In this document: piece after piece, positions 1 to 34,507 of the stretch | Numbering within the stretch: the first letter of the stretch is position 1 | How the letters are laid out: each line of letters starts with the position of its first letter | Origin: a virus | DNA: 34,507 nucleotides | Direction: 5' to 3' (one strand) | Virus record (IMG/VR): IMGVR_UViG_3300042391_000071 | Coordinates: 1 to 34,507 of that record | Position numbers and translations under genes: made by a program | Notes under the pieces: model-generated | Databases searched by the model: none | Told to the model about the DNA's origin: nothing | The model's input: only the letters and a program-made list of their open reading frames with translations

Positions 1-39
1 GAATACGAAACAACAAGCACATTCACAATTAGACAATAA
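1..39 (+). CDS. 3' end of the virion protein gene that precedes the portal (partial)
   Basis: The first 13 codons read to a TAA stop and are identical to the last 13 codons of the complete gene at 33889-34263. The stop overlaps the portal ATG in a TAATG arrangement, exactly as at the other end of the window. This is the left end of a circular or permuted molecule, not a separate gene. Confidence 0.85.
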   Translation, partial: EYETTSTFTIRQ

Positions 40-283
40 TGGAAATACAAGTATTGACATTTGCGGAAGCAAAGCAACCAGAATATAAAGAGAAAAAAGG
101 CGAAGGTTATATGCAGTATGGTCAAAACAATGACTATCCGCAATACCTATTAGACCTATTTAACAAATCAGCAAAGCACAATGCTATCATTAGAGGCAAA
201 GTGAACTACATTGTAGGGAACGGATGGGTAGGCGAAGAGGCTATTGTTAAGAAGGTAAATAGAGAAGAGACCTTAAACGACCT
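1..283 (+). repeat. Left copy of the terminal overlap
   Basis: It corresponds base for base to 34225-34507 with 275 of 283 identical. The differences (window positions 128, 140, 149, 156, 158, 173, 182, 200) are confined to a 73-base stretch and change no amino acid. It shows closure of an approximately 34,224-bp unit. Confidence 0.9.
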
Positions 284-2015
284 TACTAAAAAGGTTGCTT
301 TGGACTTAGAGTTGTTTGGCGGTGCTTACATTCAAGTTATATGGAGTGTAATGGGCGCACAGATTGCTGAGTTATGGCACTGTGATTATACAAAGATTAG
401 AACTAACAAAGACAATACTCAATTCTGGTATAAGGAAGATTGGAAGGCTACACGCAACCAAGAAAAAGCTGAGGTATACAATGCGTTTAACCCTGCTAAC
501 CCACAAGGAGTGCAGATACTTTATGTAAAGGAATACAGACCGGGAATGAACGTTTATAGCCTTCCGGGTTATTTCGGTGCGCTTAACTACATTGAAAGTG
601 ATGTAGAAGTAAGTAAGCACGTTTTAGGAAATGCACAGACCGGGTTTTCTGCTAGTAAACTTATTACTTTACCAAACGGAGAGCCAAGCCCTGATGAAAA
701 AAGAGCAGTAAGCAGACAGTTCGATAATATGTATACGGGTGCAGACGGCAAAAAGTATTTACTTGCTTTTGTAAACGATGCAACGAGAAAGCCTATTGTT
801 GATGACTTAGGTGCGAGTGATTTAACGAAAGAAGATTTTGGCAGAGTAGACGAGTTAATACAAACTAACATATTTAGCGGTCACCAGATTACAAGCCCTG
901 ACTTGTTCGGTATCGCTGTGCCGGGTCAATTAGGCAACCGCCAACAGATGCGTGATAGCTATGAAATCTTTAATAACACCTATGTTAGATACAAGCAAAT
1001 GCAGATTGAAGGTGTATTTAATATGCTCGGTCAGTATGCAGGAGTTACAGTAGAGTTAAAGTTGCAGCCGGTAGACCCTATCGGAATAGATTTTAGCGAG
1101 AATGTTATTTTACAGGTAGCACCAAAACAATGGATTTTAGAGAAGTTAGGAATAGACCCTACTCAGTACAATTTGCCTCTTGAAACAGAGCAACCAATGG
1201 CAGCAAGTCCTTTGAATGTTAATGAGCATATTAAAGGCTTAAAGGGTCGTGAGTGGCAAAATATGCAGCGTATCATTAGAGAATTTAACAAGGGTAAGAT
1301 AAGCAGAGAACAAGCTACTGCTATGTTAAAAGCAGGATATGCTTTAACTGATGATGAAGTTAGTACTTGGCTTGGTAGTGAAGAGTTGGAATTTAGCGAA
1401 GATGATTATCAAGTTTTCTTCGAGTTCGGAGATGATAGAAACACTTATGAAGTTCTTAAAAGCAAAACAAGATTTAGCGATGATGAGGACTATCAGGCTT
1501 TTGCAGATGTAACGCAGTTACAATCTAATATTTTAGATTTAATTGTTAAGGATAAGAGAATTACCCCAGAAGTAATTGCTGACACTTTGAAGGAAGATGT
1601 AGGAGCGGTTAAGCGTGTTATTGATATTTTAATCGAGAAGGGGTTTATTAAGACTACCGAAGTAAAGCAAGGTAAAGGGATTGATAGCAACGTTATCATC
1701 GAGAGACAATTAACTCAGCCTATAAGCAAGATTGTAGAAGCTATAAAGCCTGAGACTACTCAGATTTTAATTAGATACAGTTATGAATGGAAGGCAGGTT
1801 TTAATGATGGCGATTTAGATACAAGCAGACCTTTTTGCAAATATTTAGTTACTGCTAATAAGTTTTATACCCGTAGCGAGATTGAGCAAATGAGTGCAAG
1901 ACTTGGCTATTCTGTTTGGGATAGAAGAGGCGGTTGGTATACTAAGCCGGGTACAAATACACATTCGCCAAGTTGCAGGCACGAGTGGCGCAGCAATATT
2001 GTGAGAAGAAAATAA
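39..2015 (+). CDS. Portal protein with C-terminal winged-helix-like and Cys/His extension
   Basis: At 658 residues this is long for a portal protein. The N-terminal 400 or so residues have portal-like content (an NDYPQYL start region, IRGKVNYIVGNGW, ILYVKEYRPG, and a GRVDELIQTNIFSGHQITSP stretch), and the gene sits just upstream of connector genes. Portals form the dodecameric ring through which DNA enters the head. Residues about 480-570 look like a winged helix (ITPEVIADTLKEDVGAVKRV, then IEKGFIKTTE). The tail has RPFCKYL (Cys600) and SPSCRHEW (Cys646, His648), recalling the C-terminal Cys/His block of Mu gpF-like minor head proteins. No separate MuF-type gene follows, so the extension may supply that role. 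Portal assignment rests on family resemblance and position; the extension's function is inferred. Confidence 0.8.
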   Translation: MEIQVLTFAEAKQPEYKEKKGEGYMQYGQNNDYPQYLLDLFNKSAKHNAIIRGKVNYIVGNGWVGEEAIVKKVNREETLNDLTKKVALDLELFGGAYIQVIWSVMGAQIAELWHCDYTKIRTNKDNTQFWYKEDWKATRNQEKAEVYNAFNPANPQGVQILYVKEYRPGMNVYSLPGYFGALNYIESDVEVSKHVLGNAQTGFSASKLITLPNGEPSPDEKRAVSRQFDNMYTGADGKKYLLAFVNDATRKPIVDDLGASDLTKEDFGRVDELIQTNIFSGHQITSPDLFGIAVPGQLGNRQQMRDSYEIFNNTYVRYKQMQIEGVFNMLGQYAGVTVELKLQPVDPIGIDFSENVILQVAPKQWILEKLGIDPTQYNLPLETEQPMAASPLNVNEHIKGLKGREWQNMQRIIREFNKGKISREQATAMLKAGYALTDDEVSTWLGSEELEFSEDDYQVFFEFGDDRNTYEVLKSKTRFSDDEDYQAFADVTQLQSNILDLIVKDKRITPEVIADTLKEDVGAVKRVIDILIEKGFIKTTEVKQGKGIDSNVIIERQLTQPISKIVEAIKPETTQILIRYSYEWKAGFNDGDLDTSRPFCKYLVTANKFYTRSEIEQMSARLGYSVWDRRGGWYTKPGTNTHSPSCRHEWRSNIVRRK

Positions 2016-2027
2016 ATAAAATAAGAA

Positions 2028-2609
2028 ATGAGCTTAAACACATTATTCATATCGGTTCAAAATATTAAAGACCGCTCTGGCTTACACGCTAACGTAGACG
2101 AGAAACTTGTATTACCTGAGATTAAAACTGCTCAGGACATTTACATACTACCTGCGCTTGGTAGTGCTTTATATAACAGACTACAAGCAGGGATAACGGC
2201 TAACAATTTAAACGCTAATGAAGTTATTTTATTAGACCAATACATAGCAGATACTTTGGTGCACTATGTACTTAGTGAGCTTCCAATGGGTTTATCTTAT
2301 CAGTTCTATAACAAAGGCTTGTTAAGGAAGGGCGGAGAAAATACCGAGAACCCGTCTATGCAGGACATGATTGATGTAGCTAATAGATACAAGACAAGAG
2401 CTGAGTTCTACAAGCAAAGAATGATTAAATACTTAAAAGAATATTCTACACTTTACCCTGAGTACTTGAATCCGGGAAGCGGCATTGATGCAATCCACCC
2501 TGAGAACGATGCTTACACAACTAGCATCTGGCTTGGAGATTTTGATTGCTGTGCAGGTAAAAGCTTCGAGGAGTTATATCAAGGAAACAGAGGTTGTAGC
2601 GACTGTTAA
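2028..2609 (+). CDS. Probable head-tail connector/adaptor (DUF6712-like)
   Basis: This 193-residue protein directly follows the portal. It is mostly predicted alpha-helical, with a repeated core around LPEIKTAQDIYILPALGSAL, an IADTLVHYVLSELPM helix and a long RYKTRAEFYKQRMIKYLKEY helix. That is the general shape of gp6/gp15-like adaptor proteins that dock under the portal. The C terminus is cysteine-rich (DCCAGKS, GCSDC). I recognise it as a type often placed after the portal in Bacteroidetes phages. The exact connector role is inferred from position. Confidence 0.6.
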   Translation: MSLNTLFISVQNIKDRSGLHANVDEKLVLPEIKTAQDIYILPALGSALYNRLQAGITANNLNANEVILLDQYIADTLVHYVLSELPMGLSYQFYNKGLLRKGGENTENPSMQDMIDVANRYKTRAEFYKQRMIKYLKEYSTLYPEYLNPGSGIDAIHPENDAYTTSIWLGDFDCCAGKSFEELYQGNRGCSDC

Positions 2610-2611
2610 AT

Positions 2612-2743
2612 ATGAGCAAAGTAACAACAATAAAGAACCAAAATAAACTGCGTGTTTATTTAGAAAAAATTAAGAATGAGCCTAACGTTAAACCAAATTG
2701 TAAAGCAAATAACGACACTAGGAAACGACCACGAACAAATTAA
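2612..2743 (+). CDS. Possible 43-residue basic protein in the connector region
   Basis: The ATG lies two bases after the upstream stop, and the frame reads MSKVTTIKNQNKLRVYLEKI onward, ending in a basic KRPRTN tail. It fills the only gap between two connector genes and then overlaps the next gene by 68 bases in another frame. The overlap is large and the second half may be only a shadow of that gene. I do not recognise the protein, and it may simply be leader sequence. Confidence 0.35.
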   Translation: MSKVTTIKNQNKLRVYLEKIKNEPNVKPNCKANNDTRKRPRTN

Positions 2744-3119
2744 CTTCGTGTACTTCGGTGATGTGTGGGAACGTTTAAGCAACGGAGAGGTAACTTATCC
2801 GGCTATGTTCTACACTTTAACGGGTGCAACTATAAACGCTAAAAATATTACTTATAATTTTAGCCTTTATTTTATGGATAGAATGCTAATGGAAGAGAGC
2901 AACGAAACGGAAGTTTTGTCTGATATGACATTAGTAGGTCAGGATATAGTAGCACAGTTAAGATACCCCAAAGCTATATGGGATATTGGCGAAACTGCGC
3001 CTATGACTTATTTTACCGAAAGCGACCCTGACTATCTTGCCGGAGTTAAGATAGATATAACAATGGAATTACCATACTTAAACGATAGATGCCAAGTGCC
3101 TTCTATTTATACATACTAA
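2676..3119 (+). CDS. Putative neck/tail-completion protein
   Basis: This 147-residue protein lies between the connector and the tail fibre. Its beta-rich pattern (YPAMFYTLTGATI, ITYNFSLYFMDRM, VKIDITMELPYL) resembles tail-terminator or head-closure proteins, which commonly sit one or two genes after the portal. There is no signal peptide or membrane segment. The fibre gene begins two bases after its stop, so the two are translationally close. Function is inferred from fold impression and position only. Confidence 0.5.
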   Translation: MSLTLNQIVKQITTLGNDHEQINFVYFGDVWERLSNGEVTYPAMFYTLTGATINAKNITYNFSLYFMDRMLMEESNETEVLSDMTLVGQDIVAQLRYPKAIWDIGETAPMTYFTESDPDYLAGVKIDITMELPYLNDRCQVPSIYTY

Positions 3120-3120
3120 G

Positions 3121-6111
3121 ATGATAGGAAAAAAGATTAACCAATTAGCTACTGAGTTAGCTCCTGAGAGTACAGATTTAACTATTATAGGCGACCCGAT
3201 TAGTGGAGTAAGTAAGAAGATAACACTTGCACAATTAGGGGCTATTTTTAGCGGTGCAGTTAGCTTTTATAATGACTTAGCTTCGTTCCCTGTGAGCGGA
3301 GATATTAACGTTATTTATTGTGCCAAAGACACCCAGAAGCTTTACTTATGGACTGGCTCTGCTTATGTAGAGGTGTTCCCTTCACAAGCTTTGTTAGATA
3401 CTTATCAGCTAAGAAGTGAAAAGGGCAACGCTAATGGCTATGCTTCTTTGGATAGTGGCGGTAAAGTTCCTATCAGTCAGTTACCGAGTTCTATTATGGA
3501 ATACAAAGGAACTTGGAATGCAGCGACTAACACACCTACACTTGCAAACGGAACGGGTGACACGGGAGATGTTTATATTTGTAACGTAGCAGGAACAGTA
3601 AACTTTGGGGCGGGTCCGATTACTTTTGCGGTTGGCGATTATGTAATTTATTCAGGAACTATATGGCAGCGTTCAAGCGGTGCAGTAGGTACAGTAACAA
3701 GTGTTGCTGCATCTATTACAGGGGATAGCGTAACAATTAGTGGTTCTCCTGTAACAACATCTGGAACTTTGGCTTTTGCTTTTAATGGCACAACGGCTCA
3801 GTATATTCGTGGTAATGGTACTTTAGAAACCTTCCCTTCTTTAACAGGCTTTGTTCCTTACACGGGTGCAACTGCTAACGTAGATTTAGGAACGCATACT
3901 TTAATTGCTGCTAAAGGTACTTTTTCAAGTTCTGGTAGTGGCGATACTGTTGGCATAACACATTCAAGCGGAAGTGGTATTGCTTTAAATATTACTAAGG
4001 GTGGTAATGGCGAAGGCTTATACATAAACAAGACAAGCGGTTCGGGTAACGCTGCTACAATCATAGGTACGTTAAACGCAACTAGTTTAGTAAAGTCGGG
4101 CGGTACATCTTCGCAATTTTTAAAAGCCGATGGTAGTGTAGATAGCTCAACTTACTTAACTACAAGTGATGCATCTTCTCTTTACCTTCCTTTAACGGGC
4201 GGAACCTTAACAGGTCTACTTTCAATTAATTCGGCTTTAAGAATAAAGTCAGGGGCAGCAAACGGGGTACTTTTAGAAACATATAATACTAATCAACTTG
4301 TAGTAAGAGTTACTCCTTCTTCAACTACCTATGATTCTACTTTAATTTTCCCTAGTAATTCAAGAAACTATACCTTTCCTGATGCAAGTGGAACTTTAGC
4401 TTTAGTAGGCGGTTCGGGAGTAGGAACAGTAACGAGTGTTGCTGCTTTAACAATAGGAACTACGGGAACTGATTTGAGTTCTACTGTTGCTAATAGCACT
4501 ACAACCCCTGTAATTACTTTAAACGTACCTACTGCAAGTGCAACGAATAGAGGTGCTTTAAGTTCTACTGATTGGACTACTTTTAACAATAAGCAGAACG
4601 CTTTAACCAATCCGATAACGGGTATAAGTGCAAGTGGTAGAGTAGCGTATTTTAATGGAGATACAAGCATAACAGGTTCAAGTAACTTTTTTTGGGACGC
4701 TACTAATAATAGATTAGGAATCGGGCTTAACAATCCTCAAAGGACGCTTGAAATTCATAACGCTACTGCTGATAGTCAATTAAGAATAAGCGGAGCTGCG
4801 CCTAGCGTATCATTAGGCGAAGCAATTACGGGTGCTATTTATCAAGCAAAGTTCGGTCTTATTACTGCAAACGGGCAATATGTTACAGGTGGTGTTGCAG
4901 GAGATTTCGTAATGATTTCACAAACGGGTGCTACTATATTCGCTACGAGTTCTACTGAGAAGATGCGAGTACAAGCATCGGGTAATGTTTCTATTGGAAA
5001 TACTAACGACACACATAGATTAGATGTAACAGGTACAGGAAGGTTTAGCGACCAAGTTAGAATTAATAAAGACGGACAATCTTTATTAATATTTCCAACT
5101 ACAACAAGTTCTGTAAGAATTCAAATTCAAAGTACAGGCGGGGGAAATATGATAATTGGAACCGATAGTTCAACGGGTGGAGATTTAGCAACAGGAACTA
5201 ATGCTTATGCTTCTGTATTTTCAAGTGGTTCAATAAGAGATTTAGTTTTAGGAACAAATAGTGTTGCAAGATTAACTATTAATGGAACAAGCGGTAACGT
5301 AGGTATAGGAACAAGTTCGCCAAACGCTTTATTACAAGTACTTGGAAGTTCTATTATAGGTTCAGGTACTATTGCAAATGGTAATACTTTTGGTGGTGGT
5401 GGTCAAGTTAATAGATTAAAAGTAGAGTCGGGAAACTATACTTGTCTTGAAATTAATGGCAATACAAGCGGTGGTTCTATTCAATTCACTTATGGGTCAA
5501 ATGCACCTAATCAAGTTGCAGCTTTGATAGGTTACAACTATGCAGGAGGTGCAGCTAATGAATTTGTTATATCTAATATTTTAAGTGGTCCATTAGTTTT
5601 TGCTACGAACAACACCGAACGTATGCGTCTAAATAGTACGGGTAATCTTACAGTATATTCTGCTAATGCAACATCAATAGGCGCAATAAACTCAAATAAT
5701 ACAAATGGCAATTACGGGTATTATAGCGAAATGGGTGGCAATACAAATAATACTTCATCATTTCATTTTGTAGGTGCTATTGCAGGTGTAGGTAATAAAA
5801 TTCAAATTTGCGGTAATGGTAACGTACAAAACACAAATAACTCTTACGGAGCAATTTCTGACATTAGCTTAAAAGAAAACATCATAGATACTACTTCTAA
5901 ACTTGCTGACTTATTAAAAGTTAAGGTTAGAAACTATAATCTAATAGGAGATGACAAAAAACAAATAGGTGTAATAGCACAGGAACTTGAAACTATATTC
6001 CCTTCTATGATTGACACAGATAGTATTACAGGATTAAAATCTGTTAAATATTCAATATTTGTACCTATGTTAATTAAAGCAATTCAAGAATTAAACGATA
6101 AAATAAAATAA
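3121..6111 (+). CDS. Tail fibre/receptor-binding protein with C-terminal S74 intramolecular chaperone
   Basis: This 996-residue low-complexity fibre is rich in Gly, Ser, Thr and Asn. It has repeated phrases typical of phage fibres: GTVTSVAA occurs twice, and GNVGIGTSSP-type, RLGIGLNNPQ and GNVSIGN turns repeat along the shaft. The N-terminal 100 residues (MIGKKINQLATELAP, then FYNDLASFPVSGD and KLYLWTGSAYVEV) are a typical particle-attachment region. The last 84 residues are a Peptidase_S74 domain: SDISLKENI supplies the Ser913 cleavage site and Lys918 of the Ser-Lys dyad, followed by QIGVIAQELE. In this family the chaperone drives trimerisation and then cuts itself off, leaving a mature fibre of about 912 residues. 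It probably determines host range. Confidence 0.88.
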   Translation: MIGKKINQLATELAPESTDLTIIGDPISGVSKKITLAQLGAIFSGAVSFYNDLASFPVSGDINVIYCAKDTQKLYLWTGSAYVEVFPSQALLDTYQLRSEKGNANGYASLDSGGKVPISQLPSSIMEYKGTWNAATNTPTLANGTGDTGDVYICNVAGTVNFGAGPITFAVGDYVIYSGTIWQRSSGAVGTVTSVAASITGDSVTISGSPVTTSGTLAFAFNGTTAQYIRGNGTLETFPSLTGFVPYTGATANVDLGTHTLIAAKGTFSSSGSGDTVGITHSSGSGIALNITKGGNGEGLYINKTSGSGNAATIIGTLNATSLVKSGGTSSQFLKADGSVDSSTYLTTSDASSLYLPLTGGTLTGLLSINSALRIKSGAANGVLLETYNTNQLVVRVTPSSTTYDSTLIFPSNSRNYTFPDASGTLALVGGSGVGTVTSVAALTIGTTGTDLSSTVANSTTTPVITLNVPTASATNRGALSSTDWTTFNNKQNALTNPITGISASGRVAYFNGDTSITGSSNFFWDATNNRLGIGLNNPQRTLEIHNATADSQLRISGAAPSVSLGEAITGAIYQAKFGLITANGQYVTGGVAGDFVMISQTGATIFATSSTEKMRVQASGNVSIGNTNDTHRLDVTGTGRFSDQVRINKDGQSLLIFPTTTSSVRIQIQSTGGGNMIIGTDSSTGGDLATGTNAYASVFSSGSIRDLVLGTNSVARLTINGTSGNVGIGTSSPNALLQVLGSSIIGSGTIANGNTFGGGGQVNRLKVESGNYTCLEINGNTSGGSIQFTYGSNAPNQVAALIGYNYAGGAANEFVISNILSGPLVFATNNTERMRLNSTGNLTVYSANATSIGAINSNNTNGNYGYYSEMGGNTNNTSSFHFVGAIAGVGNKIQICGNGNVQNTNNSYGAISDISLKENIIDTTSKLADLLKVKVRNYNLIGDDKKQIGVIAQELETIFPSMIDTDSITGLKSVKYSIFVPMLIKAIQELNDKIK

Positions 6112-6113
6112 AA

Positions 6114-6521
6114 ATGGCAACAACTTACAAATGGGTGGTAAGCAGTTTAGATAGCTACCCCAAAGATGCAGAAGGTTTAACAGACGTTATCTGTGTAGTA
6201 CATTGGAGATACCAAGCGGAGCAAGTAGACGAAGACAAGACATACTTTGCTGAGGTTTACGGAACGTTAAGCGTAGCTTCTCCTGACCCGGCAAACTTCG
6301 TACCTTATGAAGATGTTACCTATGAAATGGTATGCGGTTGGTTAGAAGCAGGACTTGACCAAGTAGCCTTAGAGCAGAACTTAGATAGCCAGATAGCAGA
6401 CCAAATCAATCCAAAAATTGTTACATTACCTTTGCCGTTCAGCAATCCACAATTATCTTTACAAATAAAAAACAACGAAAATGAAGAACAAACAACTGCT
6501 CCAATTAGTGAGCAACCTTAA
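6114..6521 (+). CDS. Conserved phage protein next to the tail fibre (DUF7936-like)
   Basis: This 135-residue protein has an N-terminal core (TYKWVVSSLDSYP, LTDVICVVHWRYQAEQ, YFAEVYGTLSVASPDPANF, VTYEMVCGWLEAGL). I recognise this as a small family found in many aquatic phages and recently given a DUF number. It starts two bases after the fibre stop, so a structural or fibre-associated role is plausible. The C terminus is Pro- and Asn-rich and overlaps the next gene by 41 bases in another frame. The function is unknown. Confidence 0.65.
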   Translation: MATTYKWVVSSLDSYPKDAEGLTDVICVVHWRYQAEQVDEDKTYFAEVYGTLSVASPDPANFVPYEDVTYEMVCGWLEAGLDQVALEQNLDSQIADQINPKIVTLPLPFSNPQLSLQIKNNENEEQTTAPISEQP

Positions 6522-6867
6522 TGCCGTAATCGGTAACAGCGAAACTAAAACCCAAAAGAAGCTCGTTAAAATTTATGAACGAGTTAAAAAACATCACGAG
6601 GACTATCAAGCCGAAGTTGAGATTTTGCGTTTAGACAATGCTCAGACCGATGATAAGGACTGCTTATTATTAGACGAGAAGGGAAATTACAAATTTTCAA
6701 AGGAAGGCATTAAGAAGCTGACAAAAGATATTGAAGCCTTAAATGATAAAGAATTTGATTTTCAAATAATTAACGTGGTCAATCCACAAGGCTTGGAAGA
6801 TTTTACCTTCTTAGAAGATTGGACTACCGGCATAGAATTTAACAAACAAGAAGAAGAAGAACTATAA
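6481..6867 (+). CDS. Hypothetical helical protein between fibre and lysis genes
   Basis: This 128-residue acidic and basic protein has an N-terminal coiled-coil-like stretch (LVKIYERVKKHHEDYQAEVE) and a lysine-rich middle (FSKEGIKKLTKDIEALNDKE). It ends in an acidic run of four Glu before the C-terminal Leu. The pattern is loosely like DUF1617-type phage proteins, which also sit near fibre and holin genes, but I cannot assign it. It starts inside the preceding gene and ends directly against the ATG of the first lysis-cassette gene. Confidence 0.6.
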   Translation: MKNKQLLQLVSNLNAVIGNSETKTQKKLVKIYERVKKHHEDYQAEVEILRLDNAQTDDKDCLLLDEKGNYKFSKEGIKKLTKDIEALNDKEFDFQIINVVNPQGLEDFTFLEDWTTGIEFNKQEEEEL

Positions 6868-7038
6868 ATGGAAAATAACCACCAAGCAGACCAATCAACA
6901 ATGGTATCATTAGTAAGCGCAACAATTAGCATTACAAGTATTCAACCACTATTCACATTGATTGCAAGTTTGGTGGCTATTGTTTCTGGCGGTATGGCTA
7001 TACGCTATTACTATAAAATGACTAAGAAACTAAAATGA
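6868..7038 (+). CDS. Small single-span membrane protein, holin/antiholin candidate
   Basis: This 56-residue frame begins at the first base after the upstream stop and ends in an ATGA overlap with the next gene, both typical of real phage genes. A polar N terminus (MENNHQADQ) is followed by a long hydrophobic stretch (about residues 24-48, LFTLIASLVAIVSGGMAIRY) and a basic end (KMTKKLK), giving an N-out, C-in orientation. It opens the lysis cassette, so a holin or antiholin role is reasonable. A structural membrane-associated role cannot be excluded. Confidence 0.7.
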   Translation: MENNHQADQSTMVSLVSATISITSIQPLFTLIASLVAIVSGGMAIRYYYKMTKKLK

Positions 7039-7466
7039 GATTAATACTTTTAGCTTTATTACTTACTTCGTGCGCTTCTGTAAAGAAAGCATCGGAGCGT
7101 CTAGATAGCACAGTAGTCAAAACATTTGATTCTGTGCGTGTAGTCGTTTTAGATAGCGTTACTAAAATAGTAGAAAAGGAAGAGTATTTTACCAAGACCA
7201 TTACTTACTACGATACTTTGTGGGTTACTAAGGATAGTATGATAACAGTTCCTAAGTACACCGAGACCTACACAAGAGGCACAAAAGAGAAGCAAACGGA
7301 TAGTAAGCAGACCAAGACTGACTCAATGGCTCTAAATCGCACAGAAACAACCCAAATTTCGAAGATAACTAAAAATAAGGATAAGTCCTTTGGCGAGTTC
7401 TATAAGGCTCTAATAGCCCTTATATTGATAATAACGCTAATCTTATTCTTTTGGAGACGTAAATAA
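7035..7466 (+). CDS. Candidate unimolecular spanin (u-spanin): N-terminal lipoprotein plus C-terminal membrane anchor
   Basis: This 143-residue protein begins with a very short lipoprotein signal (MRLILLALLLTSC) with lipobox LTSC and Cys13 as the lipidation site. A roughly 105-residue polar periplasmic segment rich in Thr, Asp and Lys follows, then a C-terminal membrane helix (ALIALILIITLILFFW) with a basic WRRK cytoplasmic end. A lipid anchor in the outer membrane and a helix in the inner membrane on one polypeptide is the defining layout of u-spanins such as phage T1 gp11, which fuse the two membranes at the end of lysis. Architecture and location support it; sequence identity is not claimed. 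Confidence 0.7.
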   Translation: MRLILLALLLTSCASVKKASERLDSTVVKTFDSVRVVVLDSVTKIVEKEEYFTKTITYYDTLWVTKDSMITVPKYTETYTRGTKEKQTDSKQTKTDSMALNRTETTQISKITKNKDKSFGEFYKALIALILIITLILFFWRRK

Positions 7467-7467
7467 T

Positions 7468-7740
7468 ATGGCAAAAGCAGCAAAAAGCGTAAACGTATCG
7501 GCTAACCCGTTACCTATTTCATTCAAGGAATTTAGTAAAAACCCTGTTGTTGGTATGCTATTTTTATGTATCTGCGGCATTAGTTATTTGTATATAGACA
7601 ACGCAAAGCGTAACGAAAAGCAAGACGAAAAGATAGGGAGCTTGTATGAAATGGTGCGTAAAAGTGATAGCAGCAACGCAGCAAGTACGGCTCGTTTAGA
7701 AATGGCAGTAGACTTAAAGGCTTTAAAAAAGTTTAAGTAA
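7468..7740 (+). CDS. Single-span membrane protein with C-terminal helix, lysis cassette
   Basis: This 90-residue protein has a 30-residue polar N terminus, one membrane segment (about residues 29-43, VVGMLFLCICGISYLYI) and a charged helical C terminus (KRNEKQDEKIGSLYEMV onward). It follows the u-spanin gene by one base and touches the next lipoprotein gene directly. The layout fits an inner-membrane spanin partner or a holin-like protein. It could pair with either lipoprotein next to it. Confidence 0.6.
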   Translation: MAKAAKSVNVSANPLPISFKEFSKNPVVGMLFLCICGISYLYIDNAKRNEKQDEKIGSLYEMVRKSDSSNAASTARLEMAVDLKALKKFK

Positions 7741-8031
7741 ATGCGTTATTTGATACTTATTGCATTGATAGGTTGCGGAGTTAAACAAGACACGCAATTA
7801 GAAACGCTTAAAAATAAAGTAGAACAAAGCCAGATGCAGAGTGTAGAGGTGCAAGGGGTGGCAGCTCAGGATAACAAGAAGGTAATTACTAAGACAGTAA
7901 AAACAATAGTTACCTTAAAGGAAACAGTAAAAGAATTAAAAACAGAACTAAATGAAGTTAAGGCTAAATTGGATTCTGCTAATTCTGTCGATACTAATAG
8001 CACCAAGTTTCAGCTTCGCCCAATACGTTAA
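7741..8031 (+). CDS. Putative outer-membrane spanin-type lipoprotein (o-spanin candidate)
   Basis: This 96-residue protein starts with a short signal (MRYLILIALIGC) ending in lipobox LIGC, with Cys12 the predicted lipidated residue. The rest is a charged helix with coiled-coil character (LETLKNKVEQSQ, TLKETVKELKTELNEVKAKL). Small lipoproteins with a periplasmic coiled coil between holin and endolysin are typical o-spanins. Its last 80 bases also encode, in another frame, the signal peptide of the next gene, as in overlapping Rz/Rz1 pairs, though here the lipoprotein comes first. Confidence 0.6.
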   Translation: MRYLILIALIGCGVKQDTQLETLKNKVEQSQMQSVEVQGVAAQDNKKVITKTVKTIVTLKETVKELKTELNEVKAKLDSANSVDTNSTKFQLRPIR

Positions 8032-8392
8032 AAAGATAGGCGGCGAGGACAAAATTGTTATTAGCCGGTCAGAAGGCGAGAAGATTAACAACTCTTTTGA
8101 TAGTCTAACTAATTTAGTAAGCTACCAGAACACCCGTATAGATAGCTTATTAAGAGCTAACATTAAGACAAGGGATAGCTTACGCATTGACTTACTTACC
8201 TTAAAAGATACTTTAACACAACGCAATAAAATTGCGATTGATACGTTAAGCGATTATCGAAACAGGTACTATAAAAATATAGCAATTTATGAGCAGTACG
8301 AAAAAGCGGTGCAGTTTGAAATAAAACTACACAGGCTTAATTCTGTTCTGTTTGCTATGCTAACTTTATTTTTATACTCACAAATAAATTAA
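7952..8392 (+). CDS. Exported coiled-coil protein with C-terminal membrane segment (spanin-like partner)
   Basis: This 146-residue protein has an N-terminal signal peptide (MKLRLNWILLILSILI then APSFSFA, probable cleavage before Gln24). A long Asp/Leu/Arg-rich helical region follows (NTRIDSLLRANIKTRDSLRI, LKDTLTQRNK), and a C-terminal hydrophobic segment (LNSVLFAMLTLFLY) ends the protein. The periplasmic helix anchored at the inner membrane suits an i-spanin-like partner of the lipoprotein whose gene it overlaps by 80 bases. The signal peptide is encoded entirely within that overlap. The uncertainty is whether the N-terminal segment is cleaved or stays as a second span. Confidence 0.65.
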   Translation: MKLRLNWILLILSILIAPSFSFAQYVKKIGGEDKIVISRSEGEKINNSFDSLTNLVSYQNTRIDSLLRANIKTRDSLRIDLLTLKDTLTQRNKIAIDTLSDYRNRYYKNIAIYEQYEKAVQFEIKLHRLNSVLFAMLTLFLYSQIN

Positions 8393-8393
8393 A

Positions 8394-8840
8394 ATGCAAT
8401 TAAACGACAGAGGCAAAGACCTAATCAAATTATTCGAGGGCTGCAAATTAGTAGCTTACAAATGCAGCGCAGCAAAAGATACTATCGGCTATGGTAATAC
8501 CTTTTATGAAGACGGAACACCTGTAAAGCCAGGAGATAAGATTACGCAACAAAGAGCAAATGAGTTATTTGAAATCATAGCTAAGGACTTTGCTGATAGA
8601 GTAAAGCCATTAGTTAAGAGTTCAGTTACACCTAATCAGTTCGCTGCACTTACAAGCTTTGCGTATAACGCAGGTATCGGTAACCTTAGAAGCTCTACTT
8701 TATTAAGAAAAGTAAACGCTAACCCTAACGACCCTACAATAGCTCAGGAGTTTGCTAAATGGAACAAGGCTGGGGGCAAAGTATTAGCAGGACTTACCAG
8801 ACGCAGAGATGCAGAATCAAAATTATATTTCACACCTTAA
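8394..8840 (+). CDS. Endolysin, GH24 lysozyme (muramidase)
   Basis: At 148 residues this has the usual length of T4-type phage lysozymes, which cleave the MurNAc-GlcNAc bond of peptidoglycan. The catalytic pattern E-x8-[D/C]-x5-T is present as Glu15 (KLFEGCKL), Cys24 (AYKCS) and Thr30 (DTIGYGNT), so this is the Cys variant of the triad. Further family blocks are VTPNQFAALTSFAYNAGIG and the C-terminal GLTRRRDAESKLY. There is no signal peptide, so release to the periplasm should depend on a holin from the same cassette. Confidence 0.93.
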   Translation: MQLNDRGKDLIKLFEGCKLVAYKCSAAKDTIGYGNTFYEDGTPVKPGDKITQQRANELFEIIAKDFADRVKPLVKSSVTPNQFAALTSFAYNAGIGNLRSSTLLRKVNANPNDPTIAQEFAKWNKAGGKVLAGLTRRRDAESKLYFTP

Positions 8841-8849
8841 ATTAAAAAT

Positions 8850-9068
8850 ATGAAATGGTTAGCCAACTTATTAGCAGACGAGAGAGGTAGCGTATCTACA
8901 AAGCGAGTTATTGCTTTACTATCGGCTTTATTTATTTGTATTACCTTATTAGCTAATAGCTTTACGCATCAAGAGATTGCCCCTTCGGATAAACTTGTAG
9001 ATGCCGTTATGGTTATTTGCATAGCTGCGATGGGTACTACTACAATAGATAAATTCAGCCAAAAATAA
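8850..9068 (+). CDS. Two-span holin-like membrane protein
   Basis: This 72-residue protein has an N-terminal amphipathic start (MKWLANLLADERGSVSTKRV), membrane segment 1 (IALLSALFICITLLANSF), a short polar loop with SDKL, and segment 2 (VDAVMVICIAAMGTTTI). Size, two hairpin-like spans and a position right after the endolysin match class II holins, and similar proteins sit beside endolysins in Bacteroidetes phages. It is the last gene of the lysis operon before an independent promoter. Confidence 0.65.
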   Translation: MKWLANLLADERGSVSTKRVIALLSALFICITLLANSFTHQEIAPSDKLVDAVMVICIAAMGTTTIDKFSQK

Positions 9069-9098
9069 TTGTTGAATGAATAAAGTTTGGTATCTTTG
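9069..9098 (+). promoter_or_regulatory. Bacteroidetes-type promoter for the HNH gene
   Basis: TTG at 9069-9071, a 19-base spacer and TATCTTTG at 9091-9098 match the -33/-7 pattern of the Bacteroidetes primary sigma factor. The expected start of transcription is about 9102-9106, only some 10 bases before the ATG at 9114. This gives the endonuclease gene its own short-leader transcript. Confidence 0.7.
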
Positions 9099-9113
9099 AG
9101 AAAATCAAAGAAT

Positions 9114-9593
9114 ATGATAAAAACGTTTAAAATGCCTAAGTATTATGAAGTAAGCATAAACTTAGAAACAGGAGAGGTAAAAGTGTTTAGTAACTCCAAA
9201 CACGCAAAAGGTAGAGAGTTATCGGTTAATAAAAGCGAAAGCGGATATTTAAGAGTGAAAATGAATAACAAAAGTTATCAAATTCATTCGTTAGTAGCAA
9301 AGTTTATTTTAGGAGAGAGGCCAAAAGATTATGTAGTTAATCACAAAGACGGAGTAAAAACAAATAATAGACCGAGCAATTTAGAGTATGTTACAGTAGC
9401 AGAAAATATAAGACATTCAATAGAAACAGGATTGCATATTTGTAACACACCAGAATTAATGGGCGGATATAAAGACGGGAGATGTAAAGACAAGGTAAAG
9501 TATAAACACAGTTGGTATATACAAAATAAACAACGCATCTTGGAAAAGGTGAAAAAAAGATACTATGACAAAAAACAACTTGCTCAAATCTAA
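9114..9593 (+). CDS. HNH homing endonuclease (NUMOD4/HNH_3 type)
   Basis: This 159-residue protein has an N-terminal NUMOD4-like part (YYEVSINLETGEVKVFSN, then SGYLRVKMNNKSYQIHSLVA) and an HNH core (VVNHKDGVKTNNRPSNLEYV), with the N-rich signature followed by TVAENIRHSIETG. These free-standing endonucleases cut related phages lacking the insertion and spread themselves. A TTG 27 bases upstream would lengthen the frame, but it overlaps the promoter, so the ATG at 9114 is preferred. The gene's end overlaps the next gene by 29 bases. It separates the lysis and DNA-metabolism genes, as an inserted mobile gene would. Confidence 0.85.
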   Translation: MIKTFKMPKYYEVSINLETGEVKVFSNSKHAKGRELSVNKSESGYLRVKMNNKSYQIHSLVAKFILGERPKDYVVNHKDGVKTNNRPSNLEYVTVAENIRHSIETGLHICNTPELMGGYKDGRCKDKVKYKHSWYIQNKQRILEKVKKRYYDKKQLAQI

Positions 9594-10314
9594 ACGTAAA
9601 CGTCTATTTTTCGATATCGAAGTTTCGGCAAATATCGGTTTCTTTTGGAGTGCAGGTTACAAACTAAACATCTCTACCGAAAGTATTATCAAAGAACGGG
9701 CAATCATTTGTATATGCTACAAGTGGGAAGATGAGAAAGAGGTTTATCATTTGGAATGGGATAGTAAGCAATGCGATAAAAGAATGCTGCAAAAGTTTGT
9801 AGAGGTAGCCAATACTGCATCAGAACTTATAGGGCATAACGGAGACAAGTTTGATTTGCCGTGGATAAGAACCAGGTGTTTATTTCATGGCATAGATATG
9901 TTCCCTTCTTATGTTACTATTGACACGTTAAAGGTAGCTCGTCAAAAGTTTAGATTTAATAGCAACAAGCTTAACTATATAGCTGACTACTTGGGTATTG
10001 GCACTAAGATCAAAACAGAATATAGTTTATGGAAGGACATAGTTCTGCATAAGGATAAAGTAGCTATGGCTAAAATGATTAAGTACTGCCAGAAGGATGT
10101 AGTTTTATTAGAGCAGGTGTTTAACGCATTGAAGCTACACATAGAACCCAAAACACATTACGGAGTTATCTTCGGTCAGGATAGAGGCTCTTGCCCTGAG
10201 TGTGGCAGCGATGAGATTACTATACAAATGAGGAGAACAACCGCAACAGGAGTAAAGAAGATTTTATATAAGTGTAAGACTTGTTTTAAGATACATAGCA
10301 AAACCGACAAATAA
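9565..10314 (+). CDS. DEDDy 3'-5' exonuclease (RNase_H_2/DnaQ-like) with C-terminal zinc ribbon
   Basis: This 249-residue protein carries the acidic residues of the DEDDy nuclease fold: Asp17 and Glu19 in FFDIEVS, Asp97 in HNGDKFDLPW, and Tyr174/Asp178 in KYCQKDV. DTLKVARQKFRFNSNKL lies between them, as in RNase_H_2 family proteins. The last 45 residues form a zinc ribbon (CPECGSDEI, then CKTCFKI). It probably removes nucleotides from 3' ends during replication or recombination. A stand-alone exonuclease with an added ribbon fits phages that lack their own polymerase, as here. Confidence 0.8.
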   Translation: MTKNNLLKSKRKRLFFDIEVSANIGFFWSAGYKLNISTESIIKERAIICICYKWEDEKEVYHLEWDSKQCDKRMLQKFVEVANTASELIGHNGDKFDLPWIRTRCLFHGIDMFPSYVTIDTLKVARQKFRFNSNKLNYIADYLGIGTKIKTEYSLWKDIVLHKDKVAMAKMIKYCQKDVVLLEQVFNALKLHIEPKTHYGVIFGQDRGSCPECGSDEITIQMRRTTATGVKKILYKCKTCFKIHSKTDK

Positions 10315-10518
10315 ATGGATAGCAAAATATTAGCAGCAGTTATAGAAGATATGCGAAGCCGTGAGCAAGTAGGGAAAGTTAAGTACGGAACTACAATGGA
10401 CAGAGAAGATTTAAGCACAGGGCAATGGATAACGCATTTGAAGGAAGAGCTGCAAGACGCTATTTTATATTTAACCAAACTCGAAACTATACACAATGCA
10501 CCTCAAAAAGATATTTAG
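10315..10518 (+). CDS. Small MazG-like (all-alpha NTP pyrophosphohydrolase-type) protein
   Basis: This 67-residue protein starts directly after the exonuclease stop. It contains KYGTTMDREDLSTGQWI and HLKEELQDAILYLTKLE. The EExxDA pattern matches the Mg-binding helix of MazG-like nucleotide pyrophosphohydrolases, which hydrolyse NTPs or dNTPs to monophosphates. It is shorter than a complete MazG domain, as in many phage versions, so activity is uncertain. Confidence 0.65.
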   Translation: MDSKILAAVIEDMRSREQVGKVKYGTTMDREDLSTGQWITHLKEELQDAILYLTKLETIHNAPQKDI

Positions 10519-10924
10519 CTTCGGTAATATCTTACACCGAGAAACCTACGAGCAACTAAGAGAACTAGATTACAACAACCCAAACTTTAAGGGTTGCGGA
10601 GATGAGTTTCAGTTCAACCGGGAGTGGTGGGTTATGCTTGACGAAGGCGAGATAGTAGCTTATTGTGGATCAATTTATTCCAAAGGCATCTGCATATTTA
10701 ACAGAGCTTGGGTTAAAAAAAATTACAGAGGGCAAGGTATACAAAGGCGAATGATAAGAACCAGGATTAAAGCAGCATCTACCTTTTGCCACATAGCTAT
10801 TACATACACAACACTCGACAACTTTCCTTCCGCTAATAACCTTATAGATTGCGGTTTTAGGCTTTACTTACCAGAATATTCTTACGGGGGTTCTGACAAA
10901 CTTTATTATCAAAAGTTGCTATAA
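10496..10924 (+). CDS. GNAT-family N-acetyltransferase
   Basis: This 142-residue protein has the acetyl-CoA binding motif A as NYRGQGIQRRMIRTR (about residues 76-90, pattern R/Q-x-x-G-x-G/A). It is preceded by a beta strand FNRAWVKK and followed by TTLDNFPSANNLIDCGFRLY, the usual motif B end. GNAT enzymes transfer acetyl groups to amines or proteins; the substrate is not evident. It overlaps the MazG-like gene by 23 bases and is the last gene before a regulatory gap. Confidence 0.8.
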   Translation: MHLKKIFSFGNILHRETYEQLRELDYNNPNFKGCGDEFQFNREWWVMLDEGEIVAYCGSIYSKGICIFNRAWVKKNYRGQGIQRRMIRTRIKAASTFCHIAITYTTLDNFPSANNLIDCGFRLYLPEYSYGGSDKLYYQKLL

Positions 10925-10965
10925 AGTGCAACTTATTATAATTTAGGTACAACAAAATATTATAA

Positions 10966-10990
10966 AAAAGGTAGTAATACTACTACTTTT
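10966..10990 (+). terminator. Weak hairpin with A/T flanks after the acetyltransferase
   Basis: GTAGTA at 10971-10976 pairs with TACTAC at 10981-10986 around a four-base loop, with an A run before and TTTT after. An alternative pairing uses GGTAGTAA 10970-10977 with TTACTACC 11000-11007. It is AU-rich and may terminate only partially. Confidence 0.4.
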
Positions 10991-11141
10991 GGCTGCATTT
11001 TACTACCGAGTTTGGCAAGTTATACCTTTACTTTATTACAATTTTAGTCAAGATTTAGCTTTACTTTGTACGTTCTGGCGTACATAATGTGCTATAAACT
11101 GCACAATTTGATGTGCTTTTATCCTATATAAGCCACATTAT

Positions 11142-11163
11142 TTGCAACAAGGTTACAAAAATA
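11142..11163 (+). repeat. Copy 1 of a 22-bp element found upstream of two promoters
   Basis: It begins TTGCAACAAGG and ends TTACAAAAATA, and is identical to 23469-23490. With one mismatch the match continues four more bases (26 of 27). It lies 37 bases before the -7 box TATCTTTG, the usual place for an activator site. Confidence 0.8.
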
Positions 11164-11174
11164 AATTTTAAAGT

Positions 11175-11208
11175 TTTGCACTTTGTATTGTGTAATGTGT
11201 TATCTTTG
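11175..11208 (+). promoter_or_regulatory. Bacteroidetes-type promoter of the early/replication operon
   Basis: TATCTTTG at 11201-11208 is a full -7 match to TAnnTTTG. The best -33 box is TTTG at 11175-11178 (22-base spacer), with another TTTG at 11182-11185 (15-base spacer). The leader is short and A-rich (GAAACAAAACACAAA) with no Shine-Dalgarno, and the first ATG is at 11226. Confidence 0.75.
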
Positions 11209-11225
11209 TTGAAACAAAACACAAA

Positions 11226-11447
11226 ATGACACATTTAACCACCTACCAGAAGTTCCAATATCAGCGATACGGGAACATCTTACTGCAAGACGGGAGCAGT
11301 ACACAAAACCCGAACGACCCTCGCTTACTGCCTAAGAATTACGATTATGAGGATGATGATTACACCTTTGCACTTTGGGTAGATAGCACCTTTGAGCGTT
11401 GGACTGAATATCATTCACACTTAAAAATTCAAGCAAATGAAAATTGA
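11226..11447 (+). CDS. Hypothetical protein, first gene of the early operon
   Basis: This 73-residue acidic, aromatic protein begins MTHLTTYQKFQYQRYGNILL and has a DYEDDDYTFALWVD acidic core. There is no membrane segment. First position after a strong promoter suggests early, high expression, where host-takeover or anti-defence proteins are often found. I do not recognise it. Confidence 0.6.
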   Translation: MTHLTTYQKFQYQRYGNILLQDGSSTQNPNDPRLLPKNYDYEDDDYTFALWVDSTFERWTEYHSHLKIQANEN

Positions 11448-11628
11448 TTTTGTAAAAGAAACGAAGCCAGACGGCACTATATTCTACTACACTTTGCTAG
11501 ATAATAAATATGATGGGGCAAGTATGTTTTTAGAATATTCACAGGCTTACGAATACTTTGTTAGCCTTAAAAAAAGACAAGAGCCAATCATAGAAATTTT
11601 AGAACATTATTCAATTCAAAACCAATAA
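11437..11628 (+). CDS. Hypothetical early protein
   Basis: This 63-residue protein (MKIDFVKETKPDGTIFYYTL start) has alternating charged and aromatic residues and a C-terminal helix KKRQEPIIEILEHY. It overlaps the preceding gene by 11 bases. No family was recognised. Size and place suggest a small early regulatory or accessory protein. Confidence 0.6.
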   Translation: MKIDFVKETKPDGTIFYYTLLDNKYDGASMFLEYSQAYEYFVSLKKRQEPIIEILEHYSIQNQ

Positions 11629-11630
11629 CA

Positions 11631-11849
11631 ATGAAAAAACAAATAGAAGATTTATTAAACTTAGGTTTAGACCTAGACAAGTTTTACTGTGTAACACTTT
11701 TCTACGAGATAAAATTACAAGGATATGCAACTGCTTCTTTAATGGAGCATTTAAATCAATTAGGATATGAATTAAATTTTAACAAACAGAATAATTGGTT
11801 CGAATGTAATAAAAATAACGTAAACATTACCTTAACTTTAACCCAATAA
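11631..11849 (+). CDS. Hypothetical early protein
   Basis: This 72-residue protein (MKKQIEDLLNLGLDLDKFYC start) is probably helical at its N terminus and beta-rich at the end (NWFECNKNNVNITLTLTQ). It lies two bases after the previous stop and one base before the ERF gene, so it is part of the same operon. The content is unlike its neighbours and not recognised. Confidence 0.6.
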   Translation: MKKQIEDLLNLGLDLDKFYCVTLFYEIKLQGYATASLMEHLNQLGYELNFNKQNNWFECNKNNVNITLTLTQ

Positions 11850-11850
11850 T

Positions 11851-12384
11851 ATGAGCCTAATTAAAATCCAACAGGAGCTTAAAGCACCTAAAAACCAATT
11901 TAACGCTTTTGCTAAATACAAGTACAGAAGTGCAGAAGATATTATCGAAGCAGCAAAACCTATCTGCCATAAATACGGCTATGCTTTAATGCTAAGCGAC
12001 GAAGTTATCGAAGTAGGCGGTAGAGTATATGTAAAGGCAACCGCTTGTCTAAGTAACGGAGAAGATAATATAACCTGCACAGGACTAGCCAGAGAAGAAG
12101 AAAACAAGAAGGGAATGGATGCTTCACAGATTACCGGAGCAGCAAGTTCATACGCTCGTAAGTACGCTCTTAATGGCTTGTTTGCAATCGACGACACCAA
12201 AGATGCAGACGCTACCAATGAGCATAAAGACGAGGTCAGCGAAGGTCAAAAAGCGTTCTTAATTGAAGCACTTGATAAAACAAAGTTCACTCAGGAGCAA
12301 AAGTATAAAGCTATTGAGAAAATTAAATCTATCAAGACCTTAGACGAATTTAACAAGATCAAAGAAACAATTAAAAAAAGCTAA
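11851..12384 (+). CDS. erf: ERF-family single-strand annealing protein
   Basis: This 177-residue protein begins with IQQELKAPKNQFNAFAKYKYRSAEDIIEAAKP, whose Asn-Phe-x-Tyr-x-Tyr-Arg pattern is typical of the ERF superfamily. The core AREEENKKGMDASQITGAASSYARKYAL matches the conserved region ending in SYA-R-ALNGLFAI. ERF proteins anneal complementary single strands during recombination-dependent replication and genome circularisation. The C-terminal 45 residues are a charged helical tail. It sits with replication genes and overlaps the next start by one base. Confidence 0.88.
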   Translation: MSLIKIQQELKAPKNQFNAFAKYKYRSAEDIIEAAKPICHKYGYALMLSDEVIEVGGRVYVKATACLSNGEDNITCTGLAREEENKKGMDASQITGAASSYARKYALNGLFAIDDTKDADATNEHKDEVSEGQKAFLIEALDKTKFTQEQKYKAIEKIKSIKTLDEFNKIKETIKKS

Positions 12385-12620
12385 TGAGAGAATTACTACC
12401 ATTTGAAAGGCAGATGCTTTTGGCAGAAGTTTACCACTATGCTTGGTATAACGAAGAGGCATACGAGGACTTATTAGCCTTTATTAAAAAGTATGAAAAC
12501 AAATTAGACAAACCTGTATTTTTTAACCCAATCAATAACAATGACACAGAAACAACAAATCTTGAACCACTTGCTTACGGGCAAGACCTTGACACCAATC
12601 CAGGCTCTAACGAAGTATAA
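12384..12620 (+). CDS. Hypothetical protein, replication region
   Basis: This 78-residue acidic protein (MRELLPFERQMLLAEVYHYA start, EEAYEDLLAFIKKYENKL helix) overlaps the ERF stop by one base. Its last 80 bases are shared, in another frame, with the following HTH gene. The polar C terminus (NNNDTETTNLEP and after) may be mainly a by-product of that overlap. No function is assigned. Confidence 0.55.
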   Translation: MRELLPFERQMLLAEVYHYAWYNEEAYEDLLAFIKKYENKLDKPVFFNPINNNDTETTNLEPLAYGQDLDTNPGSNEV

Positions 12621-12750
12621 TAGCCTGAGATTAGCAGCAGTAGTATTTGAATTAAAACGCAAAGGCTACAAAGTACAAACGGAATTAATTAACGTTGGTA
12701 CAAAAAAACAAAGTAAATTAGTAGCTAAATATTCAATCAAAATCAAATGA
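12541..12750 (+). CDS. Small helix-turn-helix protein (HTH_39-like)
   Basis: The 69 residues read TQKQQILNHLLTGKTLTPIQ, then ALTKYNSLRLAAVVFELKRKGYKV. This is the pattern of the phage HTH_39 family: a short winged-helix-type DNA-binding unit with a Gly-Tyr turn before the wing. The remainder is basic. It may regulate early genes or assist replication. It overlaps its upstream neighbour by 80 bases and the next start by four bases. Confidence 0.75.
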   Translation: MTQKQQILNHLLTGKTLTPIQALTKYNSLRLAAVVFELKRKGYKVQTELINVGTKKQSKLVAKYSIKIK

Positions 12751-12950
12751 CAGCAGAAGAAAAAGCAGTAGATTTGCTAGATAAGTATATGCTTAAAACT
12801 GATTGTTTAAGTGAAGCAAAAGAATTAGCAATAGCAGAAGTAGTAAAAACAATAAAATCTTCTTATGCTTATTCTTGCTCGGAAGCTTATGGCAGATTTA
12901 TGGAAGACCCTTTTTTAACAGAGGTAATAGAAGAAATTAATAAACTATAA
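12747..12950 (+). CDS. Hypothetical small helical protein
   Basis: This 67-residue protein (MTAEEKAVDLLDKYMLKTDC start, AKELAIAEVVKTIKSSYAYS helix) shares an ATGA junction with the HTH gene. It is acidic overall and has no membrane segment. Proteins with this EEKAxDLLxKY start are frequent in Bacteroidetes phages near replication genes, but I know of no function. Confidence 0.6.
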   Translation: MTAEEKAVDLLDKYMLKTDCLSEAKELAIAEVVKTIKSSYAYSCSEAYGRFMEDPFLTEVIEEINKL

Positions 12951-12961
12951 AAACAAAAAAA

Positions 12962-13180
12962 ATGACAGAGAAAAAATGGAGTGCAAGTGCTTGGAAAAAC
13001 ACTACTGCAAAAGGAGAAGTAATTAATTTTACAATCAATGATGTTAAGTATTCAATGTGGAAAAACGCTTACAAGACAGAAGATAAGCAGCCAGACTTTA
13101 AGATTTACATTAATGATTTTAACCCTGAAAACAAAACTTATTCAAAACCAAAAGAAGATACGGAAGGACTGCCGTTTTAA
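12962..13180 (+). CDS. Small putative single-strand DNA-associated protein with SSB-like C-terminal tip
   Basis: This 72-residue protein has beta-like segments (GEVINFTINDVKYSMWKNAY, PDFKIYINDF) and a disordered, Pro/Lys/Glu-rich C terminus ending DTEGLPF. An acidic stretch ending in x-Leu-Pro-Phe resembles the C-terminal peptide that SSB proteins use to contact replication and repair partners. The body is too short for a standard OB fold, so it may be a minimal ssDNA-binding or partner-recruiting protein. It lies between ERF and the DnaA-like gene. Confidence 0.5.
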   Translation: MTEKKWSASAWKNTTAKGEVINFTINDVKYSMWKNAYKTEDKQPDFKIYINDFNPENKTYSKPKEDTEGLPF

Positions 13181-13182
13181 TT

Positions 13183-13611
13183 ATGCTAACTAGAAAGAAA
13201 GACATATCAATAAGACAGTTAAAGGAGCTTTATTTTGCACAACGTAACACACATTTGCAGCTACACGAAATGATGCAGCAGCTTGGGTTACTAGGCATAG
13301 AAGATAACGAGCCTCTGGGTTTAGACATTGGTGCAAGAACGATTGTCAAATTGGTAGACGAAGAGTTTGAGTGCGATGTATTAATTAAGGATAGATCATT
13401 AAAAACAACGTTTGGTCGCAAGGCTGCTGCTTATTTACTTAGAAGGTACACCAAGTTAAGCCTTAAAGAGATAAGCCAGTACACAGGCACTAGCGACCAC
13501 ACAACTGCTATCCATAACATAAAACAAGCGAATAACCTAATTGAAACTGAGGATTGGTTTAAAACAAAGCTAAAAAAACTTTGTATAAAATTAGAACTTA
13601 AAGAGATTTAG
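13183..13611 (+). CDS. DnaA domain IV-like DNA-binding protein without the AAA+ domain
   Basis: In this 142-residue protein the C-terminal half reads RKAAAYLLRRYTKLSLKEIS, then QYTGTSDHTTAIHNIKQA. That is the DnaA origin-binding domain: a basic helix, a helix-turn-helix and the DHTTxxHxxxK signature that contacts the DnaA box. No Walker motifs are present. The N-terminal 70 residues are unrelated helices. It is followed at once by the structured RNA and the initiator-like gene, so it could direct origin binding, recruit or compete with host DnaA, or act as a regulator. Confidence 0.8.
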   Translation: MLTRKKDISIRQLKELYFAQRNTHLQLHEMMQQLGLLGIEDNEPLGLDIGARTIVKLVDEEFECDVLIKDRSLKTTFGRKAAAYLLRRYTKLSLKEISQYTGTSDHTTAIHNIKQANNLIETEDWFKTKLKKLCIKLELKEI

Positions 13612-13613
13612 TG

Positions 13614-13621
13614 TATATTTG
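13614..13621 (+). promoter_or_regulatory. -7 box of a probable promoter for the structured RNA
   Basis: TATATTTG matches TAnnTTTG exactly and begins two bases after the stop of the DnaA-like gene. The -33 side is weak: TTAG at 13591-13594 has the correct 19-base spacing, and a better TTTG at 13580-13583 is too far away. Initiation would be near 13626-13629. Confidence 0.55.
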
Positions 13622-13627
13622 CAGATA

Positions 13628-13722
13628 TAAAAGACACATAGACGAACTGCGAACCGCCTATGTGTTTAGTGGTTAAATAATAATAACCCTGATAGTTCGC
13701 AGCTATCGGGGTTTATTTTTTT
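13628..13722 (+). ncRNA. Candidate small RNA or leader with two hairpins and complementary loops
   Basis: Hairpin 1 pairs ACACATAG (13634-13641) with CTATGTGT (13658-13665) around a 16-base loop. Hairpin 2 pairs 13685-13695 with 13703-13713 around a 7-base loop, TTCGCAG (13696-13702), and is followed by a T-rich tract. The first loop contains CTGCGAA at 13647-13653, the exact reverse complement of the second loop; including the closing base pair the match is 8 bases. The loops could kiss or pair in trans between two transcripts. The RNA ends at the ATG of the DUF1376 gene, so it can be a free small RNA, an attenuator, or both. Confidence 0.6.
13685..13722 (+). terminator. Intrinsic terminator directly before the initiator-like gene
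   Basis: An 11-bp stem (AACCCTGATAG with CTATCGGGGTT, one G-U pair) carries a 7-base loop and is followed by TATTTTTTT. The T tract reaches to the ATG at 13723. Transcription of the downstream gene therefore requires readthrough or antitermination. Confidence 0.8.
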
Positions 13723-14457
13723 ATGGCAAAAGACCCGGCATTTTTATTTTACCCAGGCGACTATGTTAGTGGCACAATGGGAATGACATTTGAAGAAAAA
13801 GGAGCATATATGGACTTGCTTATGCTTCAATTCAATCGAGGGCATATGAACACTCATATGATACAACATACGGTTGGTCACTTGTGGGAGCAAGTGAAAT
13901 GCAAGTTTATACAAGATGATGAAGGTTTATGGTACAATGTCAGGCTTGATGTTGAGAAGGAAAAGCGTAAAACCTTTACAGAATCAAGGCGAAACAATAT
14001 AAAACCTAAAAACAAACCAAAAGATGAACCCTCATATGAAACGCATATGAAACCTCATATGAAGCCTCATATGGAAAATGTAAATGAAAATATAAATATA
14101 GATATAATTAATAATAAAAGTAAGTGTAGTTTTGAAGAGGTTTACGAATATATGGCAATCCGGATAGGAACAGAACAGGCTAAGGTAGAAGCCGAAAAAT
14201 TTGTAAATTACTACACGAGCAACGGGTGGAGAGTAGGTAAGAACCCTATGAAAAGTTGGCAACACGCAGTAAATAATTGGATAACAAACGCTAAACAATA
14301 TGCAAAAGGAACTTCAAATAATCAACGAAAACTTGATAAGCACGAACTCGAAAACCTTAAAAACTACAACTTTATCTACTCTACTTCCTACGGAGCAGGA
14401 GATTATGACCGCATTTTCGGGGGAGAGAGTCCGGAATCTAAACTCTATCATATTTAA
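13723..14457 (+). CDS. DUF1376 (YdaU-like) replication initiator/replisome organiser candidate
   Basis: This 244-residue protein begins with FLFYPGDYVSGTMGMTFEEK, then GAYMDLLMLQFNRGHM, the hallmark of DUF1376 phage proteins encoded with helicase loaders. These are thought to be winged-helix initiators that bind the origin. The middle (residues about 87-130) is a low-complexity linker with THMKPHMKPHMEN, encoded by an iteron-like repeat, then an Asn/Ile-rich stretch from AT-rich DNA. The C-terminal part (AEKFVNYYTSNGWRVGKNPM, KSWQHAVNNW) is a motif seen in phage replication proteins. There is no Shine-Dalgarno; the ATG abuts the terminator T tract. Confidence 0.78.
   Translation: MAKDPAFLFYPGDYVSGTMGMTFEEKGAYMDLLMLQFNRGHMNTHMIQHTVGHLWEQVKCKFIQDDEGLWYNVRLDVEKEKRKTFTESRRNNIKPKNKPKDEPSYETHMKPHMKPHMENVNENINIDIINNKSKCSFEEVYEYMAIRIGTEQAKVEAEKFVNYYTSNGWRVGKNPMKSWQHAVNNWITNAKQYAKGTSNNQRKLDKHELENLKNYNFIYSTSYGAGDYDRIFGGESPESKLYHI
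14030..14120 (+). other. Putative replication origin: iterons plus AT-rich element inside the initiator gene
   Basis: Four near-direct repeats with the core CCTCATATGAA lie with their CATATG centres at 14033, 14044, 14056 and 14068 (11, 12 and 12 bases apart). Two more CATATG copies lie 12 bases apart at 13843 and 13855 in the same gene. The repeats are followed at once by about 47 bases that are almost only A and T (14074-14120). Iterons next to an AT-rich unwinding element inside the initiator gene is the arrangement of the lambda origin in gene O. Confidence 0.55.
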
Positions 14458-15058
14458 TCAAAACCTTATTTATTTGATGCAGCTTGTAGGCATTAACAAT
14501 CCTGGCGAAGTTAAGTTAGCGATTTTAGAGGATTGGATAAGAACTCAATACGGAGGCTTTACAATAAACGAGGTTAAAGTAGCGTTTAAGCAAATGGTAG
14601 CTAATGACTTCATAGACCATTACCAAAATTTTAGCCCGGCTTATTTTAGTCAGGTTATGGATAGATACAAGAAAAAAGCAAACGAAGTACGCAAAATGAT
14701 ACCACAGGAACGAGAACAAGCAATACCACATTTGACTGATTTAGAGATAATTGATTACAGTTACCAGGAGTATAAAGTTTTAGAAAATAGAACTTTTGAC
14801 AAATTGTTTAACCCTTTATCAGTATTTACAAAGCTGCATAATTCTGGCATTAAGACTTGGTCAAAAGAAGACGGAGCAGTTGCTAAAAAGAAACTAATGG
14901 AAATCATTAACTACAAGGCTAATAAAATGGATATAATCAGCGCAAAGCAGTACAGAGACGAATGGACTGAACAATGGTTAAAGAACCAAGCACGAGCCGT
15001 AGCCGTAGCTTTATTTTTTGAGGAACAAATTTTACAAAACAAAACCACATTCAAATGA
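14405..15058 (+). CDS. Putative replication protein downstream of the initiator (helicase-loader position)
   Basis: From the ATG at 14405 this is 217 residues. An earlier in-frame ATG at 14300 gives 252 but would overlap the upstream gene by 158 bases; GGAG precedes the chosen ATG by five bases. It contains LMQLVGINNPGEVKLAILED, YGGFTINEVKVAFKQM and FSPAYFSQVMDRY, a pattern common to Bacteroidetes phage proteins next to initiators. No Walker motif is visible, so it is not a clear DnaC-type ATPase. A helicase-loading or primosome role is inferred from position. Confidence 0.6.
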   Translation: MTAFSGERVRNLNSIIFNQNLIYLMQLVGINNPGEVKLAILEDWIRTQYGGFTINEVKVAFKQMVANDFIDHYQNFSPAYFSQVMDRYKKKANEVRKMIPQEREQAIPHLTDLEIIDYSYQEYKVLENRTFDKLFNPLSVFTKLHNSGIKTWSKEDGAVAKKKLMEIINYKANKMDIISAKQYRDEWTEQWLKNQARAVAVALFFEEQILQNKTTFK

Positions 15059-15810
15059 CACATGGAAGTTTATTTAGCGGAATAGGTGGCTTTGATTTAG
15101 CAGCAGAATGGTGCGGATGGGAAAACGTATTTCATTGCGAATTCGATAATGAAAAAATTAAACATCTTAAAAAAAACTTCCCAAAATCTATATCTTATGG
15201 AGACATTACCCAAACAGATTTCTCTATTTACAGAGGAAAAATCGATATCCTTACAGGAGGCTTCCCTTGCCAAGATGCAAGTATTGCAAAGCAACACGGT
15301 AAAGGTCAGCAAGGGTTACAAGGTGGCAGAACAAAGCTCTTTTATGAAATGTGCAGAGCAATCAATGAAATTAGACCAAAGTTTATTGTTGCCGAGAACG
15401 TATCAAATATTCTTAAAACTAACAGAGGGGAAGACTTTACAGCAATACTCACCGAATTATCCTCAATGGGGTATAATGCAGAATGGAGAATTTGTAGAGC
15501 GTCAGAAATCGGTGCGCCCCATCACCGTGCAAGGTTGTATTTGGTTGCTTACCCCATTAGCATCAGATTATTACCGAAACAAACTTTCTTTTCCTATGTA
15601 TCAGAAGAGACATCACCGTTCACCTGGAAGCCTTCCGGAACAGTTGTACAGATTAGTAGGGGCTATTCCTGGAATACTGAACCCCCAATTTTATGCTTGG
15701 ATAATGGGTTACCCACTAAATTGGTTACAAGACAGTTACACGGATACGGAAACGCAATAGTACCACAGATAGCTTATAGAATTTTCAAAAGTATTTCTCA
15801 ATATCAATAA
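15055..15810 (+). CDS. dcm: DNA cytosine-5 methyltransferase (Dcm family)
   Basis: This 251-residue protein has the ordered motifs of C5 methyltransferases: motif I SLFSGIGGFDLA (residues 5-16), motif IV GGFPCQD with catalytic Cys72, motif VI AENVSNI, motif VIII GAPHHRARLYLVA, and motif X HGYGNAIVPQIAYRIF near the end. The enzyme transfers a methyl group from SAM to C5 of cytosine, probably shielding phage DNA from host restriction. The target-recognition region is short. The ATG overlaps the upstream stop by four bases. A second long open frame lies inside it (15149-15760). Confidence 0.92.
   Translation: MTHGSLFSGIGGFDLAAEWCGWENVFHCEFDNEKIKHLKKNFPKSISYGDITQTDFSIYRGKIDILTGGFPCQDASIAKQHGKGQQGLQGGRTKLFYEMCRAINEIRPKFIVAENVSNILKTNRGEDFTAILTELSSMGYNAEWRICRASEIGAPHHRARLYLVAYPISIRLLPKQTFFSYVSEETSPFTWKPSGTVVQISRGYSWNTEPPILCLDNGLPTKLVTRQLHGYGNAIVPQIAYRIFKSISQYQ
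15149..15760 (+). CDS. Overlapping gene nested in the cytosine methyltransferase (+1 frame)
   Basis: A 203-residue open frame lies entirely within the methyltransferase gene. Its second half is not random: YSPNYPQWGIMQNGEFVERQ, WLLTPLASDY, RHHRSPGSLPEQLY and GILNPQFYAWIMGYPLNWLQ. I know this order of phrases (PxWGMMxNG, LLPTPxASD, GSLxE, LNPxFxEWMMGFPxxW) from proteins annotated beside or within phage cytosine methyltransferases. Upstream, EASLAKMQVLQ also fits their N-terminal half. The host frame keeps motifs VIII and X over the same bases. It could be an accessory or target-recognition protein. Translation is not proven, and the first 60 residues may be shadow. Confidence 0.5.
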   Translation: MKKLNILKKTSQNLYLMETLPKQISLFTEEKSISLQEASLAKMQVLQSNTVKVSKGYKVAEQSSFMKCAEQSMKLDQSLLLPRTYQIFLKLTEGKTLQQYSPNYPQWGIMQNGEFVERQKSVRPITVQGCIWLLTPLASDYYRNKLSFPMYQKRHHRSPGSLPEQLYRLVGAIPGILNPQFYAWIMGYPLNWLQDSYTDTETQ

Positions 15811-15830
15811 GTTTAGTATAGTTTTGTATT

Positions 15831-16136
15831 ATGACCGCAAACGAATTAACCAAAGAAGCAATAAAGACCTTAAACAAAAACGGGTGCTTTGTATGGCGCA
15901 ATAACAATTTAGCGGTTAGAGGTAGAACGTTTATAGGACTTAAAGGAGTTCCAGATGTTGTTGGCTTCCACACACAAACAGGAGTAGCAGTATACTGCGA
16001 GACCAAAGCCATAGGAGATAAACTCAGCAGCTATCAAATAGCATTTTTAAACTTAGCAAAAACTTCAAATTGTTTCTGCTACATAGCAACCGAAGAGAAC
16101 GGCAAATTAACCTTAAAAGAATATGAACAAGAATAG
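15831..16136 (+). CDS. VRR-NUC domain nuclease (PD-(D/E)XK superfamily)
   Basis: This 101-residue protein is a minimal VRR-NUC domain: GVPDVVGFHTQTGVAVYCETKAIGDKLSSYQ, with catalytic Asp in GxPDV, Glu-x-Lys in CETKA, and the following SSYQIAFLNLAK helix. Such stand-alone phage nucleases cleave branched or structured DNA, much like Holliday-junction resolvases, and may resolve replication intermediates before packaging. It overlaps the next gene by 14 bases. Confidence 0.87.
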   Translation: MTANELTKEAIKTLNKNGCFVWRNNNLAVRGRTFIGLKGVPDVVGFHTQTGVAVYCETKAIGDKLSSYQIAFLNLAKTSNCFCYIATEENGKLTLKEYEQE

Positions 16137-16599
16137 CATCATATTAGAACTTTGGGAGAGCCGAGAATTAAAGGAAGCAATAGATAAAATGCAGCCGGAA
16201 GACCTGCGAGAAGATTTAAGAAGTGAACTATTTAAGGTGCTATGCGAAATGGATGAGGAACGCATAATCGATATGCGAAAAAGAAACGTATTAAAGTTCT
16301 ACTTGGTTCGCACTATGATTAACATGATGCAAAGTAATACTAGCCAATTTTATAGGACTTACAGGAAGCCATTAGAAGTTGAGTTAATAGTACACGATAG
16401 AGACGAGGACTTGCTTAACAAAGTAGAAGATGAGTTATCTAAGATGCACTGGTACAAAGCCGAACTTTTAAGGGTGTACGCTATCAAGCATAACTGCAAC
16501 GCTAAGGAACTAAGCAGAGTTACCGGCATACCTTATATGTCAATACACAGGGAACTTAAACTAACTAAACGAGAACTTAAAAAACAATTACGCAAATGA
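16123..16599 (+). CDS. Sigma factor-like transcription protein
   Basis: This 158-residue protein has an N-terminal helical part (ILELWESRELKEAIDKMQPE, LREDLRSELFKVLCEMDEER, VLKFYLVRTMINMMQS) resembling the start of a sigma-70 type region 2. A C-terminal helix-turn-helix (NAKELSRVTGIPYMSIHREL, then KLTKRELKKQLRK) is like region 4. Similar proteins in Bacteroidetes phages are annotated as sigma-70 family factors. It is a good candidate for switching RNA polymerase to late promoters. It could instead be a plain DNA-binding regulator. Confidence 0.65.
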   Translation: MNKNSIILELWESRELKEAIDKMQPEDLREDLRSELFKVLCEMDEERIIDMRKRNVLKFYLVRTMINMMQSNTSQFYRTYRKPLEVELIVHDRDEDLLNKVEDELSKMHWYKAELLRVYAIKHNCNAKELSRVTGIPYMSIHRELKLTKRELKKQLRK

Positions 16600-16829
16600 T
16601 AATTATAGCAGCGATATGCTTTGCAATATTCTTTGTAGAGATACACCAATTTCATAGGAAGTGGAAACTAGATTTTAAGCCTTTTAGCTGCACAAGTTGT
16701 TTAGCAGCTTGGACAGGATTAGGTTTATATTTACTACCTGCAATATGTACCGATGTTATTGCGTTTGTATTTATACCGGGAGTGGCAGCACCTTTACTAT
16801 CTAAACTAATGTGGAACTTATGGAAATAG
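16596..16829 (+). CDS. Small membrane protein with CxxC motif (DUF1360-like)
   Basis: This 77-residue protein has an N-terminal hydrophobic segment (MIIIAAICFAIFFVEI), a basic loop, FSCTSCLAAWTGLGLYLLPA with a CxxC at the membrane edge, and a further hydrophobic end (VIAFVFIPGVAAPLLSKLMW). PFSCTSCLAAW resembles the CPxCxxFW signature of DUF1360 membrane proteins. Its role is unknown. It has ATGA-type junctions on both sides. Confidence 0.6.
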   Translation: MIIIAAICFAIFFVEIHQFHRKWKLDFKPFSCTSCLAAWTGLGLYLLPAICTDVIAFVFIPGVAAPLLSKLMWNLWK

Positions 16830-17065
16830 AACACAGAAAATTCTTAGATGATAACGTTGGTAATTGGCACACAGTCCAGAATGGTTATGTGCGTAATATT
16901 GATTTAGACATCTTAAAAATGTACGAGCATATTTACCGGAAGTATATGAGTGCAGATTTTATCTTAACAGTATGGTGCGGTAATTGTATATTCGATATGA
17001 TTAAACGCTTGTATACTTGGTACGAAGAACAACCAAAACCTAAACGTAATGCAAAGAGTAATTAA
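16820..17065 (+). CDS. Hypothetical protein
   Basis: This 81-residue protein starts at ATG 16820 (MEIEHRKFLDDNVGNWHTVQ); a GTG nine bases earlier is less likely. Its central phrase ADFILTVWCGNCIFDMIKRLY carries a CxxC, and the C terminus is Lys/Pro-rich. It lies between the membrane protein and the PP-loop gene and overlaps both. I have seen similar small proteins beside this enzyme in Bacteroidetes phages but know no function. Confidence 0.6.
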   Translation: MEIEHRKFLDDNVGNWHTVQNGYVRNIDLDILKMYEHIYRKYMSADFILTVWCGNCIFDMIKRLYTWYEEQPKPKRNAKSN

Positions 17066-17753
17066 TTTTAGCGGTGGCAAGACTTCTGCTTATATGACTA
17101 TCCAAGAATATAAGCCGGGAGATATAGTATTGTTCTGCGATACTATGAGGGAACACCCTAAGACCTATAAATTTATTAATGACTTTGAGGCTTTTGAAAA
17201 TATACCCGTAACAAGAATAAGTTATGAAGGTGGCTTTACTGGAATGTTAAAAAAGAATAAAGCCTTACCTAATCAGTTCAAAAGATTTTGCACAATAGAA
17301 TTAAAGATTAAAACTGCTAAAAGATATTTAAGAAGCATAGGAGTTAGAGAATTTGAAAACTTAGTAGGGTTTAGATTTGACGAACCAATGCGAGTTAGCA
17401 GACGCACTCAAAGATTTAAGAAGGTACACGATAAGTTTCCTTTGTTTGAAAACAAGGTTACTAAACAAATGGTAAATGAGTATTGGAGCAAAAAGCCTTA
17501 CACTTTGGAAATACCTTCTATATTAGGCAACTGTACTTTGTGTTTTATGAAAGGTAAAAACGCTATCTTAGCAATATTGAGGGAGTTCCCAGAACTTGCA
17601 GACGAATGGATAAATGACGAAAAGAATAGCAAATACACTTACTTTAACGGAGTAACAATAGAAACGCTTAAAAGTATATCACAAAATAACTTGTTTAAGG
17701 AATTTGATTTAGATAACATAAACCCTGCGTATGACTGCGCTTGTACTACTTAA
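17049..17753 (+). CDS. PP-loop ATPase of the PAPS reductase family
   Basis: This 234-residue protein has the PP-loop FSGGKTSAYM (Ser8-Met16) near the N terminus, which binds and adenylates with ATP. Further phrases are FCDTMREHPKTYKFI, FKRFCTIELKIK and FDEPMRVSR, and a cysteine block GNCTLCFMKGKN plus a C-terminal CACTT. The cysteines could hold an Fe-S cluster or thiolate. Family members reduce PAPS, or move sulfur or other groups onto nucleic acids (as DndC does). No dnd partners are present, so DNA phosphorothioation is unsupported. The substrate is unknown. Confidence 0.8.
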   Translation: MQRVINFSGGKTSAYMTIQEYKPGDIVLFCDTMREHPKTYKFINDFEAFENIPVTRISYEGGFTGMLKKNKALPNQFKRFCTIELKIKTAKRYLRSIGVREFENLVGFRFDEPMRVSRRTQRFKKVHDKFPLFENKVTKQMVNEYWSKKPYTLEIPSILGNCTLCFMKGKNAILAILREFPELADEWINDEKNSKYTYFNGVTIETLKSISQNNLFKEFDLDNINPAYDCACTT

Positions 17754-17755
17754 CT

Positions 17756-18235
17756 ATGGCTAACTTTATCCACCCTACCGCTATTATAGGCGATAACGTA
17801 ATTATCGGAGATGGCAACTACATCGGAGCTTATTGTATTATAGGAGACCCTGCCGAACATAAGAAGTTCTGGCAAAAAGAAAAAGGCAAAGTTTACATAG
17901 GAGATAACAATGTTATTACAGGACTTGTAACAATAGATGCAGGAACGGAGATAGATACCTTTATAGGCAATAATTGTTTTATAATGAAACACGCACACAT
18001 CGGACACGATTGTACTATTTTAGACAATGTTACTATAAGCTGCGGAGCAAAAATAGGTGGGCATTCTATTATTGACAAAGGTGCTAACATAGGACTAAAC
18101 GCAGTTCTACATCAATTTGCAAACGTAGGAGAAAATTGTATGATAGGTGCAAGTGCTTTTGTAAAAGGAGATGCAAAACCAAATACTAAATACGCAGGAG
18201 TACCGGCAAGGGAAATCGGCTCAAACATAAGATAA
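17756..18235 (+). CDS. Left-handed beta-helix acyltransferase (LpxA/hexapeptide family)
   Basis: From ATG 17756 this is 159 residues; a TTG start 15 bases earlier lies inside the preceding gene and is less likely. It has repeated hexapeptides such as IHPTAIIGDNVIIGDGNYIG and IGNNCFIMKHAHIGHDC, with the catalytic-type His in KHAHIGH. The layout matches LpxA/LpxD-type enzymes that acylate UDP-sugars. With the two following glycosyltransferases it forms a sugar-modification cassette, perhaps altering host surface polysaccharide to block superinfection or decorating phage components. The DNA is not obviously different from its neighbours. Confidence 0.88.
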   Translation: MANFIHPTAIIGDNVIIGDGNYIGAYCIIGDPAEHKKFWQKEKGKVYIGDNNVITGLVTIDAGTEIDTFIGNNCFIMKHAHIGHDCTILDNVTISCGAKIGGHSIIDKGANIGLNAVLHQFANVGENCMIGASAFVKGDAKPNTKYAGVPAREIGSNIR

Positions 18236-18822
18236 TGAATGCAATAATCTACTTAAACTATAAAGATGTAAACATAAATACATTGTTTCATAATATTAAA
18301 AATGCAGGTAAGCATATAGATTTTATTAGCATAATTAATGAAACAGGTATATCTTATGCAATTAACAAAGGGTTAAGGCATTTTAACTATGACTATATTG
18401 ACTATGTTACTATAATGGGTAATGATATTTTAGAACCTGATAATTGGTTGCAAATTAGAAATGACTTTTTACAAGACAAAACTATTGGTATTTGTTCTAT
18501 TCCTTTAGATAGTATGAGTAATGACACGTCTGATTTAATTGGCAACCTTACTATAACAAAAGAAACTATAAATAAAATTGGCGCATTTAATGAAGAACTT
18601 GACCCATACGGAGCAATAGATTTAGATTATTGTACAAGATGCAGGGCAGCAGGTTTGCATACAAAATACATTAAAGAATATATCGCAAATCATATTGAGC
18701 AAAATAGCATTGATGCTTATGGTTACAATAAAAATGAATTAATACAAAAGACATGGAGTTTGCATAGCAATAATGTATCTGGTTATACTAATGGCAATAA
18801 AACATATTATATAAACTTATGA
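18235..18822 (+). CDS. Glycosyltransferase, family 2-like (GT-A)
   Basis: This 195-residue protein is short for a GT2 enzyme. Key phrases are ISYAINKGLRHFNYDYI (the usual NxGxxxA region), VTIMGNDILEPDNWL in place of the DxD block, and GAFNEELDPYGAIDLDYCTR, the acceptor-side block with EE and LD acids. It transfers a sugar from a nucleotide donor. It starts in a one-base overlap with the acyltransferase stop and ends overlapping the next gene by four bases, so the three are co-translated. Confidence 0.75.
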   Translation: MNAIIYLNYKDVNINTLFHNIKNAGKHIDFISIINETGISYAINKGLRHFNYDYIDYVTIMGNDILEPDNWLQIRNDFLQDKTIGICSIPLDSMSNDTSDLIGNLTITKETINKIGAFNEELDPYGAIDLDYCTRCRAAGLHTKYIKEYIANHIEQNSIDAYGYNKNELIQKTWSLHSNNVSGYTNGNKTYYINL

Positions 18823-19814
18823 AAATACTTTGTATAACTTCTGCTAACTCAGGTGTAGGCTTCCACAGGATAATGATGCCAATAGTACACATGGAAAAAG
18901 AGTATGCGCTTATCACAGACGTACTTAATGATGAGTTATTAGAGCAGGGGTGGGATATTGTGCTAATGAACAGAATGCTGAACGAGATAGATGCAAAGCA
19001 AATGGACACTTGGCGCACTAAGTACGGCTTTAAGTTGGTAGTAGATAATGATGATTATTGGGAACTTAGCGAAAGCCATTTGTTGTATTCAAGATACAAG
19101 CTCAATAACATACCTAAACTGATTACTGATTATTTAGAAGTTGCAGACCTTTGCACCTGCACCCACGAAAGACTAGCAGCAGAGATAAGCACATACAGTA
19201 AAAACGTTCACATCTTACCAAACGCTTTACCTTATGGAGACGAGCAATTTAGAGATGAGAAACTACAAAGCGACAAGGTTCGGTTATTCTGGTCAGGCAG
19301 CGGAACACACGAACGAGACCTTGATTTAATTAGACACCCTTTTAAAAGGTTGCAAGGTATGAATATAAGAACTGTGATAGCCGGGTACAACGATGGCGAA
19401 AAGCCGATATGGGATAAAATGATAGACGCCTTTACTTGCGGACTAAAACTTAACCCTACTATTTACAACTATGCAAAGGTTACAGAATATATGGGAGCTT
19501 ACACAGATAGCGACATTTCAATCATACCTCTGGTAGATAACAAGTTTAACGCTATGAAGTCAAATCTTAAAGTATTAGAAACGGCTGCAAAAAAGAATCC
19601 TGCCGTTGTTAGTTATGTCAATCCTTACTTAGATATGCCGGTACATTACGTTAAAAGTCAAAAGGATTGGTATAAGCATATCAAAGATTTAGTTAATGAT
19701 GAGCAGATGCGAAAGGAAAGCGGAGATAAACTATTTGAGTTTTGCAAAAAGACCTATAACTTTGAGGAGATAAATTTAGACCGAAAGTATATTTATAGTA
19801 AACTATGCCAGTAA
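18819..19814 (+). CDS. Glycosyltransferase, GT-B fold (GT1/GT4-like)
   Basis: This 331-residue protein has an N-terminal Rossmann half (MKILCITSANSGVGFHRIMM, LVVDNDDYWELS), a hinge with HILPNALPYGDEQF, and a C-terminal half with RLFWSGSGTHERDLDLI, IRTVIAGYNDG and DISIIPLVDNKFNAMKSNLK. The last block corresponds to the donor-binding ExxxxxxxK region of GT4 enzymes. It is likely the second sugar transferase of the cassette. The substrate is unknown. Confidence 0.8.
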   Translation: MKILCITSANSGVGFHRIMMPIVHMEKEYALITDVLNDELLEQGWDIVLMNRMLNEIDAKQMDTWRTKYGFKLVVDNDDYWELSESHLLYSRYKLNNIPKLITDYLEVADLCTCTHERLAAEISTYSKNVHILPNALPYGDEQFRDEKLQSDKVRLFWSGSGTHERDLDLIRHPFKRLQGMNIRTVIAGYNDGEKPIWDKMIDAFTCGLKLNPTIYNYAKVTEYMGAYTDSDISIIPLVDNKFNAMKSNLKVLETAAKKNPAVVSYVNPYLDMPVHYVKSQKDWYKHIKDLVNDEQMRKESGDKLFEFCKKTYNFEEINLDRKYIYSKLCQ

Positions 19815-20227
19815 TTAAATGCTCAAACGGAAAATATAGGATTGGTAACGGAGGCTGCGTGTACGAAACCGAAGAGAAAGCTATGCAAGTTTGGAAGGCT
19901 ATCCTGGCAGGTGGCAAGTTCGCTGATAGCTATACCGATTACCCAGAGAGTGCAACTAATAACGCAAAGAGGGCAATAGAATGGGCAGAGAAAAATGGTT
20001 GGGGTTCTTGTGGCGAAGCAACCGGCAAAGCAAGAGCAAGACAATTAGCAAACAAAGAGCCGATAAGCAGAGACACTATTGCTCGTATGGCTTCATTCAA
20101 AAGACATCAGCAGCATAAAGATGTACCTTATAGCGAAGGTTGTGGCGGTCTTATGTGGGATGCTTGGGGTGGCACTAGCGGAGTTGAGTGGGCTATTAAC
20201 AAACTAAAAGAAATAGACGGAAAATAA
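19805..20227 (+). CDS. Conserved phage protein with a domain often fused to capsid or protease proteins
   Basis: In this 140-residue protein the C-terminal block (NNAKRAIEWAEKNGWGSCGE, ATGKARARQLANKEPISRDT, IARMASFKRHQQHKDV, DAWGGTSGVEWAINKLKEID) is a recognisable phage domain. It usually occurs attached to prohead-protease or minor-head proteins. The N terminus (VIKCSNGKYRIGNGGCVYET) looks like a small beta unit. Here it stands alone, upstream of packaging genes and far from the head genes. Its function is unknown, probably head-related. Confidence 0.6.
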   Translation: MPVIKCSNGKYRIGNGGCVYETEEKAMQVWKAILAGGKFADSYTDYPESATNNAKRAIEWAEKNGWGSCGEATGKARARQLANKEPISRDTIARMASFKRHQQHKDVPYSEGCGGLMWDAWGGTSGVEWAINKLKEIDGK

Positions 20228-20281
20228 TTTTCATAGTTAAATTTTTAATTATTAATCAACGGAAAATTTAATGGGGAAGCT

Positions 20282-20536
20282 ATGAAAAAACACACGCAAC
20301 TTTATTTGCAGGGGATGGGGTATAAAAAAACTGACTTCATTCCCTGTGAAGTGTGTGGCTCACAAGCGGTAGATGTGCATCATATAGAGGCGAGAGGTAT
20401 GGGTGGCACAAATGAGAAGGACACAATAGAAAACCTGATGGGACTTTGTAGGAAGTGCCACATAGAATACGGAGACAAAAAACAATATAAAGAGTTCCTA
20501 AAAGATATACACGCAAAGAATTATGGCAAAGATTAA
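20282..20536 (+). CDS. HNH endonuclease associated with packaging
   Basis: This 84-residue HNH protein has CEVCGSQAVDVHHIEARGMG, NLMGLCRKCH and EYGDKK. CxxC, HH, Asn and CxxCH form the zinc-stabilised beta-beta-alpha metal nuclease core. Small HNH proteins encoded a few genes before the terminase stimulate terminase cleavage in HK97-type phages. A 54-base gap, AT-rich with no clear promoter, precedes it, and GGGGAAGC before the ATG may act as a ribosome site. Confidence 0.85.
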   Translation: MKKHTQLYLQGMGYKKTDFIPCEVCGSQAVDVHHIEARGMGGTNEKDTIENLMGLCRKCHIEYGDKKQYKEFLKDIHAKNYGKD

Positions 20537-20645
20537 AGAAAACAATAACAAAGTTAGCTTTGGCAAACGCAAAAGAGGCTCTGCAAAGAAGTCTTTTAAC
20601 AAGCACACCCCCAGAGAAAAAGCATACAAAGGACAAGGCAGATGA
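20523..20645 (+). CDS. Conserved 40-residue basic phage protein
   Basis: The frame reads MAKIKENNNKVSFGKRKRGS, then ends AYKGQGR. It overlaps the HNH gene by 14 bases and joins the next gene in an ATGA overlap. Tiny Lys/Arg-rich proteins with SFGKRKRGK at the start and YRGQGR at the end recur in Bacteroidetes phages, so this is probably a real gene. The high positive charge suggests binding to nucleic acid, possibly in packaging. Confidence 0.75.
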   Translation: MAKIKENNNKVSFGKRKRGSAKKSFNKHTPREKAYKGQGR

Positions 20646-20863
20646 GAAAGTTATGGGCTATATGGTTTATCCTAACACATAAGGCTTACTTTGTTGCAGT
20701 ATGTAAGACAGGTATGAATGGAGATGATATGACAACCATAGGCAACTACACCTATGCGATGGCAGAAACTTTAATCAATAAGCACATAGCAGACGTAGAC
20801 ACTTACTTAGATCAAGAAGACGCAATAGACGAAGCAAACGATATAATAAACGGAATACTATGA
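20642..20863 (+). CDS. Hypothetical protein
   Basis: This 73-residue protein (MRKLWAIWFILTHKAYFVAV start) has a hydrophobic N-terminal 20 residues that could be a membrane anchor or a buried strand. An acidic helical end follows (NKHIADVDTYLDQEDAIDEA). The TTIGNYTYAMAETLINKH phrase occurs in similarly placed proteins of related phages. ATGA overlaps on both sides place it firmly in the packaging operon. No function is known. Confidence 0.6.
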   Translation: MRKLWAIWFILTHKAYFVAVCKTGMNGDDMTTIGNYTYAMAETLINKHIADVDTYLDQEDAIDEANDIINGIL

Positions 20864-21936
20864 TACAAAACGTACCAATCAACACAGTTAAAGCAAACCC
20901 TAACAACCCTAGGATAATTAAAGACGATAAGTTTGCAAAGCTCGTAAAGTCAATTAACGAGTTCCCTCAGATGCTTAACCTTAGACCTATTGTAGTTAAT
21001 GACGATATGGTTGTGCTTGGTGGTAATATGAGATTAAAGGCTTGTAAGGAAGCCGGACTTAAAGAGATACCGATTATCAAAGCAAGTGAATTAACCGAAC
21101 AGCAGCAAAAGGAATTTATAGTTAAAGACAACGTAGGCTATGGCGAGTGGGATTGGAACGACTTAGCTAATAATTGGGATGAGCAGGAGTTAATAGATTG
21201 GGGGTTAGACATACCCGGCTTTGATGCAGAAGTTATAGAAGCTGAGGAAGATGACTTTGCAGTTCCAGACGGAGGGATTGAAACGGATATAGTATTAGGA
21301 GATTTATTTGAGATAGGGGAACACCGATTGCTTTGTGGGGATAGTACGGATATTGAAAAGGTAGAACTTTTAATTAAAGGAGATAAATGTAACTTACTTA
21401 CCGACCCACCATATGGTATTAAAGCAAATAAACAAACACTTGGTACAGGTAAAAAGCAATTTCATAGAGGCGAAGATTGGGATAACGAAGTGCCTGACTT
21501 TTTTTATATTTTAGCTTTAATAGACCAAGCTATTATTTGGGGTGGTAATTATTTTACAAATAGACTTGATGTAACTAATGATTGGTTATGTTGGCATAAA
21601 AAAAATGACGGATTAAGTTTTAGTGAATTTGAATTAGCTTGGTCAAATGTTGGAAAAAATTGTAGATTATTTTCTCACCATTGGGGTGGCGAGGAGAAGA
21701 TGCACCCTACTATGAAACCAATCAAGGTAATGGAATGGTGTATATCATTTTTAGATGAGAAGCCAATTTTAGATATTTTTAGTGGTTCTGGTTCAACAAT
21801 GGTTGCTTCACATCAATTAAAAAGGAAGTGTTACGGAATGGAACTCGACCCTAAATATTGCCAAGTTATAGTAGACAGGATGCGTAAACTTGACCCAACA
21901 TTAGTTATTAAAAAGAACGGGTTACCTTTGGAATAA
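20860..21936 (+). CDS. ParB/sulfiredoxin-like domain fused to N6/N4 DNA methyltransferase
   Basis: This 358-residue fusion has residues 1-100 as a ParB-type N-terminal domain (NPNNPRIIKDDKFAKLVKSI, LRPIVVNDDMVVLGGNMRLK, with GGNxR). The rest is an amino-methyltransferase with DPPYGI at 182-187 (catalytic motif IV) and FSGSGST at 307-313 (SAM-binding motif I), followed by CYGMELDPKYC. Motif IV preceding motif I marks the beta class. It methylates adenine N6 or cytosine N4. Near the terminase genes, such fusions may mark phage DNA for protection or packaging. Confidence 0.9.
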   Translation: MIQNVPINTVKANPNNPRIIKDDKFAKLVKSINEFPQMLNLRPIVVNDDMVVLGGNMRLKACKEAGLKEIPIIKASELTEQQQKEFIVKDNVGYGEWDWNDLANNWDEQELIDWGLDIPGFDAEVIEAEEDDFAVPDGGIETDIVLGDLFEIGEHRLLCGDSTDIEKVELLIKGDKCNLLTDPPYGIKANKQTLGTGKKQFHRGEDWDNEVPDFFYILALIDQAIIWGGNYFTNRLDVTNDWLCWHKKNDGLSFSEFELAWSNVGKNCRLFSHHWGGEEKMHPTMKPIKVMEWCISFLDEKPILDIFSGSGSTMVASHQLKRKCYGMELDPKYCQVIVDRMRKLDPTLVIKKNGLPLE

Positions 21937-21957
21937 CAAAGAGATAAATAAGAAGAT

Positions 21958-22320
21958 ATGGCAAACGAACATAATTTGAAACCAGTACAGAAAGGCGAGA
22001 TAAGAAACCCAAACGGCAGACCTCGTAAATATGTAAGCCTACTTAAAGAGCAAGGATATAAACTTGCTGAGATAAACGATACTATCCAAGCTATGATGTC
22101 AATGGACTTGGACGAACTTAAAACAGTATGGGATAACCCGAAGGCAACAATACTTGAAAAGACGATTGCAGCAGCTATGCGTAAGAGCTTAGAGAAGGGC
22201 AGCCTTTATAGTTTAGAAACTTTGCTAACCCGTGTTTATGGTAAGCCAAAGGAACAAATGGATATACAAACAGATAACAGGATTGAGATAGTATTTGTAG
22301 ACGGCAAGACAATTCTTTAA
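21958..22320 (+). CDS. terS: Putative terminase small subunit (DUF5681-like)
   Basis: This 120-residue protein starts NLKPVQKGEIRNPNGRPRKY, with the N-x-x-GRPR motif typical of DUF5681-like phage proteins. Helices follow (AINDTIQAMMSMDLD-type region, KTIAAAMRKSLEKGSLYSLE). It ends one base into the large terminase gene. Position and basic GRPRK DNA-contact motif support the small subunit that recognises phage DNA for packaging. Confidence 0.72.
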   Translation: MANEHNLKPVQKGEIRNPNGRPRKYVSLLKEQGYKLAEINDTIQAMMSMDLDELKTVWDNPKATILEKTIAAAMRKSLEKGSLYSLETLLTRVYGKPKEQMDIQTDNRIEIVFVDGKTIL

Positions 22321-23468
22321 TGCGGATAGAACTACCTAACGGACATATAAACCAAAAGAAGATACTTGACTGCGAAGCCAGGTACATTGTGGTTATGTGC
22401 GGTAGAAGGTTCGGCAAATCGGAGTTGAGCCAGATCAAATGTATTACAACCGCAATAAAAGGCGGTCAGGTTGCTTACATAACCCCTACCTATAAATTGG
22501 CAAAGGTATTCTTTGAGAAGCTTTGTAATAGCCTTCCCTTCCCTAATAACAAATCGGACTTAAATATCAGCTTCCCTAATGGTGGCAAGGTGGAGTTCTT
22601 TACAGGCGAACGCTTGGACAACCTTAGAGGTAGAAAGTTCAACCTGGTAATAGTAGACGAGGCTTCATTTATACCTAACCTTGAAGACGGGTGGCTTAAC
22701 TCAATAAGACCTACCTTAACTGACTATAAGGGTAAGGCTATATTCCTTAGCACCCCAAAAGGCAAGAATTACTTTTTTAGTTTGTTTAGCAAAGCAGAGC
22801 CGGATTGGCAGAGCTTTAAGTTTACTACATACGATAACCCTTACATAGACCCTAATGAGATAGACGATGCTAGAAAGCAACTTCCAGAGGTTGTGTTTGA
22901 ACAAGAGTATATGGCAAACCCGGCTGAGAACGCAGCTAACCCTTTCGGCAGCCAACATATACGCAAGTGCTTACACCCTGTTACAACTATGCCGGTTGTA
23001 GCTTATGGAGTTGATCTAGCCAAGTCAGTCGATTGGACTGTTATAGTAGGCTTAGACGAAGACGGGAATGTGGCTTATTTTGACCGCTTTCAAATGGATT
23101 GGCATAATACCAAGCAAACTATCCTTAGACTGCCTAAATGCCCTATTCTAGTCGATAGTACGGGGGTTGGAGACCCTATCCTTGAAGACCTGCAAAGAGA
23201 AGGGGTAATGATACAAGGGTTAAAGTTCACAAGTTCAAGTAAGCAGCAGCTAATGGAAGGCTTACAGGCTGCGATACATCAAGGGAAGATAGGCTATCCA
23301 GAAGGAATAATAAGCCAGGAGTTAGAAGTATTTGAGTATCAGTACACGGCAACGGGGGTAAAGTACTCTGCACCTTCCGGCTTCCATGATGATGCGGTTA
23401 TGGCTCTGGCATTGGCTTGGCAGAATTTCAGCCTTAAACGTGGCACAGGTAGGTACAACTTCCTATAA
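22320..23468 (+). CDS. terL: Terminase large subunit
   Basis: This 382-residue protein has ATPase motifs in the N-terminal half: Walker A GRRFGKS (28-34), VAYITPTYKLAK, and Walker B LVIVDEAS (about 110). FLSTPKGKNYFF follows as the coupling motif. The C-terminal RNase H-like nuclease has Asp in YGVDLAKSVDW, Asp in ILVDSTGVGD, and the final FHDDAVMALALAWQ. It powers DNA packaging and cuts the concatemer. The length is close to compact terminases of the Terminase_6C type. It is the last gene before the late promoter. Confidence 0.95.
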   Translation: MRIELPNGHINQKKILDCEARYIVVMCGRRFGKSELSQIKCITTAIKGGQVAYITPTYKLAKVFFEKLCNSLPFPNNKSDLNISFPNGGKVEFFTGERLDNLRGRKFNLVIVDEASFIPNLEDGWLNSIRPTLTDYKGKAIFLSTPKGKNYFFSLFSKAEPDWQSFKFTTYDNPYIDPNEIDDARKQLPEVVFEQEYMANPAENAANPFGSQHIRKCLHPVTTMPVVAYGVDLAKSVDWTVIVGLDEDGNVAYFDRFQMDWHNTKQTILRLPKCPILVDSTGVGDPILEDLQREGVMIQGLKFTSSSKQQLMEGLQAAIHQGKIGYPEGIISQELEVFEYQYTATGVKYSAPSGFHDDAVMALALAWQNFSLKRGTGRYNFL

Positions 23469-23490
23469 TTGCAACAAGGTTACAAAAATA
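23469..23490 (+). repeat. Copy 2 of the 22-bp promoter-upstream element
   Basis: It is identical to 11142-11163. Its 3' end lies two bases before the -33 box TTTG at 23493, so a protein bound here could touch RNA polymerase. It begins at the last base of the terL stop, so it is almost fully intergenic. Confidence 0.8.
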
Positions 23491-23492
23491 TA

Positions 23493-23523
23493 TTTGGTGG
23501 ATTGTGTAGAACTTGTATATTTG
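23493..23523 (+). promoter_or_regulatory. Bacteroidetes-consensus promoter of the late tail operon
   Basis: TTTG at 23493-23496, a 19-base spacer and TATATTTG at 23516-23523 are an exact match to TTTG-N19-TAnnTTTG. It is the best promoter in the window. The leader is AT-rich with ATCAAAACACAAACACA before the first ATG, like the leader of the early operon, and lacks a Shine-Dalgarno. Confidence 0.85.
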
Positions 23524-23551
23524 GTTATTATTTAATCAAAACACAAACACA

Positions 23552-23638
23552 ATGAAAAAAGAAACCGCACAATTTTTAGCAGTATTAGTAGCAGCTTGTT
23601 ACCTTATTGGTCAATTACAAGACTTCTACTCAAAATGA
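23552..23638 (+). CDS. Very small membrane protein (28 residues)
   Basis: The frame begins at the first ATG after the late promoter: MKKETAQFLAVLVAACYLIG, then QLQDFYSK. The centre is a probable membrane helix. The stop overlaps the next ATG in ATGA form. Position right after a consensus promoter and coupling to the next gene support translation. The function is unknown. Confidence 0.6.
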   Translation: MKKETAQFLAVLVAACYLIGQLQDFYSK

Positions 23639-23760
23639 TTTACGCTATCTGCCTTCTGCTAATTGCAACAGGTTTTGTAATGGCAGCATTATTTGACTAC
23701 ACAATTAAAAACTATGACCCAAAGCAACAAAGAATACATAGACAAATATTACGCAAGTGA
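23635..23760 (+). CDS. Small membrane protein (41 residues)
   Basis: MIYAICLLLIATGFVMAALF gives one membrane helix, followed by a basic C terminus (KQQRIHRQILRK). It is joined to the previous gene by an ATGA overlap and overlaps the next by 47 bases in another frame. With its neighbour it makes a pair of tiny membrane proteins at the head of the late operon. No function is assigned. Confidence 0.6.
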   Translation: MIYAICLLLIATGFVMAALFDYTIKNYDPKQQRIHRQILRK

Positions 23761-23926
23761 GCCTATTAGCATAATGATGAATAACATAGATGCGACATAT
23801 CTGGAAATACTTACCTACTGCAACGAGCAGGGTTACGAACCTTCTAAGCGCAGAATGAGAAGTCCAGAACATAAGTCAAAAATCGGCTTTTTTGACATTG
23901 AGAATTACAAACCCGAAACAATATAA
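23714..23926 (+). CDS. Hypothetical protein, late operon
   Basis: This 70-residue protein starts at ATG 23714 (MTQSNKEYIDKYYASEPISI); a TTG 21 bases upstream is less likely because it lies deeper in the previous gene. It has ATYLEILTYCNEQGYEPSKR and an R/K-rich end (RMRSPEHKSKIGFF) that might bind nucleic acid. It is not recognised. Confidence 0.55.
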   Translation: MTQSNKEYIDKYYASEPISIMMNNIDATYLEILTYCNEQGYEPSKRRMRSPEHKSKIGFFDIENYKPETI

Positions 23927-23930
23927 ACAA

Positions 23931-24395
23931 ATGGAACTACAATTAATCTTCGAAACAACAAAAGAACAAAGGGTGGAATTTACCCACCAAGTAATTGAAC
24001 GCTTAAACGCAGGGGAGCTTGACCCGTTAAAAACGCATCTTCAAGTTAAAGCCTTAGAGGATATGCTTGAAACATTAAAGGGCAACAAGGACTACAAAGA
24101 TGCCGTATTACAAGCAGCCGTATTAAATGGCAAAGACTTTGAGTATATGAGTGCCAAGTTTAACATTAGAGAGGTAGGTGTTAAATACGACTTCTCTAAA
24201 TGCGAAAGCACAGACTACGAGGAAATAATGGCTGACTTCAACGATGCCACAAAGCGTAAAAAGGATATGGAAGAGTTCTTAAAGAAGGTGCCACATCAAG
24301 GGCTTGAAATCATTAACGGAGTTACTGGCGAGGTTAAAAAAGTTTACCCTCCGGCAAAGAGTAGCACCACAAACGTAGCCGTATCATTAAAATAA
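23931..24395 (+). CDS. Hypothetical late protein, tail region
   Basis: This 154-residue protein begins at ATG 23931 (MELQLIFETTKEQRVEFTHQ). It is helical and charged, with ERLNAGELDPLKTHLQVKAL, EDMLETLKGNKDYKDAV and KDMEEFLKKVPHQGLEIING. Similar genes precede tail genes in Bacteroidetes phages. It could be a scaffold-like or chaperone protein, but there is no direct indication. No signal or membrane segment is seen. Confidence 0.6.
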   Translation: MELQLIFETTKEQRVEFTHQVIERLNAGELDPLKTHLQVKALEDMLETLKGNKDYKDAVLQAAVLNGKDFEYMSAKFNIREVGVKYDFSKCESTDYEEIMADFNDATKRKKDMEEFLKKVPHQGLEIINGVTGEVKKVYPPAKSSTTNVAVSLK

Positions 24396-24496
24396 TTAAA
24401 ATACTATACTTCTTTGTAATTTGCTTACCTTTGGCAGCGTTATGCTACATAGGTGGACATCTTGCCTATGAGATAATGTTAAAACTACGCAAATGA
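24386..24496 (+). CDS. Possible small membrane protein with a non-ATG start
   Basis: A frame open from 24365 codes for a basic start followed by KILYFFVICLPLAALCYIGG and ends EIMLKLRK with a stop that overlaps the next ATG (ATGA). The membrane helix and the junction look real, but no ATG, GTG or TTG precedes the helix. ATT at 24386 (37 codons with the stop) or ATA at 24392 could serve. It fills the 97-base gap between its neighbours. Confidence 0.35.
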   Translation: MKIIKILYFFVICLPLAALCYIGGHLAYEIMLKLRK

Positions 24497-25185
24497 CTTG
24501 GAACGAATTAACAGTTTGGCAGTACCAACAAATCTATCCAATAGTTACTAAGCCTGAGAAGGATTGGACTAACTTAGATGTAGAAAGTAAGCTAGTAGGC
24601 ATAATCTACAACCTTACAGACACTCAGGTGGATAGCTTGACTATTCAGCAGTTCAATAATCTAAGGGGTACACTCAGCTTCTTAGACGATAAGATAGAAG
24701 GTAAGCCGGTTAAGTACACACAAGTAAACGGAAAGCGTTATAGGTTTATCTATGATGTTCAGCAGATCAAAGCAGCCAGATACATAGAGAGCAAAGTATT
24801 TAGCACCGACTTAGTTGGTAACCTGCACAAGTTAGCAGCCTCAATGGTTATGCCTCAGCGTAGGACTTGGTACGGCAAATGGGTAGATGAGAAGTACGAT
24901 GCAGCCAAGCATAGCGATTATGCAGCAGACCTACAAGCCTCTAACTTTATGCACATCTATCAATCGGTTGTTTTTTTTTATCAAGTATACAGAAATTGGA
25001 TAGAAGTTTCTCAGGCTTATTTGATACAGGAAATGATGGCGAAGGGAATGACACCGGAATTAGCACAAGAGGCGGTTCAAATTTTATGCAGCAGTTTGGA
25101 TGGCAATATTGTGCCAAATCTGTTGCCGACCACGAAAATATCACAGTTGATGAAAGCTATGAGCTTACAACAATCCAATTCTTAA
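24493..25185 (+). CDS. Tail assembly chaperone, gpG-like
   Basis: This 230-residue protein (MTWNELTVWQYQQIYPIVTK start) has FNNLRGTLSFLDDKIEGKPV and AARYIESKVFSTDLVGNLHK. Size, helical content, position before the tail genes and a frameshift site near its 3' end resemble the gpG partner of lambda's G/GT pair, which chaperones the tape measure during tail assembly. The unshifted C terminus (QAYLIQEMMAKGMTPELAQE onward) is also plausible protein. The ATG overlaps the preceding small frame by four bases. Confidence 0.65.
   Translation: MTWNELTVWQYQQIYPIVTKPEKDWTNLDVESKLVGIIYNLTDTQVDSLTIQQFNNLRGTLSFLDDKIEGKPVKYTQVNGKRYRFIYDVQQIKAARYIESKVFSTDLVGNLHKLAASMVMPQRRTWYGKWVDEKYDAAKHSDYAADLQASNFMHIYQSVVFFYQVYRNWIEVSQAYLIQEMMAKGMTPELAQEAVQILCSSLDGNIVPNLLPTTKISQLMKAMSLQQSNS
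24972..24978 (+). promoter_or_regulatory. -1 ribosomal frameshift site (T_TTT_TTT slippery heptamer)
   Basis: Nine consecutive T (24971-24979) are read in zero frame as GTT TTT TTT TAT. This places the heptamer T_TTT_TTT exactly in the X_XXY_YYZ register needed for a -1 slip. No strong stem or pseudoknot is obvious just downstream, so efficiency is unknown. Confidence 0.65.
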
Positions 25186-25250
25186 ATAGCCTATCCTACC
25201 TTAAAGCAAAAGCTGACTTCGATAAGGAGCAGCATAGAAAACTCAAATAA
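24978..25250 (+). CDS. -1 frame extension of the tail chaperone (gpGT-like T domain)
   Basis: After a -1 slip at 24972-24978 translation would read LSSIQKLDRSFSGLF and continue for about 90 codons to 25250. It passes through GGSNFMQQFGWQYCAKSVAD, HENITVDESYELTTIQ and FLNSLSYLKAKADFDKEQHR. FGWxY followed by TIxFLNxLSYLKAKA is a coherent helical domain resembling chaperone C-termini in related phages. It has no start of its own other than a weak TTG. The product would be about 252 residues fused to the gpG-like part. Confidence 0.65.
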   Translation, partial: LSSIQKLDRSFSGLFDTGNDGEGNDTGISTRGGSNFMQQFGWQYCAKSVADHENITVDESYELTTIQFLNSLSYLKAKADFDKEQHRKLK

Positions 25251-25254
25251 GACC

Positions 25255-25290
25255 GACCCTGCCAATTTTGGTGGGGTTAGTTATTTTTAG
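25255..25290 (+). terminator. Intrinsic terminator after the tail chaperone gene
   Basis: ACCCTGCCA (25256-25264) pairs with TGGTGGGGT (25269-25277) through nine pairs including two G-U, with a loop of ATTT. It is followed by TAGTTATTTTTAG. It separates the chaperone from the tail structural genes. Confidence 0.75.
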
Positions 25291-25297
25291 ACCTTCC

Positions 25298-25307
25298 TTA
25301 TATTTAT
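25298..25307 (+). promoter_or_regulatory. TTATATTTAT block four bases before a GTG start (copy 1)
   Basis: It lies between the terminator and the GTG at 25312 with exactly four intervening bases. The same block with the same spacing recurs at 33875-33884. TATATTTA is one change from the TAnnTTTG -7 box, but no -33 box stands 19 bases upstream. It may be a promoter read by a phage-modified polymerase. Confidence 0.5.
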
Positions 25308-25311
25308 TAGC

Positions 25312-25980
25312 GTGAGTATATCAAGGGCACAAATAGAAGCATTAAGGAACGGCTTTATACAAAGTATAGGAAGCTCGGCATTTAGTGCAGTAAAGCCAGG
25401 AGAATTACCTGTTGTAGAGGAAACCCTTGCTTTGTATGGTAAGGCTTTCAATGATGCCTTAGTTAAGATATTAGACAAAGACAATATAACAAGCTCCGGC
25501 AGGTTAGCAGAACCGGCTTTGCCTATCATTACTAAGTTCGGCACAGGCTATGTTTTGAGCTTAGGTTATGCACCAGGAAGCGAAGCAGCTAAATACTATG
25601 ACTTTGTCAATAAAGGAGTTAAGGGTACTAAGAACGTAAAGGCAGATAGCAAAACACCCTACGCTTTTAAGAGCAGTAAGAAAGCCGTGCCGGTTAGTTC
25701 AATAGAAAAATGGTTAGGATATAACAAGCTCAAATCGGTATCGGTATCGAGGTACACAAGACTAGGAACTGAGAGGAAGGGAATAGAGGGCAAGAAGTCC
25801 TTAGCTTTTTTAATTGCCCGTAGCATACACAGGAAAGGTTTAAAATCTACACACTACTTTGACAGAGCAGTAGCTCAAATATTTAATAAAGAATTTATCC
25901 AAAATTTAGCAGTCGCATTAGGTGGCGATGTGCAAATTCAAATCAAACAAGCAGTCAATGGCAATAACAATAACAAGTAG
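25312..25980 (+). CDS. Putative tail completion/minor tail protein
   Basis: This 222-residue protein starts at GTG 25312 (no ATG nearby). It begins ISRAQIEALRNGFIQSIGSS. The middle, with YAPGSEAAKYYDFVNKGVKG and KTPYAFKSSKKAVP, resembles gp10/tail-completion proteins in keeping a conserved Tyr/Phe-rich loop. The C terminus ends KQAVNGNNNNK. It follows a terminator, so it must use its own promoter or readthrough. Function is inferred from its place among tail genes. Confidence 0.6.
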   Translation: MSISRAQIEALRNGFIQSIGSSAFSAVKPGELPVVEETLALYGKAFNDALVKILDKDNITSSGRLAEPALPIITKFGTGYVLSLGYAPGSEAAKYYDFVNKGVKGTKNVKADSKTPYAFKSSKKAVPVSSIEKWLGYNKLKSVSVSRYTRLGTERKGIEGKKSLAFLIARSIHRKGLKSTHYFDRAVAQIFNKEFIQNLAVALGGDVQIQIKQAVNGNNNNK

Positions 25981-27172
25981 TCCTGCACCATACTCGTCTA
26001 TGCACGAGAACCTGTGGTTCGTAACAAGTTCTACTAATAGCGGAACTACAAACTTTAAGTTTGTTTATGACATCTACATAAACGGAAGTCAGGTAATTAG
26101 ATCAAAGGTATTCCCGTCTCCAAGTGCAGAGGGTAGCTATGGGGTGTTCAACGCTTCTCCAATGGTTAGAAGTTTTGTGACTAATTACTTTGAGCCTTCT
26201 GGCAACTCAATACTTGTAGCATCAAACGATAAAATCAAAGTAGACTACCAACTAAGGATAGGCGAAGAGGTTAGCGGTGTAACAACTACAAACTTAGCAT
26301 CCGGCAGCTACTCAGCCTATAACTTTGTTCCTCCATTGTTTGCCGATGTGTTCTTGACAAAGAACCAGACCCCGTTAGTATTATCAGACTATTACGATAA
26401 TTTACTATTAGAAAACTTTACCGATGACTTTTTGACCGAGAGAGATACAGACGAGATAACACTAGAATACGGAGATAACTTTTACATTACGTTCCTTCGC
26501 ATATCAACGGGCGGTTATTCAGCTTGGGTAGAAGTAGTAGGGCAAAACGAAGCAGTAATTAATACAGTATCGGGCAATATAACATTAGGCGGTCAATTCA
26601 ATATGTTTAACCTACAAGCAGCACATATTAACGACTTTGCTTCTGGAACGATTATAAATGAAGATACTTACGGCTATAACTTCTATTTGAAAAGAGGTGG
26701 AGCACAAACTAGGGTTATTAAAATAAGACATAAGTGCTATCCTAAATACCAACAATTTAACTTAGAGTTCCTAAATAGATTAGGCGGTTGGGACACAAAA
26801 AAGTTTGCCCTTGTAAATAAAAGGTCAAGCGAGTATCAAAGAGCATCATATAGGCGAAGCGATTGGCAGCTTGTAGGTGGACAAATGACAAACATAGATG
26901 GATATAACAGATATAATGAAACAACTTTCAACTATGCTATTCAGCATAAAGATAGATATAGGCTTACTTCTGATTGGGTTAGCGAACAAGACTATGCGTG
27001 GTTGGCTCAGCTTGTATCAAGTCCTATTGTATATATGGAGGTTCTTGGTGCATACTTCCCTGTTACCATAACTGTAACAAATTACGAGTATAAGTTAGAA
27101 AGTGCAGACAAACTATTTAACTTCGATATAGAGGTAGAAGTAGGTAAATACTTAACAAGCCAATTCAGATAA
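25958..27172 (+). CDS. Tail tip/virion structural protein (Dit-like position)
   Basis: The ATG at 25958 (MAITITSSPAPYSSMHENLW) gives 404 residues; a GTG 36 bases upstream is less likely. It is beta-rich throughout (FVYDIYINGSQVIRSKVFPS, FNMFNLQAAHINDF, KIRHKCYPKYQQFNLEFLNR). The WDTKKFAL, RSDWQLVGGQMT and ITVTNYEYKL phrases are typical of a family of Bacteroidetes phage virion proteins. It overlaps the previous gene by 23 bases. A distal tail or baseplate role is inferred. Confidence 0.65.
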   Translation: MAITITSSPAPYSSMHENLWFVTSSTNSGTTNFKFVYDIYINGSQVIRSKVFPSPSAEGSYGVFNASPMVRSFVTNYFEPSGNSILVASNDKIKVDYQLRIGEEVSGVTTTNLASGSYSAYNFVPPLFADVFLTKNQTPLVLSDYYDNLLLENFTDDFLTERDTDEITLEYGDNFYITFLRISTGGYSAWVEVVGQNEAVINTVSGNITLGGQFNMFNLQAAHINDFASGTIINEDTYGYNFYLKRGGAQTRVIKIRHKCYPKYQQFNLEFLNRLGGWDTKKFALVNKRSSEYQRASYRRSDWQLVGGQMTNIDGYNRYNETTFNYAIQHKDRYRLTSDWVSEQDYAWLAQLVSSPIVYMEVLGAYFPVTITVTNYEYKLESADKLFNFDIEVEVGKYLTSQFR

Positions 27173-29226
27173 TGATTAGCACAGAGATATACATAGAAGA
27201 GCAGAAGATTGATCTATTGCAAGACATATCTACTGAGTTCACTTATGCCATTGACGATGTAAGTGAGTTCGGTAGCCGCAATACTTCTTATAGCAAAACA
27301 ATTAGCATACCAGGAACGGCAAACAATAACCTTGTCTTTGGTTACATCTTCGAGCTTAACAATGCTAACTTCACAGACAACACCTTGCCGAACGTTGGCT
27401 ATAATTTCAACGTAACTAAACAAGCTAACTGCAAAATCTTTATTGACAAGGTGCAAATATTCAAAGGCACTTTAAGAATATTAGAGATAGTTATAGACAA
27501 AGAGACTATTGAATACCAATGCAGCGTAGTAGGAGAACTTGGTGGCTTTATTAATCAGCTAGGTAATTCACGTTTAGAAGATTTAGATTTTAGTGCTTAC
27601 AACCATACTTATAGCGTAGCAAATATTAGCAATAGTTGGGATAATGCCGGAGGCTCTGGTTACTACTATCCGCTTATTGATTACGGAAATGTTAGCACAG
27701 GAGTTAATGGAGTAGCCAAAAAGGACTTTCAATATACAACGTTTCGACCGGCTTTATATGTGAAGGAGTATATACAAAAGATATTTGCCGGAACAGATTA
27801 TACTTTTAACTGCTCGTTCTTTGATGAGGCTATATTTAACCGCTTGATAATACCGCACAACCAAACAAACATAACAACGTTAAATAATACAAGCCTCAAC
27901 GCAGCAGCGAAGCTAATAACTATAAACACCAATTTGAGTAACATTGTAGAATATACAATGGTAACGGCAGGTAACTTCACACTTGACGGCTTAGGTCAGT
28001 TATTTACTTATGGTTCTGGTGTAACAATTACAACTGATATAAATATTTTATTAATAGGTAACGTTACTTATTACAATCCACCGCTACCAAACTATTCTGT
28101 AATACTCTATAAGAATAATATAGAGATAGGCAGACAAGATTTTGATGCAAGTGTTAGCAGCTTTATGAACTGCCAATTTACAGTTAGCGGAGTTACTTTT
28201 GCTAATACTGACACAATGCAGGTGCAAATATCAGGCAACGGCATTATCCTTGCTATTACCGGTGGAGATATAGGTGTAACAACAAGCACCCCTACACAAG
28301 TGCAGGTAAACATAGGAGAAACAATTAAAGTTAATGACACTATTCCAAAAGGTATATTTCAAAGAGATTTCTTTTTGAGTATAGTTAAGATGTTTAACCT
28401 ATATGTATATGAGAATAAGTTTAATGACAAGGAGCTGGTTATTAGTCCGTATGTGGACTTCTATCCTGAGGTATCGGCTAATGCAGAAGATTGGACTAAT
28501 AAAATAGATAGAGCAAAGCCTTTAAGTATTAAGCCAATGAGTGAAATCAATGCCAGGTACTATAATTATAAGTTCAAGGCTGATAACGACTTCTATGGCG
28601 AGAACTACCGCAAAAAGTACACAGAAGGCTATGGAGATTTTATTTACGATACTGAGTTTGACTTTGTAAAAGAAACCGACACCTTAGAAGTTATATTTGC
28701 TGCCTCTACATTGTACCAAGCAACAGGGCAAGACAAAGTATTTCCGGCAATCTATAAGAAGTCAAATACTAATAATGCAGAGGATAGAATGGATAGCATT
28801 ATTCGTATAATGCAGACTAAGAAGATTACAAGTGTAGGCAGTTGGAATATTATGAATGGAGCAACTAATTTAGCATCTTATACAAGTTATGGTTATGCCG
28901 GACACTTAGATGACCCAATTAACCCTAATAACGATATAAACTTTGGCGCACCAAAAGAGCTACAATTTAGTCCTAACAGATACCCAAGCACAAACGTATT
29001 TAACGCTTATCATAGTCCTTATATTGCGGAGATAACAAGCAAGGATAGTAAGCTATTAACGTGCTTTGGTTTACTTGATATTATAGACATTTTCAACTTA
29101 GATTTTAGTAAGTATGTATATATAGACGGGGTTTTATTCAGGCTTAACAAAGTAGAGAACTTTAACCCTATGGAATACAACACTACTAAACTATCATTTC
29201 TTAAAGTAATAGAAACATCATACTAA
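27172..29226 (+). CDS. Large tail/baseplate protein (hub-like)
   Basis: This 684-residue protein begins MISTEIYIEEQKIDLLQDIS, then FTYAIDDVSEFGSRNTSYSK and ISIPGTANNNLVFGYIFELN. I recognise this start in tail genes of Bacteroidetes phages, probably as the baseplate or tail-tip hub. The C-terminal half contains FYGENYRKKYTEGYGDF and SKYVYIDGVLFRLNKVENF. It has one-base overlaps on both ends, so it is co-translated with its neighbours. The enzymatic or receptor role is unknown. Confidence 0.65.
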   Translation: MISTEIYIEEQKIDLLQDISTEFTYAIDDVSEFGSRNTSYSKTISIPGTANNNLVFGYIFELNNANFTDNTLPNVGYNFNVTKQANCKIFIDKVQIFKGTLRILEIVIDKETIEYQCSVVGELGGFINQLGNSRLEDLDFSAYNHTYSVANISNSWDNAGGSGYYYPLIDYGNVSTGVNGVAKKDFQYTTFRPALYVKEYIQKIFAGTDYTFNCSFFDEAIFNRLIIPHNQTNITTLNNTSLNAAAKLITINTNLSNIVEYTMVTAGNFTLDGLGQLFTYGSGVTITTDINILLIGNVTYYNPPLPNYSVILYKNNIEIGRQDFDASVSSFMNCQFTVSGVTFANTDTMQVQISGNGIILAITGGDIGVTTSTPTQVQVNIGETIKVNDTIPKGIFQRDFFLSIVKMFNLYVYENKFNDKELVISPYVDFYPEVSANAEDWTNKIDRAKPLSIKPMSEINARYYNYKFKADNDFYGENYRKKYTEGYGDFIYDTEFDFVKETDTLEVIFAASTLYQATGQDKVFPAIYKKSNTNNAEDRMDSIIRIMQTKKITSVGSWNIMNGATNLASYTSYGYAGHLDDPINPNNDINFGAPKELQFSPNRYPSTNVFNAYHSPYIAEITSKDSKLLTCFGLLDIIDIFNLDFSKYVYIDGVLFRLNKVENFNPMEYNTTKLSFLKVIETSY

Positions 29227-31001
29227 TGGCACAAGAGAACATAGGTATAAATATTAATGTAGAAGGCAATGCTAACCAATCATTAGGTACATTAAAAGCA
29301 CAGTTAAGAGAAGCAACGCAAGAAGTACAGGCTTTATCTGATAAGTTTGGTGCTACATCTAAGGAAGCGGTAGCAGCAGCCAAGAGAGCAGCAGAATTAA
29401 AAGATGCAATCGGAGATGCTAAAAGCTTAGTAGATGCCTTTAACCCAGATGCAAAGTTTAAAGCCTTAACATCTTCTCTTAGTGGAGTAGCCGGTGGTTT
29501 TGCAGCAGCACAAGGAGCTATTGCTTTATTCGGTGTTGAGTCAAAAGAAGTAGAAAAAGCTTTATTGCAGGTACAATCAGCAATGGCTTTATCGCAAGGC
29601 TTACAAGCAGTAGGAGAAAGTATCGATAGCTTTAAGCAATTAGGTACAGTAATTGCAAACAGTACAATATTCTTAAAGGCAAATGAATTAGCTAACAAAG
29701 CTACTGCATTTACTATGAGATTATTTGGTGTAAGTGTAGAGGCTACATCTGTTTCTTTTAAGGTTCTTAAAGGTGCTATTGCTGCAACAGGATTAGGTTT
29801 ACTTGTTGTTGCACTTGGAGAAATAGTTGCGGCATTTCAAAGTTATAGTAGTGCAGCAGAAAAGGCAGCAGAAAAACAAAAACAACTTAACGATACTATT
29901 TTAAAAGGAGCAAAAGTAGGATTAAAAGCAGAACAAGAGTTTTTAGCTAATAAAGAAAAACTTGACATTGCAAGAGCTAAGTCAGCAGGGGCAACTGAAA
30001 AACAAATATTTGATATTGAGCAAAGATTTAGAAAAGACAGAGCTGAGTCACAACAAAGATTTCTAAATGAAACAAAAAATGCTGATGTAGAAGGAGCTAT
30101 AAGTACAGCAGCAGAAATTAAAAAAATTAACACAGAAGTAGAAGTTGCAGAATTAGAATTTCAAGCTAAACAAGCAGCAGCAAGAAAAGCGAAAGCAAAA
30201 GAAACAGCCGATGCACTAGCAGAAGCAGAGTCAGCAAGAATTGAAAAGCAACTTGAAGACGAAAAAAGGCTAACAGAAGAATATTTAGCTGAGTATGACA
30301 AGAGAAGGAAAGATGCAGTAAATGCTAAAATTTTAACACAAAAAGAGATTGGGAAACTAGACCAAGAAGAAAGGTTAAGGCAGGAACAGGAGAACAATAA
30401 AATCTTTGATAATCAAATTTCATTACTAGGTAAAACAAAAAACTTTACTTTACAAGCTATTCAAACGCAACAAAAAGCGAATGAAGACGCAGCTAAAAAT
30501 ATAAACTCTGTAAATAAATGGTTAGCATCTGAGGATAAGAAAAGATTAGATGCAAAAGTTTCTGACACACAAAGTGCATTATTTTTACTTAGTGCAATAG
30601 TAGACCAGAATAGTGTAGCCGGAAAAGCTATTGCGGTTGCACAAGCAATCATTAATACTTATCAAGGTGCTACAAAGGCATTAGGTCAGGGTGGTGTTCT
30701 TGGTTTTGTAGGTGCTAGTGCGGTAATTGCTGCCGGTTTAATAAACGTTAAAAAGATTGTTAGCACAAATATTCCTTCTGCAAAGGGTACAGGAACAGTA
30801 GGTGGTGGAGCTTCTGCACCAAGCCTATCAGCAGGAGCACCAATAGCACCCCCACAACCACAAGCACAAACAACTACCTTAGATAATCAGACAATCAACG
30901 CAATAGGCAACCAAGCCGTTAGAGCTTACGTTGTAGAGAACGATGTAACGAGTAACCAACAACGTATCGCTGCTATAAGACAAAGGGCAAGGTTCGGTTA
31001 A
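29226..31001 (+). CDS. Tape measure protein
   Basis: This 591-residue, Ala/Lys/Glu-rich helical protein starts ENIGININVEGNANQSLGTL, then KAQLREATQEVQALSDKFGA. A hydrophobic segment (AATGLGLLVVALGEIVAAF, about residues 185-205) is followed by long coiled coils (about 215-420), then a second hydrophobic region VAQAIINTYQGATKALGQGG, VLGFVGASAVIAAGLINVKK. This layout is typical of tape measure proteins, which set tail length and carry the membrane-penetrating part. At roughly 0.15 nm per residue the tail would be about 90 nm. The C terminus is Pro/Ala-rich, then helical. Confidence 0.82.
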   Translation: MAQENIGININVEGNANQSLGTLKAQLREATQEVQALSDKFGATSKEAVAAAKRAAELKDAIGDAKSLVDAFNPDAKFKALTSSLSGVAGGFAAAQGAIALFGVESKEVEKALLQVQSAMALSQGLQAVGESIDSFKQLGTVIANSTIFLKANELANKATAFTMRLFGVSVEATSVSFKVLKGAIAATGLGLLVVALGEIVAAFQSYSSAAEKAAEKQKQLNDTILKGAKVGLKAEQEFLANKEKLDIARAKSAGATEKQIFDIEQRFRKDRAESQQRFLNETKNADVEGAISTAAEIKKINTEVEVAELEFQAKQAAARKAKAKETADALAEAESARIEKQLEDEKRLTEEYLAEYDKRRKDAVNAKILTQKEIGKLDQEERLRQEQENNKIFDNQISLLGKTKNFTLQAIQTQQKANEDAAKNINSVNKWLASEDKKRLDAKVSDTQSALFLLSAIVDQNSVAGKAIAVAQAIINTYQGATKALGQGGVLGFVGASAVIAAGLINVKKIVSTNIPSAKGTGTVGGGASAPSLSAGAPIAPPQPQAQTTTLDNQTINAIGNQAVRAYVVENDVTSNQQRIAAIRQRARFG

Positions 31002-31036
31002 ATGATAACAAATTAAAAGACTTAATATTTAAGATT

Positions 31037-31621
31037 ATGGACTTACCTGTTTATTTATTAGACATTAGCGAGGATATGAATGACGATGCAGAAGTAGATT
31101 ACGTTGCATTAGTAGACAAACCTGCTATACAAAAGAATTGGAATGCTTTTAAGAACCAACAACGCTTTGAAGTGGTTAGCGAAGATAAGCGAATTATTTC
31201 TGGCCCTCTTATGTTGGCTGATGTACCTATTTTTCGCAGCGATGCTACTTACGGCGATTACTATGTGGTGTTCTCTAAGGATACTATTTTTAAGATTGCT
31301 CAAAAGTTTTTCAAAAAAGGCTACCAATCAAACGTAAACTTAATGCATTCTCCTGATGCTCAGGTAGAAGGGGTAACAATGTTTGAGAGCTTTATTACAG
31401 ACGAGAGCAGGGGTATATTACCAATGAAGGGCTTTGAAGATGCTCCTGATGGAAGCTGGTTCGGTAGCTTTAAGGTAGACAATGAGGGTGTTTGGAACGA
31501 CGTTAAAGAGGGCAAATTCAAAGGGTTTAGCGTAGAGGGTTTATTTACTTACAAGACTAAGCCAAGCAAAGAACAAGAACTTATGAATGCAATAAAGGAA
31601 ATATTGCAACGGGTTAAATGA
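31037..31621 (+). CDS. Prohead serine protease (XkdF/Peptidase_S78_2-like)
   Basis: This 194-residue protein begins LPVYLLDISEDMNDDAEVDY and contains SNVNLMHSPDAQVEGVTMFE, with His of the catalytic set. GKFKGFSVEGLFTY carries the Ser. His in NLMHSP and Ser in GFSVEGxF are the signatures of the XkdF-type S78 protease family, which cleaves capsid and scaffold during head maturation. It lies directly upstream of the scaffold and capsid genes, as expected. Confidence 0.82.
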   Translation: MDLPVYLLDISEDMNDDAEVDYVALVDKPAIQKNWNAFKNQQRFEVVSEDKRIISGPLMLADVPIFRSDATYGDYYVVFSKDTIFKIAQKFFKKGYQSNVNLMHSPDAQVEGVTMFESFITDESRGILPMKGFEDAPDGSWFGSFKVDNEGVWNDVKEGKFKGFSVEGLFTYKTKPSKEQELMNAIKEILQRVK

Positions 31622-31657
31622 TAAACTAAATCTTTTATTAATATTTAAACAAAAAGA

Positions 31658-32248
31658 ATGATGAACGCAAAAGATGCAATAATGCAAATTAGGGCTTTGT
31701 TCGAAGATATGCCACCAGTAGAAGCACCTGCTCCTGTTGAAGCACCTATCGAAGAAGTACCTGTTACATTCGCAGAATATAGCCTTATGGATGGAACAAA
31801 GGTTATGATTAGCGAACTTGCTATCGGTGGTCAAGTTACCCTAGCAGACGGAACACCTGCTCCAATGGGCGAACACCAATTAGCTGACGGCACTCAAATC
31901 GAGTTAGACGAAGCTGCAAAAATCTTATCTATTGAAACACCAGAGGCAGAAGCAAAAGAAGCTGACGAAACACCTGCTGAAATGGGCAAGAAGTATGATG
32001 AGAAAATGGCTGACGAAATTTCGAATTTAGTAGCTGAAAACGAAAATCTTAAAACACAAGTAGCACAATTAGAGGCAAAAGTTAAGAATGGTTTTAGTCA
32101 AGTAGCTGAACTTATAGAAGCACTTACTAAGACACCTAACGCTGAACCTATTGCGCAGCCAAAAAACAACTTTGGTTCTAACGTAACTACTCACAATATG
32201 AAGTACGATAGAATTGAAAAATTTAGAAACGCTTTATTAAACAAATAA
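31658..32248 (+). CDS. Putative capsid scaffolding protein
   Basis: This 196-residue acidic protein has an N-terminal Pro/Ala/Glu stretch (PVEAPAPVEAPIEEVPV), a beta-like middle with DGTKVMISELAIGGQVTLAD, and a C-terminal coiled coil (ISNLVAENENLKTQVAQLEA). It ends in a basic RIEKFRNALLNK. Coiled coil plus acidic linker between protease and capsid is a usual scaffold layout. Either ATG at 31658 or 31661 could start it. Confidence 0.7.
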   Translation: MMNAKDAIMQIRALFEDMPPVEAPAPVEAPIEEVPVTFAEYSLMDGTKVMISELAIGGQVTLADGTPAPMGEHQLADGTQIELDEAAKILSIETPEAEAKEADETPAEMGKKYDEKMADEISNLVAENENLKTQVAQLEAKVKNGFSQVAELIEALTKTPNAEPIAQPKNNFGSNVTTHNMKYDRIEKFRNALLNK

Positions 32249-32260
32249 AAATAAAATAAA

Positions 32261-33214
32261 ATGGGATTTGATGTATCTGCATTAGCAAACTATACAAAAG
32301 AAAACGAAGCTCTACTTGTAACTTCATCTGTATTGGGTGCAAAAACTGCTGCTCTTATTAAGAGTGCAGGTAACGTTATGGTTGGCGTAAAGTCAAGCGA
32401 AAAGATTAACATTATGGAAACTGACGCTATCTTCCAAGATGGTGCTTCATGTGGCTTTAATGCTTCTGGTTCTACTACCTTTACTCAGCGTACTGTAACT
32501 CCGGGTAAAATTAAAGTAAACGAAGCTCTTTGCCCTAAGGATTTAGAAGCTAAGTATTTACAAAAAGCTTTACCTACTGGCTCTATGTACGATAGCGTAC
32601 CTTTCGAGCAAGAGTATAGCGAAAAGAAAGCTAAGACAATCGCTGCACAATTAGAGACTGCGTTATGGACTGGCGACACTTCAAGTGTGAATGTTAATCT
32701 TAACCGCTTTGACGGGCTTGTAAAATTAATCGGTGCTGCTTCTGGTGTTGTTGCTGCAAACGCTTCTACTTTTATTAGTGGTGCGCCTTTAAGCTCTATT
32801 ACTGCTGCTAACGTAATCTCTATCTTTGATGGTGTTTACCAAGCAATTCCTGCAAAAGTTGTAGCTGCTGATGATATGACTATCTTCTGCGGTCAAGATT
32901 TATTCCGTACTTATACTGTTGCTCTTAAAAATAGCGGTTCTTTCAATTACCAAATTGATGTAAAAGCTGATAGCGAATTTGTACTTCCTGGTACTACAAT
33001 CAAAGTTATTGCTGTTGCAGGTCTTAACGGAACTAACAAGGTTTACGCTATGCGTTTAAGCAATATGTTCTTAGGTACAGACTTATTGAACGAAGAAGAG
33101 AAGTTTGAGATTTTCTATGCAAAAGAAGCTGACCAAGTACGTTTTGTATCTGAGTTTAAGATGGGTGTAAACATTGCCTTCCCTGACGAAGTAGTGAAGT
33201 TTATCCTTGCATAA
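32261..33214 (+). CDS. Major capsid protein
   Basis: At 317 residues this is the usual size for an HK97-fold capsid. It is relatively Ala/Ser/Thr/Val-rich (SALANYTKENEALLVTSSVL, GSTTFTQRTVTPGKIKVNEA, AAQLETALWTGDT). The mid-region TPGKIKVNEALCPKDLEAKY is typical of Bacteroidetes phage capsids. It follows protease and scaffold and precedes a strong terminator, which fits very high expression. There is no obvious cleavable N-terminal domain. Confidence 0.88.
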   Translation: MGFDVSALANYTKENEALLVTSSVLGAKTAALIKSAGNVMVGVKSSEKINIMETDAIFQDGASCGFNASGSTTFTQRTVTPGKIKVNEALCPKDLEAKYLQKALPTGSMYDSVPFEQEYSEKKAKTIAAQLETALWTGDTSSVNVNLNRFDGLVKLIGAASGVVAANASTFISGAPLSSITAANVISIFDGVYQAIPAKVVAADDMTIFCGQDLFRTYTVALKNSGSFNYQIDVKADSEFVLPGTTIKVIAVAGLNGTNKVYAMRLSNMFLGTDLLNEEEKFEIFYAKEADQVRFVSEFKMGVNIAFPDEVVKFILA

Positions 33215-33220
33215 TTTATA

Positions 33221-33251
33221 GGGTAGGTTGAAATATACCTACCCATTTTTT
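33221..33251 (+). terminator. Intrinsic terminator after the capsid gene
   Basis: GGGTAGGT (33221-33228) pairs perfectly with ACCTACCC (33237-33244) around an 8-base loop, followed by TTTTTT at 33246-33251. It should end much of the capsid transcript. Confidence 0.88.
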
Positions 33252-33274
33252 CAAACTAATTTAATTCAATAACA

Positions 33275-33796
33275 ATGGCTTGTGCTTTAACTCAAAATTA
33301 TACCTTAGATTGTAAAGACAGTTTAGGCGGTATAACCGAAGTTTATTTTATGGCAGCAGGAGATGTTACCTCTACAACAGAGGCGAGTGGTGTAATTACT
33401 GCTCTTGTAAAAGCATCTGGCAAGAAGTTCTTTAAGTACGAACTTGTAAAAGGCACTTCTCAATTAGTTGAGAATGTTAATGCAAACGTACAGAACGGAA
33501 CTATCTTTTATGCTCCTGAACTAACTATCATATTAAACAAATTACAGGCTAACACAAGAAACGAAATCTTGTTATTAGCTCAAAACACATTAGTAGCAGT
33601 AGCCAAAGACAACAATGGCAAATACTGGTACTTAGGTAAAACAAGAGGCTTAGACCTTACCGCAGGTAATGCAGGTACAGGTACTGCCGAAGGAGATAGA
33701 AGTGGTTACACTTTAACCTTCACAGGTGCGGAAGCAGCCCTTGCACCAGAGGTAAACTCTACTGTGGCAGGTCAATTAACTACCGCAGGTTCTTAG
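33275..33796 (+). CDS. Putative tail tube or head-associated structural protein
   Basis: This 173-residue, Ala/Thr-rich protein starts MACALTQNYTLDCKDSLGGI. Strand-rich parts follow (VYFMAAGDVTSTTE, YELVKGTSQLVENVNANVQN, LTIILNKLQANTRNEILLLA, YWYLGKTRGLDLT). It resembles tube-like proteins in Bacteroidetes phages, and placement after the capsid gene supports an abundant structural protein. It sits between two terminators. It could instead be a capsid decoration protein. Confidence 0.62.
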   Translation: MACALTQNYTLDCKDSLGGITEVYFMAAGDVTSTTEASGVITALVKASGKKFFKYELVKGTSQLVENVNANVQNGTIFYAPELTIILNKLQANTRNEILLLAQNTLVAVAKDNNGKYWYLGKTRGLDLTAGNAGTGTAEGDRSGYTLTFTGAEAALAPEVNSTVAGQLTTAGS

Positions 33797-33821
33797 GTTG
33801 TTTTGGTTTTGTATATAGATG

Positions 33822-33855
33822 CCCTCGTCTTTAATTAGGCGGGGGTTTTTTATTT
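33822..33855 (+). terminator. Intrinsic terminator after the tube-like gene
   Basis: CCCTCGTC (33822-33829) pairs with GGCGGGGG (33838-33845), including two G-U pairs, around loop TTTAATTA. It is followed by TTTTTTATTTT. This is a strong GC-rich hairpin in an AT-rich genome. Confidence 0.88.
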
Positions 33856-33874
33856 TGCAAACAATCATCATACT

Positions 33875-33884
33875 TTATATTTAT
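33875..33884 (+). promoter_or_regulatory. TTATATTTAT block four bases before a GTG start (copy 2)
   Basis: It is identical to 25298-25307, again after an intrinsic terminator and exactly four bases before a GTG (33889). An upstream ATG at 33887 is followed at once by TGA, so it is not used. This may be a promoter for the portal-connector-fibre transcript. Confidence 0.5.
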
Positions 33885-33888
33885 AGAT

Positions 33889-34263
33889 GTGATAAGACTA
33901 AACAAGGGGCAAACCCAAAATATAATCCTTACCTTGACTGAGAAGCAGCTTTTAACAAGTCCGAACTATCTATTCATTTTTGAGAATAGAAGCACGAACA
34001 CGGACATCAAATTTGTAAGGCTAAACAACACAGACATAAGTGCTTACAAAGAAAGGTACAACGAGTTCACTATTGTTGTAAATAGCTTCTTTAATACGGC
34101 ATTAAACGGGCAATACACCTATACAATATACGAACAAGCAAGTACTACTAATACAGACCCGACAGGCTTAAACCTGCTAGAAACCGGCATAATGGAGCTA
34201 ACGGGAACTACTATATCATTCACAGAATACGAAACAACAAGCACATTCACAATTAGACAATAA
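33889..34263 (+). CDS. Putative virion protein upstream of the portal
   Basis: This 124-residue protein starts at GTG 33889 (IRLNKGQTQNIILTLTEKQL). It is beta-rich with FIFENRSTNTDIKFVRLN and QYTYTIYEQAST, like small beta-sandwich decoration or neck proteins. The stop overlaps the portal ATG (TAATG). Its last 13 codons also begin the window. There is no signal peptide. The role is inferred from location only. Confidence 0.6.
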   Translation: MIRLNKGQTQNIILTLTEKQLLTSPNYLFIFENRSTNTDIKFVRLNNTDISAYKERYNEFTIVVNSFFNTALNGQYTYTIYEQASTTNTDPTGLNLLETGIMELTGTTISFTEYETTSTFTIRQ

Positions 34264-34507
34264 TGGAAATACAAGTATTGACATTTGCGGAAGCAAAGCA
34301 ACCAGAATATAAAGAGAAAAAAGGCGAAGGTTATATGCAGTATGGTCAAAATAATGACTATCCTCAATACCTTTTAGACTTGTTTAACAAATCAGCCAAG
34401 CACAACGCTATCATTAGAGGCAAGGTGAACTACATTGTAGGGAACGGATGGGTAGGCGAAGAGGCTATTGTTAAGAAGGTAAATAGAGAAGAGACCTTAA
34501 ACGACCT
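34225..34507 (+). repeat. Right copy of the terminal overlap
   Basis: It is the partner of 1-283, offset 34,224. The first 127 bases and the last 83 are identical to the left copy. The silent differences suggest that the two ends come from slightly different members of one phage population. Confidence 0.9.
34263..34507 (+). CDS. Portal protein, 5' part of the second copy (partial)
   Basis: These are the first 81 codons of the portal gene, truncated by the window end. The nucleotide sequence matches 39-283 except for eight differences, all silent. It is the same gene seen again because the molecule is circular or permuted, not a duplicated portal. Confidence 0.9.
   Translation, partial: MEIQVLTFAEAKQPEYKEKKGEGYMQYGQNNDYPQYLLDLFNKSAKHNAIIRGKVNYIVGNGWVGEEAIVKKVNREETLND

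Follow-up and report, generated by a model that had tools for sequence, protein, structure and literature searches.

The gene at positions 15055–15810 of the window (the whole stretch of viral DNA analysed, 34,507 nucleotides) very probably determines both chains of a two-polypeptide C5-cytosine methyltransferase of the M.EcoHK31I kind, the reading frame for the second chain (beta) being nested within that for the first (alpha); expression and activity are inferred. Dual coding, a splitting of constraint between the two frames, the distribution of the methyltransferase motifs, wide conservation of the layout and the existence of staggered forms of it were all observed computationally. Hundreds of phages and prophages share the nested arrangement, which is rarely annotated in them.

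The catalytic chain

Alpha satisfies the motif criterion for C5-methyltransferases (motifs I, IV, VI, VIII and X), with LFSGIGGF, GGFPCQ, AENVSN, GAPHHRAR and GNAIVPQ following one another in that order and the catalytic cysteine codon at 15268–15270. Its best match in the PDB (phmmer) is M.HhaI, at 1.7e-22 over motifs I–VIII, and it is recognised by Pfam PF00145 (E=2.4e-49, covering residues 2–168 only) and NCBIfam dcm (E=5e-46). All of these matches end at about residue 168–170, just past motif VIII. Retention of motifs VIII and X in the main frame had been noted from the outset, and both can be read directly (GAPHHRAR and GNAIVPQ); motif X, as GNAxVP, is retained by alpha in every one of the 65 nested relatives, where it sits past the end of beta or at beta's last codons. 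Between these two motifs, neither a recognition region nor a motif IX was recognised in alpha, so that the window chain does not have a target-recognition region and motif IX alongside motifs I–VIII and X. A canonical motif IX was present in the alpha frame at only one of 260 loci, the Drs3-type locus L099.

The features to which we refer, all on the + strand, are as follows.

15055–15810, +: alpha, C5-cytosine methyltransferase catalytic chain, 251 amino acids (PF00145, dcm and M.HhaI matches)
15256–15273, +: alpha motif IV, GGFPCQ (read directly; aligned with GFPCQ of M.HhaI)
15511–15534, +: alpha motif VIII, GAPHHRAR (read directly; an aligned column in 65 relatives)
15748–15768, +: alpha motif X, GNAIVPQ (read directly; downstream of the motif IX of the beta frame)
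15149–15196, +: 5' section of the +1 open reading frame, probably untranslated (conservation starts at about 15197)
15197–15760, +: beta, nested +1-frame protein, 187 amino acids, likely start ATG 15197, stop TAG 15758–15760
15461–15493, +: PQWGIMQNGEF segment of beta, overlapping the codons just ahead of alpha motif VIII
15533–15676, +: variable region of beta, beginning GCIWLLTPLASD, proposed target-recognition region (frame-specific constraint)
15677–15724, +: beta equivalent of motif IX, LNPQFYAWIMGYPLNW (M.HhaI spacing; beta dNN/dNS 0.35)

A nested frame in the alpha gene

The nested open reading frame, 15149–15760, comprises 203 codons and a stop in frame +1 relative to the methyltransferase frame 15055–15810, just as it had been described in the original prediction, and on translation it spells the phrases that had been quoted from it. 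Only its start needs revision: beta probably begins at ATG 15197, since this is where homology sets in, 10 of the 11 close relatives retain the ATG (the eleventh has an ATG a few codons upstream), and in many others a +1 stop occurs shortly before an ATG or GTG lying within a few bases of the equivalent of 15197. No obvious ribosome-binding site could be discerned for this start, which is deep inside alpha.

Between its stops at 15098 and 15758 the +1 frame is open for 219 codons (15099–15757), and there are 21 stops in the +2 frame of the gene. When the synonymous codons of the main frame were permuted in 20,000 trials, the longest +1 opening had a median of 53 codons and a maximum of 158; as none of these alpha-preserving shuffles reached the observed length, P is < 1/20,000. 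The +2 frame was unremarkable in the same test (P = 0.30). A chance open frame, a decayed gene and an insertion element were each considered as the origin of the +1 frame, and rejected.

The window beta is matched by the phrog_1008 profile (E=1e-9), as are all 11 of its close relatives, and it is recognised by neither Pfam nor NCBIfam; a search with a beta profile found no relative in the PDB. AlphaFold2 models of beta alone, from 11 and 54 sequences, were not confident (pLDDT 38 and 59), so a recognition-domain fold has not been shown. The PQWGIMQNGEF segment is near-invariant among the 11 close relatives, and most distant betas have (S/W)G.M.NG.

Motif IX and the relatives of beta

The C-terminal end of beta, LNPQFYAWIMGYPLNW, has the spacing of a C5-methyltransferase motif IX, and M.HhaI has LHPRECARVMGYPDSY in the equivalent position; the family consensus, LNPxWVEWLMGFPxGW, keeps to motif IX spacing, which is equalled by that of RKLHPRECARVMGYPDSY in M.HhaI.

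A lack of homologues of the +1 frame, or stops in that frame in close relatives, would have refuted the original prediction. Homologues proved abundant, and in close relatives the frame is uninterrupted by stops. A tblastn search with the +1 protein found 77 phage records, including phages of Mycobacterium, Porphyromonas, Vibrio, Salmonella, Sulfitobacter, Stenotrophomonas and others, with many of the matches lying beneath annotated methyltransferase genes. Scans of viral contigs with each of the two proteins gave 12 and 80 loci, of which essentially all that were readable carry the +1 open frame (178–407 codons, increasing with the length of the main frame; in one, L034, the main frame is broken). 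The nested frame was also seen directly on translating 12 public phage loci, two of which, in Methanobacterium virus Drs3 and Lactococcus phage 4268, belong to a different type, whose +1 frame ends in LSDILE..V.EKYFLS.

In further searches, loci were chosen by the motif IX of beta alone and the best 80 were kept by similarity to one query, and the scanned loci are not independent samples of phages. Among the matches listed, beta was nested in alpha in the +1 frame in 74 of 81 motif occurrences in viral contigs, and in 76 of 80 occurrences when one genome was taken for each bacterial or archaeal species; the exceptions in both scans were mostly cut by the locus end, truncated or rearranged. A third such search gave, again among the matches listed, 65 nested cases out of 77, the other 12 being staggered. 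Nine of these 12, together with Streptomyces phage Samy, have an alpha that terminates beyond motif VIII and a beta frame that goes on to include the variable region, motif IX and motif X (staggered relatives resembling M.AquI are L172, L218, L219, L221, L224, L231, L244, L285 and phage Samy). The staggered loci are the strongest evidence that the C-terminal half of beta is the C-terminal part of a methyltransferase.

It might be supposed that alpha alone is the enzyme and that beta has a separate accessory or regulatory function, for example in modulating the methyltransferase or as an overprinted phage protein unrelated to it, given that alpha carries motifs I–VIII and X and that no domain is recognised in beta. 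We regard this as very unlikely: motif IX is missing from alpha, whose variable region is unconstrained, whereas beta has motif IX at canonical spacing, and motif X itself is in the beta of the staggered relatives. A two-chain enzyme remains our preferred reading, and the proposal that an accessory or target-recognition protein is overprinted within the gene for its own enzyme is supported, beta having features of the recognition region and motif IX, with expression not shown.

The further expectation that homologues of the +1 frame would exist elsewhere as separate genes was not borne out, as beta is almost always nested, or staggered past the stop of alpha, and no clean stand-alone beta gene without an overlapping alpha was found among the viral and the bacterial and archaeal matches listed. 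Betas that were candidates for stand-alone or fused copies were rejected on inspection: L125 adjoins further methyltransferase frames of the nested kind; L323 and L341 are either truncated at the 5' end or recombined; in L346 the frame is disrupted; L174 is no more than a short piece next to an alpha-type motif X; and L117, L153, L158, L169 and L329 are cut by the ends of their loci.

As a control, the longest +1 opening was determined for 19 single-chain enzymes (examined within L189–L211), and was 29–60 codons. The Drs3 enzyme and its relatives L185–L188 form a distinct case: the latter have a canonical in-frame motif IX and, in addition, a +1 frame of 165–246 codons, and the sequence LSDILE..V.EKYFLS, which in single-chain enzymes follows motif VIII in frame 0, is in the +1 frame of L185–L188 and Drs3 (LSDILEECPAEKYFLS in L187). 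L185, L187, L188 and L099 (Methanobacterium virus Drs3) are complete single-chain methyltransferases with in-frame motif IX plus the long +1 frame.

Selection divided between the frames

Constraint was estimated from 26 non-overlapping, independent pairs of sequences, each change being scored by its effect in both frames. The script was a reimplementation of the idea of OLGenie, with a fixed 2:1 transition weight, and not OLGenie itself; the test is limited by the small divergence of some pairs and by the number of independent pairs (n=26).

Ahead of the beta start, which serves as a negative control, alpha dNN/dSN was 0.17 and the beta ratio 1.06. From the beta start to motif VIII (motifs III–VIII), the alpha ratio was 0.26 (0.17–0.33) and beta dNN/dNS 0.73 (0.46–0.93); between motifs VIII and IX, in the variable region, alpha dNN/dSN rose to 1.22 (1.00–1.56) and beta dNN/dNS was 0.47 (0.32–0.60); and over motif IX the values were 0.75 (0.49–1.21) for alpha and 0.35 (0.21–0.54) for beta. 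Alpha is therefore protected over the catalytic motifs I–VIII (and over motif X, as judged by motif conservation), and beta over the variable region and motif IX. Where beta runs across alpha motifs III–VIII it is under only weak constraint, and the role of this stretch of beta is unclear. Because the constraint ratios switch frame along the gene, the two frames share bases but for the most part do not share selection; the earlier statement that both look selected over the same bases was thus too strong, the constraint being divided along the gene.

Stop codons give a complementary picture. Across 65 distinct nested genes, four stops fall in the 5' half of the +1 frame, where synonymous shuffling of alpha would lead one to expect 135, and all four (in L044–L046 and L056) are at the upstream edge, before the later starts of the betas concerned. 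In the variable region of the same genes there are no frame-0 stops, against 284 expected from synonymous shuffles of beta.

Could the +1 frame nevertheless be untranslated, and open only through conserved alpha codons and a base composition that excludes stops? Alpha is indeed strongly conserved over the 5' half of the nested frame, where constraint on beta is weak (0.73), but shuffles that preserve alpha never give an open frame of the observed length, such a frame is absent from single-chain methyltransferases, the variable region is constrained in beta and unconstrained in alpha, and distant betas have motifs in common there. This reading is already contradicted, and we can allow it scarcely any weight: the +1 frame of the window is a real coding frame and not a by-product, although its expression is inferred rather than shown.

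Programmed +1 ribosomal frameshifting deserves a little more consideration. Motifs I–VIII would be read in frame 0, and a shift would then give a fused chain with the variable region and motif IX of beta; this would accord with the offset between the frames, which is always +1, with the change of constrained frame near motif VIII and, at the staggered loci, with a single chain having motifs I–VIII, IX and X. It is nonetheless improbable, because both frames stay open where frameshifting would not need them to: the beta frame is free of stops for about 100 codons upstream of any useful shift site (the four edge stops against 135), and frame 0 is held open across the variable region as far as motif X (none against 284). 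Moreover, in the nested form the shifted product would be without motif X, and at 56 loci the beta frame opens at an ATG 4 nt after the start of alpha.

The last arrangement, which we would interpret as separate initiation of two chains, is a tandem start, NTGAATGAG, in which the alpha and beta starts overlap, 4 nt apart. It is found at 56 of 211 nested loci, and is often preceded by a purine-rich stretch, so that one ribosome-binding site could serve both. At two loci with the tandem start (L244 and L182), the alpha codon is TTA rather than ATG, GTG or TTG, and the beta ATG is intact; alpha may have another start there, or may be off.

The betas contain from one to six [L]PTP units, many having two to six. 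Multiple units would fit tandem recognition modules without proving them, and the clustering of units was too loose to establish module swapping. At L063, L075, L087 and other loci of Bacteroidota type, the variable regions consist of several units (up to six) led by [L]LPTP, each of which is open in both frames, and similar units recur in differing combinations.

Comparison with known systems

Lee, Kam and Shaw reportedly described, in 1995, a small subunit of M.EcoHK31I read from an alternative frame inside the gene for the large subunit, and on that account the window meets the same nesting criterion, its +1 frame lying wholly inside 15055–15810. The large subunit of M.EcoHK31I carries motifs I–VIII and X, the small subunit carries motif IX, and two polypeptides are needed (PMC3404938). 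The window matches this distribution, with motif IX only in the second chain. M.EaeI is counted with M.EcoHK31I as an enzyme of this two-polypeptide kind. It differs in that the target-recognition domain of M.EcoHK31I has been placed in the large subunit (PMC3404938), whereas the variable region of the window gene is constrained in beta, and in that M.EcoHK31I belongs to a restriction-modification system, whereas the window gene is carried by a phage and no restriction enzyme was seen adjacent to it. The window enzyme thus resembles M.EcoHK31I in motif distribution and in its reported nesting, and no sequence comparison with M.EcoHK31I underlies the likeness.

M.AquI is closer to the staggered relatives: motifs I–VIII are in alpha, the variable region, IX and X in beta, and the split falls within the variable region. 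In the window, by contrast, alpha carries motif X and the whole of beta is nested. The single-chain enzymes M.HhaI and M.HaeIII have all their motifs in one frame, and nearly all of the single-chain viral relatives are without a long +1 open frame; the likeness of the window proteins to M.HhaI is in the alpha match over motifs I–VIII and in the spacing of motif IX in beta.

Among phages, some mycobacteriophage methylases contain an out-of-frame HNH endonuclease, the ShiLan domain (PMC11855218); in these genes, as at the window locus, a further protein is read in a different frame from the methylase. The ShiLan domain is, however, a mobile insertion, a homing endonuclease in the third frame, whereas beta is a region of the enzyme itself and not an insertion. 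Closer to the window is gp51 of Paenibacillus larvae phage Rani ('g50 Internal gene', named as a DNA methyltransferase), which is nested in the +1 frame of a cytosine methyltransferase gene and contains LNPDWVECLMGFPIGW; this is an annotation only, and no division of labour is described there.

A working model

On the model that we favour, alpha, translated in frame 0, would supply the AdoMet-binding and catalytic domain (motifs I–VIII), a weakly constrained linker and the C-terminal motif X, and beta, translated separately from an internal +1-frame start, would supply the target-recognition region and motif IX. The two would then assemble into one working enzyme, much as M.EcoHK31I needs two polypeptides. 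It is inferred that both chains are produced and interact, and that beta determines sequence specificity, and the recognition role of the variable region is proposed from its position and its constraint. Phage methyltransferases are generally known to mark the phage's own DNA, and it is inferred that the phage would probably use the enzyme in this way, for instance as protection from host restriction. None of the neighbouring genes examined was identified as encoding a restriction enzyme.

From the scans, the nested class is apparently widespread, its share of all phage C5-methyltransferases being unmeasured, and our searches of the literature available to us found no report of widespread nested phage methyltransferase subunits. 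Split or nested two-polypeptide enzymes as such are known (M.EcoHK31I and M.AquI); what departs from the published description of M.EcoHK31I is the apparent placing of the recognition region in beta, and what is apparently new is the breadth of occurrence. It seems to us rather likely, though less secure than the reading of the window gene itself, that a large share of the short, singly annotated C5-methyltransferases of phages and prophages are mis-annotated heterodimers, with a +1 overprinted specificity subunit that carries motif IX and the recognition region, and with motif X moving between the frames according to lineage. If so, half of the enzyme is absent from the annotation of hundreds of phage and prophage methyltransferases, and may also have been absent from any tests made of them, the recognition region lying in a frame that nobody translates; and M.EcoHK31I would pass from a biochemical curiosity to an example of a widespread architecture. 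The locus is also an unusually clean case of natural overprinting, in which the dispensable linker of one gene is a functional domain of the other and the switch of selection between frames can be measured codon by codon.

Further features of the window and of individual loci

The window has a second DNA methyltransferase, at 20860–21936, with a ParB-like N-terminal domain (phrog_498 and phrog_67). Upstream of alpha, the open reading frames 13723–14457 (primosomal-protein-like) and 14300–15058 overlap in different frames by 158 bases (14300–14457) if the first ATG of the second is its start, which could also lie further downstream.

In Mycobacterium phage Llama (L101, 2133–2892), both frames are displaced at once by an indel that distinguishes it from phage Spikelee, so that the N-terminus of beta runs into the C-terminus of alpha, and this natural broken copy is annotated as two methylase genes. 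The chromosome of an uncultured Roseovarius (OX638333.1) gave five beta-motif matches with equal alignment statistics (L337, L338, L340, L344 and L345), which are possibly repeated prophages. L018 has a second, partial copy of a beta C-terminus (2–127) about 2.8 kb upstream of its full nested gene. A close relative of the Salmonella phage copy is present in four of 5426 E. coli genomes, with one methyltransferase CDS annotated there.

Follow-up and report, generated by a model that had tools for sequence, protein, structure and literature searches.

The window, that is, the whole 34,507-nucleotide stretch of viral DNA that was analysed, contains an open reading frame in which a run of nine T is followed by two open frames, its own and one displaced by -1 (Table 1). 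Codons 160-163 of frame 0 cover the run as GTT (24970), TTT (24973), TTT (24976) and TAT (24979), with T_TTT_TTT at 24972-24978 in the register of a -1 slip; this agrees with an earlier examination of the same DNA from its letters, here called the sequence-only reading. The translation agrees with it as well: the -1 frame, open from 24945 to 25250, encodes the peptides QFGWQYC and LKAKADFDKEQ. An AlphaFold2 model of the frame-0 product (pLDDT 81) has an alpha/beta fold with a long helix, residues 152-183, spanning the site.

Table 1. Position of the two-product gene, its candidate slip site and downstream genes in the window
Feature	Position	Strand	Basis or remark
Frame-0 ORF, short (G-like) predicted product, 230 aa	24493..25185	+	ORF list
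Nine-T run, candidate slip site, GTT TTT TTT TAT	24971..24979	+	Sequence; 9 or 10 T in 401/401 distinct homologous sites
-1-frame extension, 90 aa plus stop, T-like helical domain (predicted)	24978..25250	+	Overlaps frame 0 up to 25185; extension in frame -1 in 601/603 loci
TAG closing the +1 frame, 8 codons past the run	25001..25003	+	Sequence
Next gene, 222 aa, tail-completion/neck-like	25312..25980	+	phrog_29822
Tail tape measure protein, fourth gene downstream	29226..31001	+	PHROG tape-measure matches, best E 2.7e-5

Elsewhere in the window, the first 60 bases recur at 34225 and the last 60 at 224. The two ends of the record (1-283 and 34225-34507) thus repeat each other, though not as a single exact copy, which points to a genome of about 34.2 kb that is probably circular or circularly permuted and was opened beside the portal gene. 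A C5 cytosine methylase gene (15055-15810, plus strand) encloses almost the whole of a 203-residue open reading frame in a different frame (15149-15760, plus strand), which matches PHROG 1008 'DNA methyltransferase' (E 1.4e-9) and is possibly an overlapping gene. At 20860-21936 on the plus strand, a ParB-like N-terminal domain is fused to an N6/N4 DNA methylase domain.

No other A/T run in the window reaches nine. Base composition alone would make one such run unsurprising (0.91 expected per simulated window), so what gives the T9 weight is its conservation. Relatives were searched with degenerate peptide patterns and therefore without selection for TTT codons. The family grew from 63 loci at 25-99% identity to at least 572 relatives and then to further branches, and the final census comprises 612 loci, some of them the same contig fetched twice, with 401 distinct 180-nucleotide sites. 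Six loci that end before the site, or start at or inside it, are omitted. Nine T were found in 586 loci and ten T in 26; no run was shorter or interrupted, and T_TTT_TTT lies in register at every distinct site. The nearest 80 IMG/VR relatives all carry the T9 in an unchanged register, with an open -1 frame wherever the contig is long enough. The alignment of homologues proposed in the sequence-only reading therefore found the T run and both frames conserved. At one locus (L543), the -1 frame departs from the family sequence after ~20 residues, most likely through an indel in the contig. Three apparent nine-T sites with an in-frame FFF proved to be runs in leader DNA ahead of the start codon and were removed from the census. 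Two scans of GTDB genomes found no relatives, and no homologue was found in Polaribacter P12002L or Phocaeicola BV741P1.

The codons at the site are restricted beyond the usage of the same genes. In 217 distinct sequences, all 434 Phe codons at the site are TTT, against 78% TTT and 22% TTC for upstream Phe, and Val just before the site is always GTT, against 39% GTT upstream. The commonest form of the site is nTT TTT TTT Tnn. In one clade, GGT, AGT, ACT, AAT or GCT stands ahead of the Phe pair and TTG or TTA behind it, again giving exactly nine T. On the tree, this register shift of the nine-T run is a single event in a single clade. Ten-T forms were gained several times; runs of seven or eight T never arose.

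Cultured members of the family are found among phages of Nonlabens (Persicivirga). In phage P12024S, the T9 lies in gp38, directly after terminase, and the -1 frame enters gp39. The pairs gp38/gp39 of P12024S (L162, 23136-23830) and gp40/gp41 of P12024L (L165, 1947-2641) are annotated as two genes each, but each pair is most likely one gene with a slip site. They are homologous to the window's gene and share its T9 in the same register and its -1 extension; they differ in their annotation, in a short frame-0 tail and in having only ~17-19% identity to the window protein. By profile comparison, the window's frame-0 product is homologous to P12024S gp38 (Prob 96.2, E 2.4e-9), and the fused profiles of the window family and the gp38/gp39 family align over 234 columns (hhalign, Prob 98.1, E 6.9e-14). 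P12024S gp38 belongs to phrog_32199 and gp39 to phrog_38404, both PHROGs of unknown function. The window had been attributed to a phage of Bacteroidetes, and the phage is indeed related to phages of Flavobacteriia.

A fold search of a viral library with the frame-0 model, which matched P12024S gp38 (6.5e-9) and Flavobacterium phage 6H (5.8e-3), gave the lead to the Duneviridae. Their phrog_25418 proteins are encoded by one continuous ORF of 293-301 residues (Flavobacterium FPSV-F7 and laban6-1, Cellulophaga Ingeline). The fused gp38/gp39-family profile aligns with these proteins over 222 columns through the junction (hhalign, Prob 95.4, E 1.8e-8). The window family alone gave no significant profile match to the Duneviridae, so its link to them runs via the larger gp38/gp39 family. 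The Duneviridae genes thus resemble that family in the homology of the fused chain and differ in being single ORFs, in which a T9 run was looked for and was absent. A single frame holding both parts in relatives had been named as grounds for refutation. At long range there are such relatives, yet they speak for the finding, since the fusion is there the natural full-length protein. In phage 6H, gp10 is shortened (L384, ~10325-10370, minus strand) because its record has, between the gene's two parts, two bases more than phages FPSV-F7, 2A and 23T; the surplus bases are probably errors in T runs of the 6H record.

The substitution pattern was examined in 65 distinct relatives aligned without gaps. 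Variation falls on position 3 of frame 0 upstream of the site and on position 3 of frame -1 downstream. N/S ratios are 0.22 for frame 0 upstream and 0.09 for frame -1 over the part where it is the sole coding frame. Such a pattern is that of two coding frames that overlap and are linked by a -1 shift, with a predicted short and a predicted fused product. Together with the census it bears out the claim of a conserved programmed -1 transition at an all-T site, and such a transition, taken alone, is close to certain.

Two explanations that dispense with a slip were weighed. The -1 ORF could be a separate overlapping gene with its own start, and the P12024S annotation does begin gp39 at an internal ATG, as the window has an in-frame ATG at residue 37 of the extension (25086). 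However, ATG is absent from 157 of 400 distinct extensions and early ATG codons are mostly limited to one branch, so the lack of a good start noted in the sequence-only reading is true of the family at large. Moreover, the conservation of the extension starts right at the T run, ahead of 25086, and the Duneviridae read through the junction in one ORF. An independent start was rejected because it is not conserved, leaving a separate gene very improbable. Least credible of all is a frame break produced by sequencing or assembly error. Homopolymers are error-prone, and the record of 6H, a remote relative, appears to carry two extra bases, but the same run recurs in 401 distinct sites from many samples with both frames open, two cultured phages (P12024S and P12024L) carry it, and the substitution patterns show selection on both frames. 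Run length had been offered as a test for this error: fewer than nine T were never seen, and ten T only in the matching register. An assembly artefact is refuted by the 612-locus census. As judged from sequence comparison, then, both frames are coding, their junction is at the T run, the run has at least nine T, and the fused chain is natural in relatives.

The V-F-F-L junction is identical whether the ribosome or RNA polymerase slips. The sequence-only reading had called the event a frameshift, which stands for a programmed -1 transition; in the ribosomal sense it is no more than a possibility, as polymerase slippage fits the conservation of run length at least as well. Polymerase slippage, in which some transcripts would gain one U on the nine-T run and be translated normally into the -1 frame, is slightly favoured. 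What is kept is the length of the run and not only T_TTT_TTT: nine T are retained through the one-base register shift, and on the tree a tenth T is gained repeatedly while no run falls below nine. Nine T is the length of the polymerase's own RNA-DNA hybrid; for the bacterial enzyme, whose hybrid measures 9-10 bp, nine A or T suffice for efficient slippage in vivo (PMC5009743). At each of 400 distinct sites examined, the +1 frame meets a stop within 15 codons, which would fit a mixture of transcripts. Across 1147 other genes of related phages, T8, T9 and A9 are held to 0.07, 0.20 and 0.14 of the synonymous-codon expectation, whatever the register; the slippery register is avoided to no greater extent than either of the others, which speaks against the ribosome. 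Other genes of related contigs show a sharp step from A8 (0.79) to A9 (0.14 of expectation), and selection against runs appears at length nine in many bacterial genomes (PMC1088944). Against the polymerase, the flanking T's are explicable by hydrophobic or aromatic residues in both frames, the register shift is confined to one clade, and a search of the open-access literature (subscription papers lay outside it) found no report of polymerase slippage in a tail chaperone.

A ribosomal -1 frameshift, in which the P- and A-site tRNA-Phe would re-pair together on U_UUU_UUU, like those at the lambda G/T site, without a stimulatory structure, is possible but somewhat doubtful. The heptamer is in register at every site, phage tail genes provide precedent (PMC5009743), and protein constraint in two frames could by itself keep the flanking T's. 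On the other hand, selection on the heptamer alone would permit seven or eight T, which were never seen, and U_UUU_UUU is a poor ribosomal site in E. coli, far less shift-prone than A_AAA_AAG (PMC5009743). Nor is a downstream structure conserved, which likewise favours the polymerase: no conserved stem-loop was found across families and no compensatory pairs within the window family, and single-sequence folds did not beat shuffled sequences, apart from one at z -1.9. The site resembles programmed transcriptional slippage at runs of nine, as in Thermus thermophilus dnaX and IS elements, in its nine A/T of conserved length, its conserved shifted-frame extension and the quick stop in the other frame; it differs in being a candidate slip site of a phage gene, known from sequence. 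As regards the run, it falls in this class, with 9 or 10 T only and T9 in two registers.

The gene had been read as a tail assembly chaperone in the lambda G/GT arrangement, with the tape measure four genes downstream. Lambda-type G/GT chaperones bind the tape measure and the tail tube protein, are absent from the virion and are made at a ratio of about 30:1, and their gene lies between those of the major tail protein and the tape measure, directly upstream of the latter. The tape measure was found where stated, so three genes separate it from the two-product gene. The arrangement therefore holds for a short product and a -1-frame C-terminal fusion predicted from one start, for a slippery heptamer of the X_XXY_YYZ type in register, and for a place upstream of the tape measure in a structural operon of the phage, but not for direct adjacency to the tape measure. 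Further differences from lambda are the all-T site in place of G_GGA_AAG, a frame 0 that runs 61-69 codons past the site, and the lack of detectable sequence homology to the window proteins.

Pfam and PHROG searches gave no naming match for the window's two-product proteins, and a PDB fold search with both parts found no match. Tail assembly chaperone is the best guess at the role, because of the two-product design, the tail-completion-like next gene and the tape measure downstream; that identification stands on design and neighbourhood, the fold matches being weak. Of the best 50 viral fold matches, just two carry a functional name, and both are tail assembly chaperones (Foldseek E 0.08 and 0.64). 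The gene may be a real two-product gene of another kind, for example one that encodes a component of the neck or of tail completion and, in minor amount, a longer form of it. In P12024S it comes right after terminase, and in the window it precedes a gene whose P12024S relative matches phrog_5 'tail completion or Neck1' (E 4e-4), apart from the tape measure. Yet a short and fused pair with a C-terminal helical domain is the G/GT signature, the sole named fold matches are chaperones, and the homologue in Cellulophaga Ingeline sits between adaptor and tape measure, which makes a role outside chaperoning unlikely.

In the proposed mechanism, one start would yield two proteins, the frame-0 product of 230 residues and, after a slip on the nine-T run, a 252-residue fusion whose last 90 residues, contributed by the extension, would form a separate helical domain. 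By analogy, the two forms most likely act as gpG/gpGT do in lambda: short copies would sit on the tape measure in large number, and a few fused copies would bind the tail-tube subunit as well. Whether ribosome or polymerase slips, a programmed -1 transition that depends on T9 and yields two products for tail assembly is considered probable.

These results describe a large family of two-product phage genes that has so far had no name and of which no report was found in the open-access literature (subscription papers lay outside the search). Phages of this group are widespread; most are uncultured, and the cultured ones infect Flavobacteriia. The PHROGs 32199 and 38404, both of unknown function, would really be one gene, and relatives that do without a slip have the fused form as their normal full-length protein. 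Such genes are likely to escape annotation tools that look for a ribosomal site near the frame-0 stop. It is tentatively proposed that in this group of phages the proportion of short and fused tail chaperone is set by polymerase slippage at a nine-T run and not by ribosomal frameshifting; the cultured phages make it testable whether the stoichiometry of an assembly chaperone may be set by the polymerase rather than by ribosomal slippage.
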